DNA of 64,000 nt, from assembly GCF_900155645.1 (NCBI RefSeq), contig NZ_LT706985.1:1474051-1538050 (forward strand), in the 5' to 3' direction. The translations under genes were made by a program, and so were the position numbers. The notes under the pieces are model-generated. The model did not search any database. It worked only from the letters and a program-made list of their open reading frames with translations, and was not told the DNA's origin. Of the stretch, positions 1 to 64,000 are shown piece by piece (position 1 is the first letter of the stretch; every line of letters starts with the position of its first letter). The DNA comes from Vaginimicrobium propionicum (lineage in GTDB: Bacteria; Actinomycetota; Actinomycetes; Propionibacteriales; Propionibacteriaceae).

Positions 1-982
1 GATAACGACCATCTGCAAGCGCTACCTTGGCTGAGTAATAGCCAGTTTTCCCAACGTGAGTCAACTCACCCAAATCCACCATCTCAATTCGTCCGTCGCG
101 CAAGCCACGATTCCAGCTAGATTTACGGAAAATTCGCCACCGCCGCACAAATAGCACCTTTCCGACTGCCTGGACGTGATCCTTGCGCCCACTCAAATGC
201 CAAATCTTAGTTGCCCGATCAATCCCAGGATCGGCACTCATAATTCCAGCCATCGACATTACGCGCACTGGCATACCCAAAGACGCCAAATACCAGGTAG
301 CTCCCACCGCAATTTGCGCGCCTCCACTCCAGCCCAGCAGGGTCACAGGTTTTTTATGTTCAGGCACGTAACCATGTCTAAGCAAGGCAGCCGCTATCTG
401 CTGAGCGACAGCCATATTAAAAACTGGCCCATATCGCCTATCAGAGCTAACCAGCATCTGAAAAGCGTTACGAATATTTATTAAGGACGCCAGAAACCGG
501 CCAGGTTTTTTATCGTATTTCCACCCGCGTAGCTTGCGCCAAACACCAGACAATCTTCGTCCCCTAGTCAGAGCCTGATTTTCAACGGAATACGGGTATA
601 CGTCCCAAACCACAGTGGTATCCCCCAACCGTTCAATCAAACTATTTACCATCGGCACTTCGAGCACTGGCAGCTGGTCGGGACCAGACGTCCCGATCCC
701 AGATAAGTAGACGAGATAGTGGTCAGTCTCTTTCTGATTTAACACCAACTTTGGGGTGACATTTCGCTCTTCTTCGGCTAACGCTAAGTCATCCGAAACC
801 ACTGCCCCGCTCATAGCCTCAGATAGCTGTGGCCAGGTGAAAATAGGCGGATGGTCGCCGTCTAAACTTTGGGTGATATCCAAACTGTTGTGCTGCCACC
901 ACGTCAACGCCTCGTTTGGCGCCACCATGGCTGCAATAATTAGCGCCAAGATGATTACCCCAGTTATCTGCAAGACAATCAT
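1..982 (-). CDS. alpha/beta-hydrolase-like membrane-anchored protein (partial, runs off left edge)
   Basis: This reading frame is open from an ATG at 982 to the window edge (327 codons, no stop), so the C-terminus is missing. Residues about 2-20 form one hydrophobic N-terminal segment, read here as a signal anchor. Residues 217-221 (GWSGG) fit the GxSxG nucleophile elbow of alpha/beta hydrolases, with Ser219 as the likely nucleophile. Possible acid and base residues are Asp268 (in GRKDH) and His309 (in ELTHVG). The start overlaps the stop of the upstream membrane gene by ATGA, so the two are probably translationally coupled. The substrate is unknown. The fold call rests on the elbow motif and the pattern around it, not on a recognised family. 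Confidence 0.6.
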   Translation of the reverse strand, partial: MIVLQITGVIILALIIAAMVAPNEALTWWQHNSLDITQSLDGDHPPIFTWPQLSEAMSGAVVSDDLALAEEERNVTPKLVLNQKETDHYLVYLSGIGTSGPDQLPVLEVPMVNSLIERLGDTTVVWDVYPYSVENQALTRGRRLSGVWRKLRGWKYDKKPGRFLASLINIRNAFQMLVSSDRRYGPVFNMAVAQQIAAALLRHGYVPEHKKPVTLLGWSGGAQIAVGATWYLASLGMPVRVMSMAGIMSADPGIDRATKIWHLSGRKDHVQAVGKVLFVRRWRIFRKSSWNRGLRDGRIEMVDLGELTHVGKTGYYSAKVALADGRY

Positions 983-1650
983 TGCAAGTCTCCAGCAGAC
1001 ATTAGGTCTTTTACGCCGATAATCGGGCGACCCGTGATAGCTCTAAAGATTCGTTCAGATAACCGCAGTGGTGAATACTCAAACACCCAGTTCAGAGCCA
1101 AAGTGCCTAGCCAAGCGCCTAAAGTTAGGATGAGTGCAATCGGACGCGCGAGACCCAGGCTGGCCTCAATCATCATCCACATCGTAACTAGCATCCATAC
1201 ACTGAGCACTCGGGCAATACCTGGGCCGCTATATGGCAGAAACACTAAAAACCCGAACCAATAAGGGGCATAAGCAACTAGGACGATAGGCACCAAAACC
1301 TCTAATCCCCAATTGCCGCCAACCACCCAATGCGTCAATAAGGCCAAAATCGCCGCCTGAATAACCCCTACTGCTACTAACCCGATGCCAGAGGCCAACA
1401 AGGTGGCGAACCGTCTAGCGCCACGCACCCGATTAATGGCTAGCACTACCGACTGGCCGAGCATGGTGGAGATACCCCCGACAAGGGCTATACCGATAGG
1501 TACTGACCACTGAAATTGCCCACAATTAGACAGCTGGCCGGTTAGCCGCAACGCCGAGGCAAGTGTAGAGATAAGCGCGCCCAAGTAGTCGATGAGGTAA
1601 GCGACGAACCACTGCACGCTTCCATCATTACACGAGGCGGGCTTGGTCAT
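979..1650 (-). CDS. multi-pass membrane protein of unknown function
   Basis: A 223-residue protein with about five or six strongly hydrophobic segments spread along its length and a short polar C-terminus. I do not recognise the family and see no catalytic motif. Its stop overlaps the ATG of the downstream hydrolase-like gene (ATGA at 979-982), which suggests the two products are made together and perhaps act together at the membrane. The ATG at 1650 is the first in frame; no strong Shine-Dalgarno sequence precedes it. Confidence 0.65.
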   Translation of the reverse strand: MTKPASCNDGSVQWFVAYLIDYLGALISTLASALRLTGQLSNCGQFQWSVPIGIALVGGISTMLGQSVVLAINRVRGARRFATLLASGIGLVAVGVIQAAILALLTHWVVGGNWGLEVLVPIVLVAYAPYWFGFLVFLPYSGPGIARVLSVWMLVTMWMMIEASLGLARPIALILTLGAWLGTLALNWVFEYSPLRLSERIFRAITGRPIIGVKDLMSAGDLQ

Positions 1651-1692
1651 CGCTGACTAGCTTGGAGCACATTTACCGAAAACTTTTCACCT

Positions 1693-1780
1693 GCTATCCA
1701 CCGTTATCCACAAAGTTAACAACAGGCTTGTAACTACAAGCGTGTAGTTTTCCCCAAACTGTGGATAACCCTGTGGATTA
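1693..1780. promoter_or_regulatory. DnaA-box cluster with central palindrome in the 979-1650 gene/whiB intergenic region
   Basis: The 290-bp gap between the divergent membrane gene and the whiB-like gene holds two perfect DnaA boxes, TTATCCACA at 1704-1712 and its reverse complement at 1760-1768. It also holds a one-mismatch box at 1772-1780 and a two-mismatch box at 1694-1702. Between them is a perfect 16-bp inverted repeat, GCTTGTAACTACAAGC, at 1726-1741. The dnaA gene and oriC are about 28 kb away. The rest of the gap is AT-rich, and I could not assign a convincing promoter in it. The boxes are seen directly; a role in DnaA binding is inference. Confidence 0.6.
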
Positions 1781-1940
1781 ATTGCAAAGATCGTCAGACT
1801 TTCCCCAAAACCCCTACTAAATAGGCGTTGGATGCCATCGCTAGCGCGGGCACAAAAAGCTAGAACCTTTCTTACAAAGATCACTGATTGTTAACTTTTA
1901 ATTCATAATTTGGTGAACTAGACACTCTGAAATAGGAATT

Positions 1941-2510
1941 GTGAAACAAAAGCACGCATCGGCCAGTCTAGCCGTCGAGGAGGTCAATCCGGCATGCGTT
2001 AAATTGGCTGATCTTTTCCAGCATCCACTCATCGAATCGGAAACCAACGCAAAAACCAGCAATGAAAAGCGTTACCAGCGAGCACTGCTTAATCGGGCGC
2101 AGACTGCTTGTCATAACTGCCCAATGATGGTCGAGTGCCTCTACCGGGCAGTAGTTGACCATGACATCGCGGGATACGTTGCTGGAACCACTCAGACACG
2201 CCGTGAACAAATTCGTTCCAGCCTAGGCATAAACGTTAAGCCTGACGATCTTGACTCTTTCCTTGGCGTCAAATCAGGAAGCAGAGTAGATCACGATCAG
2301 GTGCTGCGACTACGCGCCACCTACCCTAATGACTCACTGGATACGATTGCCCACCGGCTGGGATGCTCACTTTCGACAGTGAAACGCCACCTACGAAAAG
2401 CCCGTTCCAAAGAGCCTGAGACTAGGGAAAACATCCAGCCAAAGCCATCTGTTACCCAAGTGCTTGACGCCTATGCGCGCACTGGAGAACCCGAGGGTGT
2501 CGCCGCCTAA
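1941..2510 (+). CDS. WhiB-like iron-sulfur regulator with a C-terminal helix-turn-helix
   Basis: A 189-residue protein. Cys19, Cys57, Cys60 and Cys66 give the C...CxxC-x5-C arrangement that binds a [4Fe-4S] cluster in WhiB-like (Wbl) proteins. The usual G[VI]WGG turn that follows is altered to GYVAG (78-82) and lacks the Trp, which in studied Wbl proteins contacts the sigma factor. A second region, about residues 118-153, resembles a sigma-region-4/LuxR-type helix-turn-helix (IAHRLGCSLSTVKRHLRK) and would give DNA binding of its own. Typical Wbl proteins are about 80-130 residues, so this is an extended form. The start is GTG, with AGGA close upstream. The upstream region carries a DnaA-box cluster. 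Confidence 0.8.
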   Translation: MKQKHASASLAVEEVNPACVKLADLFQHPLIESETNAKTSNEKRYQRALLNRAQTACHNCPMMVECLYRAVVDHDIAGYVAGTTQTRREQIRSSLGINVKPDDLDSFLGVKSGSRVDHDQVLRLRATYPNDSLDTIAHRLGCSLSTVKRHLRKARSKEPETRENIQPKPSVTQVLDAYARTGEPEGVAA

Positions 2511-2514
2511 ATTG

Positions 2515-3912
2515 CTAGAGCCTAACGATTTCACCTGGTTTCGGCGCTAGCGCCATCACCCCGAAGCGTTGCTTTATTTTCAGCGCCAAAGCCTGAGTAG
2601 ATTCTTTTTCACCGTGAACACAGTAAACAATCTTCGGCTTTGGGTTTAACGCATCAAGCCAATCAAGTAAATCAGAACAATCTGCGTGCACCGAGAACTC
2701 GCCAGAATGAACTATCTCGGCCTTGACCGGCACATATTGGCCATACATCTTAATCTGGTCGGCGCCTTCAACTAAGAGCCGCCCTCTAGTGCCAGCAGCC
2801 TGATAGCCGGTAAAAATCACGCAATTACGCTCATCGGGCAACATATTTTTTAGATGGTGAACGACTCGCCCGCCAGTGGCCATGCCCGAAGAGGAAATGA
2901 TGATGGACGGGGTGTCGGGTTTGTTTAAGGCGATGGAATCCTCTTTAGACCTGGCCTCACGCAAAGTCGGCAAATCAAAGAATTTGCCGCCCCTAAACTC
3001 TGAACCGATTTCGTCTTGATATTTCGGGTTGGTGTAGACGTCTAAGGCTCTTAACCCCATCGGAGAATTTACCCAAATAGGGATTTGGTTAGGTATTTTC
3101 CCTTGTTTCGTCAATTCCGAAATAACATGCAAAACTACTTCCGTGCGATCTACCGCAAAGGCTGGAATAAGCACATTGCCGCCGCGTTTTATAGTGCGCG
3201 AGATAGCGTCTGCTAACTGCTGATATTGGACGTCAGCACTCGGGTGTTCGCGGTTGCCGTAGGTGGATTCGATCAAAACATTAGCTGCCCCGCGAGGAGT
3301 TTCCCGGTCGGCTAGAACGGGGTGGTCTACCCGTCCTAAATCACCAGAGAAGATCACTTCATCCTGGTCGCTGGCGGCGTCATCCAACCAAAGCCGGTAA
3401 GACACCGACCCCAAGATATGCCCGGCACGTACTGCCTCGAAGTGAATCCCACCACCAAGGTCTAGCTCTTTGTGAATTGGAAAAGGCTTAAACAACGGCA
3501 ACGCTGCCTCAACATCGTGCATATCGAAAAGTGGTAACGCTTGCTTGTGTTTAGAATATCCACCTCGGTTAGCATCCTCAGCATCTTGTTCCTGCAAAAA
3601 AGCGGCGTCTCTAAGGACGATTTCAGTTAAATCGATAGTCGGGTTAGTGGCATAGATTTTTCCACTAAAACCCCTCTTGACTAGGGCTGGAATATAACCG
3701 CAGTGATCGATGTGAGCGTGCGTTAGCAAAATGGTGTCAATAGAGGCTGGATCTAGCGGGAAGTTTGACCAGTTCAGGTCACGTAATTTCTTGGCTCCCT
3801 GAAACATGCCGCAGTCGATTAGAATGCGTCTGCCTTTGTAGGTGAGCAGATATTTGGAGCCGGTAACAGTCTGGGCGCCGCCAAGAAATTGCAAAGTCAT
3901 GTGTGTGGCCAT
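2515..3912 (-). CDS. MBL-fold beta-CASP nuclease (RNA-processing type)
   Basis: About 465 residues with the metallo-beta-lactamase signature HAHIDH near residues 65-70 for the zinc pair, followed by a beta-CASP cap and the closing VHGE and HSGEFSVHAD motifs typical of the YSH1/CPSF-like group. These enzymes cut RNA in the cytoplasm; the exact substrate is not predictable. The open frame extends to 4104, but that part runs through the divergent nagA gene and has no family-like sequence. Homologous sequence begins at MTLQFLGG, so the start is the ATG at 3912 or 3900; neither has a clear ribosome site. The gene converges with whiB, with 4 bp between the stops. Confidence 0.85.
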   Translation of the reverse strand: MATHMTLQFLGGAQTVTGSKYLLTYKGRRILIDCGMFQGAKKLRDLNWSNFPLDPASIDTILLTHAHIDHCGYIPALVKRGFSGKIYATNPTIDLTEIVLRDAAFLQEQDAEDANRGGYSKHKQALPLFDMHDVEAALPLFKPFPIHKELDLGGGIHFEAVRAGHILGSVSYRLWLDDAASDQDEVIFSGDLGRVDHPVLADRETPRGAANVLIESTYGNREHPSADVQYQQLADAISRTIKRGGNVLIPAFAVDRTEVVLHVISELTKQGKIPNQIPIWVNSPMGLRALDVYTNPKYQDEIGSEFRGGKFFDLPTLREARSKEDSIALNKPDTPSIIISSSGMATGGRVVHHLKNMLPDERNCVIFTGYQAAGTRGRLLVEGADQIKMYGQYVPVKAEIVHSGEFSVHADCSDLLDWLDALNPKPKIVYCVHGEKESTQALALKIKQRFGVMALAPKPGEIVRL

Positions 3913-3934
3913 AAAGCCAGCTTTACACAATAGA

Positions 3935-5089
3935 GTGTCAATTGTGGTTGATTTTCGCTGTGAAAATCTGGTTGTCGGCGATGGCCGCGTGCTACACGAC
4001 GCCGGACTAACCATCGTTGGTGATCGGGTGGCGTTCATCACCGAAAAACCGTCACTTGGAGCGGAACCCCTTGACGGATGGGTGGTGCCAGGTTTCGTTG
4101 ACACCCACTGTCATGGAGGCGGCGGCGCAGAATTTAGTGACCCAAACCCGCAAACCGTGGAAAACGCCGTTAACATTCATCGTTTACACGGCACCACTAC
4201 CCTATTTGCCTCAACAGTCACTGCCCCCATAAACACCTTGCGTGACCAATTAACTAGGTTGCGAGCGTTCACTGAAGCCGGCCTGATAGCTGGCGTCCAC
4301 CTAGAAGGCCCGTTCTTGGCTACTGAAAAAAGCGGTGCTCACCATAAAGAATCTCTCATAAACCCTAGTCAAGAAGCTATTGACGCCTTACTTAATGCGG
4401 GGCGAGACAGCATCAAAATGGTCACTATCGCCCCCGAGCTTCCGGGCGCTTTGGACGCTATCCCGCGGCTTACCGAAGCCGGTATTGCGGTAGCGTTCGG
4501 ACACTCGAATGCCAGTAGCGAGCAAACCCATGCGGGCATAGCCGCTGGCATTCGCGTCGCCACCCACCTTTTCAACGCCATGAACGCGATAAATCATCGC
4601 GCGCCCGGCCCGATACCGGCATTATTGACTGATTCTAAGGTGGCTATAGAGCTGATTTGTGACGGTATCCATCTTGAAAAAGACGTAATAAAAATGGCAG
4701 TACAAACAGCGGGGGTAGAGCGCGTCATCCTCGTCACGGACGCGATGGCAGCAGCCGGGGCACCCGAGGGTGACTATAGTCTTGGCGGTCTGCCTGTTCG
4801 CGTCACAAATCACACAGCCAGGCTCATCACCCCTGGTCAAACGCTTGGCGCAATTGCCGGCTCAACGCTAACCATGGACCGAGCTTTCTGGTTTATGGTC
4901 AATGCGCTTGGGTTTTCTATTGCCCAAACTTCACTAATGGCATCCACCAACCCGGCACGCACCCACCACTTACCCGAAGTTGGTGAGTTGACGCCTGGCA
5001 AATACGCGGACTTGTGTCTACTCGACAACCACGCACAGCTAACGGCGGTCATGCGTCACGGTCAGTGGCTTAACTCAGCTGGCCGCTAA
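3935..5089 (+). CDS. nagA: N-acetylglucosamine-6-phosphate deacetylase
   Basis: A 384-residue amidohydrolase that removes acetate from GlcNAc-6-phosphate in the cytoplasm, feeding amino sugars to glycolysis or wall recycling. Visible motifs in order are HCHGGGG (metal ligands), HLEGPF (metal Glu), [18 protein letters not shown] and TDAMAAAG with the catalytic Asp. The GTG at 3935 is chosen because upstream in-frame codons overlap the divergent nuclease gene and look unlike NagA. Only 22 bp then separate the two divergent starts. No nagB or PTS gene is adjacent. The stop overlaps the serS stop tail to tail. Confidence 0.9.
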
Positions 5090-6357
5090 ACCAGCTCGAA
5101 CTTTTCTCTACCACCCAGGTAGTGACGCAAAACTTTGGGAACCGTTACCGAACCATCAACATTCTGGTAGTTCTCCAAAATTGCAATGATGATTCGCGTC
5201 ATCGCACAGAGGGTGCCATTTAGCGTAGCCAAAGGACGCGGGCCAGACTCGTCACGCATGCGAATATTTAGCCTGCGAGCCTGGAAAGATGTGCAGTTTG
5301 AGGTGGAGGTTACTTCACGGTAGCGCTGCTGACCGGGGAACCAAGCGTAGCAATCGTATTTTCTGGCCGCTGACAAGCCCAAATCGCCAGACGCTACGTC
5401 TAGCACTTGGAAAGGAATATCGAGGGAACGCAAGAATTCTTTTTCAAACCCAAGCAATTTCAGGTGCTCAGCTTCGGCTTGATCCGGGTCGCAGTAGACG
5501 AACATCTCGAATTTATCGAACCAGTGAACACGAAAAATGCCTCGCGTGTCTTTACCGTAAGATCCAGCTTCACGCCGGAAAGCAGACGAGAATCCGGCAT
5601 AGTGACGCGGCAATGTTTCGGCGTCCAAAATTTCGCCGGCATGGAAGCCAGCCAAAGCCACCTCGGCAGTACCGACCAGATACATATCGTCGCGTTCTAG
5701 GTGGTAAACATCCTCGGCTGCCTGCCCTAAGAAACCGGTGCCGTCCATAGCCTCAGGCTTGACGAGCGCTGGGGTGATCATTGGCTGAAAACCCCATTCC
5801 AGAGCTTTCGCTAGAGCATGTTGCATTAAGGCGAATTCCAGCAACGCGCCTGGCCCGGTCAAGAAATAAAACCGTGAACCAGATACTTTCGCGCCACGCT
5901 CCATGTCCAGAGCACCGATTAACTGACCAATTTCTAGATGATCGCGTGGGCTAAACCCTTCTGCCTCAAAATCGCGCGGCTTGGAATACTCCTCGATAAC
6001 GTAAAGGTCGTCCTCACCGCCGGCAGGCACCCCGTCAATAACAATATTGCCGAATTTAGCCATCAGCTCCTGATATCGAGCTTCTGCCTGTGCAGCCTCG
6101 TCCTGCAAAACCTTGACTTGCCCCGATAATTCTTTCGTTTTAGCTAGTAAAGCGGGTTTATCGGCCGGGTTAGCGCGGGCAATTTGGCCACCCAACTGTT
6201 TTTGTTCAGCACGCGTGGACTCGAATGCTGAAATGGCGGCTCGTCTAGCCTCGTCAGCTGCAATCGCTTCATCAACCAATTCCACACTTTCACCACGGGC
6301 GCGTTGAGAGCGTCGAATAGCGTCAGGGTCGTTACGTAGCAGCTTCGGATCAATCAT
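5086..6357 (-). CDS. serS: seryl-tRNA synthetase
   Basis: A 423-residue class II aminoacyl-tRNA synthetase that charges tRNA-Ser. The first 110 or so residues form the helical coiled-coil arm that grips the long variable arm of tRNA-Ser. The catalytic core carries motif 2 ([14 protein letters not shown]) and motif 3 (NGTLCAMTR followed by AILENYQ), with the conserved motif-3 Arg. The length is normal for the family. The ATG at 6357 has no Shine-Dalgarno site, but TAGGCT lies exactly 6 bp upstream, suggesting leaderless mRNA. It diverges from the diacylglycerol kinase gene across 62 bp. Confidence 0.95.
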
Positions 6358-6363
6358 GGCATT

Positions 6364-6413
6364 AGCCTACTCAAAGGCAGAGCTTCAAGCGAGAGCAGAC
6401 CTATTGGTAGCCT
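6364..6413. promoter_or_regulatory. divergent -10 elements for serS and the diacylglycerol kinase gene, leaderless arrangement
   Basis: On the minus strand TAGGCT (6364-6369) ends 6 bp before the serS ATG. On the plus strand TAGCCT (6408-6413) ends 6 bp before the kinase ATG. With that spacing transcription would start at or beside the A of each ATG, and neither gene has a visible ribosome site. No good -35 hexamer is evident for either. The sequence match is direct; promoter activity is inference. Confidence 0.45.
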
Positions 6414-6419
6414 TAAGTT

Positions 6420-7298
6420 ATGAAACAGGTCATCGCAATTTTCAACCCAACCAAGGTCGCACCTGAAGATTTTCACCAGATGGTTAATAAGGCCGCCGAA
6501 AAATATGGGTTTGAAGAGCCGAGCTATCTAGAAACCACCGCAGATGACCCTGGTTATCAGATGGCTGACAAGGCAATTAAAGCCGAGCCTGATTTGGTGT
6601 TAGTTGCTGGTGGTGATGGCACGGTAAGAATCGTTTGCTCCAAATTGGTCAATACTGGCTTGCCAATCGGGTTAATTCCAGCCGGTACCGGTAATTTACT
6701 GGCTCGAAATCTGGATCTTCCCCTCAATTTGAGTGAAGCTGTTGATTTTGCATTCACCAACACACCGCGCCCTATTGACGCCATAAAAGTCATTGTTGAT
6801 GGCAAGGACGACGCCGAGCATTTGATGGTGATGGGTGGTATCGGCTTTGACGCTCAACTCATGAACGACACCAACGAGCAACTAAAGGCTGTAGTTGGCT
6901 CTGGTGCTTATGTGGAATCTTTTTTGCGCAACTTCAAGGCGCCGCTGCGCGGGCTACGTTACTGGGTTGACGACGACAAGAGTCACACCAAGAAAGCTTC
7001 GCTAACTTTGATTGCCAATGTGGCAAAACTGCAAGGCGGAGTCTCGTTAGTGCCAACGGCTAAACCAGACGATGGCCAGCTTGACTTGCTCGTCGCTTCC
7101 CCGAAAGGGCTAGCCGGATGGGCAAAAATGTTACGCAAGGTGCTATTCCGCAAACACGGTTTGACAACGGCTATCGGTAAACGAATCCGCATCAAAATGT
7201 CCGAGCCAACCCCCTATGAATTTGACGGCGACACCTTAGGTGAAGGCACCTATTTTGAATTTAGTGTGGTGCCTGAATCAGTGTCGATTGCTCACTAA
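6420..7298 (+). CDS. diacylglycerol/lipid kinase family protein
   Basis: A 292-residue member of the DagK/LCB5 lipid kinase family, which phosphorylates diacylglycerol or related lipids at the membrane face using ATP. The hallmark GGDGT lies near residues 64-68, followed by GLIPAGTGNLLARNL, the conserved PxGTxNxxAR block. The C-terminal half is the beta-sandwich with a conserved FDGD motif. The length is typical. The actual lipid (diacylglycerol, sphingoid or an undecaprenyl-type alcohol) cannot be told from sequence. The start codon fits a leaderless transcript. It is followed by alr on the same strand after about 60 bp. Confidence 0.85.
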   Translation: MKQVIAIFNPTKVAPEDFHQMVNKAAEKYGFEEPSYLETTADDPGYQMADKAIKAEPDLVLVAGGDGTVRIVCSKLVNTGLPIGLIPAGTGNLLARNLDLPLNLSEAVDFAFTNTPRPIDAIKVIVDGKDDAEHLMVMGGIGFDAQLMNDTNEQLKAVVGSGAYVESFLRNFKAPLRGLRYWVDDDKSHTKKASLTLIANVAKLQGGVSLVPTAKPDDGQLDLLVASPKGLAGWAKMLRKVLFRKHGLTTAIGKRIRIKMSEPTPYEFDGDTLGEGTYFEFSVVPESVSIAH

Positions 7299-7359
7299 GC
7301 CTGCTTTAGTGGGCGCGCGGAAAGACGTCAATCATCTTTGGGGTGCAAGAATAATCAAT

Positions 7360-8487
7360 ATGCTTTACGCCACCAGCGCAAATGTCGATTTAGCGACATT
7401 TCGCGCCAACCTTCGAGCGATACGTGAACGAGTTGGTTCACGCCAAATTATGGTCGCGCTTAAAGCTAACGCCTATGGGCATGGTGCAAAAAAGCTAGCC
7501 AGCCTCGTTGAGGAGGAAAAACTAGTAGAGTATCTGGCGGTGGCAACAACACCAGAAGCCCTAGAGTTGCGGGCAGCAGGGATTAGACTGCCGATACTAC
7601 GACTATCACCAGCTTTTGATGAAGAACTACCTGCTTTGATAGAAGCTGACGTCCAGTTGACGGTTCAAGACTCATCATCATTGGCGGCTATCGCAGCTTT
7701 ATCCCCTCGTCACAAGGTGCATCTGGCTATTGACACGGGGATGCACCGCATCGGCTGCCGCCCAGCTGATGCGAGCGAAGTTGCTCACCAAATCGTCACT
7801 TGCGGTTTAAGCCTGGAGGGCATTTTCACCCACCTACCGGTCGCGGATTCGGTTGAAGGCAAAGAATTCACTAACCACCAGTTACAAGTTTTCTTAAATA
7901 CGGTACGAACGATTCAAGACGAGCGGGCAGCCAACGGGATGGCTCCAGTGCCGCTAATTCACGCCGCTAACTCCGGAGCGATATTGGGACACGATTTAAG
8001 TGGTTTCACTTTGGTACGCCCCGGCATTCTGGTTTACGGCTACTACCCGGATAATAACTGGAAAAAAACCGTACCAGTGTCCCCCATTCTCGAGTTGACT
8101 AGCAGGGTTAGCACCATACACAAAATTAATGCTGGCGAAACTGTGGGCTATTCGCGCACTTGGACGGCTCCCACTGACCGTTGGATAGCAACCGTGCCTA
8201 TCGGTTATGCCGACGGGTACTCCAGGAGCTTGTCGAATCGCGGACGAATGTTAATAAACGGGGTTTCATACCCCATAGCTGGACGAGTTTGCATGGATCA
8301 AACGATGGTTGATTTAGGCTCAGCATCCGATAGACCACCAGCCAACGTTGGGGATAAGGTTTGTCTGATAGGCCACCAAGGTAACGAAAAAATTACTGCC
8401 GACGAAATCGCGAGCCTAATGGGCACGATCAGTTACGAGGTGACCTGCCTGATCAATTCTCGGGTGCCTCGGCTCTATCACGAATAG
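7360..8487 (+). CDS. alr: alanine racemase
   Basis: A 375-residue fold-type III PLP enzyme that interconverts L- and D-alanine for peptidoglycan. The PLP lysine is Lys35 in VALKANAYGHG, and the second catalytic base is the Tyr of the GYSRTW motif. CMDQTMVDL near residue 310 is the conserved C-terminal block. The open frame runs back to 7240 inside the previous gene, but family similarity begins at the ATG at 7360 (MLYATSANVDL). The 3' end overlaps the convergent EcsC-family gene by 35 bp. Confidence 0.92.
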   Translation: MLYATSANVDLATFRANLRAIRERVGSRQIMVALKANAYGHGAKKLASLVEEEKLVEYLAVATTPEALELRAAGIRLPILRLSPAFDEELPALIEADVQLTVQDSSSLAAIAALSPRHKVHLAIDTGMHRIGCRPADASEVAHQIVTCGLSLEGIFTHLPVADSVEGKEFTNHQLQVFLNTVRTIQDERAANGMAPVPLIHAANSGAILGHDLSGFTLVRPGILVYGYYPDNNWKKTVPVSPILELTSRVSTIHKINAGETVGYSRTWTAPTDRWIATVPIGYADGYSRSLSNRGRMLINGVSYPIAGRVCMDQTMVDLGSASDRPPANVGDKVCLIGHQGNEKITADEIASLMGTISYEVTCLINSRVPRLYHE

Positions 8488-9160
8488 CTGGACGCCTACT
8501 AACGAATTGCGCTCTAGCATAACGGCCAACAGCGAAAGTGTTGTAGGAGTCAGCGGCTAAGCCAACCCCACCACCAATGACGGGCACCCGCTTGCCAAGC
8601 AGCGAAGCCACTTGTTTCCCACCAGATTGGCTAAACAAGGCAGCCATAACATGCTCAGCGATCAACTGCTCTAGGTTTTCGTCCGCAACCGGGGCGGTGG
8701 CAACCACCAGGGGCGAACCTGGCAACTTGCCATCAGCTACCAAATTATTGACGATCTTCTCACCAAGCAGGGTTAGCAGCACTGCTTGGTGAACCCTGGA
8801 ATCGGTGATGTCGTAGCCGCGCAAGTGGGCGATACCGGCAACCATACGTGACTGCAAGACGGCAACGGCACTTAGGTTGGCGGGCATCGTCGCGACAGAG
8901 ACCAGAATTCCGCCAAGATTGGTCAAAAAACCTTGGGTGCCAGCTAGAGCCACATGCTGAAATATCAGCGAATCAATGGCTTTCTCTACCTCACCTTTGC
9001 GGGCACGAAGTTGGCGTCCAGCGCTAGCTTGGGCGCTCGGCATTCCCTTAGCGCCGAAGATTGCCAAGTCAATGAGCCAACGTAAAGCTTTACCCGTCAT
9101 CTCGGGGGCACCTTTGGACGCATTGGCAATAATAGATTTAGAGAGATCGCTGTCAGGCAT
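8453..9160 (-). CDS. EcsC family protein
   Basis: A 235-residue protein matching the EcsC family by its hydrophobic helical core, including GGILVSVATMPANLSAVAVL near 103-122 and GGGVGLAADSYNTFAVGRYAR near the C-terminus. EcsC proteins are linked with ABC exporters and secretion in Bacillus, but the biochemical function is not settled. AAGGAGG lies 8-9 nt before the ATG at 9160, fixing the start. The C-terminus is charged. Its last 35 bp overlap alr in the opposite direction. No ecsAB genes are nearby. Confidence 0.75.
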   Translation of the reverse strand: MPDSDLSKSIIANASKGAPEMTGKALRWLIDLAIFGAKGMPSAQASAGRQLRARKGEVEKAIDSLIFQHVALAGTQGFLTNLGGILVSVATMPANLSAVAVLQSRMVAGIAHLRGYDITDSRVHQAVLLTLLGEKIVNNLVADGKLPGSPLVVATAPVADENLEQLIAEHVMAALFSQSGGKQVASLLGKRVPVIGGGVGLAADSYNTFAVGRYARAQFVSRRPAIRDRAEAPEN

Positions 9161-9279
9161 GTAGTCGCCTCCTTAGTCTGTTTAACCAGCCTAACGCGAT
9201 TCCATCACAACGTGAGCAGCGCCAACCCGGCATTTCCCCTGGGCTTATGATCATCTTCAAGACAGACAGGAGACCCGAC

Positions 9280-10569
9280 GTGAATGAACGATTCGCCAAA
9301 CTAGAGCTGGACGGCACGACTTACCAGATACCCATCGTCGAGGGCACTGAGGGTGAACTAGCCATCGACATCGCTAAACTGCGCACTCTAACCGGTTACA
9401 TCACTCTAGATGATGGTTTGGCAAATACTGGCTCATGCCAATCAAAAATCACCTATATCGATGGCGACAAGGGTATTTTGCGATACCGAGGGATAGCTAT
9501 CGAGGATTTAGCAGAAAAATCTAGTTTCGTTGAAACTGCTTATCTGGTGATTTTCGGTCATCTGCCGACGGCAGACGAACGCGAGAAATTCACGTCCCTA
9601 TTGACGAAATACTCTGCGCTGCCCACCCCAATGATGAAGCATTTCGATGCTTTCCCAACAAATTCAAACCCGATGGCCATCATGTCGGCAATGATTAACT
9701 CGCTGTCAATGCATGAAAGGCCACTGATCGAGCCTGGCGATGATGAGGCATTACTTGATTATTCTGCGCGACTAATCTCTAAAGTACGCACTATCGCGGC
9801 AGCCGCCTACAAGTCGTCCATCGGCGAAATGATTATCCAGCCACGCAATCAGTTGCGTTATGTGGATAATTTCCTGCACATGATGTTCTCGCAAATGTAC
9901 GACCTGTACGAGCCAAGCCCAGAGGCATCCCACGCGATTAACCAATTTTTGGTTTTACATGCTGACCACGAGCAGAACTGCTCAACCTCGACAGTCAGAA
10001 TGGTGGCAAGCGGTCAAGCTAACCTTTACGCCGCTTGCTCTGCTGGTGTGGTGGCTTTATGGGGTCAACGTCACGGCGGCGCGAATGTGGCGGTCGTCCA
10101 AATGCTGCAAAGAATGCTTCGCGAAGGTATTAGCCCCAAACAGTTCTTGGAAGAGGTTAAATCTCCAAACTCGACGCGTAAACTCATGGGATTTGGGCAT
10201 AGGGTTTACAAGAATTTCGACCCTAGAGCCAAGATTCTAGGTGCGGCCGCTAAGCGGCTATTGGACTCTATGCAAATTGATGACCCGCTGCTGGACATCG
10301 CTCACGACCTCGCCGAAGAGGCTTTGCACGACGATTACTTTATCGAGCGCAAGCTATACCCGAATGTGGACTTCTATTCCGGCATTATTCTGCGAGCTAT
10401 CGGTATTCCCTTGAATATGTTTACGGTGATGTTCTCAATCGGACGGATGCCTGGTTGGATCGCTAACTGGAAAGAAATAAACGATAACCAGAAACAGCGC
10501 ATTTATCGTCCACGCCAGCTTTATGTCGGCAATCCCAAAACTGAGTGGGTGCCGCGCTACCAACGCTAA
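9280..10569 (+). CDS. gltA: citrate synthase
   Basis: A 429-residue type II citrate synthase that condenses acetyl-CoA and oxaloacetate at the entry of the TCA cycle. Catalytic residues are visible as His in LHADHEQNCSTSTVR, His in GFGHRVYKNFDPRA, and Asp in YPNVDFYSG. The open frame begins at 9247, but ACAGGAG sits 8 nt before the GTG at 9280, and similarity starts there. It is an isolated single gene, convergent with a small membrane-protein gene 21 bp downstream. Confidence 0.95.
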   Translation: MNERFAKLELDGTTYQIPIVEGTEGELAIDIAKLRTLTGYITLDDGLANTGSCQSKITYIDGDKGILRYRGIAIEDLAEKSSFVETAYLVIFGHLPTADEREKFTSLLTKYSALPTPMMKHFDAFPTNSNPMAIMSAMINSLSMHERPLIEPGDDEALLDYSARLISKVRTIAAAAYKSSIGEMIIQPRNQLRYVDNFLHMMFSQMYDLYEPSPEASHAINQFLVLHADHEQNCSTSTVRMVASGQANLYAACSAGVVALWGQRHGGANVAVVQMLQRMLREGISPKQFLEEVKSPNSTRKLMGFGHRVYKNFDPRAKILGAAAKRLLDSMQIDDPLLDIAHDLAEEALHDDYFIERKLYPNVDFYSGIILRAIGIPLNMFTVMFSIGRMPGWIANWKEINDNQKQRIYRPRQLYVGNPKTEWVPRYQR

Positions 10570-10590
10570 ACATTGGCCAGCCTTAAGGCG

Positions 10591-10944
10591 TCAGTTTTTG
10601 TTGAACGGGTTAGGGCAACCGGACGCCGCCCAAACTGCCATGGTGATACCTACCCAAGTCAATAGGACGCCTGCCAACCGCATTATCGAGCCATCAAATG
10701 CATCGAGGACGATACCGGTTAGCGGCATAGCAGAGAATAGGGCGATGACGATTCGCCAAGTGATAGCTCGCCGGTCACGTTGCCGCTCTAGTGCTTCCTG
10801 GTCATATGACGAGGGGTAATGGCGGGCAACCTGATAAGGCTGAGGTGGTTGGGCACGAAAATTATCGACTGCCGGCCACCTAAAATCTGACTGACTGGCC
10901 TGCGAATAGTCCTCACGCTGAAAAGCCTCACCTTGCTGATTCAC
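10591..10944 (-). CDS. small two-helix membrane protein, unknown
   Basis: A 117-residue protein with a polar, Gln/Pro-rich N-terminal half (about 60 residues) followed by two hydrophobic segments near 63-82 and 88-107, which places the tail on one side of the membrane. No family is recognised. The start is a GTG at 10944 with GATAAT exactly 6 bp upstream on the minus strand and no ribosome site, again fitting a leaderless mRNA. It lies between gltA and pheA with no shared operon. Confidence 0.6.
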   Translation of the reverse strand: MNQQGEAFQREDYSQASQSDFRWPAVDNFRAQPPQPYQVARHYPSSYDQEALERQRDRRAITWRIVIALFSAMPLTGIVLDAFDGSIMRLAGVLLTWVGITMAVWAASGCPNPFNKN

Positions 10945-11020
10945 TATTCCATTATCTCACGACCGAAACGTTAACCCAGATTCAACACCTCGGGGTTTAC
11001 CCTGGGCTTAACCCGAACGC

Positions 11021-11026
11021 TAACCT
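11021..11026 (+). promoter_or_regulatory. -10-like TAACCT 6 bp before the pheA ATG
   Basis: TAACCT ends exactly 6 bp before the start codon, and no Shine-Dalgarno sequence is present, so transcription would begin at the ATG. The spacing matches that at serS, the lipid kinase gene, the S51-like gene and the rhodanese gene in this window. Confidence 0.4.
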
Positions 11027-11032
11027 TGTTTC

Positions 11033-11965
11033 ATGCTTGGATACCTTGGCCCAGCGGGCACATTCACTCATCAAGCGCTAACGAATCTCATCGCGTCAAC
11101 GCCTTTTTCTGATGAGCAATTACTGGCTTTCCCTAGCGTAGGTCAAGCCTTAGCTGCATTACGTGCTGGTCAGCTACGGGCATGTCTTGTTCCGATTGAA
11201 AACTCTGTTGAGGGCGGAGTTTCTGCAACTCTCGATAACATTGGTGACCTTAGTGATCCGCTACAGATTGTGGCCGAGACAGTGCTGCCGATTCGTTTCG
11301 ATTTGTGTGCTCGCAAAGGCGTCAACCTTAACCAAATAGACGCAGTGATCTCACACCCGCATGCCATAGCTCAAGTACGTAACTGGCTGGACAAGAATCT
11401 GCCGAAGGCCAGAGTGCAGACTGTAGGTTCGACAGCAGTCGGCGCTGCTACCGTAGCCAAGCCAGATTCTGGTAACTGTGCAACAGTATGTTCGTCCATT
11501 GCCGCCAAATTGTTCGATCTGCGGCCTCTGGTCAGCGGGTTAGCCGACAATCAATCAGCTAGCACTCGTTTCGTTCTAGTTTCTAAAATCGGCTCTTACC
11601 CTGAACGCACTGGACACGACAAAACCACCCTGGTTGCTTATATGCGTCAAGATCAACCTGGCGCATTGCTGGCAATCTTGCAGCAATTTGCTACTAGAGG
11701 GGTTAACCTTTGCCGAATCGAATCTCGTCCAACCAAAACATCACTAGGTAGCTACTGCTTCTCGATAGACGCGGAGGGGCATATCACAGATGCTCGAATG
11801 GCTGATGCGCTAGTTGGGTTGAAGCGGATATGTAAGGACGTGATCTTCCTGGGCAGCTACGCGAGGGCGGACGCCAAATCCGCGATAATCCAATACGGCG
11901 GCCGCGATGAGGACTACCGAGACGCTATCTCGTGGGTGCGTCAAATCGGAGCTAAATTGTATTAG
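11033..11965 (+). CDS. pheA: prephenate dehydratase
   Basis: A 310-residue cytoplasmic enzyme that converts prephenate to phenylpyruvate in phenylalanine synthesis. The N-terminal catalytic domain begins LGYLGPAGTFTHQAL and carries the conserved ENSVEGGV block and a TRFVLVS motif with the catalytic Thr. The C-terminal ACT domain (about 200-280) carries the ESRP motif that binds phenylalanine for feedback inhibition. There is no fused chorismate mutase, as is usual in actinobacteria. It converges with the ornithine carbamoyltransferase gene with a 2-bp gap. Confidence 0.95.
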   Translation: MLGYLGPAGTFTHQALTNLIASTPFSDEQLLAFPSVGQALAALRAGQLRACLVPIENSVEGGVSATLDNIGDLSDPLQIVAETVLPIRFDLCARKGVNLNQIDAVISHPHAIAQVRNWLDKNLPKARVQTVGSTAVGAATVAKPDSGNCATVCSSIAAKLFDLRPLVSGLADNQSASTRFVLVSKIGSYPERTGHDKTTLVAYMRQDQPGALLAILQQFATRGVNLCRIESRPTKTSLGSYCFSIDAEGHITDARMADALVGLKRICKDVIFLGSYARADAKSAIIQYGGRDEDYRDAISWVRQIGAKLY

Positions 11966-11967
11966 CC

Positions 11968-12963
11968 CTAGTCCCGTAGGGTTTCGACCATAACCGCTTT
12001 AATAGTGTGTAGCCGATTTTCAGCCTGATCAAAAATCTCGTTAGCGTGCGCTTCGAAAACCTCGTCAGTAATTTCTAGGCCACCAGTAATACCAGTTTCT
12101 GCTGAAATCTGACGCCCAATAGTGGTACCTAAATCATGGTAGGCAGGCAGACAGTGCAGTACTTTAACCTCTGGATTACCCGTTGCGGCTAACAATTTTG
12201 CATTCACTTGGTAGGGCAATAATTCTTCGATGCGTTTAGCCCACACCTCTTTAGGCTCCCCCATGGATACCCAAATATCTGTGTAAATAAAATCAGCGCC
12301 CGCCACTGCCGTGATATCGTCGCTGACACTTAACTTCGCGCCAGTATCATCAGCAATTCGGTTAGCAATCTGGCGAACCTCGTCGCTGTTCTGTAAATCT
12401 TTAGGTGCGATCATCCGCACATCCATACCCGATAATGCACCGGATACCAGAATCGAATTGCCGACGTTATTTCGGGCATCACCAACGTAAGCGATCGCGA
12501 TTTCGTTCAAGGGTTTCGTTGAATGTTCGATCATGGTTAACTGATCCGCCAGCATCTGGGTGGGGTGCCACTCATCGGTTAACCCATTCCAAACCACTAC
12601 CCCAGAGCTTTGGGCCAAAGCCTCTACCCGCTCTTGGCCGAAACCTCGGTATTCGATAGCGTCAAACATTCGTCCTAGAACGCGGGCAGTGTCCTTGATA
12701 GATTCCTTGTGGCCAATCTGTGAACCACTCGGATCAAGGTAAGTGCAATGCGCGCCCTGATCGTGGGTAGCAACCTCAAACGAACAACGAGTACGAGTCG
12801 AGGTTTTCTCGAAAATCAACGCGATATTCTTCCCACTCAACAAAGGCTTTTCACGTCCGGCATGCTTATCTGCCTTTAGCTCGCCGGCTCGACGCAATAA
12901 GTACGCCCACTCTTCGGCGGTAAAATCGGCTTCTTTCAAGAAATTTCTGCCACGTAAATCCAT
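11968..12963 (-). CDS. argF: ornithine carbamoyltransferase, long ArgF/ArcB type
   Basis: A 331-residue enzyme that makes citrulline from ornithine and carbamoyl phosphate, or the reverse in the arginine deiminase pathway. The carbamoyl-phosphate loop STRTR is at 55-59, HPTQ follows in the middle, and the ornithine loop carries HCLPAYHD. Length and sequence ([39 protein letters not shown]) resemble the enterobacterial ArgF / catabolic ArcB group rather than the shorter, roughly 310-residue anabolic form common in actinobacteria. No other arg or arc genes are adjacent, so anabolic versus catabolic use cannot be decided here. A GAAGGGA ribosome site precedes the ATG. Confidence 0.9.
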
Positions 12964-13041
12964 CGCTGTCCCTTCGTCTCGAACGATATCCTAAGCCCGC
13001 CAATAGTCCTTAAGACAATCGTCACCACGCGCCCGGCCGTC

Positions 13042-13047
13042 TAGGCT
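13042..13047 (+). promoter_or_regulatory. -10-like TAGGCT 6 bp before the S51-like gene ATG
   Basis: TAGGCT ends 6 bp before the ATG at 13054, with no ribosome site between. It is the same hexamer and spacing as upstream of serS. Leaderless transcription is inferred. Confidence 0.4.
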
Positions 13048-13053
13048 TAAGAC

Positions 13054-13773
13054 ATGGCACTTTTTCTAGTTGGTAGCAGACCTGGCGATGAAATCACCAC
13101 TGTCTACGACAGTTTCGTCACCCAAGCCAAAGATTTTGGTACTCAAGTTGGCGTTCTTATCGCCGCTGAGTCTGACGAGGCGGCCGCCAACACTTATCTA
13201 GACCCAATACGGGCGCGCTGGCCGCAAGCTCAATTCAAAGTTTGTTGGCTAAACCAAGACACTGCCTTACCAGCCTTCGATGATCTAGGCGGTTTGATCG
13301 TCGCGGACGGCAAACCAGCCGATTACCTCAAGCAAATGCGCGCCCATCGTGAAGCGATTGCTCGTCAAGTACGTGCCGGAATGCCCTATCTTGGTTTTGC
13401 GGCTGGCGCAATGATTACCGCAAAAAACGCAATCATTGGCGGAGTCAACTCGAATGGGCGGCAAGTCTGTTCGACTGCCGTATCCGAAGGTTTAGACGCG
13501 GTTACCGTGGAAGATGGTTTAGCGCTAATCGGGCCAAGCGTAGACACGCATGCAGACACCTGCCAAACTCTAGGGCGAGGTGTAGAAGTATTACGCAACG
13601 GCGAAATGGGCTCAGTGCTATTAATTGACGAGGCCACTGCGCTGATAGTTAATGCCACAAATGGCCGCACCCAAACTGTGGGGCATGGCTGTATAACCTG
13701 GCTAAGCCGCGCCGGATCACACATTGCGGTGCGTTTCGAGACTCCAAAGCCGACTCCCAATGTGGCAAGCTAG
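13054..13773 (+). CDS. peptidase S51 / cyanophycinase-like protein lacking the nucleophile Ser
   Basis: A 239-residue protein resembling the S51 (class I glutamine-amidotransferase-like) fold. The elbow that normally reads GxSAGA is G114-F-A-A-G-A119 here, so the catalytic Ser is replaced by Ala116. Flanking context such as the preceding MPYLGF strand and a C-terminal hydrophobic strand fits the fold. If the alignment is right it is probably not an active peptidase and may bind a ligand or partner. It lies 4 bp upstream of the response regulator gene, so it is likely the first gene of the two-component operon. Confidence 0.55.
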
Positions 13774-13777
13774 AACT

Positions 13778-14464
13778 ATGCAAGTGCTAGTGGTTGACGA
13801 TGATCGAGCCGTTCGGGATTCACTGGCGCGCTCACTGCAATACAACGGCTACGAAGTTTCTAGCGCCGAGGACGGTCTCGAAGCGTTAGCAAAACTATCA
13901 TCAATGGACGCTGACGCCGTAGTGATGGACGTCATGATGCCTAGACTTGATGGTTTAGAAACCACTCGCATGCTGCGCGAAAACGGCAACGACGTGCCGA
14001 TTCTCATCTTGACTGCCAGGGATGCGGTCGGTGACCGCGTAGACGGGTTAGACGCTGGCGCCGACGACTATATGGTCAAACCGTTCAGCCTCGATGAATT
14101 ACTTGCCAGGCTTAGGGCTTTGACTCGTCGTTCTCGTCCTGATCAGGAGCCAGACCACGAAATTTTAACTTTTGAAGATTTGCAGCTAGACGCCTCAACC
14201 CGTGAAGTCACCCGTGGGGGACGTCGAATCAGCTTAACCCGCACCGAATATGCCCTGCTACACACGTTCATGGAACACCCCCGGCATGTTCTAGAGCGCG
14301 GATGGCTGTTGAATGAGGTTTGGGGATTTGATTTCCCGACAACCGCGAATTCTCTTGAGGTTTATATCGGTTATCTACGCCGCAAAACAGAACAAGAGGG
14401 CGAGCCTCGCCTCATCCACACTGTTCGCGGGGTTGGCTACGTCTTACGTGAAACAGCCCCGTGA
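13778..14464 (+). CDS. OmpR/MprA-type response regulator
   Basis: A 228-residue cytoplasmic transcription factor. The receiver domain (1-115) has acidic residues VVDDD, phospho-acceptor Asp51 in VVMDVMMP, the switch Thr in LTAR and the conserved Lys in VKPF. The C-terminal winged helix (about 130-225) ends with the family motif VRGVGYVLR. The open frame reaches back to 13724 inside the previous gene, but the receiver begins at the ATG at 13778. Its stop overlaps the GTG of the histidine kinase, so the pair is translationally coupled. It resembles the mycobacterial MprA group; the stimulus is unknown. Confidence 0.9.
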
Positions 14465-15888
14465 TTAGTAACCGGATCCGTGGCTGGTTAACGTCAATAA
14501 ATAACAGCCTGCACACCTTGACCGGACGAATCACCGTCGTCACGGCGTTAGCTACTGCCATTGGTTTACTGCTGTTAACATTGACCTATTTTTTTACGGT
14601 AAGAAACACGCTCTACCATCAAACTGACCGCGAGTTGATTGCGGTAGCCACCGACGCGTCAGCGTCGATCACCGCTGACCTTGAAGGTTTAGGTGGATTA
14701 AACTCAACGGCCTTGGAAGCCGCCAATGTTGGTCTGGTGCTGTTGCGTTCCGACGGTTCCTCGCGTGGCGTCCCAGGAGCCAAGGTTAGCGTCGAAACTG
14801 GCTACCAAGAGTTAGCTGTTGCACGAACTCAAATGAACGCTTCAGCGCGCACAATTCACGGTCTTGACGGCACTTACTATCGACAAGTTGCCGTCCCGAT
14901 AACTATCTCTAGTGGTAAATGGGCGATTGTTCTAGTTAGACCCCAAAACACTATCCAAGCGGTTATCGCCCACATGGTATCGACTACCGTAGCCCTAAGC
15001 ATAACGGTTCTATTAGCCTCAACCTTGATGGCATTTCTGCTAGCCAGATCGGTTATGCGACCAATAAAAAGAATGTCTGAAGCAGTTTCTAGGGTTACAG
15101 AAACAAATGAGCTAGTGCCCATCGGTATTCACTCTGACGATGAGATTGGCACCCTAAGTCGCAACTTCGACACCATGATTCACTCGCTGGCTAGTTCTAG
15201 AGAACGCCAGAAACGTTTGATTGCTGACGCTGGACACGAATTACGTACCCCGTTAACGTCTATGCGCACTAACGTTGAGCTGTTGGTGGCAGATGAAAAC
15301 TCTGGCATGTTACCGCCGGGAGCGCGTCAAGATATTTTGAACGACGTTTCCGCTCAGTTGGCGGAGTTCACAGCGTTGGTTGGGGATTTAGTTCAACTAA
15401 GTCGTGAGGATGCTGATGCGCCACGTCGCGAGCTCATCGATTTCGCAGATGTGGTACGCACCGCAATAGAACGCGCACACCGGCGCGGCCCGAATCTAAT
15501 ATTCGACGCCAAGCTTGAGCCGCTGATGATTATCGGCGAACCGGACACGCTAGGACGGGCAGTAACAAATCTGCTTGATAATGCCGTGAAGTTTTCCCCG
15601 CCTAAAGGACATATCTTTATTAGGTTGCACGGTAATAAGCTGACCATCGAGGACGAAGGCCCAGGTATAGCCGAAGAGGATCTACCGAAAATCTTTGATC
15701 GTTTCTACCGCTCCAACAAGGCTCGAAACACGCCAGGCACCGGGTTGGGATTGTCCATCGTCGCCCACACCGTCAACGCTCATGGTGGCCAAGTTTGGGC
15801 ATCGAACTCGCCGGCCACCTTAGGAGCACGTTTTACAATGGTGCTACCAGAAGCGTCCGACGAAGAAATCGAAGCTTTCGAGTCGTAA
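14461..15888 (+). CDS. membrane sensor histidine kinase
   Basis: A 475-residue kinase, partner of the response regulator it overlaps. Transmembrane helices at about 24-46 and 173-195 flank a roughly 125-residue extracellular sensor region. A HAMP linker follows (about 196-248), then the dimerisation/phospho-acceptor helix with His259 in [12 protein letters not shown]. The ATPase domain has the N box (NLLDNAVKF), G1 (EDEGPGI), F box (FDRFYR) and G2 (GTGLGLSIV). All catalytic motifs are intact. The general plan matches MprB-type kinases. The GTG start overlaps the regulator's stop codon. Confidence 0.92.
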
Positions 15889-15889
15889 G

Positions 15890-17332
15890 CTAAACCTCTA
15901 GCCCTGGATACAGCGGGTGGTTGCCAAGCAACTCGGCAGCCTGAGCGTGGACTCTATCCGCTACCCCATCAGCAATCTCGTATTTCGCCTTCCCAGGCTG
16001 ACCGTTGGACGCCGTCTTAGCTTTCGTATTCGACAGCACTTCACAAATCAGCGCCGCCACCTGATCCATATCAGATTCTTTGCAACCTCTTGATGTCAAA
16101 GCGGGAGTGCCAATACGCACACCTGAGGTGTACCAGGCGCCATTCGGATCGGCAGGGATCGAGTTGCGGTTAGTCACCACACCAGAATCAAGCAAGGCGG
16201 ATTCCGCCTGCCGGCCAGTAAGCCCGAAGCTGGTGGTCACATCGAGTAAACATAAATGGTTGTCAGTGCCGTCAGTGACGAGTTTTACCCCACGTTTCAT
16301 TAGGCCTTCGGCAAGAGCCTTAGCGTTAACCACAATCTGACGGGCATAGGCTTGGAAAGATTCTTGTTTTGCTTGAGCTAGCGCCACGGCTTTAGCGGCC
16401 ATAATGTGAGCCAGCGGCCCACCCAAAACCATTGGGCAACCACGGTCTACCGCAGAAGCAAATTCTTTAGTAGCCAATACCATGCCCCCACGCGGACCAC
16501 GCAACGATTTGTGAGTCGTTGTGGTTACCACGTTGGCATATTCGACAGGATTTTCTTCGCCGGTGAAAACTTTCCCAGCAACCAAACCAGCAAAGTGAGC
16601 CATATCAACCATCAACACCGCGCCCACTTCGTCCGCGATCTCGCGCATCTTGGCGAAGTTAACCCGTCTCGGATAGGCGGAATAACCGGCCACCAAAATC
16701 AGTGGTTTGAACTCGCGCACCTGTGCAGCTATCGCTGCATAATCGAGCAAACCAGTTTCCGGATTGGTGCCGTAACTACGCTGGTCAAACATTTTGCCCG
16801 AAATATTGTGTCTGAAACCGTGGGTTAAGTGCCCGCCAGCATCCAAGCTCATGCCCATCAGCCGTTGATTACCTAAAGCGGCACGTAATTTATCCCAATC
16901 AGTCTGGCTTAAATCGTTAACGGTTCGCGCCCCCATCTGCTCTAGAGACGGCATTTCCACCCGCTGCGACAAGATTGCCCAGTAAGCCACTAGATTGGCG
17001 TCAATACCCGAGTGCGGTTGGACGTAGGCGTAGTCAGCGCCAAATAGTTCACGTGCATGCTCAGCGGCGATTGACTCTACGCTATCCACATTTCTACAAC
17101 CGGCATAAAACCTATGGCCAACAGTGCCTTCAGCGTATTTATCAGAAAGCCAAGTGCCCATTGACAATAAGGTGTTTAGGCTAGCGTAATTTTCTGAGGC
17201 GATCAGCTTTAGTGAACCTCGCTGATCCGCCAATTCTTGACGCATAGCGTCACCAATTCTGGGGTCAACTTCATTAACGAGTTCAAGAATCGCTCGATAT
17301 GCGGTGGTTGCAGTTGCTGCGACGTCAGTCAT
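15890..17332 (-). CDS. glyA: serine hydroxymethyltransferase, long form
   Basis: A 480-residue PLP enzyme that converts serine and tetrahydrofolate to glycine and methylene-THF. The PLP lysine is Lys275 in [14 protein letters not shown]. The usual bacterial length is about 415-430 residues. The extra sequence here is mainly an insert after the PHSG(I)DANLVAY region (about 119-155, including an [11 protein letters not shown] stretch) and a longer C-terminal segment. Long GlyA forms with inserts are known in some actinobacteria and in chlamydiae. AGGAGC precedes the ATG. It converges with the histidine kinase gene, with 1 bp between stops. Confidence 0.93.
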
Positions 17333-17410
17333 TGTGCTCCTAGCTTGATCGGCCAGGCACTAATCTAATCACTTTGGCGATTTTGGGCATCTTCAGCCCG
17401 CAACACAAGA

Positions 17411-18436
17411 TTATTTCGTGGCGTATGGCAGCCAAACAGCCGACCAACCCATAACTGGTTGATGCCACGACTCATCTGGCTCAACCAGTGGCATTAGCCC
17501 AACAGCAGAATGTGCGCCATTGGAATAAACCATGCCGTCACCGGCATAGAGAGCCACGTGCCCGTACGGGTTACCGGCGGGCCCGCCGTCGTACCAGATC
17601 AGTGCGCCGATAGGAATATCGGTCATGTCAGTGTGCATTTGGCCGTCCGCAATAATCTGCTCAGCCGCAATCTGGGCGCTACCAACACCAGAGGTTGAGT
17701 AACCGTAAAGGTCAGCCATCATGCCAAGACAAAGGCCTTCCCATTGCGTGCTGCCAACCATCGCTTCAGCTCTAGTTAACGCTTCGGAAACACTTAGCGG
17801 CGCTAACTGGCCGGGGGCGATAGACGTATCAACCCCAAATGGCGGCTCAGCGGTAGCTGGCTCTTCAGTTGGCGTGACACTCGGGGTCGGGGTAGCGGTT
17901 TCCGCTACAGCTTTACGCGTTGCATTACGGTTGAGTGCGTCGTCATCAAGCCGGTTTGGGGCAGCTGAGACTGTGCTAATTGCGGTCGGTTGTTTAGAGG
18001 CGGCCATGACGGCAGCGGGACCAGTCAACCACGCGCCGGTGGTAGAACCGATAGCGGCAACTAAACCAGCAGCGGCTAAAAGTTTGCGTGCGCTTAACGG
18101 TTTACGTAGCGCCTTTGATTTCCTGAAAGCCGGCGGTGCAATAAGGGTTGGAGCCTCATCAAAGTCCAAGGCTCGTGACGGGCGAACCGACGCCGTTAAC
18201 ACCAGTGGCTCTAGGTCAGGATCAAGTGCGCGACGAGCACAGCCTGGTTGCTCACTAAGCTGGGCAGGCAACCCAATGGCACGCTTTGCCTGATAGTCAA
18301 CAACCTCTGGATGGTTGGCCACGAACGAAAAACCGTCCGTTTCAATTAAGGCTCTGCGGGCACACTCTGGCGCACGATTAGGCCTCACCGACGGCTCAAT
18401 AATGGGCGAGTCATGCAAAGCTCTGTGTGCGCTCAT
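17411..18436 (-). CDS. membrane-anchored NlpC/P60-like hydrolase with repeat-rich cytoplasmic tail
   Basis: About 341 residues. The N-terminal 115 or so residues precede one hydrophobic segment (AAGLVAAIGSTTGAWL) and carry short repeated motifs, twice CARRAL and twice SVRP[NS]RA, plus several further RAL/KAL triplets. A Pro/Thr/Glu-rich linker then leads to a C-terminal domain with a Cys in WEGLCLGMM and a His in YGHVALYAGDG, the spacing expected of an NlpC/P60 or CHAP-type cysteine hydrolase acting on peptidoglycan outside the cell. The third catalytic residue is not clear. The start may be the ATG at 18436 or a GTG at 18445. Confidence 0.7.
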   Translation of the reverse strand: MSAHRALHDSPIIEPSVRPNRAPECARRALIETDGFSFVANHPEVVDYQAKRAIGLPAQLSEQPGCARRALDPDLEPLVLTASVRPSRALDFDEAPTLIAPPAFRKSKALRKPLSARKLLAAAGLVAAIGSTTGAWLTGPAAVMAASKQPTAISTVSAAPNRLDDDALNRNATRKAVAETATPTPSVTPTEEPATAEPPFGVDTSIAPGQLAPLSVSEALTRAEAMVGSTQWEGLCLGMMADLYGYSTSGVGSAQIAAEQIIADGQMHTDMTDIPIGALIWYDGGPAGNPYGHVALYAGDGMVYSNGAHSAVGLMPLVEPDESWHQPVMGWSAVWLPYATK

Positions 18437-18518
18437 GTCCACCAACCTGAATCTAAAAAGAAGTCTGAGAAAAGACTAAGCCTTTTTAAGTTTTTACTCA
18501 ACTCATTTAATGAAAGGT

Positions 18519-18527
18519 TGTGGATAA
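18519..18527 (-). promoter_or_regulatory. isolated perfect DnaA box
   Basis: TGTGGATAA lies in the gap upstream of the NlpC/P60-like gene and downstream of the LPKTG-protein gene. It is a perfect match to the consensus DnaA 9-mer on the minus strand. A single box has limited weight, but most perfect matches outside oriC in this window lie between genes. Confidence 0.4.
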
Positions 18528-18616
18528 ATATTTTCTGCTGACCAGATAATTTCTAGAACACCTAGTTGGATGGCCAAACTAGTGATGGCAATGAGTTGCA
18601 TTCAATTATCTTTAAT

Positions 18617-20824
18617 TTAACGTCCGGTCTTAGGCAAACCTGAAGGTTTTTGATCGGCGACCACATCAACAGTTATCTGAGCAACTACTTGGCCTTTGTC
18701 GTTAGTAATAAATACTGTTATTAACTGCCCGACCCGCGCTTCTGGACGCAGCGTAACGATGAGACTATTACCGCTTAAGGATGCTGTGGCGGGCCCGTCA
18801 ACAATCAGCCCTGGGTTTTTAACCGAACTTAAATCAGGCAAATTTACGCTCACACTTCGACGGGTAGGTGTTACCCGGGCGGAACCGACTTTCTTAGGCT
18901 CAGTTATTGTCACCGTAAAAGTGTCAGCTAGCGAACCATCCCGCAACCAAACGCTTACCTTAACTTGGTCTGCAATCTGGCAGCCAGCTTTCGGGGTAAC
19001 TATGACGGTACCGTCCGCGCTAATGGTCAGATCACCTGGTCCATCAACTAAATAGCTACCGATCATTCCTGCCGGGTGCTCACCAACATTCGGCACCCTA
19101 ACCGGCGTAGCTGGGTCTGTGCTGGCATCATCCCAAGCCGGTTTCGGCAAGTCAAGGACACTGACTTTGGCTTGAGTTGTTGTCGATGCCCCATTGGAAT
19201 AATTGACGGTTACCGGAACCCAGTAATCACCGGGTATGACCTGAAATCCTGGTTTAACACTGATCGAACCATCTAAATTAATGCTCGCCCAATTTGGTGC
19301 TTTAGCCCCAATTAGGTAACTAGTCTTTGCGGGTGCTGATTTAGCTTCCCTGACGTCGGTTATCGGATTATCAAACAAGGGTTTTTCAACCGTCGCTTGG
19401 CTACCGCGTATAACGGTAATCGGCTCATAACTTGGGGTATTGATTTGTTCAATCGAACACCCATCATCATCAACTTCATGGGTGTAGGCGGTTTTCGGGC
19501 AGAGGTCTTTGGTATTTGGGACGTTATCGCGGTCATCATCTTTATAGACCTCAAAAGCCAACGGCGAAGTGTCGTCGCGTAACCTTTCGACAACTGTTAT
19601 CGGTTTAGAATCAAAAACTCTGCTATCTGCTCCACCCAAGTCAGCTGTCATTGACAATGTGATGCGGCAAGATTTTTGCTGATCCACCAAGGAGCCGGAC
19701 ACTGTTAGCGCACCATCTTCAGTCATTGAAATGTTGGCTCCGCAAGTGTTTTCGCTAGCGGACGGGCTGAGTTGCAACCCGTCAGGCAACTTGTCGGTGA
19801 AAGACCAGCCGTCTTTAGCTAACAGGTCAGTGGTGTTAGTGATGGTGTAACTGACAGTTTTTTCGCTGTAATCAAATACAGTGCTCGAAGCTGGCTGAAA
19901 CGACCTAGTTATATGTGGCGTTAAAGATTTCAGCTCTAAGTTGTCTATCCCGAAATCATTTCCGTAACCATAGGGCTGATCAGTGTTATTGACTATCCGC
20001 AATTTCAGTTTTTGGTTGTTAGCGATTTTTAGCGGAGCTACGGGTTTCATTGCGGATGCCCACACATTTCTGACGCCATACTTTCCGTCTGAAACCTTAA
20101 AGTATGAACGTTCAGTGACCGTCAGATTCTCACCCCGGCAAGGGTTAAAATCACCCAAAGTGGTCGTTTTACCATCCTCTTCTACCAGCATCACAGATAA
20201 CTGTGGCTGCCATTCGGGATAGTCGCAGGCCACCGCAGCGCCTTCCATCGAGAACGTATAAAACCCCGAATCGGTGATGATAGGCGCAGCCGTCTCAAAA
20301 ATGCTTTTCTCTGCGCTCATTGGCTCATCCATGCCGGACACCAAAGTACTTAGTAAAACTAGTGAGTGATTAGCCGAACCACTGGAATCGTGGAAATCCC
20401 CGGCAGCAGTTGCAACCGCCATCATGGACGTCCAAACCTCTGGTTTGGTAAAGGTATTGACGTTATTTTCCCAAGCTTGCTGGGTAGCGGGATCAACAAC
20501 TTGATCGCTACCAAAATGCCCATACCTGCGCCAAGCCGGCAACTTATCAGTGTCTAAGAAATGTTCTATCCACTGTTTATCTTCGCCACCTAATACGATG
20601 CCGTTGGCATAGCCTATATTGAGCCACTGCGGATCCGCAGTGTATTTACCAGACTGATAATCGGTGAGTCTGATTGGAGTTTTTCCGGACTCAAAGTTTT
20701 CTGAAAACACTATTTCAGGTTGAGCAAGCTCCTCAGATGGTGGAACTGCCTGAACTGGAGTAGTAATGATGGCCAGTGTGCTGACCAGGGCAACTAGCCC
20801 TGCGCTTAGCTTCTTGTAGGCCAT
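18617..20824 (-). CDS. secreted Rib-domain surface-type protein with LPKTG ending, no membrane tail
   Basis: A 735-residue protein with an N-terminal signal peptide (hydrophobic about 6-26). Regions in order are a large N-terminal domain resembling secreted adhesin ectodomains, a DUF11-like bacterial Ig module (near 310-410), a thrombospondin-type-3-like calcium motif (DDDRDNVPNTKDLCP), a Rib/alpha-like repeat (about 470-560) and two further beta-sandwich segments. It ends GLPKTGR then TAA: the sortase motif is present, but the hydrophobic span and positive tail needed for anchoring are missing, and no other frame downstream supplies them. AGGAGG lies 7 nt before the ATG at 20824. It is probably an adhesin-like protein that is now released. 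Confidence 0.75.
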   Translation of the reverse strand: MAYKKLSAGLVALVSTLAIITTPVQAVPPSEELAQPEIVFSENFESGKTPIRLTDYQSGKYTADPQWLNIGYANGIVLGGEDKQWIEHFLDTDKLPAWRRYGHFGSDQVVDPATQQAWENNVNTFTKPEVWTSMMAVATAAGDFHDSSGSANHSLVLLSTLVSGMDEPMSAEKSIFETAAPIITDSGFYTFSMEGAAVACDYPEWQPQLSVMLVEEDGKTTTLGDFNPCRGENLTVTERSYFKVSDGKYGVRNVWASAMKPVAPLKIANNQKLKLRIVNNTDQPYGYGNDFGIDNLELKSLTPHITRSFQPASSTVFDYSEKTVSYTITNTTDLLAKDGWSFTDKLPDGLQLSPSASENTCGANISMTEDGALTVSGSLVDQQKSCRITLSMTADLGGADSRVFDSKPITVVERLRDDTSPLAFEVYKDDDRDNVPNTKDLCPKTAYTHEVDDDGCSIEQINTPSYEPITVIRGSQATVEKPLFDNPITDVREAKSAPAKTSYLIGAKAPNWASINLDGSISVKPGFQVIPGDYWVPVTVNYSNGASTTTQAKVSVLDLPKPAWDDASTDPATPVRVPNVGEHPAGMIGSYLVDGPGDLTISADGTVIVTPKAGCQIADQVKVSVWLRDGSLADTFTVTITEPKKVGSARVTPTRRSVSVNLPDLSSVKNPGLIVDGPATASLSGNSLIVTLRPEARVGQLITVFITNDKGQVVAQITVDVVADQKPSGLPKTGR

Positions 20825-21009
20825 CAAAACACCTCCTGGTTATATTCCATTTTGCCTCACGCGACAAAGATTCGACACCCCTAGAACTAATCGTGGATAG
20901 TCACTGCCTGGAAATATTCAGCTTTCATACGCGATTAGATTGGGAAGAAAAATCAGTATTTGCTAATGAAACCCAGAAAACTGTAATAAAAGTATTTCCC
21001 CCATATAAG

Positions 21010-21083
21010 TGGGCCTAGCTGGACTTGAACCAGCGACCTCATCCTTATCAGGGATGCGCTCTAACCAACTGAGCTATAGGCCC
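21010..21083 (-). tRNA. tRNA-Ile (GAT anticodon)
   Basis: The minus strand folds into a full cloverleaf: a 7-bp acceptor stem (GGGCCTA with TAGGCCC), a D stem GCTC/GAGC, an anticodon stem CATCC/GGATG around loop CTGATAA, and a T stem GCTGG/CCAGC around TTCAAGT. The anticodon is GAT and the discriminator base is A; CCA is not encoded. It sits just downstream of gyrA and the DUF3566 gene, as in many actinobacteria. The rest of the 20825-21165 gap holds only the short leader of the LPKTG-protein gene and no other gene that I can see. Confidence 0.97.
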
Positions 21084-21165
21084 GTCACAGCAAATATGCC
21101 GAGATAGAACATTACCGCACCTAACGGCTAACACTCAAACCGGCATCTTTCTTGGGTAATGCCAA

Positions 21166-21588
21166 TCACTCTTCGGAAAGCGTCACCTCAATGCCACCCA
21201 ATAGCGTTGACGAGACGTTATACAAGAAGGCGCCCAAAGTAGCTATGGCAGTAATGAGGATGACATTTATCGCACCCATTAGCAGCGATAGCCCCATAAC
21301 TCTAGGGAAATCGATGTAGTCGCGCACATTGATGGCACCCGAACCGTCCGTGTTGGATAGTAAAGCATTTAGTGCTTCCTGCAACTGATTCATGACGCCA
21401 GACGCCGAAATTACTCCCCAAAGTAAAGCGGTAGCAACCAAAATAACGATCAACCCAGCAACGGCGAACAGGAAAGAGGTCTTCATCATCGACCACGGGT
21501 CTATTCTGCTGAGCCTCAACCTAGCGCGCCGAACCGGACGAGCAACCTGCCTATTCCCCGGTTCTGCTTTCGTTACCGTTTCGCTCAT
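21166..21588 (-). CDS. DUF3566 membrane protein
   Basis: A 140-residue protein with a basic cytoplasmic N-terminus (RPVRRARLRLSRIDPWSMMK), two hydrophobic segments (about 37-62 and 96-125) and a short acidic tail. Both the RIDPWSMMK block and the position directly after gyrA are typical of the actinobacterial DUF3566 family, whose function is unknown. AGGAGGG precedes the ATG. It probably shares the gyrBA transcript or lies 46 bp behind it. Confidence 0.9.
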   Translation of the reverse strand: MSETVTKAEPGNRQVARPVRRARLRLSRIDPWSMMKTSFLFAVAGLIVILVATALLWGVISASGVMNQLQEALNALLSNTDGSGAINVRDYIDFPRVMGLSLLMGAINVILITAIATLGAFLYNVSSTLLGGIEVTLSEE

Positions 21589-21634
21589 CGGCGTCCCTCC
21601 TGGAAAAGCTGTATACCTGATTGTGCCCTATTTG

Positions 21635-24229
21635 CTATTCAACTTGCGCATCGACGTCTTGATTAGCGTCTTCTTGGCTTAATTCAGCGCTATTTTCGCC
21701 GTCAGCCTCAAGTGAATCGTCCTCATCTTCACTGTCAGGATTCAAAGCGATAGCCACTACTGGATCTTTCCCACCAGTATTGACGAATTTGACCCCCATT
21801 GTGTCGCGGCTAGTCACCGATACGTCAGAAACGGAGCTTCTAATCACCTGGCCAGAGGTTTTTATTGAAATGACCTCGTCACGCTCGGAGACGATCATGC
21901 CGCCGATCAAAGCACCGCGCTCATTATTGAGTCGCATTGTCTTAATGCCTAGCCCACCGCGACCTTGGAGGCGGTATTCGCTTATCGGGGTGCGTTTGGC
22001 ATATCCCTCGTCAGTGACGGTGAACACGAATAGCTCATCTTCTTCAGCATCGCTTGGAATAATACCCATAGATAACAGCTCGTCATCGCCTCTAAATCTC
22101 ATACCAGTCACACCTGAGGTGGTACGTCCCATTGGGCGAACCTGATCATCGGAGGCATTGAACCGAATGGCTTGACCCTTCTTAGAAATCAGCAAAATAT
22201 CGTCATCGGCGTTAACAAGGCGTGCCCCGATCAGCTCATCGTCCTCGTCGCGGAAATTAATGGCTATCAGCCCGGCTTGCCGCGCCGAATCGTAGGCTTC
22301 CAACTTAGTTTTCTTGACTAAACCCTTTCGGGTAGCCAGCACCAGATATTGCGCGTCGTTATAGCTGCGCAAACTAAACCCTTGGGTGATGTGCTCGTCT
22401 GGCAAGAAACTGAGGATTCCCGCGACGTGCCCACCCTTGGCGTCACGTCCGGCTTCTGGCAAATGCCAGCCCTTCGTCCGATATGCCCGACCGAAATTCG
22501 TCAAAAATACTAGCCAATCGTGGTTAGTGATAGTGAAAAGATGCTCTACTTGGTCTTCGGCGCGCAATGATGCCCCGCGAACCCCCTTGCCGCCACGCTT
22601 TTGTGTGCGGTACTGATCAGTTCTGGTGCGTTTGATATAGCCGCCGCGAGTAATAGTGACAACCATTTCTTCATCTGGAATGAAGTCTTCGTCATCGAAA
22701 CTGCCTTCATCAGCAACAATCTGGGTGCGACGCGGGTCACCATATTTTTCAACGATTTCACTTAACTCGGTGCCAATGATTTCACGCTGACGATCCTCGG
22801 AAGCCAAAATCGCCTTCAAATCAGCAATCTGGGCCTCCAGCTCGGCTAGCCGATCGAGAATCTTTTGGCGTTCCAACGCGGCCAGACGACGCAACTGCAT
22901 ATCTAGGATGGCTTGCGCCTGAACCTCGTCAATTTCCAGCAGCTCTTGCAGACCTTTATTGGCTTGCTCAGCATTGGGGGAACGTCGGATCAAAGCGATA
23001 ACTTCGTCCAGCATGTCTAGGGCTTTAGCCAAGCCACGATAGATATGCGCCTGCTTTTCCGCTTCCGCTAGTCGGTAAGCGGTACGTCTACGGATAACCT
23101 CCATCTGGTGTTTAATCCACAATGAAATGAACTGGTCGAGACGCAATGTGCGCGGCACATCGTCTACCAGCGCCAGCATGTTGCAACTGAAGTTATCCTG
23201 CAACTGCGTGTGCTTATAGAGGTTGTTCATCACCACGCGCGGCTGGGCGTCCCGTTTCAACGTGATGACTAAACGCTGGCCAGTCCTAGCCGAGGTGTCG
23301 TCGCGAATATCAGCGATACCCTTAAGCCGCCCATTATTTACCAACTCAGCAATCTTTTGTGCCAAATTGTCAGGGTTGCACATATACGGCAACTGGGTAA
23401 CTACAAGATGGGTACGTCCGCTAGCTTCTTCCTCTATGTCTATGACGGCTCGCATAGTTACCGACCCGCGCCCAGTGCGATAAGCGTCTTCGATACCTTT
23501 ACGGCCAACAATCAAAGCGCCGCCAGGAAAATCTGGACCTTTGATTCTTTCCATACAGGCAGCAAGTAACTCTTCTTCACTGGCATGCGGGTTTTCTAGC
23601 GACCATTTCACTGCATCGGCAACCTCAGGCAGGTTGTGAGTTGGGATATTGGTTGCCATCCCAACCGCAATCCCTTGCGAGCCGTTGACTAGCAGATTCG
23701 GGAACCGAGCTGGCAACACCAGCGGTTCTTTATCGCGGTTATCGTAGTTCGGCTGAAAATCGACGGTGTCCTGATCGATATCGCGCACCATCTCCATGGC
23801 TAGCGGCGCCATCTTGCATTCGGTATAACGCATAGCAGCAGCCGGGTCATTGCCTGGGGAACCAAAGTTACCTTGTCCAGAAATCAATGGGGCACGCATC
23901 ACCCAAGGTTGAGCTAGGCGCACCAAGGTGTCGTAAATCGCTGAGTCGCCGTGAGGGTGATACAAACCCATAACCTCACCAACGACACGAGAGCACTTGT
24001 TCCACCCTCGATCGGGACGATAACCCCCGTCATACATCGCATAAATGACGCGCCGGTGTACCGGCTTCATACCGTCGCGCACATCTGGCAGTGCACGTCC
24101 GACGATAACGCTCATCGCGTAATCGAGATAAGAGGATTGAATCTCTGATTGCAGGTCAACTTGTTCAACCCGCCCGTGTTTGGGCTCGGCAATCCCCTGC
24201 TCGTCAACGCCCTTAGGACTATCAGCCAT
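21635..24229 (-). CDS. gyrA: DNA gyrase subunit A
   Basis: An 864-residue breakage-reunion subunit of gyrase, which introduces negative supercoils. The catalytic Tyr is Tyr135 in [10 protein letters not shown]. The quinolone-resistance region reads [10 protein letters not shown] with Ser96 and Asp100, the residues usual in fluoroquinolone-sensitive enzymes. The GyrA box (QKRGGKG) and a six-blade C-terminal propeller follow, and the acidic tail is typical. It lies 19 bp after gyrB on the same strand and is surely cotranscribed. Confidence 0.98.
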
Positions 24230-24248
24230 GAATATCTACCTCAAGCAC

Positions 24249-26303
24249 TTAAATGTCTAGGAAACGCACGTCTTTAGCGTTGCGTTGAATGAATTGCCGA
24301 CGTTGTTCAACGTCTTCACCCATAAGAATGGAAAACATCTTGTCTGCCCTAGACGCATCGTCCAGACTGACTTGCAACAGGATGCGCCCATGCGGATCCA
24401 TGGTGGTTTCCCACAAATCCTCGGCATCCATTTCACCCAAACCTTTGTAACGCTGAATTGGATTAACGTTCGGCAGTTTCTTGCCACTAGCTAAGCCAGC
24501 ATCACGAAGCGCATCACGTTCAGCATCGGTGTAGGCAAGCTCGTGAGGAGCATTCGTCCACCGCAACCTAAATAGTGGCGGTTGGGCTAAATACACGTGG
24601 CCTGCGTCAATCAGCGGTTTGACGAACCGGAACAACAACGTCAATAGCAAGACCCGAATGTGTGAACCGTCAACATCAGCGTCGGCCATCAAAATAATTT
24701 TGTGATAACGCAGCTTGTTGATGTCGAAATCGTCGTTGACGCCAGTACCTAGTGCGGTAATGATCGCCTCAACCTCTTTATTAGCCCAAATGCGGTCAAT
24801 ACGAGCCTTTTCGACGTTCAAAATTTTGCCGCGTAACGGCAGAATCGCTTGGGTACGCGGGTTTCGTCCACCTTTAGCAGACCCACCAGCCGAGTCACCC
24901 TCGACAATAAAAATCTCACATTCCTCGGGATTATTAGAGGAACAATCTGACAGTTTGCCAGGCAAACCACCAGACCCTAATAAGCCTTTGCGGTTACGTG
25001 CCAGGTCACGCGCTTTTCGAGCCGCGATTCGCGCGGCAGCGGCAGCCATCGCTTTGCGGACAATTTCTTTACCCTCTGCCGGGTTGCGTTCCATCCAGTC
25101 ACCGAGTTTGTCGTTGACCACTCGCTGAACGAATCCGCGTGCTTCAGTATTACCAAGTTTCGTCTTGGTTTGTCCCTCAAATTGTGGGTTACCCAATTTG
25201 ATCGACAAGATTGCGGTTAAACCTTCTCGCAAATCATCGTTTCCGACACGATCTTCTCTTTTGCGAATCAGCCCCCAAGCTTCTCCCCATTTATTAATAG
25301 TGGTAGTCAGTGCAGCCCTGAACCCTTCCTCGTGGGTGCCGCCTTCATGGGTGTTGATCGTATTAGCAAAGGTGTGTAGTGAAGAACCGTAGGTCAGATT
25401 CCACTGCATAGCTATTTCGACACCCATCTGATGTTCAGATGAATGCGCTTCAATATCTATAATGTCGGTTAATGGATCAGAATTACCTATCAGGTATTTA
25501 ACATAGTCAGCAAGGCCTTTATCATATTTGAAGGTGTCACAAAGTGGCTGGCCATTTTCGTCTACATGATTAGTGCGTAAGTCAACAACCTCTAGTTGCA
25601 AACCTTTGTTTAGGAAAGCCATTTCCCTAAACCGGGTGGTCAACGTCTCGTAGCTGAACTCTGTTGTTTCAAAAATGTCTGGGGAGGGATAGAAAGTAAT
25701 CGTGGTGCCAGTACGGGTGGTTTCTTCCAGCTGCTCTATCTCGTGACGCGGTACACCCAAGGCGAACTCTTGGCGCCAGTGGTAACCGTCTCGGTAAACC
25801 TCGGCGATCATCGAGCTTGATAGTGCATTAACCACTGATGAGCCGACACCGTGTAAACCGCCGGAAACCTTGTAGCCTCCGTTACCGAACTTTCCGCCAG
25901 CGTGCAGCACCGTTAGCACCACTGTCAGGGTGGATTTGTGTTCTGTTGGGTGAATAGCAACCGGGATGCCTCGTCCGTTGTCACTGACACGCACCCCGCC
26001 ACCATCAAGCAATTCAATACGAATCGTGTCGCAATAGCCCGCCAGCGCCTCATCAACCGAGTTATCAACAATCTCATAAACAAGGTGATGCAAACCGCGT
26101 GCCCCAGTGGAGCCGATATACATACCCGGACGCATCCGGACGGCTTCCAGTCCCTCAAGCACCTGAATTTCGCTGGCGTCGTAGCTACCTTCTACGCGGG
26201 ACTCGTCACCATCGTCCAGCTCGAAATCCATACCTGGCACTTGCTCTTCAACGCCAGTATCTAATTCGGGGTAATTGCTGTCGCCAGGCAACTGCTCGCT
26301 CAC
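24249..26303 (-). CDS. gyrB: DNA gyrase subunit B
   Basis: A 684-residue ATPase subunit of gyrase. The GHKL ATPase domain shows [11 protein letters not shown] and GRGIPV near residues 81-120. The TOPRIM domain has the catalytic Glu in [10 protein letters not shown] followed by [12 protein letters not shown], and DADVDGSH provides the metal-binding acids. The start is the GTG at 26303 with TAGGAG about 8 nt upstream. A roughly 50-residue acidic extension precedes the conserved core. It forms an operon with gyrA. Confidence 0.98.
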
Positions 26304-26614
26304 CGCGCGGCTCCTACTAAAGTTCGACCAACCGCACTTCTAGGCTTAAGTGGCCTAAATTTGCACGGTAAGAGACTCTCTCCAAACCGAAGATTCTACC
26401 ATTTCTTGACTATCACCCCCAATCTGTGATGCACAGTTTTCCACAAGGGGCTGTTGTGGGCGCTCAGATAGCCCTCAGACCTTTTTAGCCTTAAGACTAA
26501 GGGGATACCCAAGCAAGACGAATAGAATCGACTGAGTCAAATGATTTTTCTTATGGCTGACCTCAAATTGCCTCAAGATGGCTGCTGAAATTTATCCGCC
26601 ATATCTGTGTTTAG
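26304..26614 (-). promoter_or_regulatory. gyrB upstream region, candidate promoter
   Basis: This 311-bp gap has no gene. On the minus strand a candidate promoter is TTGGGG (26417-26422), an 18-bp spacer, and TAGAAT (26393-26398), which would leave a leader of roughly 85 nt before gyrB. A one-mismatch DnaA box (TTTTCCACA) lies at 26437-26445, just upstream of the -35. A small inverted repeat CCTTA/TAAGG lies near 26491-26504. Everything beyond the sequence matches is inference. Confidence 0.4.
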
Positions 26615-27154
26615 CTAACCGTAGGTGTCACGTGGACCGCGCCCATCACGCACACTGCGTGGACCGTGACTCCAGCTCGGCGCCCACGGGCCACGAATCT
26701 CAATCCGTTCCACACTATTTTGGCCGAGTTCCTCATTTAATCGGGCAACTACCTGGCTAGCCAACATCCGCAAAGCACTCGCCCATGTGGTTGATTCGGC
26801 TTGAACGTAAAGAACTTTATCCTTGAAACCTGTTGGTTTTGAGTGCTCGGCAATGACGTCACCGACGAGCCTAGGCCAGTCAGCAATTAAATTACGTACC
26901 CCAAGCTCACTGCGCCAACCTTTCGCTGAAATGAATCCACTCAATACCTTGCCTACCGGCTGTGGATCTCTAGGGTCAGCGCCAGAACCAGTGAATTGTC
27001 TAGCGTCAGTTGATTTGGGTGCCCAGTGTTTTTTTATCTTTTTCACTCCTCTAGGAGGAGGTAAAATTCCGGCCACTTCATGAGCTATAGATAACGCTAA
27101 TTCGACCCCGCCAGGGTCGTATCCGTCCACCTTTTCAGTTTCTTCATCACTCAT
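26615..27154 (-). CDS. dciA: DciA-type replication initiation protein (DUF721)
   Basis: A 179-residue protein of the DUF721/DciA family, which in many bacteria loads the replicative helicase DnaB at the origin. The conserved C-terminal domain (about 70-160) includes ADWPRLVGDVIAEHSKP and the LYVQAESTTWASALR strand-helix. The N-terminal half is polar and variable, as usual. The ATG overlaps the recF stop by 4 bp (ATGA), the standard actinobacterial recF-DUF721 coupling. Confidence 0.85.
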   Translation of the reverse strand: MSDEETEKVDGYDPGGVELALSIAHEVAGILPPPRGVKKIKKHWAPKSTDARQFTGSGADPRDPQPVGKVLSGFISAKGWRSELGVRNLIADWPRLVGDVIAEHSKPTGFKDKVLYVQAESTTWASALRMLASQVVARLNEELGQNSVERIEIRGPWAPSWSHGPRSVRDGRGPRDTYG

Positions 27155-28287
27155 TTTTTGGCCTCAACTCGACCTTTAGTCACTACGAAATGTTTTCCGC
27201 CTAACTGGTTCGGCACATCGGTGCCTACCGCAGCCGTGATCAAAACCTGCTCAGCCTCGGTAATAGCATCAGCCAATCTCAACCTACGAACTGCGTCCAG
27301 TTCCGCAAAAACATCATCTAACAGCAGCACCGGCTCAATACCGTCACTTCGTAGCAGTTCAAATACTGCCAGCCTTAGCGACAATGCTAGCGACCAAGCC
27401 TCACCATGACTGGCGTATCCCTTGGCAGGTAGTTCACCTATCGAAAGCAACACATCGTCACGGTGGGGACCAATTAATGTCACTCCCCTAGCTAATTCCT
27501 CCCCACGACGCGCAATTAGTACGTCAGCCATCTGAGAGCGCAACGCCTTTTCACTAGATTCTTCAGGAAGAGGGAAAGAACACTTATATTCGGCTTGGGC
27601 TACGTTATTTATCGGGGCAATCAATTCGTAGGCGCCTTTAGTAAAGGGCGTCATCTCAGTTAACGAATCAAGTCTTGCAGCCAACAATTCCGCACCAAAA
27701 TCGCAAAGTTGGCTATCCCAAACCTGCAAAGTGAATTCGGCATTTTCGTCGGGAACTTTGTTTGTGCGCCCTGACATTTGTTTTAACAATGCATTACGTT
27801 GTCGCACTACCCGCTCATAGTCAGCTTTGACACCAGCCATTCTTGGCCAACGCCCAATAACCATTTCATCTAAGAATCGACGACGATCTTTCGGCTCCCC
27901 CTTAACCACCGCCAAATCATCGGGGCTAAACAGCACCACTCTAAGCATTCCGAGAATGGCTGAAGCCTTCGGCATTACGCCACGGTTTAAGCGTGCTCGA
28001 TTAGATTTTCCGGGTTGAATCTCAAGATCTAGCTGAATTCTCCGCTCATCATTAACACCTGCTCTAACGCCTGCGCGAATAACAGCTTGATCTGCCCCGG
28101 CTCTTACCAATGGCTGATCTTGACTTACCCGATGACTAGCTAGCGTTGAAAGATATTCGATAGCCTCGACAAGATTTGTTTTTCCTTGCCCATTTTGACC
28201 CTCAAAGACGCTCACTCCTGGGGATAACTCGACCTCCACCTGGTGGTATGAACGGAAGTCAGTTAACTCCAGAAAATCGACGTACAC
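27151..28287 (-). CDS. recF: DNA recombination/repair protein RecF
   Basis: A 378-residue SMC-like ATPase that helps load RecA at gapped DNA. Walker A is GQNGQGKTNLVEA near residues 30-42. The signature region is HGEAWSLALSLRLA and Walker B is LLLDDVFAELD near 320. The start is the GTG at 28287 (conserved beginning VYVDFLELTDFRSY) with only weak ribosome-site similarity, 29 bp after dnaN. It sits within the dnaN-recF-dciA-gyrB cluster. Confidence 0.97.
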   Translation of the reverse strand: MYVDFLELTDFRSYHQVEVELSPGVSVFEGQNGQGKTNLVEAIEYLSTLASHRVSQDQPLVRAGADQAVIRAGVRAGVNDERRIQLDLEIQPGKSNRARLNRGVMPKASAILGMLRVVLFSPDDLAVVKGEPKDRRRFLDEMVIGRWPRMAGVKADYERVVRQRNALLKQMSGRTNKVPDENAEFTLQVWDSQLCDFGAELLAARLDSLTEMTPFTKGAYELIAPINNVAQAEYKCSFPLPEESSEKALRSQMADVLIARRGEELARGVTLIGPHRDDVLLSIGELPAKGYASHGEAWSLALSLRLAVFELLRSDGIEPVLLLDDVFAELDAVRRLRLADAITEAEQVLITAAVGTDVPNQLGGKHFVVTKGRVEAKK

Positions 28288-28316
28288 GAACCAAAGTTTA
28301 GTTGAGCTAATTAAGG

Positions 28317-29480
28317 CTAGTTCGGCAACCTCATCAACATGATGACGTGACGATAATCGGCCACCGGCGTTTCATCAAGGGACTCCAAACCCTGAACTAG
28401 ACACGGTTTACCAGGAGCAGTGAATGCGAAAGACACGTATGGAGTTCGTAATGCGCTAAGTGCGTCCTGAAGATAATGCGGGTTAAAACCGGCAGCAGAC
28501 AAAGACATATCGCCAGCCACCATATTCTCAACAACTGCCGCGACAGCTTCTGAACCTTGTGCTTGGTCGCCAGTAGCAGCCTCTAAAGCTACCTGATCTT
28601 CGGCTATTAACATGCGCAGTGGTGTATTACGTTCAGCCACTAGTGAGACTCGCTTAACCGCAGCAATCAAATCATCAGTTTTAGCGCGTACCGTAACAGT
28701 TGCTTTCACATCCATTAGGTGACGAACCTTAGGGAATTCGCCACCTAATAGCCTGGTAGTCATCTCTCTTTTGCCATTTATGCCTTCACCTATCAGACCA
28801 ATCAACCCGTCACCGCTGCCGTCTGATTGAGAAATAGCAATGGTAATTTCTTCACCATTAGCCATAGATTTAGCGGCTTCTGAAAGCATTTTGGCTGGTA
28901 CTAAGGCAGCACCAGAAGATTGGGTAGATGTTGGGTTCCAAGCTATCTCTTTTAACGCCATTCGATAGCGGTCGGTAGCCAAGAATGACAAGGTGTCATC
29001 CTCAATTTCGACGCGTACACCAGTAAATACCGGCATTAATTCATCACGACCTGCAGCCACTACAACTTGATTTACAGCTTCAGCGAATAGGTCGGAATCA
29101 ACCGTTCCCGAAGCAGTAGGCATATTTGGTAGTGCCGGGTATTCGTCGACCGGCAAGGTTTGTAATGTGAACCTTGCTGAACCACAAACTAATTGCACGG
29201 CTGAATCGTCAGAATTAAGTTCTACTGGTTTATGCGGCAAGCTACGTGAAATAGCATCCAAAAGTTTCCCTGAAACCAGAACGGTACCCTCATCGCTAAC
29301 ATCAGCTGGGACGGTGATTTTTGCGGAATTCTCGTAATCGAAGCTACTCATGGTGACGCAATCACCTTCGGCATGGATAAGTAGCCCAGCTAACAATGGC
29401 ATACTCGGTCGCGCAGGGAGGCTGCGCGCAGCCCAAGCAACCGCTTCGGTCAACACTTCGGCATTAATGCGAATTTTCAC
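28317..29480 (-). CDS. dnaN: DNA polymerase III beta subunit (sliding clamp)
   Basis: A 387-residue clamp that encircles DNA and tethers polymerase III and repair proteins. The three repeated clamp domains and the normal length are evident. The C-terminus reads ADYRHVIMLMRLPN, matching the family ending. The start is the GTG at 29480 preceded by GAGGA. It lies beside oriC as in nearly all actinobacteria. Confidence 0.98.
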   Translation of the reverse strand: MKIRINAEVLTEAVAWAARSLPARPSMPLLAGLLIHAEGDCVTMSSFDYENSAKITVPADVSDEGTVLVSGKLLDAISRSLPHKPVELNSDDSAVQLVCGSARFTLQTLPVDEYPALPNMPTASGTVDSDLFAEAVNQVVVAAGRDELMPVFTGVRVEIEDDTLSFLATDRYRMALKEIAWNPTSTQSSGAALVPAKMLSEAAKSMANGEEITIAISQSDGSGDGLIGLIGEGINGKREMTTRLLGGEFPKVRHLMDVKATVTVRAKTDDLIAAVKRVSLVAERNTPLRMLIAEDQVALEAATGDQAQGSEAVAAVVENMVAGDMSLSAAGFNPHYLQDALSALRTPYVSFAFTAPGKPCLVQGLESLDETPVADYRHVIMLMRLPN

Positions 29481-29886
29481 GGCGTCCTCACATCTACGTT
29501 CATTAGCCGATAACAGATCCTTGGGTAATTATATCTATAGCAACGTTAACTTCTTATCCAACGCGCTGACTAGCGTCTTAATAGGTGATTCATCGTTAGC
29601 TGGTCTAGCTTGAACCAACTATCAACAGGCGTTACTTAGATGGATTTATTTGCATAACTAACTAGTAGTAGTAATCACTTCTGTGAACTAGTGGAAAACT
29701 GCCTGAAAAAGCTAGTCAGAGAGTTTTTTTCGGTTGTGAGATAACTGTAGATAACCTTGTGGATAACTTCTTTTATTGTGGATAACTATTTTTATTAAAC
29801 AGTTCTTCACAGTTTTACACAAGTAATCCACAACCGCGTTAACAACCCAAAATAGCCAATTTTCACGCCGTATTTACCAAATATTT
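29481..29886. other. chromosomal replication origin (oriC), dnaA-dnaN intergenic region
   Basis: A 406-bp AT-rich gap between dnaN and dnaA. Perfect DnaA boxes (TGTGGATAA) lie at 29758-29766 and 29777-29785, with one-mismatch boxes at 29746-29754 (TGTAGATAA) and 29824-29832 (TAATCCACA). Further degenerate boxes lie nearby. Gene direction changes here: housekeeping genes read outward on both sides, and parAB/parS lie 5 kb away. The position and box cluster make this the origin with high confidence; the exact unwinding element is not resolved. Confidence 0.92.
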
Positions 29887-31332
29887 TTACTGGTTGTTGT
29901 TCTTAATGCGGTTTGTTAACTCACTTACTTGATTAAAAATAGTGCGTCGCTCACTCATAGTGCGATTTATCTTCTTTACCGCATGCATCACGGTGGTGTG
30001 ATCTTTACCGCCAAATTCGGCGCCAATCTTAGGTAGCGACATCTCAGTTAATTCGCGACACAAATACATGGCTATCTGACGGGCAGTAACCAATGTTTGA
30101 GTTCGAGAGGTAGAGCACAACTCTTCTATCGTCACCCCAAAATAGTTAGCTGTCTCAGCCATGATTACTTGGGCACTAACCGAGGCTGCTCCCCCAGCAG
30201 GCAGGAAATCTTTCAACACCATTTGAGCAAGGCTAACGTCCAAAGGCTGACGATTAAGCGAGGCATAAGCTGTCACCCTAGCCAGTGCTCCCTCAAGTTC
30301 CCGTATATTTGTGCGAATATTTTCCGCAATGAACTCCAACACTTTTGGCGAGACCTGAAGGTTTTGATTAATTGCTCGACGCCTAAGAATAGCGATTCTG
30401 GTCTCTAAGTCGGGAGGTTGAATATCAGTAATTAATCCCCATTCGAACCGGGAACGCAGTCTAGTTTCTAGTGCTGCCAACGCCTTTGGTGGGCGATCAG
30501 AAGTCATCACAATCTGCTTTTGGGCGTTGTGGAGGGTATTGAAAGTGTGAAAAAACTCTTCCTGAGTTTGAATTTTTGATTCCAAGAATTGAATATCGTC
30601 AATCAATAACACATCAACTTCGCGATAAATACGACGAAATTCATTTGTTTGGTTAGCTGAGATGGCGTTGATGAAATGGTTAGTCATCTCTTCAGTGGTT
30701 ACGTACTTTACTCGAACATTGTCGTAGTAGCTACGTACGTAATGACCGACAGCATGTAATAGGTGCGTTTTACCTAAACCAGATCCACCGTAAATCATTA
30801 ACGGGTTGTAGGATTTTCCAGGCGATTCGGCAACAGCCATAGCAGCCGCATGAGCGAACTGATTAGATGAGCCGATAACAAAATTGTCGAAGGTGTATTT
30901 TTGGTTCAACACCCCGTCTTTTTCAACGTCTAGGCCCTCTTCTTCGTCTACTTCTGTACCGGATTCTTCAGCTTCTTTAAGCTTCTTTTTTGCGACGAAG
31001 TGTGCGATTTCTATTGGTTCATCGTCTGCAGGCTTAGCAGGCTTTAAGGCTAATTCCAAGCCTGGTTCGATGGTGATAGCTAGCCTCATCGACCGGCTAT
31101 ATAAATCTGAAAGCACCTCTTCAATTTCGGGACGCATGCGAGTTTCGATACGTTCCCTGGTGAACTCATTAGGGACAGCAATCATCATTGTGGACTCATG
31201 AACTGTCAACGGTTTGGCGCTGGTTAGCCAGGCTTGAAAATTTGGATTCGTTTCGGTCAGGACTGCTTGCCATGCCTCGGCTAGTTCAGGAACTTCTCGA
31301 CGGTGGAAGTTGTCTAAAGGTGAATCCGTCAT
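29887..31332 (-). CDS. dnaA: chromosomal replication initiator DnaA
   Basis: A 481-residue AAA+ initiator. N-terminal domain I is followed by an acidic linker (residues about 100-145), then Walker A GGSGLGKTHLL, Walker B LLIDDIQF and the C-terminal DNA-binding domain with the DnaA signature GGKDHTTVMHAV. The open frame begins at 31356, but GGAGG lies 9 nt before the ATG at 31332 (MTDSPLDN), so that start is preferred. A near-DnaA box (TGTGGAAAA) at 31368-31376 just upstream suggests autoregulation. Confidence 0.97.
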   Translation of the reverse strand: MTDSPLDNFHRREVPELAEAWQAVLTETNPNFQAWLTSAKPLTVHESTMMIAVPNEFTRERIETRMRPEIEEVLSDLYSRSMRLAITIEPGLELALKPAKPADDEPIEIAHFVAKKKLKEAEESGTEVDEEEGLDVEKDGVLNQKYTFDNFVIGSSNQFAHAAAMAVAESPGKSYNPLMIYGGSGLGKTHLLHAVGHYVRSYYDNVRVKYVTTEEMTNHFINAISANQTNEFRRIYREVDVLLIDDIQFLESKIQTQEEFFHTFNTLHNAQKQIVMTSDRPPKALAALETRLRSRFEWGLITDIQPPDLETRIAILRRRAINQNLQVSPKVLEFIAENIRTNIRELEGALARVTAYASLNRQPLDVSLAQMVLKDFLPAGGAASVSAQVIMAETANYFGVTIEELCSTSRTQTLVTARQIAMYLCRELTEMSLPKIGAEFGGKDHTTVMHAVKKINRTMSERRTIFNQVSELTNRIKNNNQ

Positions 31333-31668
31333 TGACCACTGCCTCCGTCTACCCAATTCACAAACCCTGTGGAAAACTTAGATTCTCGACATTAGTTGCC
31401 TAGCTCGCCAGCTGCAACTTCAAGCAAAGGAAAAACCTGGGTAAGTGCGGCGTGTCGGCTAGACTAAAACATTATTAGTCTTTTCGGATGGCTCTGGTTG
31501 TCTAGCCACTTTGAAGTTAGTGTGCAAAATGGCGTAACATTGCCAAGCCGTCGTTTAATCGAATCAGGTGACTTTACGTCAAGTAAAGGGACGATTCGGT
31601 GACAAGACGATTAGACCTGAAAAACCTGAGCCGCCTCGGTGGCCACATATAAGTATCGGAGTATTTTC
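31333..31668. promoter_or_regulatory. dnaA/rpmH divergent promoter region
   Basis: A 336-bp gap with no gene. For rpmH, TTGAAG (31511-31516), an 18-bp spacer and TAACAT (31535-31540) form a plausible plus-strand promoter with a leader of about 125 nt. For dnaA, TTGCAG (31412-31417), a 17-bp spacer and TAATGT (31389-31394) form a weaker minus-strand candidate. A one-mismatch DnaA box lies at 31368-31376 between that promoter and the dnaA start. An inverted repeat GACTAA/TTAGTC (31462-31480) followed by TTTT lies between them. Confidence 0.5.
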
Positions 31669-31806
31669 GTGAGCAAGCGAACTTTCCAGCCGAGTAACCG
31701 TCGTCGTGCTCGCACCCACGGTTTTCGCACTAGAATGAGCACCCGCGCCGGTCGCGCCGTCCTGGCAGCTCGCCGTCGTAAGGGACGCGCGAAGCTGTCG
31801 GTTTAG
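31669..31806 (+). CDS. rpmH: 50S ribosomal protein L34
   Basis: A 45-residue, highly basic ribosomal protein ([18 protein letters not shown] at the N-terminus, [11 protein letters not shown] at the end) found by reading the sequence directly. The start is GTG with GGAG about 7 nt upstream. Eight bases separate its stop from rnpA, the usual rpmH-rnpA pairing beside dnaA. Confidence 0.97.
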
Positions 31807-31813
31807 GCGACAA

Positions 31814-32176
31814 GTGTTAAGCCGATCAGCTCGGCTACGGTCGTCGGCGGATTTTTCCGCTACCGTCCGTGGCGGCGTTCGGGCGTCAAGCGCCTCAGTT
31901 GTGGTGCACGCTCGAATGGTTCCAGAAGCACAGCTAGACCCATCTGCTAGCCCGCAGGTGGGTTTCGTCGTGTCAAAGAAGGTCGGCAATGCTGTGACGC
32001 GCAATCGGGTTAAGCGTCGGTTAAGACATTTATGTCGCAGGGCGATTATTGATTGCCCAACCAATAGTCAATGGGTGGTTCGCGCTTTACCAAATGCGTC
32101 GATTCACCCTGATGAATTAGTTACGGATTTTGAAAAATCTTGGAATCAGGCCTTAACAAGAGTAGTCCGGAGCTAA
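31814..32176 (+). CDS. rnpA: ribonuclease P protein component
   Basis: A 120-residue basic protein that partners RNase P RNA in trimming the 5' end of pre-tRNAs. The RNR signature is clear: SKKVGNAVTRNRVKRRLRHL. The start is the GTG at 31814 (LSRSARLRSSADF follows), 8 bp after rpmH and coupled to it. A long antisense open frame over this gene is only its shadow. Confidence 0.95.
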   Translation: MLSRSARLRSSADFSATVRGGVRASSASVVVHARMVPEAQLDPSASPQVGFVVSKKVGNAVTRNRVKRRLRHLCRRAIIDCPTNSQWVVRALPNASIHPDELVTDFEKSWNQALTRVVRS

Positions 32177-32179
32177 GAA

Positions 32180-32446
32180 ATGAAATTTATTATGATCTGG
32201 TTCATTAAAGGGTGGCGAAAATTTATTTCTCCCCTTTACGGCTCAGTGTGCAAATTTTACCCCACCTGCTCTGCCTATGGCCTACAGGCTGTGGAATTAT
32301 ATGGTGGACTAAAGGGTGGCTGGTTAACCATAAAGCGTATTTTACGTTGTCACCCATGGTCGGCTGGTGGAGTAGATCCAGTTCCCGGCACACGGATTCC
32401 AGGCTATGAGTCCACAGATTTCTTATCCGAGAAGGTGACCTCTTGA
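32180..32446 (+). CDS. yidD: membrane protein insertion efficiency factor YidD
   Basis: An 88-residue protein of the YidD family, which assists YidC-dependent membrane insertion. The conserved [18 protein letters not shown] and [15 protein letters not shown] blocks, with their Cys residues, are present. It starts 3 bp after rnpA and its stop overlaps the TTG of yidC (TTGA), so the genes are coupled. Confidence 0.95.
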
Positions 32447-33537
32447 TAAACCTGCTTATCACCCTAGAGACGTTGATTCCGTTGGATTCTAACGGGGGAA
32501 TCGGGCGAGCCATCATGTCGCCGCTTTATTGGGCGATCTCTGGGCTATTGAAAGTCTTTCACTCAATTTTCACGCCGCTATTTGGCTACACCTCCGGTGT
32601 TACCTGGGTGTGTGCCATCGCCCTGCTAACAATCGTTGTCAGAAGCCTATTGGCGCCGCTTTACGTCAAGCAGTTGAACTCGTCAAGAGCTATGCAGACC
32701 TTGCAGCCGAAGGTGAAAGCGCTACAAGAAAAGTACGGCTCCGATAGGGAGCGTCTAGGTGTTGAAACCCAAAAGCTATATAAAGACGAAGGCGTAAACC
32801 CGATGGCTAGCTGCTTGCCGTTGTTGTTGCAGCTACCTATCTTTTGGGCACTATTTAGGGTGTTAAATGGTGCCGCTAGAAATAACCCAGTCGGTTACTG
32901 GTTCGAAAATAATCACGAACTTGTTGATTCGCTGTCGCACGCAAATATATTTGGCGCCCAGCTATCTGGCACTTTTTTGCCATTAAGTAATGGTATCGGC
33001 GCCACCCAGATATTAGCTGGACTATTAATTCTGGCAATGACAGGTTTGCTGTTTTGGCAGCAAATGCACATGCTGCGTAGAAATATGCCACCCTCGGCAA
33101 TGGAAGGGCCGATGGGTCAGCAACAAAAAATGATGCTTTACATGATGCCATTCATGTATTTCATTTCTGGACCAATTATTCCGGTTGGTGTTTTGGTTTA
33201 TTGGTTCTTCTCTAATCTGTGGACGATGGGTCAGCAATACATAATCATTAGAACCTACCCAACTCCCGGTACCCCGGCATATATCGAGTGGGAAGACCGC
33301 ATGATTGCCAAGGGTAAGGATCCAAAGGAAATTGAGTCCAGAAGAGCTAATAAAGCGCGTCGTAACCCCAAGTTAAAGACTGCACCAGTGGTCACGGATG
33401 CTTCGGGTAAAGCCAAAGTTGCCCGTCAAGGACGAAACCGCTCCACCACTTTACAAAACACGAATTCAGGTAGACGTCAGGTGCAGCGTCAACAAACCCA
33501 ACGTTTGTCTCGCGCTGCCCGCAAGAAAAAGAAGTAA
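32443..33537 (+). CDS. yidC: membrane protein insertase YidC
   Basis: A 364-residue insertase of the Gram-positive YidC/Oxa1 type, without the large periplasmic domain of proteobacteria. Five hydrophobic segments and the amphipathic loop [19 protein letters not shown] are visible. The C-terminal tail (about 285-364) is very basic (ends RAARKKKK), as expected for ribosome contact. The start is a TTG overlapping the yidD stop, ahead of the conserved SPLYWAIS region. Confidence 0.94.
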
Positions 33538-33556
33538 TTAAAGGAAAACTACGAAT

Positions 33557-34066
33557 ATGAGCGAAACTGAACAAAACTTAGAAGCTGAAGAGGCGGCGAA
33601 ATCTCGGTTAGCGGCTCTCGACGAGGAAGGCGACATAGCTGCCGACTATCTAGAAGATTTACTTGAGGTTGCCGATCTTGACGGTGACATCGATATTTAC
33701 ACAGAATCTGACCGCGCCCACGTCTCGATTATCACCGATGATAATCAGCTTGTCGGTAAAGATGGTGAAGTTTTGGATGCGCTTCAAGAGCTTGCTCGGT
33801 TGGCAGTAATGACGCATACCGGACACCGTAGCCGGTTAATGCTGGATATAGCGGGCTATAGAAGCAACCTACGTCGCGAGCTTCAGGCTTTGGCTCTGCA
33901 AGCCGTTGAGCAGGTCAAAGAAAATTCAGAACCAATTCGGTTAGCCCCGATGAACCCATTCGAGCGCAAGGTAGTTCATACAGTGGTAGCTGAGGCAGGG
34001 CTACATTCTGAGTCTGAGGGTCAAGCACCTAATCGTTGTGTGGTTATCTCTGTGGAAGATAAGTGA
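33557..34066 (+). CDS. jag: KH/R3H RNA-binding protein (Jag/KhpB-like)
   Basis: A 169-residue RNA-binding protein with an acidic N-terminus (1-40), a KH domain with the GKDGEVLDALQ loop near 73-83 and a C-terminal R3H domain (APMNPFERKVVH). The N-terminal Jag domain of firmicute homologues is lacking, as is usual in actinobacteria. AAAGGAA lies about 10 nt before the ATG. Its stop overlaps the GTG of rsmG by 4 bp. Confidence 0.9.
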   Translation: MSETEQNLEAEEAAKSRLAALDEEGDIAADYLEDLLEVADLDGDIDIYTESDRAHVSIITDDNQLVGKDGEVLDALQELARLAVMTHTGHRSRLMLDIAGYRSNLRRELQALALQAVEQVKENSEPIRLAPMNPFERKVVHTVVAEAGLHSESEGQAPNRCVVISVEDK

Positions 34067-34686
34067 GCATAGCTATAGAGAGGGCGCCAGAGGGTGCCCT
34101 CTCTTTGTTTAAGGACGATAAATCTATAACTCGATATGTCGATATATTGACTAGCGTTGGGATCGAGTGGGGGTTGCTTGGTCCTGACGAAGGTGAACGC
34201 ATTTGGAGTCGTCACGTCCTAAATTGTGCGGGTTTGGCTGATCTTATTCCACATGGATTATCTGTGGCTGACGTTGGCTCTGGTGCAGGATTGCCAGGGA
34301 TTGTGCTGGCCTTGATGCGTCCTGACTTAGAAATAACTTTGATTGAATCTTTAGAACGGCGAGTCGAGTTTTTGAATACGACAGTCAGTGACCTTGGTTT
34401 AGCGAATCAAGTTAGTGTCAGACGCGCACGTGCTGAGGATGTTCAAGATATTTATGATGTTGTCACTGCAAGAGCAGTGGCTAATCTGTCTAAACTTTTG
34501 CGTTGGACAAAGCAACTCATAGGCAGAAATGGCCAGTTACTTGCCCTTAAAGGACAATCGGCTACTACAGAAGTAGTTAAAGCTAAAAACTTATTAAAGC
34601 AGTTAAATCTTCGCGCTGAGGTGTTAACCGTATCTGCTTTGCCTGAAACTCAGCCGACTTGGGTTGTTCGGGTAGCGCGCGGCTAG
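34063..34686 (+). CDS. rsmG: 16S rRNA (guanine-N7)-methyltransferase
   Basis: A 207-residue SAM-dependent methyltransferase that modifies a G in the 530 loop of 16S rRNA (G527 in E. coli numbering); its loss gives low-level streptomycin resistance in other bacteria. The SAM-binding motif is VADVGSGAGLPGIVLAL near residues 68-84, and the family motif VTARAVANLSKLL follows. The start is the GTG at 34063, coupled to jag. It lies 77 bp before parA. Confidence 0.95.
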   Translation: MSIAIERAPEGALSLFKDDKSITRYVDILTSVGIEWGLLGPDEGERIWSRHVLNCAGLADLIPHGLSVADVGSGAGLPGIVLALMRPDLEITLIESLERRVEFLNTTVSDLGLANQVSVRRARAEDVQDIYDVVTARAVANLSKLLRWTKQLIGRNGQLLALKGQSATTEVVKAKNLLKQLNLRAEVLTVSALPETQPTWVVRVARG

Positions 34687-34730
34687 ACTTGGATAGTTGG
34701 CGCAGGCCGACAATCTTAGTGTGGTTTTTT

Positions 34731-34746
34731 CGTTTCACGTGAAACA
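34731..34746 (+). other. parS site 1 (one mismatch)
   Basis: CGTTTCACGTGAAACA matches the parS consensus TGTTTCACGTGAAACA except at the first base; the central 14 bp are a perfect palindrome. It lies between rsmG and parA, about 5 kb from oriC, where ParB would nucleate. Confidence 0.92.
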
Positions 34747-34762
34747 ATCCGAAGGAGTGCTG

Positions 34763-35602
34763 GTGAGTAAAACACTAAATGAAAATGTTTCACGTGAAAC
34801 AATGGCTCTACCCCACCCCGCAAAGACGCGGAGATTGGTCGTGGCTAACCAAAAAGGGGGCGTGGGGAAAACCACTACTGCGGTGAATTTGGCTGCGGCA
34901 CTAGCTGAAGGTGGCCAAAATGTGTTGGTGGTGGACATTGATCCTCAGGGTAATGCGTCCACTGCATTGGGGGTTGACCATCGGCAAGGTATTAAAGGTA
35001 CCTATGAAGTTCTTATCAGCCAAGCCTCTATTACTGACCTGGCGGTGACTTCAGCAGAGTTTGATAATCTGAAAGTGCTGCCCGCAACCATTGATTTGGC
35101 TGCGGCCGAGATAGAGCTGGTGCCTTTAGTGGCGCGGGAGCAGCGGTTGTTGAAGGCAATACGTAAATTTCAAGAAGAAAACTCGGTTGATTGGATAATT
35201 TTTGATTGCCCACCGTCGCTTAGCCTGCTGACAGTGAATGCGATGGTCGCCGCCACAGAGGTGTTAATCCCAATACAGACGGAGTATTACGCTTTAGAGG
35301 GCTTAACCCAGCTGTTACGTTCCGTATCTATGATCCGCGAAGAGTTGAACGCGGATCTGGCTATTGCTGGTGTATTACTAACGATGTTTGACGCACGGAC
35401 GAAATTATCGGCACAAGTCGCCGAGGAAATACATCGACACTTTGAAAAAGAAACCCTTAAAACCATTATTGCTCGTTCAGTAAGGATGAGTGAAGCGCCA
35501 AGCTTTAGGCAAACCATTATTAGCTATGACCCTAAATCTGTTGGAGCTAAGGCCTACCGTAAGGTGGCTATGGAGTTAACTATGCGGCAGGAGACGAAAT
35601 GA
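34763..35602 (+). CDS. parA: chromosome partitioning ATPase ParA
   Basis: A 279-residue Walker-type ATPase that moves ParB-parS complexes and the origin region. The deviant Walker A is KGGVGKTTTAVN and Walker B is VDWIIFDCPPS. AAGGAG lies 5 nt before the GTG at 34763; an ATG at 34802 is the other possibility. With the GTG start, the second parS site lies inside the coding sequence and encodes VSRET. The stop overlaps the parB ATG. Confidence 0.95.
   Translation: MSKTLNENVSRETMALPHPAKTRRLVVANQKGGVGKTTTAVNLAAALAEGGQNVLVVDIDPQGNASTALGVDHRQGIKGTYEVLISQASITDLAVTSAEFDNLKVLPATIDLAAAEIELVPLVAREQRLLKAIRKFQEENSVDWIIFDCPPSLSLLTVNAMVAATEVLIPIQTEYYALEGLTQLLRSVSMIREELNADLAIAGVLLTMFDARTKLSAQVAEEIHRHFEKETLKTIIARSVRMSEAPSFRQTIISYDPKSVGAKAYRKVAMELTMRQETK
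34786..34801 (+). other. parS site 2 (perfect)
   Basis: TGTTTCACGTGAAACA is a full 16-bp match to the bacterial parS consensus. It lies 23 bp inside parA if the GTG start is used, or immediately upstream if translation begins at the ATG at 34802. The two parS sites are 55 bp apart. Confidence 0.95.
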
Positions 35603-36504
35603 CGACTAAGAAAGGCGGTCTTGGCAGCGGATTAGGGGCATTATTCGCTAACACTGCACCTAGTGAAGCAGCGAACAAGACAGCTGAACCAGAGGTAAAA
35701 CTGGCGGATATGCCTGATGGGTCTTATTTCAAAGAAATACCCGTTAAAAAAATTAAGAAAAATCCGAAACAACCTCGCCAGATATTTGATGAAGATGAAT
35801 TGACCGAGCTGTCGGAATCGATAAAGGAAGTAGGCCTACTTCAGCCGATCATCGTTCGAGCGAAAAAAGACGGCTACGAACTGATAATGGGTGAGCGGCG
35901 TCTGCGAGCCCATCAGTTAGCCGGTATCGAAAAAATACCTGCAATAGTGCGTTCAACTGATGATAACGACATGTTGCGGGACGCTCTGCTCGAAAATTTA
36001 CACCGCAGTCAGTTAAATCCGCTAGAAGAAGCAGCCGCTTATCAACAAATGCTTGACGATTTTGGCTGTACACAAGATGAATTAGCGGAAAAGATAAAAC
36101 GTTCGCGCCCGCATATCTCAAATACCATTAGGTTGCTGAAGTTGCCACCTAGCGTTCAACGAAGAGTAGCTGCCGGAATATTATCTGCTGGCCATGCGAG
36201 AGCCTTATTGGTTTTAGATGATCCATTAGCCTGCGAGCAGTTAGCTCAGCGGGTGGTGGCCGAGGGTATGTCGGTAAGAGCTACGGAAGAGGCGGTAACT
36301 CTACATCGAATTGCCCCTCAGACCCAGAAGAAGAGAGTGGCCAGATATGTTCCCGATAGCTATCTACATAAGGCAGAAGCCTTGGCTGACGTATTAGACA
36401 CCAGCGTAAAAGTTACCGTGAGCACTAAAAAAGGGCGTCTGACTATAGATTTTGCCGATGAAGAAGACCTCGATCGAATAATTTCAATGATAATAAATAA
36501 ATAA
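35599..36504 (+). CDS. parB: chromosome partitioning protein ParB
   Basis: A 301-residue CTP-dependent DNA clamp that binds parS and spreads. The N-terminal ParB/Srx domain has GERRLRAHQLAG and ENLHRSQLNPLEEA. The helix-turn-helix region includes AEKIKRSRPHISNTIRLLKLP, and the C-terminal dimerisation domain ends the protein. The start (TKKGGLGSGLGAL) matches the family, including the N-terminal ParA-stimulating basic stretch. It is coupled to parA and faces trxA across a terminator. Confidence 0.96.
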   Translation: MTTKKGGLGSGLGALFANTAPSEAANKTAEPEVKLADMPDGSYFKEIPVKKIKKNPKQPRQIFDEDELTELSESIKEVGLLQPIIVRAKKDGYELIMGERRLRAHQLAGIEKIPAIVRSTDDNDMLRDALLENLHRSQLNPLEEAAAYQQMLDDFGCTQDELAEKIKRSRPHISNTIRLLKLPPSVQRRVAAGILSAGHARALLVLDDPLACEQLAQRVVAEGMSVRATEEAVTLHRIAPQTQKKRVARYVPDSYLHKAEALADVLDTSVKVTVSTKKGRLTIDFADEEDLDRIISMIINK

Positions 36505-36576
36505 AATGACTAATCTATTTATCGACATATAGTCTCAGTGATTTACCGATTTACTTATAATAAAAGGGAATAAAAA

Positions 36577-36610
36577 TCCCCGCTTCTAGCGGCAGAACTA
36601 AAAGCGGGGA
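36577..36610 (-). terminator. intrinsic terminator between parB and trxA
   Basis: A 9-bp stem TCCCCGCTT (36577-36585) with AAGCGGGGA (36602-36610). Read on the minus strand it is followed by ATTTTTATT, a good intrinsic terminator for trxA. On the plus strand the tract after the stem is weak, so termination of parB there is less certain. Confidence 0.8.
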
Positions 36611-36620
36611 AATTATTGCT

Positions 36621-36941
36621 TTAGCGCAATTCGTCAATCAGCTTTATTAGGCTGTTGCGGGTTTTGCCACCTTGGATGACCTTAACGACTTGGCCGTCCT
36701 TCCAAAACTGTAAGGTCGGCAAAGCCATCACGCCTTCACGCATTGCAATTGCGGGGTTAGCGTTCGTATCAAGCTTGACGAACTGTACCTCTGCTCCGTA
36801 TTTATCAGCCAATTCATCAATGATGGGGGAGAGCTGGCGGCAAGGCGCACACCAGTCAGCCCAAAAATCGACGACGGTCAATGTTTTGGAGCCTTTAACT
36901 ATCTCATCAAAATTCGCGTCAGTTACTTCTGATACAGCCAT
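36621..36941 (-). CDS. trxA: thioredoxin
   Basis: A 106-residue cytoplasmic thiol-disulfide reductant with the active site WCAPC near residues 31-35 and the cis-Pro in ALPTLQF. AGGAA lies 6 nt before the ATG at 36941; an ATG at 36947 abuts the ribosome site and is less likely. It sits 16 bp behind trxB, forming the reductase-thioredoxin operon. Confidence 0.95.
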   Translation of the reverse strand: MAVSEVTDANFDEIVKGSKTLTVVDFWADWCAPCRQLSPIIDELADKYGAEVQFVKLDTNANPAIAMREGVMALPTLQFWKDGQVVKVIQGGKTRNSLIKLIDELR

Positions 36942-36957
36942 AATCATTCCTTTTCTG

Positions 36958-37944
36958 TTATTCAGCTAAATAGTGCTCGGCGTCGAGGGCAGCCCTACAC
37001 CCGGTGCCTGCTGCGGTGATTGCCTGTCGATAGGTATGATCAACCAAATCGCCACAAGCAAAAACACCAGGCAGATTGGTTTTAGTGGTGGCACCCTCAG
37101 TAATCACATAGCCGGCCCCATCAATAGAAACTTGATTTTTTACCAAACCAGAGCGGGGCAAATGGCCGATAGCCTCAAATAATCCGCTAACCGCAAGCTC
37201 GCTTAATTCGCCGCTAACAGTGTTACGCAGCGTCAATGAAGCCAAAGTGGCGTCCCCACTCATGCCAACGACTTCGCTATTTAATGCCAACCGAATCTTC
37301 GGGTCAGCTTTTAGACGTTCCTGCATAATCGCAGAGGCTCGAAACTGGTCACGGCGATGGATGAGCGTCACGCTATTGGCAAAGCGGGTCAAAAATGTGG
37401 CCTCTTCGATAGCCGAATCTCCGCCACCAACTACAGCGATGTCTTTGCCACGATAAAAGAAACCGTCGCAGGTAGCGCACCAACTAACTCCCTTACCAGA
37501 GTAGGTTTCTTCATCAGGAATGTTGAGCTTTCGGTATCCGGAGCCCATCGCTAAGATAACGGCCTTTGCCTGGTAGCTGGCGCCATCGGAACTTGTTACC
37601 GTCTTTATTTTGCTTCTTAGATCGACAGCCACGACGTCATCAGTTATCAGCTCAGCGCCGAAACGCTCGGCTTGAACCTGCATATTGGTCATCAAATCCG
37701 GGCCAAGAATACCATCAGGAAAACCTGGAAAGTTCTCAACTTCGGTAGTTTTCATCAGCGCGCCACCGGCTTCAAGCTGGCCGGTGAAAACCAGTGGCTT
37801 GAGCTGAGCGCGGGCAGCGTAAATGGCGGCGGTATAACCAGCAGGTCCAGACCCGATAATAATGACCTCACGCAACGGCTGATCGGGTTCACTGGTTTGC
37901 AACTCAACATTTAGCTCAGTATTTAAGTTCAGTGCTTGAATCAT
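36958..37944 (-). CDS. trxB: thioredoxin reductase
   Basis: A 328-residue FAD/NADPH flavoenzyme that reduces thioredoxin. The FAD-binding [14 protein letters not shown], redox-active CATC (in [10 protein letters not shown]), NADPH-binding [10 protein letters not shown] and C-terminal FACGDL motifs are intact. About 20 extra residues precede the usual start. The 104-bp gap to the pseudokinase gene upstream can hold its own promoter; it contains two small hairpins but no clear consensus. Confidence 0.96.
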
Positions 37945-38048
37945 TGAATCTCTCTCGTCTGACAGCCGCTAACTCAAGTGATTGTGCCACACTAGCTGAT
38001 GCTTACGGAACACCGACGCTAATCAATACCAAGTATTATCTCTGGAGA

Positions 38049-39719
38049 TTAACCCAGCGACATTTCTAATATTCCGGTGCGGAATTGTCCGTCCGCGATA
38101 GGGGGCAAATTAGTGAAATAAACCAATACCCACCTGGAAGTAATTTCCTCCTCCGAGTGCAATGTGACATCTGATCCGGCTTGTGGGACGGTAGCCACCA
38201 CCCGCCACTGGTTAACCGAGTCCATTGGTGCAGTTTCGGTTCCAGGATTTTCTGCTGGCACCATTAACTGCACATCAGCAGGTGAGGTTTCTAACAGCAA
38301 ATGCACGTCAGGTAGTTGAGTATCGCTACCAAGGTCAATCAGCAGGCCAGCACCAGGTTTAATATTTCCGAATTTCGAAGATCCGTAATACGTCCAAGTT
38401 TGCCAAGCCGTAGTTGAATCACCATCGGTGGCTAACGGCACCAGATCCTTCTGCTCATCATCATCACCGCCATCGGCTACAGGATCAAATACTCTGACGC
38501 TAGCGATAGTGGCAGTAGCCTCAGGGCTAGATGCCGTCTCAGGCTGGTTATGTTTCATATTTGCTGCTATTGCAACCCCGATAACTACTGCCAGGAAGAT
38601 CACTAAAACAGCTAGCCAACGGCCAATCAACTTGGTGTTCCAAGATAACTCATCACCTTGGGAAGGATACTGTTGGTCAGGCTTATTCGGTGACTCGTTC
38701 TTGATATCGCCTATCGGCTCACTAAACTCTGGGTTTTCCAGCATTGCGGGTAAAACGGGAACCACTTCGGTTGCCATGTCGTCCTGTTTGCCAGATTGAA
38801 TCTCGGTTACTTCGTCGAATTCACTGTGCTGGTCAGGCTTGAAATTGCGCATGCGCGATTCCAATTCCTCCATGGGCGTGTTGGGGCCAATAATCCGCTT
38901 CAAAGCGGCAGCTACCTCACCGCTGGTAGCAAAACTAACCTTTGCGTATTCGTGGATCAACAACATCATGGCGATCTTGTTTAATCCAACATGCGCGCTA
39001 GGACGTATCGACTGTGGATCAACCCAAGTCTGCTGACCGCCTGACCCTTTGAGGGGGGCAGCTGGCAAACCGCTCAAGCTGCGTTGTTCTTTTTCGGGAT
39101 CTATCGGTAGGCATCCAGTCAAACATGCGTAAAGCAGTATTCCTAGTTGACGCAGATCAGTGTTTTGTTGATCTGACCATCCGGCTTGCGGATTATCCTG
39201 ACTTATTGCCGCGTCCACCAAGAAACCAGTGATCTTGATATCTCCGCCTTCGGTAATGAACACGGAGTGAGGTCCAAGATGGCGATGAAATTTCCCGTTA
39301 GAGTGTGGAACCGACAGGGCTTCAGCTACTTGCTGGACGATATACGCCGATTCTGCATTGGTTAACGGTCCGTCCAAGAGTAATTGGGTCAAGGTCGACC
39401 CAGCCGGAAACTCGGTCGCTACGAAGGACAACAACTCTTGACCCTCAGCTTGTTTCGCGTCCAAAACTCGAATGAATCTAGGGTCTGGATTGGCAGCTGC
39501 TTGTCTGGCTGCCGCGAGAATGGTACCGGCTCTCGGATCTCCAGGACCCATCACATATAGCAGTACCGGTCGAGACAGGGAGGTGTCGATTGCCTGCCAA
39601 AGAAAAACACGAGCGCCATTTATTTCTTGGCCACGTTCGGTGAGAGCTTCAACCAATTCATATCTGGCGCCAAGCATCTGCCCTGGGGTAGGTCGCCAAA
39701 ACTGGTTATCACTCAGCAC
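38049..39719 (-). CDS. membrane pseudokinase with extracellular discoidin-like domain (MurJ-partner type)
   Basis: About 556 residues. The N-terminal half has a protein-kinase fold, but the catalytic motifs are lost: the HRD region reads HRHLGPHSVFI, the DFG region reads TGF, and no VAIK lysine is seen. A transmembrane helix (about 365-390) leads to an extracellular domain of about 170 residues with a discoidin/F5-8C-like pattern (ATDGDSTTAWQTW). Both halves resemble the C-terminal part of mycobacterial MviN (Rv3910), where they are fused to the MurJ flippase and the pseudokinase binds FhaA. Here that flippase part is missing. AGGAGG lies 6 nt before the GTG at 39719. Confidence 0.8.
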   Translation of the reverse strand: MLSDNQFWRPTPGQMLGARYELVEALTERGQEINGARVFLWQAIDTSLSRPVLLYVMGPGDPRAGTILAAARQAAANPDPRFIRVLDAKQAEGQELLSFVATEFPAGSTLTQLLLDGPLTNAESAYIVQQVAEALSVPHSNGKFHRHLGPHSVFITEGGDIKITGFLVDAAISQDNPQAGWSDQQNTDLRQLGILLYACLTGCLPIDPEKEQRSLSGLPAAPLKGSGGQQTWVDPQSIRPSAHVGLNKIAMMLLIHEYAKVSFATSGEVAAALKRIIGPNTPMEELESRMRNFKPDQHSEFDEVTEIQSGKQDDMATEVVPVLPAMLENPEFSEPIGDIKNESPNKPDQQYPSQGDELSWNTKLIGRWLAVLVIFLAVVIGVAIAANMKHNQPETASSPEATATIASVRVFDPVADGGDDDEQKDLVPLATDGDSTTAWQTWTYYGSSKFGNIKPGAGLLIDLGSDTQLPDVHLLLETSPADVQLMVPAENPGTETAPMDSVNQWRVVATVPQAGSDVTLHSEEEITSRWVLVYFTNLPPIADGQFRTGILEMSLG

Positions 39720-39729
39720 AGCCAACCTC

Positions 39730-40362
39730 CTAAAGTGCCCGCCGGGCGCGTTTCGGTTTCGTCTCGCTAGCTTCTGGAACTGAGTCGTACAACCAAGTTA
39801 AATCATCCATATCTTGTGTAGCTCGCCTGGCTCTTGCCTCAGGAACAGAAACGATCATTGTCATCTCGACGTCTGATTCTGCTGCTTGGGTATCTAGATC
39901 TTCGATTTGCGGCGTAGATTCTTCGGCTTCCGCGTTTTGCGTAGTCTCTTCAATATGGTCTGCCCCAGTATCCGATTCAGCATTTCGAACTGTTTCAATA
40001 ATGGCGGCGGCTAGACCTGAAACCCCGGCTATTGATAAGACGATTCGAGTGGCAGTAACTCGGCCACCAAGCAAATCGAATATTCCAAAACCAGCAACTA
40101 ACGCGAAAATCCCTACCACCGTCAGTGAAATCCATTGCGAGGCAGTGATTATTGGGTGGGTGCGTCCCGCCCCAGAAATCAACGCTTTAAGATGCCAAGC
40201 AGTCAGCGAGCCGCCGCAGATGATAGCCACCACAGCCACCACTTTCGACGCCTGGCCGTAGCTAGCCATAGCTATGCCAGAAATCAAAATGATTAGGGAA
40301 CTTGCCACTAATACAGCAAGCAGGATCGCCGTAATTATCAGCGGCCTAGATCGACGTGACAT
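39730..40362 (-). CDS. small membrane protein with acidic cytoplasmic tail, unknown
   Basis: A 210-residue protein with about four hydrophobic segments in the first 125 residues, then a strongly acidic segment and a basic C-terminus (KPKRARRAL). No family is recognised. It occupies the position where MurJ stands in related genomes but is far too small and unlike MurJ. GGAGGG lies before the ATG, and its stop codon forms part of the ribosome site of the pseudokinase gene 10 bp on, so the two are tightly coupled. Confidence 0.7.
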   Translation of the reverse strand: MSRRSRPLIITAILLAVLVASSLIILISGIAMASYGQASKVVAVVAIICGGSLTAWHLKALISGAGRTHPIITASQWISLTVVGIFALVAGFGIFDLLGGRVTATRIVLSIAGVSGLAAAIIETVRNAESDTGADHIEETTQNAEAEESTPQIEDLDTQAAESDVEMTMIVSVPEARARRATQDMDDLTWLYDSVPEASETKPKRARRAL

Positions 40363-40390
40363 ATTCCCTCCTGGCTATTCGTTATAAATG

Positions 40391-42295
40391 TTAGCGACCC
40401 AGTTTAGTTGCATTTTCAAACTCTTCCAGCTCAGCCTTATTGTGACGTCTGACCTGGCGTACCCGCCAAGCAGTGACTGTAAACAAGATGATGCTGGAAA
40501 TAATTATCAAAGCCCAACCCATAGCGCCAATGCGAGTGGCGTTAATGGTGAACTCAGTGGGCTGACCGATTAACTCGCCGTCTGCCAACGCAAGTTGCGC
40601 CGTCAAACGCACTGGACCGTTAGCTTTAGATTGCGGACTAACTCTAAGAGTCAACTGATCGCGGCCAGCTACCGTTACTAATTGCGAATCAGCTATCTCT
40701 ATGCGCTGGCTATTCGATGAGGTGAAAACAACCTTCACTTTTATTTGCTCAGGCATTGAGTTAACGATGGTAACTGGCAAAACGTTGTCTTTTTCAGCGG
40801 TAGTGACAGAATCTGTCACTCTGACCGCTAAAGCATTCGGATCATTGAGGGGGGCAGTCACCCCTAGAACTTGATTCAGCCAGCCGTTACGAGCCTGTTC
40901 GTCCTTAAAGTTGATAGACCAGAATCCAGAATGTAGATGAGTCAGGGTTTCTTTTAATTGCGAAAGTTGATCAGTCAACAACGCCCACTTCTCAACGCGC
41001 GAAGTTGCGTTGTCAAGCTCTTCGCTAAGCCCGGCAGCGTAGTTGGTGTCTAAAGTGGACGTCCATTGCGCCTGATTGGGGGTATCTGCACCCAAATTCT
41101 TAGAAACAGGGGACAGTTTTAACCAGGTGGGAGTGTGTGCAATGGTTTTAGCTGCCTGGGCTGAACGCACCAAAACGTTGACCGGATGGGCAGATAAGCC
41201 GCCGACTAATTGCTGGGCGCGTAGAGCGGTTAAGTCGGCAGGAGTAGTAGGAGCCTCGGTTATCGGCAAAATGGTGTTGCCGCTGGATGATATTCCACCA
41301 CTGGTATCCAACAGATCAGCAGAAATGTTAGCTGCCAGCAGTGCAGAAACGTTCTTTTCGCTCAGCCCGCCAGAAATCTCGTCCGAGCCAGCCAGAGCTT
41401 GTGGAACAACAAACAACGGCAAATCTGAAGTTAGGTCGAGTGAATCTGTCCTGGTCGCGTCGTCGAGAGTGGCCTGGTCGCCGGCAGTAATCAACCCACC
41501 AACGTCAACGCAATTATAAAGGCTACGGTAGGCATTGGGTTTCTTGAGCCTGGCCTTCAATCTTTCGATCCAGGATTTAGCCTCAGGAGTGTCCAGCAAT
41601 TTCACCTGATCTATGACGTTTGGGTCAACGATCACCCCAACATCCGGTTGTTCCGCTAATTTCAGTAGCGGTTCTAATGTCTCGTTGACTTGCTTATTCA
41701 TGACATCGGTATCGAATAGTTTCGGTTGCGACTTCAAGAAAGACATGGAATCTATGGCAGGCGTGGTGGTCAACAGCACAGTAGTTGTTGTGGGTAGCTG
41801 CTGGGTCAGATCAGGGTTAGCTATTGCTAATCTGCTAGCACCAGCCAGAGTTCCAGAAGAAAACACCTCTACCCCAACGCGATATGCAGTATTTGTGTTA
41901 TCCAACCACAAGGGGTCAACTGCCAACTGTGCATCCGTAGTGGCTAAAACCTTGAAGTTTCGAGTCTCACCAGGTGGTATTTCGCCGATGGTATAGGACG
42001 CTTGAGGCGCTTCGCTCAGAGCGCCGCCACGTCCAGCCGTCATCGCTAAATCGAGGCCATGAAATGTGGTTATTGGGGTTGCGTCCCGCCACAAGCTAGC
42101 GACCACGTCTTTAGCGCTAGTGTCACCCGAGTTGTGCACAGTGCCAGAAATAATCAAGTCACCCTTGTCAGCGAGCACTTGTGGAACGTCGGTGATAGTT
42201 ACCTCTAGGGTTACTTCGTCGCCGTAGGACGCCAAACATATCGGCTGACACAGCGTCAAGACTACGATAAGCAAGCAGATTAGGCGATACTTCAT
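40391..42295 (-). CDS. DUF6049 cell-envelope protein
   Basis: A 634-residue protein with an N-terminal signal peptide, a long extracytoplasmic region and one C-terminal transmembrane helix (ALIIISSIILFTVTAW) followed by a short basic tail. This layout and its place next to the MurJ-type pseudokinase match the actinobacterial DUF6049 family (like Rv3909), of unknown function but linked by position to wall synthesis. It lies 28 bp upstream of the small membrane protein. Confidence 0.8.
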   Translation of the reverse strand: MKYRLICLLIVVLTLCQPICLASYGDEVTLEVTITDVPQVLADKGDLIISGTVHNSGDTSAKDVVASLWRDATPITTFHGLDLAMTAGRGGALSEAPQASYTIGEIPPGETRNFKVLATTDAQLAVDPLWLDNTNTAYRVGVEVFSSGTLAGASRLAIANPDLTQQLPTTTTVLLTTTPAIDSMSFLKSQPKLFDTDVMNKQVNETLEPLLKLAEQPDVGVIVDPNVIDQVKLLDTPEAKSWIERLKARLKKPNAYRSLYNCVDVGGLITAGDQATLDDATRTDSLDLTSDLPLFVVPQALAGSDEISGGLSEKNVSALLAANISADLLDTSGGISSSGNTILPITEAPTTPADLTALRAQQLVGGLSAHPVNVLVRSAQAAKTIAHTPTWLKLSPVSKNLGADTPNQAQWTSTLDTNYAAGLSEELDNATSRVEKWALLTDQLSQLKETLTHLHSGFWSINFKDEQARNGWLNQVLGVTAPLNDPNALAVRVTDSVTTAEKDNVLPVTIVNSMPEQIKVKVVFTSSNSQRIEIADSQLVTVAGRDQLTLRVSPQSKANGPVRLTAQLALADGELIGQPTEFTINATRIGAMGWALIIISSIILFTVTAWRVRQVRRHNKAELEEFENATKLGR

Positions 42296-42311
42296 GGATA
42301 CCCCAATCTGG

Positions 42312-43769
42312 TTATCTTAGAGGCTCTGGATCCCCTAGAGCCCGCTTGTCATACCAGGCTAGCAAGAATGCTAGGAAAAGAATTACCAGAATGACGCCAT
42401 AGCCGATAGTTACAGCCAAGATCCAACCAGAAGCGACGAATGAAAAGACGATAGCTGTCAACATAGCGTTGCCAATAGCTGTAGCGGTGCGTTCGCAGGT
42501 TTGTTTGACGCCACCAGCAGTGCCGCCGACCGCTGGCGTCAATTCCAGCATGGATAGTGTTTGGTTTGCTGAGTTGAAAGCGCCGACGCCTAAACCGCAA
42601 AGAATGAGACTTAAGGCCAGCCACCAATAGCTGATAGTAGGCATGAATTGAATCAAGATGATTGTTGTCGCTATGCCTGCCATATAAATTGCTAAGGCGT
42701 GCATGGTCATAGTGCGGCCTTTGCGCAGTACTGAACGCCCGGCAACCATTGCTGCCAATGCAGACGCGATCGCGTTTGGTAGCCCGATGGAGCCAGCCAC
42801 TATGGCAGATGCACCTAAACCTTGTTGCAGAAATAACGCCAACAACACGAAAATGGAAGTGCCGCCAAGAAATTGCACGGTAGAAATAGCAGTCGCATTA
42901 GTGAATGATCGCGTTTTGAACAGATTTAGATTAACCATCGGTTCGCGTCCGCGCTTCAAATAATAATTTTCCCAACGAACCCAAATCACCATTAGCGCCA
43001 CACCGATAACCAGCAGTGTAAAAGACACCAAGGTTTTAATCATGAACGGCAACATGACGCACAACACGCACAACGCCAAAATGATCATGCCTAGCGGGTC
43101 GAGATCCAATTTTTCGGTTCGTTTTAGCCCAGCTTTACGGTTAGCGATAATTTTGCGTTCATTCTCAAAGGGTAACCAAGCTAGAGCCAAACCGATAGCA
43201 GCCAAACCCAGGGGAAAATTCCAAATAAACGAGGCACGCCAACCCCAGTCAGGGTCGAGTATTTGGATGAGTAGCCCGGTAATCAGCGGTGCCACCGCTA
43301 CGGCCACTGAAACTGTCAAACCGAATAGTGCGTTGGCGGTTGCTCTGGCTTGTCCCCGAAAATACTGGACGATCATCCCATTTGTTTGTGGTGCATATGC
43401 CCCCGCCCCCACTCCTTGTAGGAGCCGCAAAGTGTTCAGCCACATTGGGTCATCCACTAGCCCGCAAAGCAATGAGCAGACACTAAATATGGCGACCCCA
43501 GCAATATAGGTGACCCCGCGCCCAATGACGTCGCCGATTCGTCCAGCTGCGACCAAGAAAATGCCGAAACTAAGTGAATAACCAGACAGCAGCCATTGAA
43601 TGTCTGAGGGCGTAGCGCCGATGGAGGATTGAATAGCGGGCAGGGCAACATTTACAGAGCTGACTGACATTAGCACCATGGCTAGGGGAATCAGCAGAAC
43701 TATCATGATTTTTCGACGCGAAAATGTGCGGTCGACACCCTCAATGGTGATCACGTCATCATTACTCAC
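42312..43769 (-). CDS. MFS transporter, DHA2 (EmrB/QacA) type
   Basis: A 485-residue membrane protein with about 14 transmembrane helices, the count of the DHA2 drug/proton antiporter family. The loop 2-3 motif A reads GRIGDVIGRG, and motif C is present in a hydrophobic stretch with LLIQILDP nearby. The substrate cannot be predicted. It sits, unusually, inside the conserved pcnA-DUF6049 block, with 19 and 16 bp spacers, so it is an integral part of this operon. Confidence 0.85.
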   Translation of the reverse strand: MSNDDVITIEGVDRTFSRRKIMIVLLIPLAMVLMSVSSVNVALPAIQSSIGATPSDIQWLLSGYSLSFGIFLVAAGRIGDVIGRGVTYIAGVAIFSVCSLLCGLVDDPMWLNTLRLLQGVGAGAYAPQTNGMIVQYFRGQARATANALFGLTVSVAVAVAPLITGLLIQILDPDWGWRASFIWNFPLGLAAIGLALAWLPFENERKIIANRKAGLKRTEKLDLDPLGMIILALCVLCVMLPFMIKTLVSFTLLVIGVALMVIWVRWENYYLKRGREPMVNLNLFKTRSFTNATAISTVQFLGGTSIFVLLALFLQQGLGASAIVAGSIGLPNAIASALAAMVAGRSVLRKGRTMTMHALAIYMAGIATTIILIQFMPTISYWWLALSLILCGLGVGAFNSANQTLSMLELTPAVGGTAGGVKQTCERTATAIGNAMLTAIVFSFVASGWILAVTIGYGVILVILFLAFLLAWYDKRALGDPEPLR

Positions 43770-43788
43770 GATTCACCTGCCTAAATTC

Positions 43789-45291
43789 CTAAGTGTTTTG
43801 TTGTTGCCACCAAGACAGCAAGGCCTGTTTTGCCGTTTCAGGGTCGAGGGGACCTTCGTCCAAGCGAAGGCTCAACAGATATTTGTATGCCTTTCCTACT
43901 ACTGGACCAGGACCGACACCTAGAATTTCCATGATTTCATTGCCATCAAGATCAGGCCGGATGGCATCCAATTCTTCTTGAGCCATCAATTCGTCAATGC
44001 GGAATTCTAGTTCATCGTAGGCGCGTCTTAGCCGATCGGCTTTGCGTTGGTTACGGGTTGTGCAGTCGGAACGCGTCAAAATGTGCAGACGCTCCAATTG
44101 GTCGCCGGCATCGCGGACATAGCGGCGCACCGCAGCATCCGTCCAGCCATTCGAGGCTCCACCAGAAGAACCTTCGGCATAACCGTGAAAACGCAAGTGC
44201 AGGGCAATGAGTTTCGTTACTGCTTCGACTATGTCTTTTGAGTAGCGCAAGGCGTGTAACCGTTTACGCACCATTCTTGCGCCAACTACATCATGATGGT
44301 GAAAAGTGACCTTACCGTTTTCAAAGGCGCGAGTGCGCGGTTTGCCAATATCGTGCAACAGCGCGGCGATACGCACAACTAAATCTGGTTGGTGATTGGG
44401 GTTTGGCTTACCGTTCACATAATCGCGAGACTTTTCTAATGCGATTGCATGGTCTAGAACAGTTAATGAATGCTCGTAAACATCCTTGTGGCGCATGTGC
44501 TCGTCGCGTGTCAACCGCATCGCAGGCAATTCCGGCAAGACGCGGTCGGCCAGTGTCGACCAAACCAAAAGATCCAATCCGGCACGCGGATTGTCGGTTA
44601 ACAGTAACTTACTTAATTCGTCCCGCACTCGTTCAGCAGAAATAATGTCAATGCGTTCAGCCATTGACTTCATGGCATCCCTGGTTTCTGAGTTGACTTG
44701 AAAACCCAGTTGGGACGCGAAACGAGCCGCCCTCATCATGCGCAGCGGGTCATCAGAAAAACTTATCTGTGGCTTAGTCGGTGTTTTAATTATTTGGTCA
44801 GCTAGATCTTCAAAACCGCCTAAGGGATCAACGAACCGCCACCCATTAGTCGTTGCAGCGCTGACGTCTAAAGCCATAGCGTTGACGGTGAAGTCGCGAC
44901 GGACAAGGTCTTCTTCTACTGATTGACCGAATTTTACGTCTGGTTTTCGCGAGTCAGCGTGATAAGAGTCAGCTCTAAAAGTGGTTATCTCAACTTGCCA
45001 GGGGGTAGGTTTTGCGTCCAGGTTTGCAGAGATTGTGCCGAATTGTTTGCCGGTTTGCCAGATTTCGTTAGTTACTTTGCGCAGCAATCTTTCGGTTTCG
45101 TCAGGTTTCGCTGAGGTGGTGAAATCTAGGTCGTGACCTAAAACGCCCAGCAGAGCGTCGCGCACACTGCCGCCCACCAAATAAAGTTGGTGTCCGGCGT
45201 TACTGAATACTCGGCCGAGGCTGTTTATCGTCTCGGCGGCGGGTAACAGTGCAGTTAGGGCGCGTAATTGTTCGTTATTAGGCACAGTCAT
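43789..45291 (-). CDS. pcnA: CCA tRNA nucleotidyltransferase
   Basis: A 500-residue nucleotidyltransferase that adds or repairs the CCA end of tRNAs, needed here because tRNA-Ile does not encode CCA. The head domain has LVGGSVRDALLG (38-49) and metal acids in HDLDF (53-57). RRDFTVNAMA follows, and an HD domain (LLHDIGKPRTRAF) is fused C-terminally. The position next to the MurJ locus is conserved in actinobacteria. Confidence 0.93.
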   Translation of the reverse strand: MTVPNNEQLRALTALLPAAETINSLGRVFSNAGHQLYLVGGSVRDALLGVLGHDLDFTTSAKPDETERLLRKVTNEIWQTGKQFGTISANLDAKPTPWQVEITTFRADSYHADSRKPDVKFGQSVEEDLVRRDFTVNAMALDVSAATTNGWRFVDPLGGFEDLADQIIKTPTKPQISFSDDPLRMMRAARFASQLGFQVNSETRDAMKSMAERIDIISAERVRDELSKLLLTDNPRAGLDLLVWSTLADRVLPELPAMRLTRDEHMRHKDVYEHSLTVLDHAIALEKSRDYVNGKPNPNHQPDLVVRIAALLHDIGKPRTRAFENGKVTFHHHDVVGARMVRKRLHALRYSKDIVEAVTKLIALHLRFHGYAEGSSGGASNGWTDAAVRRYVRDAGDQLERLHILTRSDCTTRNQRKADRLRRAYDELEFRIDELMAQEELDAIRPDLDGNEIMEILGVGPGPVVGKAYKYLLSLRLDEGPLDPETAKQALLSWWQQQNT

Positions 45292-45304
45292 TAATCTTAG
45301 TGGG

Positions 45305-46198
45305 TCACTTGCTTGGCTGGCGTTGGTTTGATGCGCTCACAGTCGCCCCGACAGATGCGGCGATCACCGCGACGATAGCTAACCAAGCCAGACTAGATAA
45401 TGTTTCACCGATAACGATCCATGCCAAGATTGCCGCTATGGCTGGTCCCATAGCTTGCAGAATAGAAAACAACTGAGCCGGAACGCGACGCATAACCACT
45501 AATTCGATGCTGTAGGGCAAAGCTGCGCTGAAAAACCCAACCAAACCAGCGGCTAGCCACAACTTAGGTGTGAAATGCGTTGTCAGCAAGCCAGGCAAAG
45601 CGATCGGTGCCAGCACCAAGGTGCCTACCCAATAGGTGAAGGCCAGTACTTCGATATTTCTTGGGCCGATCAGCTTAGAACCTGCCTGAATATAGAGTGC
45701 CCAACACAATCCAGCCACCAACGACCATGCGATACCGCCAAGATTTGTTACTGGTTGTACCCCAAGCCCCACAACACCCGCCAAAGCCAAGGCTATCCAC
45801 AGGTAGTCAAGCATGCGACGTGAAGCGATTACCGCCAAAGCCAGCGGCCCAAGAAGCTCAATGGTTACCCCAGCCCCAATGGGGATTTTGTTGAACGCAT
45901 GGTAAATAGACCAGTTCATGATTAAAAGCGCAGCGCTATAGTTAGCAACTTTTAGCCAAGGCCATTTCGTTAACTGCATGGGTGGATGGTGGCGGTTATT
46001 CAACCGTCCAATTATTGACATGGTTGTTAGCACGATGGCTGCTGCTATGAACCGCAGCCAGACTGCGCCGTTGGCTCCGACATCACGCATAAGAATTTTT
46101 GCCCAGGACGCCCCAAAATTCATCGAGACGATGGACGCTAGCGCCAGTGCTGCTGACAGCCAAACAGAGGTTGAAAAAGTGTTAGTTGATCGGCTCAC
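45305..46198 (-). CDS. EamA-family (RhtA-like) transporter
   Basis: A 297-residue protein with ten hydrophobic segments arranged as two EamA repeats, resembling the RhtA group of amino-acid/homoserine exporters (motifs such as ELLGPLALA and LQAMGPAIAAILAWIVIGE). The substrate is inferred only by group. The GTG start overlaps the MscS stop (GTGA), and pcnA follows 13 bp later. Confidence 0.85.
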   Translation of the reverse strand: MSRSTNTFSTSVWLSAALALASIVSMNFGASWAKILMRDVGANGAVWLRFIAAAIVLTTMSIIGRLNNRHHPPMQLTKWPWLKVANYSAALLIMNWSIYHAFNKIPIGAGVTIELLGPLALAVIASRRMLDYLWIALALAGVVGLGVQPVTNLGGIAWSLVAGLCWALYIQAGSKLIGPRNIEVLAFTYWVGTLVLAPIALPGLLTTHFTPKLWLAAGLVGFFSAALPYSIELVVMRRVPAQLFSILQAMGPAIAAILAWIVIGETLSSLAWLAIVAVIAASVGATVSASNQRQPSK

Positions 46199-47127
46199 TT
46201 GCCTTGCTCGTCACCCCCGATGGAACGCACTGGAGTGGCTAGCGTCTCAATACCTGCCTGGCGTAAAGCTTCTAGCGCATTAGCTCTGACAGCACGTTCA
46301 ACTGCCCATTGCTGATTGCCTAGACACTTAAGCGACACCCCATAATTAGCGATATAGGAGTCGAAACTTGTTAACCCAAGCACGGATGGCTCATCTAATA
46401 GCAGCTTGTCAAGCTCGGGGTCTGCCTTGGTTTTCTCTAGGGCAGCCGTTAGCAGGTTAATCACCTTGAATGGGTCTTCGTCGATGTTCAGCGGGATATT
46501 TACCACCACAGATGACCAACCTTGGGTGATATTGCCAAGTTTGACGATTTCCCCGTTGCGGATATACCAAATCTCGCCGCTAGCATCCTGAAGTTGAGTG
46601 ATTCTTAGCTGCATACTGAGCACAGTGCCGGTTAGGCCGTCAATAGTGACCGTGTCACCCACACCGAGTTGGTCTTCCAAAATCAAAAACATTCCGGAGA
46701 TAACGTCTTTAATTAGCGATTGAGCGCCGAAACCGATAGCTAACCCACCGATACCTGCTGAAGCTAGTGCCGGAGTGATATCAACGTTTACTGTCCGTAG
46801 CAACCAAAAAACTGCGGTTACTACTAGCACCACATCAATAACAGAATTTAGCACTGTGGCTAGGGTTTTTGATCTTGCACCTTGACGAGACTGGGCGTCT
46901 TCTTGAATTTTCAAGAATTCAGTAGTTGGAGCGGAGGAGCCGGAAATAAATTTCGTTGCTTTGGCGCCGATCATGGCGATTCTGTTAGCAGAACGTTTCG
47001 ACGAATTCGTTAGGGTAAGCCGTACTACTTTGCGCAGCACCCAACGCAGCGAAATAACTAGCGCCACGATTATCACAATCTCGATAATGGTTTCGGGCCA
47101 GTGAAAAGTGACTTGTGCGGGAATCAA
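46195..47127 (-). CDS. mscS: small-conductance mechanosensitive channel (MscS family)
   Basis: A 310-residue channel that releases solutes under hypo-osmotic stress. One N-terminal helix, a short cytoplasmic loop and the pore-lining segment (ASAGIGGLAIGFGAQSLIKD) are visible, followed by the beta domain (DTVTIDGLTGTVLSM). The start is a TTG directly after the stop of the PBP gene; GGAGG within the last PBP codons lies 8 nt upstream, so initiation depends on that coding sequence. Confidence 0.88.
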   Translation of the reverse strand: MIPAQVTFHWPETIIEIVIIVALVISLRWVLRKVVRLTLTNSSKRSANRIAMIGAKATKFISGSSAPTTEFLKIQEDAQSRQGARSKTLATVLNSVIDVVLVVTAVFWLLRTVNVDITPALASAGIGGLAIGFGAQSLIKDVISGMFLILEDQLGVGDTVTIDGLTGTVLSMQLRITQLQDASGEIWYIRNGEIVKLGNITQGWSSVVVNIPLNIDEDPFKVINLLTAALEKTKADPELDKLLLDEPSVLGLTSFDSYIANYGVSLKCLGNQQWAVERAVRANALEALRQAGIETLATPVRSIGGDEQGK

Positions 47128-49005
47128 TTAACTGTCCTCCATAACGGTTCTGATGATTTCGAGAAAAGGTTGGTTGGCATTTGAGTCGGGGTTCATTATG
47201 GCAATCGCCCGATCACCCCTAAACCCGGTTACCCACCGACGGTAGTGCATGGTGCCATCAACGCTAAATTCGGCTGTGCCGGTCTTCATTCCATCCAGCA
47301 CTCCTTGGTATTGCCAGCCGGTTGTGCCATTCAGCACCCCTTGCATACCTTTTTTAACTTCAGCAGCTTCTGCCGCTGTTAGTGGTTTACCTTTAGGCTC
47401 TGGCACCTGGTCAGCGATCAAATGGGCGATCACCGTGTGACCAGCGTTTACGGACGCGGACTCAGTGGCCATTGTCATAGCATTCATCGACACGTGGCCT
47501 TGACCAAAAGAGTTTGCCGCCGCTAATACCGGGTCATCAGTTGGGGGAATTTCACCGTAAAACGCTTCAAAGCCAGAATCATAATCCATGCCGATACCTA
47601 AGCTGGCTGCAGCCTCGGACAGCTCTTGCGAAGTTATTTCGGCGTTGATAAAAGCCGTATTACAGCTTTCGCCTAACGCTTCAGTCAAGGTGATTTCGCC
47701 TATTTTAGACTCCGGGTAGCCTCCGTAATTAGTGAATTCTCGCCCATTAACGGTGGCAGTTCTTGAACAGTTCACTAAAGAATCCGCACTCATGCCGCGT
47801 CTGACCAAAGCCAACGCAGATACGACTTTCATCGTGGAGCCAGGAGCATAGCGTCCGGTGGTGGCTAATGGTTTACCGTTACCACCGGGAGAGACGCCAG
47901 CAGAAATAATGCCGCCACTCTCGTCCAAAACAACTGTGGCTATCGTGGTGTCAACATTAGCCAGCGCGTTCTCTAACTTTGTTTGCTGGGCTAAATCCAT
48001 CGTTAATTTTAGGGGCTTAGCGTTGACGGGAGCTACAGAAAACAGATTGAGCGGCAGGCTAGGTTCATTTTGTTCGCCAGCATCCATACTGGACGTATTT
48101 TTTTCAGCATTATCTCTAGCTGTCAGGCTAACGATGTGCCCTGGTGTACCGCGCAAACGCTCGTCTTGAACTAGCTGCAAACCAGATTTTCCGACCATAT
48201 CGCCGGCCTTAATCGCCCCATTAGATTTCTCGACTTCCTCAGCAGTAGCTTGACCCACGGTGCCAAGGATGCCGGAGGAGAAGGTAGGGGTGGGGGTCAG
48301 CGGCAGTGTGTCTTCAAGAGCTAGAGCCCCCGCAACGTCGCTAACTTCCTGAGGAACTTGCCCCGCGCGATAAATAATCGCCTCGACGAAGGCTTGCGGG
48401 CCAGCGGCTTGGACATTGGCGTTGTAGATCTCAGCATCTATTCCCACAATTTTTGCTAGCTTGCGGGCGTCATCTTGCCACTGGTCAGAGGCAATCTTCG
48501 TTTTATCGATACCCACCCGATAGACCGGTCTTTCTTCGACAATCGCCTCGCCGTTTCGGTCGATAATGGGCGCGCGTTTAGCGGGTGTACGGGTATGCAC
48601 CAACCTAGAAGTGTTAGTCAGCTCCGGGTGGACGAGATTCGGTTGCCAGTCAAGCGACCAAGTTTTCGCATCCTTGCTGTAGGTCAATTGGGCGATAGTG
48701 GTGAATGACCACGTCTTGTTTTCGAATTTATAGCTTTGGTTAAGTGTGGCTTGGGCACTAGAGCTGGATGGGTAATCAACTTTTGCGACGCTGACTTCGG
48801 GATGAATATCGTCCATTTCGGCGGTGACAAGTTGATATTCGTCAATATCTTGGTTGGTTAACCCCAGCCCTGACAAATCAGATTCTTCAAGCCCAGCCGC
48901 CACCTTTTCGGCAAACTCCTGAGCACCGCCGGCGTGAAACAGCCCGCACCCACTTAGCAGCAGAGCCACTACTATAGTGAGCACAGCCAGACGAAATCGG
49001 ATCAT
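47128..49005 (-). CDS. penicillin-binding transpeptidase lipoprotein (MecA/PBP2a-like architecture)
   Basis: A 625-residue cell-wall DD-transpeptidase. A lipobox ends at Cys20 (LLLSGC). A MecA-N-like NTF2 domain follows (about 25-135), then a dimerisation domain and the transpeptidase domain with Ser390-x-x-Lys393 (GSTMK), Ser447-Cys-Asn449 and Lys574-Thr-Gly576. All three active-site motifs are intact. The MecA-N domain is shared with PBP2a and with many actinobacterial class B PBPs, so resistance is not implied by itself. It lies 42 bp downstream of the solute-binding lipoprotein gene. Confidence 0.9.
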   Translation of the reverse strand: MIRFRLAVLTIVVALLLSGCGLFHAGGAQEFAEKVAAGLEESDLSGLGLTNQDIDEYQLVTAEMDDIHPEVSVAKVDYPSSSSAQATLNQSYKFENKTWSFTTIAQLTYSKDAKTWSLDWQPNLVHPELTNTSRLVHTRTPAKRAPIIDRNGEAIVEERPVYRVGIDKTKIASDQWQDDARKLAKIVGIDAEIYNANVQAAGPQAFVEAIIYRAGQVPQEVSDVAGALALEDTLPLTPTPTFSSGILGTVGQATAEEVEKSNGAIKAGDMVGKSGLQLVQDERLRGTPGHIVSLTARDNAEKNTSSMDAGEQNEPSLPLNLFSVAPVNAKPLKLTMDLAQQTKLENALANVDTTIATVVLDESGGIISAGVSPGGNGKPLATTGRYAPGSTMKVVSALALVRRGMSADSLVNCSRTATVNGREFTNYGGYPESKIGEITLTEALGESCNTAFINAEITSQELSEAAASLGIGMDYDSGFEAFYGEIPPTDDPVLAAANSFGQGHVSMNAMTMATESASVNAGHTVIAHLIADQVPEPKGKPLTAAEAAEVKKGMQGVLNGTTGWQYQGVLDGMKTGTAEFSVDGTMHYRRWVTGFRGDRAIAIMNPDSNANQPFLEIIRTVMEDS

Positions 49006-49047
49006 GGTTGAACTCTAGCTATCTGCACTGACAAACCTCGATATCTA

Positions 49048-50259
49048 TTAGTTGCTGTTGCCGGCGCTCTCTAGAGCTTGTCTCATCTCTTTAGTCACTT
49101 CATCCGAGGTGGTTTTAGCGTCTAAATATGGGGTTAAACATTCAGTAAATCTACTATCGAGCCTAGCCATGGCCGGTGACATGCCGGATAAAAGTAATTC
49201 TTTGCTTGAGCTAGCCAGCTCCGCTATTCGGGGGCGAACAGTGTCGGGATCAAGCACCAAGTGAGCTGGCAATTCACCAGTCGCCTCGGCTCGCCTAGTG
49301 TCTGCTGCCAAAGTGGTTAGTTTCTCTACCACATCTTTACCGCCATCGCTGAAAGCCACTAAATAGCTGACCGACGGTAGCCCACCGCACCTTTGTTCAC
49401 AGGGGTTGGCTACCAATTTTGCTGACTGATTGCCGATCAAACGCCCAGGCCCCACGTAAACGGCAGCCTGGCCAGAATCGAAAATTTCTTTTGCGCTCGT
49501 GGTCTTTTTGAACGGTTCCTCAGCTATTAACCCAGCCCCAACCCCATTCTTAATCATCTCTAAAGACTGTTTGACTGGCTCTTTAGCCCAGGAGACCGTC
49601 TTCTGGTCTTTAGCGAAAGCGTCGGCGCCAAAGGATGAGGCCACAGAGATTATTGTTTGCGGATCATCTTCGATCGCGAGGGCGAATTTTATACCTGCGT
49701 GTTGCCTGACGATATCCGCGTCGTGGAGCAATTGCCCCCAAGATGTCCACGGCAAACTAGGGCTGGCAGCTTGAACCCCAGCTTTAGCAAAAGCATCTTG
49801 GTTTATCCAGGTCGTAGTCATTGTCACGTCATAGGGGGCAGCCATATCATTACCGTCTTTGCCGCCACGACGGCGGGCTAACTCGGTTTGTGGCCAAAAA
49901 CCGTCATCCAGATGAAGGTCAACGCTGTCTTTTTCGAATTGTTGAGGGTTGCCAGTGCGCACAATATCGGGACGGTTGCCGTCCTTTAGACGTCTAGAAA
50001 TATCGTTTTCGTTAGGGGTTACGCCGATTACCTCGACGTTAACCTGCGGCCCACCTAATTGAACTATATTGTCCAATTCCGCGTGCAGAGCTGCTTCTTC
50101 ATTCGCATTACCCCACCAAACCATCGTCAACGTTTTATCCTGCGCCGCTTCACCAATAGGTGTGCCCGCCGTGGTTGAGCAACCAGAAAGGATGAGTGTA
50201 AGACCTAGGCTTAGGCCGATAAGCCTTAGCACTGCAATCTTCGGCGTGGAATCCGTCAT
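49048..50259 (-). CDS. orphan extracellular solute-binding lipoprotein
   Basis: A 403-residue lipoprotein with the lipobox LSGC and a family-1 (sugar-type) solute-binding fold: MVWWGNANEE, RPDIVRTG and AAPYDVTMTTTWINQ are typical blocks. No permease or ATPase gene is adjacent, so either the partners lie elsewhere or the protein has another envelope role. The frame opens at 50289 in the divergent gene; the ATG at 50259 fits a normal signal peptide. It starts the long minus-strand gene run. Confidence 0.8.
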   Translation of the reverse strand: MTDSTPKIAVLRLIGLSLGLTLILSGCSTTAGTPIGEAAQDKTLTMVWWGNANEEAALHAELDNIVQLGGPQVNVEVIGVTPNENDISRRLKDGNRPDIVRTGNPQQFEKDSVDLHLDDGFWPQTELARRRGGKDGNDMAAPYDVTMTTTWINQDAFAKAGVQAASPSLPWTSWGQLLHDADIVRQHAGIKFALAIEDDPQTIISVASSFGADAFAKDQKTVSWAKEPVKQSLEMIKNGVGAGLIAEEPFKKTTSAKEIFDSGQAAVYVGPGRLIGNQSAKLVANPCEQRCGGLPSVSYLVAFSDGGKDVVEKLTTLAADTRRAEATGELPAHLVLDPDTVRPRIAELASSSKELLLSGMSPAMARLDSRFTECLTPYLDAKTTSDEVTKEMRQALESAGNSN

Positions 50260-50266
50260 GAGAATT

Positions 50267-50283
50267 AGCCTAGGCCTTAACCT
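50267..50283. promoter_or_regulatory. back-to-back -10 elements between SBP and rhodanese genes
   Basis: Minus-strand TAGGCT (50267-50272) ends 7 bp before the SBP ATG. Plus-strand TAACCT (50278-50283) ends 6 bp before the rhodanese ATG. Only 5 bp lie between the two hexamers in a 30-bp gap. If both are used, each promoter's upstream part lies inside the other gene and polymerase binding would be mutually exclusive. This is inferred from spacing. Confidence 0.4.
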
Positions 50284-50289
50284 AACCAC

Positions 50290-50679
50290 ATGGCATTCGG
50301 TGATTTATTTCGTCCTGCGTCTAAACCTGAGCCCACTCCTGGCGAGATTGGTTTAGTGGATGCGATGATGGCGGTCTCTAAGGGTGGCGTTTTTATTGAT
50401 GTGCGCGCCCAGAGGGACTACGAGCGTGGCCACATTCCCGGAGCCAAATTAGTTGATTTATCGCAATTACAGGAATCCCCGATTGATGCGATTTGGGCAA
50501 ATGATCCACTTGCTCAAACGGATAAGAAAATTGTCGTTGTTTCGGCAACTACGAAACATGCGGCAGCTATCGCCCATTTGCTTAGGGACAAGGGGTTTGA
50601 TGCCGATTATTTAGCTGGCGGGCTGATTGCGTGGGCACGTGATGGCCAGCCGTTAGTGTCTGGACCACCACGTAGTTAG
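50290..50679 (+). CDS. rhodanese-like protein lacking the catalytic Cys
   Basis: A 129-residue single rhodanese domain with FIDVRAQRDYERGHIPGA and a C-terminal LAGGLIAWARDG. The active-site loop that normally holds Cys (as in VVYCRSG) reads VVVSATTKHA, so the persulfide-carrying Cys is absent. It may be a non-catalytic, binding-only member. No sulfur-metabolism genes lie nearby; the next genes are the rpsF operon. The start fits leaderless mRNA. Confidence 0.75.
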   Translation: MAFGDLFRPASKPEPTPGEIGLVDAMMAVSKGGVFIDVRAQRDYERGHIPGAKLVDLSQLQESPIDAIWANDPLAQTDKKIVVVSATTKHAAAIAHLLRDKGFDADYLAGGLIAWARDGQPLVSGPPRS

Positions 50680-50793
50680 CCCCTCATTTCGACTTTTCAT
50701 TGCCGTGCCCGCTAAAATTGACACTTGCACGCATATCCCTCCTGCTGCGAGATCGTCTTGCAGCCGTTTAGTCCGAAGGAGGTGGGGTTAAGC

Positions 50794-51081
50794 ATGCGCA
50801 AGTACGAAGTCATGATGATCATTGATCCCATGGTTGATGAGCGCCAGGTTCCGGCTCTCATCGAAAAGCATCTCAAAGTCATTACTGCCGGTGGTGGCAC
50901 TATCGACAATGTTGATCTTTGGGGCAAGCGTCGTCTGGCCTATGAAATAAACAAGAAATCAGAAGGCATTTACGCAGTTATAGACGTTACGGTCGAGCCC
51001 GAGCATATTGCTGAGCTAGATCGTTTGATGGCTATTGACGAACAGATCATGCGCACCAAGGTCATGCGCTTGGCGAAATAA
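50794..51081 (+). CDS. rpsF: 30S ribosomal protein S6
   Basis: A 95-residue ribosomal protein (RKYEVMMIIDP start, MRLAK end). The frame is open from 50725, but AAGGAGG (50776-50782) precedes the ATG at 50794, and family similarity starts there. It is the first gene of the rpsF-ssb-rpsR-rplI operon. Confidence 0.96.
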   Translation: MRKYEVMMIIDPMVDERQVPALIEKHLKVITAGGGTIDNVDLWGKRRLAYEINKKSEGIYAVIDVTVEPEHIAELDRLMAIDEQIMRTKVMRLAK

Positions 51082-51092
51082 AATTCTTGAAG

Positions 51093-51101
51093 TTATCCAC
51101 A
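51093..51101 (+). promoter_or_regulatory. perfect DnaA box between rpsF and ssb
   Basis: TTATCCACA lies 12 bp after rpsF in the 107-bp gap before ssb. It could mark DnaA control of ssb, or be chance. It is seen directly; function is inferred. Confidence 0.4.
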
Positions 51102-51188
51102 AGCTAGATAATTTTTCGAGAATTGTCACTGCCGACTGGCAGTCTTGAGACATAGTCCAAGCAGTTGATGAGATAGGAAGGCAGAGAA

Positions 51189-51722
51189 ATGGCTGGCGAA
51201 ACCAATATCACGTTCGTAGGGAATTTGACTGCAGACCCTGAGATCAGGTTCACCCCATCGGGTGCAGCAGTGGTCAACTTTACTGTGGCCTCTACGCCGC
51301 GCTCTTTTGACCGCAACACTAACGAGTGGCGGGACGGCGAAACGCTGTTTATGGGGTGTTCTATTTGGCGTCAAGCTGCTGAAAATGTAGCTGATTCGCT
51401 GACCAAGGGCACTAGGGTTATCGTCACCGGGCGCCTAAAGTCGCGTTCCTGGGAGGATCGTGAAGGTCATCGTCGCACCGTCTTTGAAATTGACGTTGAC
51501 GAGGTCGGCCCATCGCTGCGTTTTGCGACTGCGAAAGTCACTAAGACGCCTTTTAGCGGGGGTAACTCTGGCAACTTTAATAACCAAGGTTGGCAGCAAG
51601 CTCCTGGCCAAGGTCGTCCTGACCAGCAACAAGGGCAGTGGCAATCCAGCCAAGAGCCCAGTGACAACCGTGGTGGCGATGATCCTTGGGGTCAAGCTCA
51701 GAGCAGCGAGCCACCATTCTGA
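51189..51722 (+). CDS. ssb: single-stranded DNA-binding protein
   Basis: A 177-residue SSB. The N-terminal OB-fold (1-110) begins [18 protein letters not shown]. The C-terminal tail is rich in Gly, Gln and Asn and ends in an acidic-hydrophobic tip ([14 protein letters not shown]) that recruits repair and replication proteins. GATAGGAAGG precedes the ATG. It sits between rpsF and rpsR as in most bacteria. Confidence 0.96.
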
Positions 51723-51787
51723 TTGACTAAATAAAAGAAACACTTCCATTCCGGCATTTAGCCGGGCTCAAGAAAAGGAGCACCATA

Positions 51788-52027
51788 ATGGCAGGTTCAC
51801 ATCGCAAACCTGTAAGCAAGAAAAAAATTATTCCTATTAAAAGGACGTATATCGGCGACGTTGACTACAAAGACCTCGCCCTGTTACGCAAATTCATTTC
51901 TGAGCGCGGCAAGATTCGTGCTCGCCGCGTGACTGGTTTATCCGTCCAGGATCAGCGCAAGATCGCTATCGCCGTCAAGAACGCCCGCGAGCTAGCGCTA
52001 CTTCCGTACACGTCCAGCAATCGATAG
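51788..52027 (+). CDS. rpsR: 30S ribosomal protein S18
   Basis: A 79-residue basic ribosomal protein that pairs with S6 on the small subunit. Characteristic blocks are [23 protein letters not shown] and [22 protein letters not shown] precedes the ATG. No zinc-binding CxxC is present, so it is the zinc-free form. Confidence 0.96.
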
Positions 52028-52036
52028 GAGTAAGAG

Positions 52037-52483
52037 ATGAAACTCATTCTTGTAGCACCTGTTGAACGATTGGGCGCCCCTGGTGACGTAGTAGAGGTTA
52101 AGGACGGCTATGGCCGCAACTATCTGCTGCCAAAAGGCCTAGCCATCGCCTATAACCGTGGCACTGCGAAGCAGATTGAGGGTATTCAGCGCGCGCGTGC
52201 AGCACGTAGCATTCGTGACAACGAGCATGCCCAAGAGGTGCGCAGCCAGCTTGAAGAATTGCAAATTGAGCTTGCTGCCCGTGCCGACGATCAGGGCAAA
52301 CTCTATGGCTCGGTTACTCCCAAGACTCTTGCTCAGTCGATTAAAAAAGCCGGTGGCCCAGACCTAGACAAGCGCTCTCTTTCCGTGGCAAAGCCCATAA
52401 AGAGCACCGGCAAGCATGTCGTCACTGTTAAATTGACGGACGCTGTTTCCGCGCATGTCAGCGTGAACATAGTGTCTGCCTAG
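52037..52483 (+). CDS. rplI: 50S ribosomal protein L9
   Basis: A 148-residue ribosomal protein with the N-terminal rRNA-binding domain (VEVKDGYGRNYLLPKGLA), a long central helix and the C-terminal domain (KLYGSVTPKTLAQ). The spacing to rpsR is 9 bp. Last gene of the operon. Confidence 0.96.
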   Translation: MKLILVAPVERLGAPGDVVEVKDGYGRNYLLPKGLAIAYNRGTAKQIEGIQRARAARSIRDNEHAQEVRSQLEELQIELAARADDQGKLYGSVTPKTLAQSIKKAGGPDLDKRSLSVAKPIKSTGKHVVTVKLTDAVSAHVSVNIVSA

Positions 52484-52511
52484 TTAGTGTTGCTAGCGAT
52501 ATCAACTAGTC

Positions 52512-52570
52512 AATCCCCTTCCGACAGGCAATTTTCGGTATCCCGAAAGTTTGCAGATCGGGAGGGGATT
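52512..52570 (+). terminator. nested hairpin after rplI, candidate terminator
   Basis: An outer stem AATCCCCT (52512-52519) pairs with AGGGGATT (52563-52570) around an inner hairpin TTTCGG/CCGAAA. The trailing sequence TTGCTTTCGG has only a weak T tract. It may end the rpsF operon or be a structured leader for the next gene. Confidence 0.45.
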
Positions 52571-52669
52571 TGCTTTCGGTCTTAGGTGAGTCACGTTTTC
52601 GTATCATCAGCCAGGGCATATTCGACTGGTTGAAGATTCAGAACCTCTAAAACCTCTAAGGTTTTTGTT

Positions 52670-55180
52670 ATGACTTATGGTCGCTCGAGCACCGGCATTG
52701 CCGGTTTGGACGAAATGCTGGACGGTCTGCGGGCGGGCGATTGCGTGGTTTGGCAAGTTGAAGATCTTGAACTCGCGACTGAGATTTTCGCACCCTTTGT
52801 TCAGCATTCGCTAACTAGCTCAACTCCGGTCTGCTATTTGCGATTTGGCACCAATGAGCCGTTGATCGCTTCTGGAGCAGAAATCATTGATCTTGACCCA
52901 CGTGTGGGTTTCGAAGGTTTTACATCCGCCCTAAATCGGGTAATTGTTAGCCACGGCTCTAGGGTTGCCTATATTTTTGACCCGCTGTCTGAGCTTGTTA
53001 CTGCTTGGCGTTCAGATTTAGCGGCAGCTAATTTTTTCCGCGTCACTGTCCCTTATCTTTTTCAAGCCAATGCGATCAGTTATGTGCCCATGATTGCTGG
53101 CGCTCACACCTTTGCAACTAGAACAACCATCTCGGATTGTGCTCAAGTGCTGGTGGATGTTCAACGCGTTTTAGGTGAACCAATTTTTCATCCCCTTAAA
53201 GCCTGGCTTCGGGACTTTAAGAGCGGCTTTTATCGAATATCTGGTCACCAAGTTGAAGATCTTAAAATAGCTGCTGGTGATAGTCCTAAGGATTATTGGC
53301 AGCAGGTTTCTGAGCGCGGCTATGCGGCGTTAACAAGCGGAGATGACGCCGAAGTCACTAAGGTGCGGCATGAATTGATAGATATGATGCTCAGCCGTGG
53401 CGGTAAATTAGAGGATTTTTGTCGTCGTTTCATGTCCTTGCCTGATCTGTTGGAATTAGCTTCGCGCGAAATTGGCACTGGATTCATTGGTGGCAAATCA
53501 GTCGGCATGCTGGTTGCTCGAGCGATTCTAGAAGCCGATGAAAAAGATCGTTTTACTAAACATCTGGAGCCACATGACTCATATTTCTTAGGCTCTGATC
53601 TATTTTTTCTTTATATCATCGCTAACGGTTGGTGGCCGCTTTGGGCTGAGCAGAAAACTCCGACCGGCTATTTCACTGTTGGCGCGCAACTTCACGAAAG
53701 ATTGTTGGACGGCAAGTTTCCGCCCCAGGTGCGTTCACGATTTATCAAAATGCTCGAATATTATGGCCAAGCGCCGATAATTGTGCGTTCTAGTTCACTG
53801 CTAGAAGATAACTTTGGTAATGCTTTCGCTGGTAAATATGATTCGGTATTCTGCACGAATCAAGGTGATATAGCCACCAGGCTGCGAGAATTCGAGAATG
53901 CAGTGCGCACCGTCTACGCATCGATTATGGCGCCAGACGCGTTGGCCTACCGCCGTAATCGCGGACTAGATAAATCTAATGAGCAGATGGCTATCCTTAT
54001 CCAACGTGTTTCTGGTTGCCTGCACGGTGATTACTTTTTCCCGCACGCTGCCGGTGTCGGTAATTCCAGCAATATCTACGTTTGGGATGCCCGCCTCAAC
54101 CCCGAGGCAGGCCTGTTGCGGCTGGTTTTTGGGTTAGGCACTCGCGCTGTTGACCGCACACTGTCTGATTATCCTCGGTTAGTGGCATTAGATGAACCTA
54201 CCCTGCCAGTTGATGTGCGCGACCCTTCCAGCCATTCTCAACGCTATGTTGATGTTCTTTCGCTAGCCAAAGGTGATTTGGTGACTGTTCCGCTAGTCGA
54301 TTTGGTGGACACAGATATTGGCGCTGATTGGTCATTATTTGCCTCACCGGATCACCAAACGATCACTAGATTCCGTCAGGCTGGACGTAAACTCGCCAAA
54401 ACCCCAAAGCTGCTTGATTTCAATAAACTGCTCACCACAACGGATTTTGCCGAGACGATGCGGGCAATTTTGACGAAACTACAAGCGGCTTACGACTACC
54501 CGGTAGACATCGAATACACGGTCAATATCGACACTGACGGAAATCCAAAGATAAATATCGTCCAATGCCGTCCACTGCAAACCAGCGGTTTAGGTTCCAG
54601 AATTTCTATGCCAACCCAAGTGTTTGCTGAAAAGCTGCTAATCAGTCAGCATGGTAATTTCATGGGCGGCAATGTGTGCCAGCAAATTAAATATGTCATT
54701 TTGGTGCGCGCTAAAGAATATCTTTCTTTGTCACAGCAAGATCGTTATGGTGTCGCCCGTGCTATTGGACGCCTGAATCAGCGACTAAAAGGTGTGCCAT
54801 TCATGGTTGCAGGTCCGGGAAGATGGGGTACCACTACGCCGTCTCTCGGAGTGCCGGCTCATTTCACGGAGATCTCCAATGCAGCAGTGCTGGCAGAATT
54901 CACCTATCCACAAGGCAATTTCCGTCCAGAGCTAAGTCAAGGTAGTCATTTCTTCCAAGAGATTGTCGAGCAAGGCACGTTCTATCTGGCGTTATTCGCT
55001 CAGCGAAAAGATGTCATTTTTAACACTGAAATGCTGACTAGCCGTCCTAATGAGCTGACCAAGATCGTCCCAGAATTAGCTGGCCTGGCTGAAGTGCTCC
55101 ACGTCGTCTCATTCGAGGACTTGACCCTCTACTCTGACGTCACTACTCAACAAGTGATCTGCTGCAGGCCTGGCCACTAA
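52670..55180 (+). CDS. degenerate KaiC-like domain fused to PEP-synthase-type ATP-grasp domain
   Basis: An 836-residue protein. Residues about 6-190 resemble a KaiC/RadA-like ATPase (STGIAGLDEMLDGLRAGD), but the phosphate-binding loop that should follow is lost. Residues about 270-660 match the N-terminal ATP-grasp domain of PEP synthase and pyruvate phosphate dikinase, with GGKSVGML, VRSSSLLEDNFGNAFAGKYD and the closing QCRPLQ. There is no phospho-His swivelling domain (GGxxSHxA) and no PEP-binding barrel, so it cannot be a full PpsA. About 180 C-terminal residues have no recognised fold. It stands alone; the function is unknown. Confidence 0.7.
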   Translation: MTYGRSSTGIAGLDEMLDGLRAGDCVVWQVEDLELATEIFAPFVQHSLTSSTPVCYLRFGTNEPLIASGAEIIDLDPRVGFEGFTSALNRVIVSHGSRVAYIFDPLSELVTAWRSDLAAANFFRVTVPYLFQANAISYVPMIAGAHTFATRTTISDCAQVLVDVQRVLGEPIFHPLKAWLRDFKSGFYRISGHQVEDLKIAAGDSPKDYWQQVSERGYAALTSGDDAEVTKVRHELIDMMLSRGGKLEDFCRRFMSLPDLLELASREIGTGFIGGKSVGMLVARAILEADEKDRFTKHLEPHDSYFLGSDLFFLYIIANGWWPLWAEQKTPTGYFTVGAQLHERLLDGKFPPQVRSRFIKMLEYYGQAPIIVRSSSLLEDNFGNAFAGKYDSVFCTNQGDIATRLREFENAVRTVYASIMAPDALAYRRNRGLDKSNEQMAILIQRVSGCLHGDYFFPHAAGVGNSSNIYVWDARLNPEAGLLRLVFGLGTRAVDRTLSDYPRLVALDEPTLPVDVRDPSSHSQRYVDVLSLAKGDLVTVPLVDLVDTDIGADWSLFASPDHQTITRFRQAGRKLAKTPKLLDFNKLLTTTDFAETMRAILTKLQAAYDYPVDIEYTVNIDTDGNPKINIVQCRPLQTSGLGSRISMPTQVFAEKLLISQHGNFMGGNVCQQIKYVILVRAKEYLSLSQQDRYGVARAIGRLNQRLKGVPFMVAGPGRWGTTTPSLGVPAHFTEISNAAVLAEFTYPQGNFRPELSQGSHFFQEIVEQGTFYLALFAQRKDVIFNTEMLTSRPNELTKIVPELAGLAEVLHVVSFEDLTLYSDVTTQQVICCRPGH

Positions 55181-55203
55181 AACAGCTAGACAACGCCCAA
55201 TTG

Positions 55204-55902
55204 CTACTTTTGGCCATAGACGTTCTGGTAACGGTCGTAAAGGTGATCAATATCACCTTGGGCTAGTTGAATCGGGTCACCGAGCTGTTTTGCAATAGCT
55301 ACTGTTCGTGCGACATCTTCTAGCATGACCGCTGCTTTTACGGCGGCTCTAGCATCTTTGCCGATAGTGAACGGGCCATGGTTAACCATCAAAACAGCTG
55401 GTGAGCGGCTCTCACGTAATGTCTCAACTATTCCACGCCCGATAGAGTCGTCCCCAATCAAAGCGAATGGGCCAACTGGGATTTCCCCGCCAAATTCGTC
55501 TCCCATCATTGTCAGCACGCAAGGGATCGGCTTGCGAACAGCAGCCCAAGCGGTCGCGTAGTCAGAATGTGTGTGAACTACACCGCCTACCTCAGGCATA
55601 TGACGGTAAACATAGGCGTGAGCAGCAGTGTCTGATGATGGTTGACGTTGACCTTCAACCAGATTGCCATCTAAGTCGCAGACCACCATTGCGTCTGGGG
55701 TCAATTCGTCGTATGAGACCCCAGAGGGTTTTATAACCATCAAGTCTTCACCGGGAACACGGGCTGACACGTTTCCGGCGGTCCAGACGACAAGTCCGTA
55801 TCTTGGTAGTTCGGCGTGCAGCTGAGAGACCTCAACTTTGACCTTTTCGATGATCTCGCGGGTCGCGACAGAAAATTTTTTTGGCTCAGAGGTATGATCC
55901 AT
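55204..55902 (-). CDS. araD: L-ribulose-5-phosphate 4-epimerase
   Basis: A 232-residue class II aldolase/epimerase that converts L-ribulose-5-P to D-xylulose-5-P, the last step of arabinose catabolism. Visible motifs are GNVSARVPGEDLMVIKPSG, the zinc-binding HTHSDYA and NHGPFTIG. The start is fixed by an AGGAA site before the ATG at 55902. It diverges from the FGGY kinase gene across a 77-bp region with two operators. Confidence 0.93.
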   Translation of the reverse strand: MDHTSEPKKFSVATREIIEKVKVEVSQLHAELPRYGLVVWTAGNVSARVPGEDLMVIKPSGVSYDELTPDAMVVCDLDGNLVEGQRQPSSDTAAHAYVYRHMPEVGGVVHTHSDYATAWAAVRKPIPCVLTMMGDEFGGEIPVGPFALIGDDSIGRGIVETLRESRSPAVLMVNHGPFTIGKDARAAVKAAVMLEDVARTVAIAKQLGDPIQLAQGDIDHLYDRYQNVYGQK

Positions 55903-55919
55903 TGCTAATTCCTAGTATG

Positions 55920-55949
55920 TGTTAGCGATAACAACAGTTAACGGTAACA
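55920..55949. promoter_or_regulatory. two LacI-type operators in the araD/araB divergent promoter
   Basis: TGTTAGCGATAACA (55920-55933) and AGTTAACGGTAACA (55936-55949) share the pattern TGTTAnCGnTAACA, with a central CG typical of LacI-family sites. They lie between the divergent starts, and a -10-like TATATT follows at 55951. The local LacI-type protein is the likely binder. Confidence 0.75.
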
Positions 55950-55979
55950 TATATTTTGGGGCGGTGAAAGGAATTAACG

Positions 55980-57560
55980 ATGATCGACGCTAAAGAGATA
56001 ATTACTTGTGGCCAAGCAACTCTAGGAATGGAGTTCGGCTCGACCAATATTAAGTCCGTTCTCATCGGGCCTGATAATGAGGTATTGGCTAGCGGTAATC
56101 ACGTCTGGGCAAACACTTTGGTAGACGGGCTGTGGAGTTATTCGTTGGCGGACGTAATCGCTGGTATGCAGGATTGTTACCGCGATTTGGCTGCCAATGT
56201 CAGTGACCAATACCAAGTTGAAATTGAAAAAATCTCCAGTATTGGCCTGTCAGGCATGATGCATGGCTATCTAGCGTTCGACGAAAACGATGAACTTTTG
56301 GTTCCTTTCAGGACGTGGCGTAACACCAATACAGTGAAAGCGGCCGCTGCTTTAACTGAGATTTTCCAATTCAATATCCCAGTGCGTTGGTCAGTCGCGC
56401 ATCTCTATCAAGCCTTTCTAGACGATGAGCCTCATGTCGCTAAACTCGCCCATCTCTACACCCTTTCCTCGTATGTCCACTGGCTGTTGAGCGGAGAGCG
56501 GGTAGTTGGTGTTGGGGATGCAAGCGGGATGTTCCCAGTGGATTCAGTTGAATGTAATTTTGATGCGGCGATGCTTAAGAAGTTTGATGACTTGGTTGGC
56601 TCTAAAGTCAACCGCTCGGTAGCGGATATTTTCCCAAAGGTGCTTGTCGCTGGCCAAAATGCTGGGAGGCTGACTGCTGCTGGCGCGCAACTTCTTGACC
56701 CTGCTGGAAAACTGAAATCGGGCGCTTTAATGTGCCCGCCAGAGGGGGACGCAGGTACTGGTATGGTCGCCACGAATGCGGTTAGCGTCCGTACTGGAAA
56801 TGTGAGCACGGGAACCTCAATTTTCAGCATGGTCGTCCTGGAACATCCACTTTCTCGCATACATCCCGAGATCGATATGGTGACTACGCCAGCAGGCGAT
56901 GCGGTCGCTATGGTTCACTGCAATAACGGAGCCAGCGAGCTGGGGGAGTGGGCGGCAATGTTCGCCGATTTTTCAAAGCGGATCGGTTCGACCGTCACCC
57001 TGGGTGAAGTATTTGATGCCCTAATGAAGGCGTCGCTAGAGGCCGAGCCTGATGGTGGTGGCCTGATGTCTTTCAACTATCTGGCTGGTGAGCCAATAAC
57101 CGAATTGGTTGAGGGACGACCGCTATTTTTCCGCACGCCTGACTCTAGATTTAACCTGGCTAACTTCATCAGAGTTCAGCTCTATGCAGTATTAGCTACC
57201 TTGCGTTTAGGCATGGATATTTTGAAAGACGAGGACGTTAGCGTCGAATTGATGATCGGTCATGGCGGCTTCTTTAAGACAGCAGGTGTGGGGCAATCTG
57301 CTATGGCAAATGCCCTTAATATTCCCGTATCTGTGGGTAAAACTGCCAGCAACGGAGGAGCCTGGGGAATAGCGGTGCTGGCTAAGTTTGCAGCTAGTGG
57401 CGAAAGCAATTTAGCTAGCTACCTTGCCGAAAAAGTTTTTAGCCCTGACGCCTTCTCGACGATCACTCCCGACCTGGATGAAGTCAATGGTTTTGAGCGA
57501 TTTCTTAGCGCCTATCGCCGGGCTTTGACGGTACAACGTTGCGCCGTCGAAAACAGCTAG
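55980..57560 (+). CDS. araB: FGGY-family carbohydrate kinase, probable ribulokinase
   Basis: A 526-residue sugar kinase. The N-terminal phosphate-binding motif is MEFGSTNIKSVLI, and the C-terminal family block is IGHGGFFKTAGVGQSAMANAL. Context with araD and araA makes L-ribulose the expected substrate, though the sequence resembles the FGGY group broadly and a xylulokinase role is not excluded by sequence alone. AAGGAA precedes the ATG. Its stop overlaps the convergent LacI gene by 4 bp. Confidence 0.8.
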   Translation: MIDAKEIITCGQATLGMEFGSTNIKSVLIGPDNEVLASGNHVWANTLVDGLWSYSLADVIAGMQDCYRDLAANVSDQYQVEIEKISSIGLSGMMHGYLAFDENDELLVPFRTWRNTNTVKAAAALTEIFQFNIPVRWSVAHLYQAFLDDEPHVAKLAHLYTLSSYVHWLLSGERVVGVGDASGMFPVDSVECNFDAAMLKKFDDLVGSKVNRSVADIFPKVLVAGQNAGRLTAAGAQLLDPAGKLKSGALMCPPEGDAGTGMVATNAVSVRTGNVSTGTSIFSMVVLEHPLSRIHPEIDMVTTPAGDAVAMVHCNNGASELGEWAAMFADFSKRIGSTVTLGEVFDALMKASLEAEPDGGGLMSFNYLAGEPITELVEGRPLFFRTPDSRFNLANFIRVQLYAVLATLRLGMDILKDEDVSVELMIGHGGFFKTAGVGQSAMANALNIPVSVGKTASNGGAWGIAVLAKFAASGESNLASYLAEKVFSPDAFSTITPDLDEVNGFERFLSAYRRALTVQRCAVENS

Positions 57561-58582
57561 TCGAGTGAGCGTACTGAGCTGCGGACTATCAGCTCAGGCT
57601 GAATCCGCTGCGAAGGTTGACCTTCAGCCCCTTCGATCCTGGCGACCAACATTCGCATTCCGAGTTTTCCTAGTTCATCGAAATCTTGGTGGACGGTGGT
57701 TAGCGGGGGGATGAAGTGGCCGGAGTCTGGTTGCCCATCGAAGCCAACGACCGAGATATCGTCTGGAACTCGATACCCGCGCGCTGTCAGCCCATGAATT
57801 AAACCTAAAGCCATCTGGTCGTTCGCAGCGAAAACCGCAGTAAGCCCTGGAATTTGAAGTAATTTATCAGCAGCGGCGTATCCTGATTCGGCGGACCAGT
57901 CGCCAATAACCACGGGTGGCTTTTGCAGCCCAGATTTAGCTATGCAATGCTGCCAGGCGCATAGTCTGTTCTGAGCGTCAAACCAGTCTTGGGGGCCAGC
58001 AATGTGGGCGATTACCTTGTGCCCACGACTGATCAAGTGATCGACCGCCAGTGTGGCGCCGGTATGTTGGTCTATGCAGGCCTGATGTAGCAGCGGGATG
58101 TTGTCATCAGTGCGATTTATCGAGCTAAACAAAATGCTGGGCGCAGTCAATGTGGCAGAACCAATAAATTCAGTTGAGGATGAGCGCGGTGCGATGATTA
58201 CCATCCCGTCTACCTGTCTGGACGTCAAAACGTCAAGACCTTGGTTAAACTCCTCTGTAAGGCCGTCCTGAAGCATGTAAACGATTGGCACATAGCCAGA
58301 GTCTCTGGCGGCGGTATACATCGCCCGCAGCATATTCATGGGGCCATATTCAGAGTAAGCGTGAATTAGCATCCCAATTTGATGGGTGCGTCCTGCCGCC
58401 AAAGCCCTAGCCAAAGTGTTTGGTCGGTAACCAAGTTCTTCGATCGCGGCTTGCACCTTTTGCTTGGTTTCGGGGCGAATTCTAGCGTTGCCATTAAGAA
58501 CTCGAGACACCGTCATGTGTGAAACTCCTGCTGCTGCCGCAACTTCACGCATGCTGGGCGTCTTGCCTTTACGTTGGCTCAT
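57557..58582 (-). CDS. LacI-family transcriptional regulator, probable arabinose regulator
   Basis: A 341-residue repressor. The N-terminal helix-turn-helix (MREVAAAAGVSHMTVSRVLNG) and hinge (YRPNTLARALAAGRT) are followed by a periplasmic-binding-type sensor domain. Its position between araB and the transporter, and the three LacI-like operators around these genes, point to control of this regulon. L-arabinose or a derived sugar is the likely effector, by inference. Confidence 0.88.
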   Translation of the reverse strand: MSQRKGKTPSMREVAAAAGVSHMTVSRVLNGNARIRPETKQKVQAAIEELGYRPNTLARALAAGRTHQIGMLIHAYSEYGPMNMLRAMYTAARDSGYVPIVYMLQDGLTEEFNQGLDVLTSRQVDGMVIIAPRSSSTEFIGSATLTAPSILFSSINRTDDNIPLLHQACIDQHTGATLAVDHLISRGHKVIAHIAGPQDWFDAQNRLCAWQHCIAKSGLQKPPVVIGDWSAESGYAAADKLLQIPGLTAVFAANDQMALGLIHGLTARGYRVPDDISVVGFDGQPDSGHFIPPLTTVHQDFDELGKLGMRMLVARIEGAEGQPSQRIQPELIVRSSVRSLD

Positions 58583-58614
58583 TGGATTTACCTAACTGAC
58601 TTAAGCCGTGCATC

Positions 58615-58632
58615 TTGTAATAATTGTTACAA
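58615..58632. promoter_or_regulatory. palindrome TTGTAA-N6-TTACAA upstream of the LacI-type gene
   Basis: Perfect 6-bp arms around six bases lie 33 bp before the regulator's start. A direct repeat TGTTACAAA (58625-58633 and 58639-58647) overlaps it. It differs from the ara operator, so it may be for autoregulation or another regulator. Confidence 0.45.
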
Positions 58633-58696
58633 ATATCATGTTACAAAATATTTGATCGTGACCAATTCGTTACTCGAATCTCTTGCGGAAAATTTA

Positions 58697-58710
58697 TGTT
58701 AGCGGTAACT
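58697..58710 (+). promoter_or_regulatory. third ara-type operator, upstream of the transporter genes
   Basis: TGTTAGCGGTAACT differs from the TGTTAnCGnTAACA pattern only at the last base. It lies about 85 bp before the binding-protein start, within reach of its promoter. This ties the transporter to the araD/araB regulon. Confidence 0.75.
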
Positions 58711-58755
58711 TAAATATCGGATGGCGAAGACAAGAGTCCACACATCTAGCTAAAT

Positions 58756-58775
58756 GCTCCCCAAGGAAGGGGAGC
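58756..58775 (+). other. GC-rich leader hairpin before the binding-protein gene
   Basis: GCTCCCC pairs with GGGGAGC around AAGGAA, 8 bp before the AAGGAGG ribosome site. The loop itself resembles a ribosome site. It may stabilise or tune translation of the abundant binding protein. Confidence 0.55.
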
Positions 58776-58795
58776 TAAAGTTCAAGGAGGAACGT

Positions 58796-59797
58796 ATGTC
58801 AATCCGTAAAGGTTTACGCAGTTTTGCGGCGGGTGCTACCGCAGTTGCCGCGATGCTCACCTTCACTGCTTGCAGTAATGGCGGTAATGAAGGAGAAAAC
58901 ACGGACGCTGGTAAAGACGCATCGCAAGCAACCGTTGGCTTCGTAGCCGTCGGCCCTGAGGGAGGATTTAGGACTGCAAATGAAAATGACATTCAGCAAG
59001 CGTTCAAGGACGCTGGCATAACGCTGAAATACTCGCCGACTCAGAACAATGATCAGCAGAAGCAGCTTCAGGCTTTCGCCTCATTCGTTGACGAAGGTGT
59101 GGACGCTATCGTCTTGTCTGCTACTGAGGCTACCGGCTGGGAAGAATCTCTGAAAGAGGCGGCCGACGCTGGCATTCCGGTTGTTCTTGTTGATCGTGGT
59201 ATCGAGCCTAACGATGAGTCTCTATACTCCTCACACATCGGCCCGTCGAACGTTACCGCAGGTAAGAAGGCGGGCGAATGGGCCATGAAGAAGTTCCCGG
59301 ATGGTGCTAAGGCCATTGTGCTGGAAGGCCCTGCAGGATTGTCGGTGGTTAATGACCGGAATCAAGGCTGGGACGAGGCTATTAAGGGCTCTAACATTCA
59401 GGTTCTAGAACACCAGTCAGCTAACTGGTCAACCGAAGAAGGTAAGACGGTTACTGAAGGTTTGTTGGACAAGTACAACAATGACATTAACGTCATTTTC
59501 GCTCAAAATGATGAAATGGGATTGGGTGCTATTCAGGCGGTAGAGGCCAAGGGGCTGAAACCGGGACCTGGCGGCATTGAAATCATCACCATCGATGGCA
59601 CCAAGCCGGCAATGCAGTCGTTAATTGACGGCAAGCTCAGCTATGTCATTGAATACAATCCAATCTTCGGTAAAGAGGTCGTTGACGTCGTAAAGGATCT
59701 GCTCGCTGGCAAGGATGTCGAAAAGCAGATCGAGGTCGAATCAGGTGCCTTTGAAAAGGCTGACGCTGAGCCAATCATTAATGAGCGTCCGTACTGA
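58796..59797 (+). CDS. ytfQ: furanose-sugar ABC transporter, binding lipoprotein (YtfQ-like)
   Basis: A 333-residue lipoprotein; the lipobox Cys is near residue 26 (FTACSN). It matches YtfQ closely in plan: VGFVAVGPEGGFR start, ATGWEESLKEAADAGIPVVLVDRGIE, and AQNDEMGLGAIQA. In E. coli YtfQ binds the furanose forms of galactose and arabinose. AAGGAGG lies 5 nt before the ATG at 58796, which is preferred over 58754. It is first of a four-gene operon. Confidence 0.88.
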   Translation: MSIRKGLRSFAAGATAVAAMLTFTACSNGGNEGENTDAGKDASQATVGFVAVGPEGGFRTANENDIQQAFKDAGITLKYSPTQNNDQQKQLQAFASFVDEGVDAIVLSATEATGWEESLKEAADAGIPVVLVDRGIEPNDESLYSSHIGPSNVTAGKKAGEWAMKKFPDGAKAIVLEGPAGLSVVNDRNQGWDEAIKGSNIQVLEHQSANWSTEEGKTVTEGLLDKYNNDINVIFAQNDEMGLGAIQAVEAKGLKPGPGGIEIITIDGTKPAMQSLIDGKLSYVIEYNPIFGKEVVDVVKDLLAGKDVEKQIEVESGAFEKADAEPIINERPY

Positions 59798-59836
59798 TCA
59801 ATTAACGGGTGAGTCTGTCCCCCAATGAAAAGGTCT

Positions 59837-59874
59837 GATCGGGCGTCAAGAGCGACTGAACTTGGCGCCCGATC
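59837..59874 (+). other. strong intercistronic hairpin after the binding-protein gene
   Basis: A 14-bp stem, GATCGGGCGTCAAG with CTTGGCGCCCGATC (one G-T pair), closes a 10-nt loop and has no T tract after it. Such structures protect upstream mRNA and let binding proteins be made in excess over the transporter core. That role is inferred. Confidence 0.7.
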
Positions 59875-59920
59875 TGACTAAGTGGACAAACATCAAAGCC
59901 CGGCTTTATGGAGAATAACT

Positions 59921-61465
59921 ATGAGCTCATCAAGTGAGACTGTCGATAAGGTTGCCGGGCAACCAATTGTTCAGATGAACAATATTTCTATTGAGTTCCC
60001 TGGAGTTAAAGCCCTTGATGGCGTCGATTTTAGGCTTTTCCCTGGTGAAGTGCACGCCATTATGGGGGAAAACGGAGCAGGTAAATCTACCCTAATCAAG
60101 GCTCTGACCGGTGTTTATAAAATCGATAGTGGCGAGATATACGTCAATTCAACTAAGCGATTTTTTAAGGGCACAGCAGATGCTGAAGCCGCTGGAATTT
60201 CAACCGTTTACCAAGAGGTAAATCTTTGCACAAACTTAACGGTTGGGGAAAACCTTATGCTTGGGCACGAGGTTCGGGGGCCTCTAGGCATTAACTGGCG
60301 TGCGACACACCAGCGCGCACATGAGGCTCTAAAAGATGTCGGCCTGTCATCCCTAGACACGAAGGCGCCGTTATCTTCAGTGTCTATCGCTGTCCAGCAG
60401 CTGGTAGCGATTGCTAGGGCAGTCAGCGTTGACGCAAAAGTGCTAATTCTTGACGAGCCAACCTCTTCTTTGGACACGAATGAGGTTGACCAGCTCTTTA
60501 CGATCATTCGAAGGTTGCGAGATAAGGGTGTGGCGATTCTGTTCGTATCCCACTTCTTAGACCAGGTCTATGAAATCAGTGATCGCATTACTGTGTTGCG
60601 AAATGGCAAGCTCATTCACGAAGAATCTGCATCTACTCTGGATAGGGCTCGCATGGTGTCCATGATGGTCGGACAAGACGTGTCTACCATCAAGATTACC
60701 GAAGACTGTGGCAATGTCTTCGACGAACAAGCGCCGATTGTGCTAAACGTCTCCGGATTGGCGAAGGCGGGTAGCGTTCACCCGATTAATTTCGATTTGC
60801 GAACAGGTGAAGTGCTTGGGTTTGCCGGCTTGCTAGGTTCTGGACGTACTGAGGTTGCCCGACTGGTATACGGTGCAGACAAGGCTGATGACGGAGTCAT
60901 GACGCTGGACGGCGTGAAAGTCACCGGCCTAGATTTGCTTGGTTCGCTGAAACGCGGCATCGCATATTCTACAGAAAACCGGCGTGATGAGGGAGTTATT
61001 GCTGGCTTGTCTGTTAGAGACAACATCATTTTATCGATGCAGGCTTTGCGGGGATGGTCAAGAAAAATCTCGCACGCCGAGGCCGAAAAAATTTGCGACT
61101 ACTATATCAAGCAATTAGGTATTAAAACCCCATCCGGCGACACGCTAGCCGGCTCACTTTCTGGTGGTAATCAGCAAAAAATGTTGCTTGCCAGATGGTT
61201 AGCCATTAATCCGAAAGTTCTTATTTTGGATGAGCCAACGCGCGGAATTGACGTGGCGGCAAAGGCTGAAATTATGAATACCGTTTTGCAGCTAGCGCAG
61301 CAGGGCATGTCGATTATCTTCATTTCGTCTGAAATAGAAGAAGTCTTGAGAGTGAGCGCCCGGGTGCTGGTTATGCGGGACAGAAAACAAGCTGCTTTGA
61401 AAGTAAATGATGAAAATCTTACTCAAAAGGCGATTGTCGGCATTATTGCGGACGGAGACAAGTAG
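59921..61465 (+). CDS. ytfR: furanose-sugar ABC transporter, ATP-binding protein (YtfR-like)
   Basis: A 514-residue double-ATPase of the RbsA/AraG/YtfR type that powers uptake. Domain 1 has Walker A GENGAGKST and Walker B LILDEPTSSLD. Domain 2 has the usual degenerate Walker A (GLLGSGRTE), with an intact signature LSGGNQQKMLLARW and Walker B LILDEPTRGID. GGAG lies 7 nt before the ATG at 59921, preferred over an upstream GTG at 59882. Confidence 0.92.
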   Translation: MSSSSETVDKVAGQPIVQMNNISIEFPGVKALDGVDFRLFPGEVHAIMGENGAGKSTLIKALTGVYKIDSGEIYVNSTKRFFKGTADAEAAGISTVYQEVNLCTNLTVGENLMLGHEVRGPLGINWRATHQRAHEALKDVGLSSLDTKAPLSSVSIAVQQLVAIARAVSVDAKVLILDEPTSSLDTNEVDQLFTIIRRLRDKGVAILFVSHFLDQVYEISDRITVLRNGKLIHEESASTLDRARMVSMMVGQDVSTIKITEDCGNVFDEQAPIVLNVSGLAKAGSVHPINFDLRTGEVLGFAGLLGSGRTEVARLVYGADKADDGVMTLDGVKVTGLDLLGSLKRGIAYSTENRRDEGVIAGLSVRDNIILSMQALRGWSRKISHAEAEKICDYYIKQLGIKTPSGDTLAGSLSGGNQQKMLLARWLAINPKVLILDEPTRGIDVAAKAEIMNTVLQLAQQGMSIIFISSEIEEVLRVSARVLVMRDRKQAALKVNDENLTQKAIVGIIADGDK

Positions 61466-61467
61466 CC

Positions 61468-62562
61468 ATGATGTCTAAGAAAGATAATAAAAAAGTATTC
61501 AAATTGCCTCGGGTAGAACGACGGCTAATGTTCACCATTGCGGCGTTAATTCTACTTATTTTGGTGTGCACCATAAAAGATCCAAGATTCTTACAAATTG
61601 GTTTTTCGGATGGGCAGTTCACGGGTCCATTAATGGACATGTTAAGAGATTCAGCCAGTTATTTAATGATCGCTGTGGGAATGACTTTCGTTATAGCTAC
61701 CGCAGGTATTGATCTTTCAGTTGGAGCGGTAATGGCCGTCTCAGGGGCTGTCGCAATGTCAATGCTGGCATCCAGCGGTCCTGGGTTCGAGGCTGCTCTC
61801 GTAGCTATTGCCGCCGCCCTTGGGGTCTCAGTGCTAATCGGAGCCTGGAATGGTCTTCTGGTTTCCAGACTTGGACTTCAGGCTTTTATCACCACATTGA
61901 TAATGATGCTTGCTGGTCGTGGTATTGCCAAAGTGATTACACATGGCGAAAATGTGGCAGCAAAAAATGAATTTTTTGGTTGGTTAGCCACAGGCAAGGT
62001 ATTAGGTTTGCCAGCAGCGTGGATCGTAGCAACTTTGATTGTTGTCGGTGTGGCGCTGCTGATGCGCAAAACGGCGCTTGGCCTCCAGATCGAGGCAGTG
62101 GGATTGAACCAATCAGCCGCAGCTATGGCTGGCATCAGGCCGAAACAGATTCTATTCAGTGTCTACGCCATCTCTGGGCTACTCGCTGGAATGGCTGGCA
62201 TATTCGCGGTTGGCAATGTGATGCGCGTTGAACCGGCTAATACCGGTATGAGTAACGAGATGGATGCGATTTTGGCTGTCGTTATTGGTGGAACATCACT
62301 TTTGGGCGGCAGATTCTCCATAGTCGGTTCGTACCTTGGGGCGATGATAATCGCCATGTTGAATAAGACAATCGTGTGGTTGGGCATTCCGAATGCGGCT
62401 ACCCCAGCGTTCAAGGCTGTCATAGTGATCGTCATTTGTGTTTTGCAATCCTCGTTGTTCGGAAAGCTTCTAGAAAATATGCGTGGGAAACATATTACGA
62501 AAACGGTTAATACGCCTAGCGACACTGAAGTTGCTGCCCCAGAAAAAGAGGTGCTGGCATGA
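61468..62562 (+). CDS. ytfT: furanose-sugar ABC transporter, permease 1 (YtfT-like)
   Basis: A 364-residue permease with about nine hydrophobic segments. The conserved block VGMTFVIATAGIDLSVGAVMA and the motif AVVIGGTSLLGGRFS match YtfT. It starts 2 bp after the ATPase stop. Its end overlaps the second permease ATG by 4 bp, so expression is coupled. Confidence 0.9.
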   Translation: MMSKKDNKKVFKLPRVERRLMFTIAALILLILVCTIKDPRFLQIGFSDGQFTGPLMDMLRDSASYLMIAVGMTFVIATAGIDLSVGAVMAVSGAVAMSMLASSGPGFEAALVAIAAALGVSVLIGAWNGLLVSRLGLQAFITTLIMMLAGRGIAKVITHGENVAAKNEFFGWLATGKVLGLPAAWIVATLIVVGVALLMRKTALGLQIEAVGLNQSAAAMAGIRPKQILFSVYAISGLLAGMAGIFAVGNVMRVEPANTGMSNEMDAILAVVIGGTSLLGGRFSIVGSYLGAMIIAMLNKTIVWLGIPNAATPAFKAVIVIVICVLQSSLFGKLLENMRGKHITKTVNTPSDTEVAAPEKEVLA

Positions 62563-63671
62563 GTACGACTAAGAAAACTAAGGCGAAAGACTCGGAGATT
62601 AAGCAGTCAAGTTGGGTAGTTAAGAATTTGACGAAAATCCCTAGCTACGTTGCAGTGATTTTCTTTGCGTTAATCTTTATTTATGGAGAAGCTGTATATG
62701 GTAACTTCTTCACATTGCGCACCTTTTCGTCGTTGTTAAATGATAACGCTTATCTAATTATCTTAGCTGTCGGCATGACGATACCCATTTTGACCGGCGG
62801 TATTGACCTGTCAATTGGGGCAATAATTGCCTTGAGCTCTGTTATTGGCGCCTCGATGGCAAATGCTGGCGTCCCTTGGGTAATCACCACGATTGTTATG
62901 ATTCTTGTGGGTACCGTCATGGGTGCAATATCTGGTACGTTAATTCGCTATTTCGATATGCAGCCTTTTATAGCAACCTTGGCGACTATGTATTTGGGAC
63001 AAGGCATAGCGGCGATTATTTCTTCGCAGCCTATCGTTTTAGACAAGGAATACGGGCTAAGATTATTCGGCGAAAAGTTGATGCTTATCGACGGTCCTAA
63101 GAATCAGGATCTCCGTATTTCAGTAGGATTCATATTTGCTGTTATCTGTGTTATCGCAATTTATTTTGTGATGCATAAATCCCGGAGTGGGCGCACAATT
63201 TACGCTTTGGGTGCGCCGGCAAAAGACTCCGCTAGGTTGATGGGTCTGCCTACGGGTTGGGCGCTCAGCTCGATATATCTGATGTCAGGAACTATGGCTG
63301 GTGTATCTGCTGTTGTATTCGTCTCATCTGTTGGTAAAGGCCAAAACATTCTTGGCCAGGGCTGGGAATTAAATGCAGTCGCGGCAGCGGTTATAGGCGG
63401 AACGATTATCACGGGCGGTGCCGGATATATTTTAGGTTCGGTTGTTGGTGCATTGGTTTTTGCGACCATGAATCTAATAATTATTCGCGACGGTTCTATT
63501 GCTCCAGAAGCCACAACTATCATCACTGGCGCTTTACTGCTGATTTTCGTTGTTATTCAGCGGGTTATCGTCCACTTTGCCGAACGAAGTAGAGCTGGTG
63601 CTGCTTTAGAGCCCAAGTCAGCAGACAGTAATGCCGATTTAAAAATGTCAAAAGAAACCGTTGTTAGTTAA
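62559..63671 (+). CDS. yjfF: furanose-sugar ABC transporter, permease 2 (YjfF-like)
   Basis: A 370-residue permease with [20 protein letters not shown] and [20 protein letters not shown], blocks shared with YjfF. Two different permeases with one double-ATPase and one binding protein is the YtfQRT-YjfF layout, so the pair probably forms a heterodimeric channel. It lies 14-20 bp before araA. Confidence 0.9.
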
Positions 63672-63691
63672 AAGATTTAGGAAGTATGGAG

Positions 63692-64000
63692 ATGGAAAGT
63701 TTTTACGAAAATCGTGAGGTTTGGTTTTTCACTGGTAGCCAAGGACTTTACGGTGAAGAGACTTTGCGTCAAGTCGCTGAGCAATCACAGCGGGTTGTTG
63801 ACGCGCTAAATGCTCCCAATGAGGTGCCGCTGAAAATAGTTTGGAAGCCGGTATTAACCGATTCGGACGCTATCCGTCGCGCAATCCTTGACGCTGACTC
63901 AGATGATCGCGTAGTCGGGATCATCGCTTGGATGCACACCTTCTCGCCAGCCAAAATGTGGATTCGTGGGCTTGAGGTTCTGACGAAACCTCTGCTTCAT
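63692..64000 (+). CDS. araA: L-arabinose isomerase (partial, 3' end outside window)
   Basis: The visible 103 residues match the AraA N-terminus: [26 protein letters not shown], with a conserved [16 protein letters not shown] block. The enzyme converts L-arabinose to L-ribulose. AGGA lies 9 nt before the ATG at 63692; an ATG two codons upstream at 63686 is also possible. It follows the transporter genes directly and is probably in the same transcript. Confidence 0.93.

Follow-up and report, generated by a model that had tools for sequence, protein, structure and literature searches.

Gene organization of the locus

The window analyzed here is a stretch of 64,000 nucleotides from the genome of Vaginimicrobium propionicum. 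The genes relevant to the present study are all located on the minus strand and are distributed as follows.

36621-36947, minus strand: trxA, conserved flank
36958-37944, minus strand: trxB, conserved flank
38049-39725, minus strand: stand-alone MviN-type pseudokinase of 558 aa, assigned from an Rv3910 profile match and the pseudokinase tree
39730-40362, minus strand: small membrane protein (SMP) of 210 aa, with about 4 TM helices and an acidic tail
40391-42295, minus strand: DUF6049 protein, canonically the upstream neighbor of murJ (PF19516, E 7e-15)
42312-43769, minus strand: MFS transporter, between pcnA and the DUF6049 gene (PF07690, E 1.4e-42)
43789-45291, minus strand: pcnA (CCA/poly-A polymerase), conserved flank

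Read along the minus strand, the order is pcnA, MFS, DUF6049, SMP, pseudokinase, trxB and trxA, and no MurJ is present between pcnA and trxA. This agrees with the original prediction, in both gene order and positions. The canonical actinobacterial order, pcnA / DUF6049-murJ-pseudokinase-trxB, in which MurJ and the pseudokinase are adjacent or fused, recurs in dozens of other genomes, and the absence of murJ is therefore real rather than a chance observation. The place vacated by murJ is occupied by the SMP gene. A misassembly was considered and ruled out, as the genome is one contig with a completeness of 99.95% and the same split recurs in many genomes. Elsewhere in the window (52670-55180), an ORF of 836 aa was noticed by eye as an unusual fusion, starting like a KaiC/RadA-like ATPase and continuing in its later part like a PEP-synthase/phosphotransferase.

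The MurJ of V. propionicum

In almost every bacterium examined, MurJ is an essential protein. The genome of V. propionicum comprises 2,010,679 bases in a single contig, and the genome-wide search that had been proposed for MurJ returned one full-length protein, encoded about 320 kb away from the pseudokinase. It is the only match above the Pfam cut-off (PF03023, C1:1191344-1192699, E 4.5e-68), with 228.8 bits against a cut-off of 27.4 and an alignment covering positions 4-437 of the 451 of the model. The gene encodes 546 aa and is located directly downstream of lysC. In a sequence search, its product also matched the solved MurJ structures 5t77 (E 4.8e-17) and 6cc4 (E 1e-13). Judged by these similarities, it is a full-length member of the MurJ/MviN family and a predicted lipid II flippase. 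A second PF03023 match, below the cut-off, corresponds to an open frame of 438 aa that looks like a MATE-type transporter.

Distribution of the split in Propionibacteriaceae

The family was sampled with 117 genomes, and the positions of MurJ and of the pseudokinase could be compared in 103 of these. Both are linked in 66 genomes, mostly as one fused gene, although unfused neighbors are present in some members (G088, G057). They are apart in the other 37, a set from which G037 should be removed since it has another linked copy; the split hence concerns about 36 of 103 genomes, with the reservation that drafts may look split through contig breaks. The comparison with relatives that had been called for thus establishes that the split is not peculiar to one genome. 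It follows genera, 11 in number (g1, g4, g8, g11, g13, g16, g20, g25, g26, g27 and g29), and in the 15 genomes where both genes are found on one contig the gap separating them ranges from 44 kb to 2.7 Mb. Adjacency of lysC and murJ was observed in about 25 of the loci fetched for the family, including those of Cutibacterium namnetense, Propionibacterium australiense, Acidipropionibacterium timonense and Aestuariimicrobium kwangyangense.

Origin of the lysC-linked MurJ

MurJ phylogeny was addressed with a tree of 101 rows and with a careful tree of 42 rows, the latter being also used for the approximately unbiased (AU) test. The native fused MurJ proteins of Propionibacteriaceae form a clade (100/98) that joins f2, a family of the same order (100/100). 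The lysC-linked MurJ is placed inside a group of Intrasporangiaceae/Dermacoccaceae/Dermatophilaceae type (100/97), the other members of which are mostly encoded at their own DUF6049-pseudokinase locus.

Two explanations that do not involve a recent transfer were weighed against this topology. The first is a plain relocation, in which a rearrangement carried the native murJ from the DUF6049 locus to lysC. Such an event would fit a genome with no murJ at the locus and one murJ elsewhere, and one genome of the split genus g8 (G007) does carry a native-type MurJ away from its pseudokinase. However, the lysC-linked MurJ stands apart from the native proteins, and constraining both to group together lowers the log-likelihood by 261 units (p-AU 8e-59). 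With the model applied, this test refutes relocation in the case of the lysC clade, and we give that scenario almost no credence. The original prediction had left open whether the flippase had moved elsewhere or been replaced: replacement holds, by the foreign MurJ behind lysC, and displacement of the native gene to another site is rejected by the AU test.

The second is hidden paralogy, namely the presence of two MurJ in an old actinobacterial ancestor followed by differential retention. Two MurJ do coexist in the large genomes of family f20 (which group with Streptomyces), in genus g12 and in some Intrasporangiaceae. Yet the lysC copies nest among MurJ located at the native DUF6049-pseudokinase locus of Dermatophilaceae-type genomes, so that many parallel losses would be needed, and a single MurJ match was obtained in all 10 of the 10 genomes sampled from the same-order family f2. 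Hidden paralogy is consequently regarded as improbable.

Genus g12 has kept the fused native MurJ-pseudokinase and additionally harbors an acquired MurJ, broadly of the type found behind lysC; having both copies plausibly represents an intermediate state. The acquired copy of g12 groups with the MurJ of G197 type, and the AU test mildly rejects (p-AU 0.02) a single acquisition common to this genus and the lysC clade. The trees support at least one transfer of MurJ, and two appear plausible. In both the lysC tree and the pseudokinase tree, the split genera do not strictly form one clade. A close copy is also encoded by Phycicoccus endophyticus, which has a divergent second MurJ in addition.

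Several other arrangements were encountered in the course of the comparison. The acquired MurJ of g12 is inserted at varying sites and is found, in G051 (L057, 2602-6791), directly behind yidC-jag-rsmG. The native-type MurJ of G007 (L074, 775-5861) lies downstream of lysC with two genes between, unlike the rest of the clade, and these two genes are read from their sequences as MurT- and GatD-like (lipid II amidation). In four loci of Intrasporangiaceae type (L150, L153, L157 and L161), a MurJ is located away from the DUF6049 locus, mostly in addition to a divergent MurJ; MurJ seems to have been exchanged between actinobacterial families more than once.

The stand-alone pseudokinase

The model of the pseudokinase displays a kinase-like domain (residues ~12-290), a disordered linker (298-364), a TM helix (365-392) and a C-terminal extracytoplasmic beta domain (409-557). 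In the alignment, the catalytic Lys (VAIK), the HRD Asp and the DFG Asp are all lost, HRD and DFG being replaced by HRHLGPHS and TGFLVD. A profile search retrieved the intracellular domain of Rv3910 (3otv/3ouk/3uqc/3oun, E 8e-27), with PknB and PknA scoring higher. Foldseek matched the model to 3otv (E 3.7e-13) and 3uqc (E 7.2e-13) as well as to the active kinases PknB and PknA, and kinases were the only matches listed by VIA-align. The MviN-type pseudokinase family has been designated ActPs3 (PMC12599244). The open reading frame includes no MurJ and hence does not encode a mycobacterial-style fused MviN.

In the pseudokinase tree, 41 of 41 Propionibacteriaceae sequences are gathered in one clade (100/98) next to f2. 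The solo pseudokinases nest among the fused ones, with a support of 96/88 after the g21 branch and of 79/92 for the solo sequences as one side of a branch. Because it is nested among the fused MurJ-pseudokinases of the family, the solo pseudokinase is, from this tree, native to Propionibacteriaceae. The N-terminal extensions of the solo proteins contain no hydrophobic segment (maximum Kyte-Doolittle value 0.31), and therefore no MurJ helix remains.

The solo pseudokinase could be viewed as a non-functional relic in decay: the flippase once attached to it has been lost and, in Mycobacterium, cells can dispense with the pseudokinase domain of MviN but not with MurJ (PMC6180346, PMC10166564). By analogy with this dispensability, the role of the pseudokinase may perhaps be modest. 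Against decay, the open frame is intact in the split genomes examined, although the draft of G041 reads as two overlapping pieces, and the columns of both the kinase and the beta domains are conserved. Pairwise dN/dS is well below 1, at 0.08-0.36 for solo and 0.28-0.50 for fused pseudokinases, these values being rough since dS approaches saturation for several of the pairs. They argue, roughly, for purifying selection on the solo pseudokinases, and we consider a functionless relic to be unlikely, about to the same degree as hidden paralogy.

The linkers of solo pseudokinases are also rich in T-x-[VILM]-[VILMF] motifs, with 12 seen for 2.6 expected, compared to 3 for 3.8 in fused and 6 for 2.6 in adjacent pseudokinases; as the motif was picked post hoc and the sequences are related, this is a lead only.

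In M. tuberculosis, PknB phosphorylates the pseudokinase domain of MviN, to which FhaA then binds (Gee et al. 2012, cited in PMC10166564 and PMC6180346; see also PMC12599244). The search for FhaA-like proteins that had been advised was positive: the V. propionicum genome encodes FhaA, which carries a DUF3662 and an FHA domain, together with an adjoining FhaB-like FHA protein. A PASTA open frame of 609 aa is found about 6 kb from these genes and is PknB-like by position only.

The SMP and MFS neighbors

The SMP or the MFS transporter had been proposed as the new partner of the pseudokinase, and either could also be imagined as a replacement flippase. The SMP gene is indeed placed immediately upstream of the pseudokinase gene in V. 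propionicum and at the same place in G025 (L017:5675-6535), and a conserved stretch of its tail, EMTMIV, resembles a phospho-Thr motif by eye. Several observations stand against this proposal. The genome already has a MurJ. The SMP is beside the pseudokinase locus only in these two genomes; in genus g16 its relatives are encoded at a distance from the pseudokinase, in most cases adjoining a helicase gene, and that helicase intervenes between SMP and pseudokinase in G025. The MFS gene is common to the locus in V. propionicum, G025, the g16 genomes and G066, a subset of the split genomes, and is missing at the locus in several others, e.g. in genus g13. Most split genomes have neither SMP nor MFS at the locus. 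A role of the SMP or the MFS transporter as flippase or partner is accordingly judged very improbable, more so than hidden paralogy.

The g16 helicases are 69-74% identical to that of G025. Since the g16 relatives of the SMP mostly adjoin a matching helicase, the SMP seems to have arrived together with a helicase block. No helicase of this G025/g16 type was found in the V. propionicum genome, in a search run without a positive control.

The SMP has no Pfam match, and modeling from the single sequence gave a poor result (pLDDT 56). A MurJ fold hidden in this protein of 210 residues had been envisaged and was ruled out, on account of its size and of its hydrophobic segments, which number about 4 versus the 14 TM helices of MurJ. 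The acidic tail of the SMP holds two stretches conserved between V. propionicum and G025, EMTMIV and MDDLTWLYD, which are possible phospho-Thr or FHA sites.

Proposed history

The reading we favor, and hold to be probable, is a xenologous displacement with domain fission: of a once fused gene, the flippase half gave way to a foreign MurJ and the regulatory half persisted. The DUF6049 locus of the clade's ancestor would have harbored MurJ and the pseudokinase as one fused gene, the fusion dating from the stem of the family. A second, unfused MurJ would then have been gained from an Intrasporangiaceae/Dermatophilaceae-like donor, and is located behind lysC in the clade of V. propionicum. The native flippase half would subsequently have been lost, leaving no remnant of its membrane helices, and the half composed of pseudokinase, TM helix and beta domain would have been kept as a gene of its own. 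The displacement is supported by the trees and by gene order, and we infer the fission from the nesting of solo among fused pseudokinases.

According to this history, the acquired MurJ would perform the essential flipping of lipid II, and the freed pseudokinase would remain a PknB/FhaA-linked regulator of wall synthesis, acting in trans. The separate MurJ and pseudokinase proteins of Micrococcales and Streptomyces presumably behave in this way. Contacts of the solo pseudokinase with the new MurJ, with FhaA or with any peptidoglycan enzyme are hypothetical. A bolder version, in which the freed pseudokinase is autonomous, controls the foreign MurJ or another target via FhaA and gained phospho-Thr docking motifs in its linker, is put forward as a tentative and rather doubtful extension.

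Relation to known systems and significance

MviN of M. tuberculosis (Rv3910) consists of MurJ fused to a pseudokinase, a TM segment and an extracytoplasmic domain. The V. propionicum protein resembles it by its ActPs3 family, by the domain order that follows the flippase and by the presence of FhaA in the genome, and differs from it in that the flippase half is missing from the gene and a separate foreign MurJ is found behind lysC. The fused genes of other Propionibacteriaceae (L033, L034, L105-L124) possess a homologous pseudokinase half at the same locus but, unlike V. propionicum, retain the native MurJ half. The unfused murJ-pseudokinase pairs of Streptomyces, Micrococcaceae and Intrasporangiaceae encode separate proteins, as in V. 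propionicum; these pairs are adjacent and native, whereas that of V. propionicum is unlinked and its MurJ acquired.

Previous work noted a 'protein kinase family protein' encoded behind mviN genes that lack the extension (PMC10166564 S6), and stated that the MviN extension is confined to organisms possessing an arabinogalactan layer (PMC10166564). Fused MurJ-pseudokinase genes were found here in Propionibacteriaceae and also in Bifidobacterium, Actinomycetaceae and Cellulomonas, the loci outside Propionibacteriaceae being from Bifidobacterium, Buchananella, Varibaculum, Cellulomonas bogoriensis and Ornithinimicrobium (L177, L185, L166, L188, L165 and L158). Such fusions outside arabinogalactan organisms, as identified from sequence, disagree with that statement.

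No earlier description of a MurJ displacement with survival of the pseudokinase was found in the literature searched. The history proposed here would be one in which a foreign copy took over from an essential flippase, and the regulatory domain fused to that flippase outlived it. Culturable genera with the split, such as Cutibacterium and Propionibacterium, would provide a natural experiment on whether the MviN pseudokinase requires physical attachment to its flippase.
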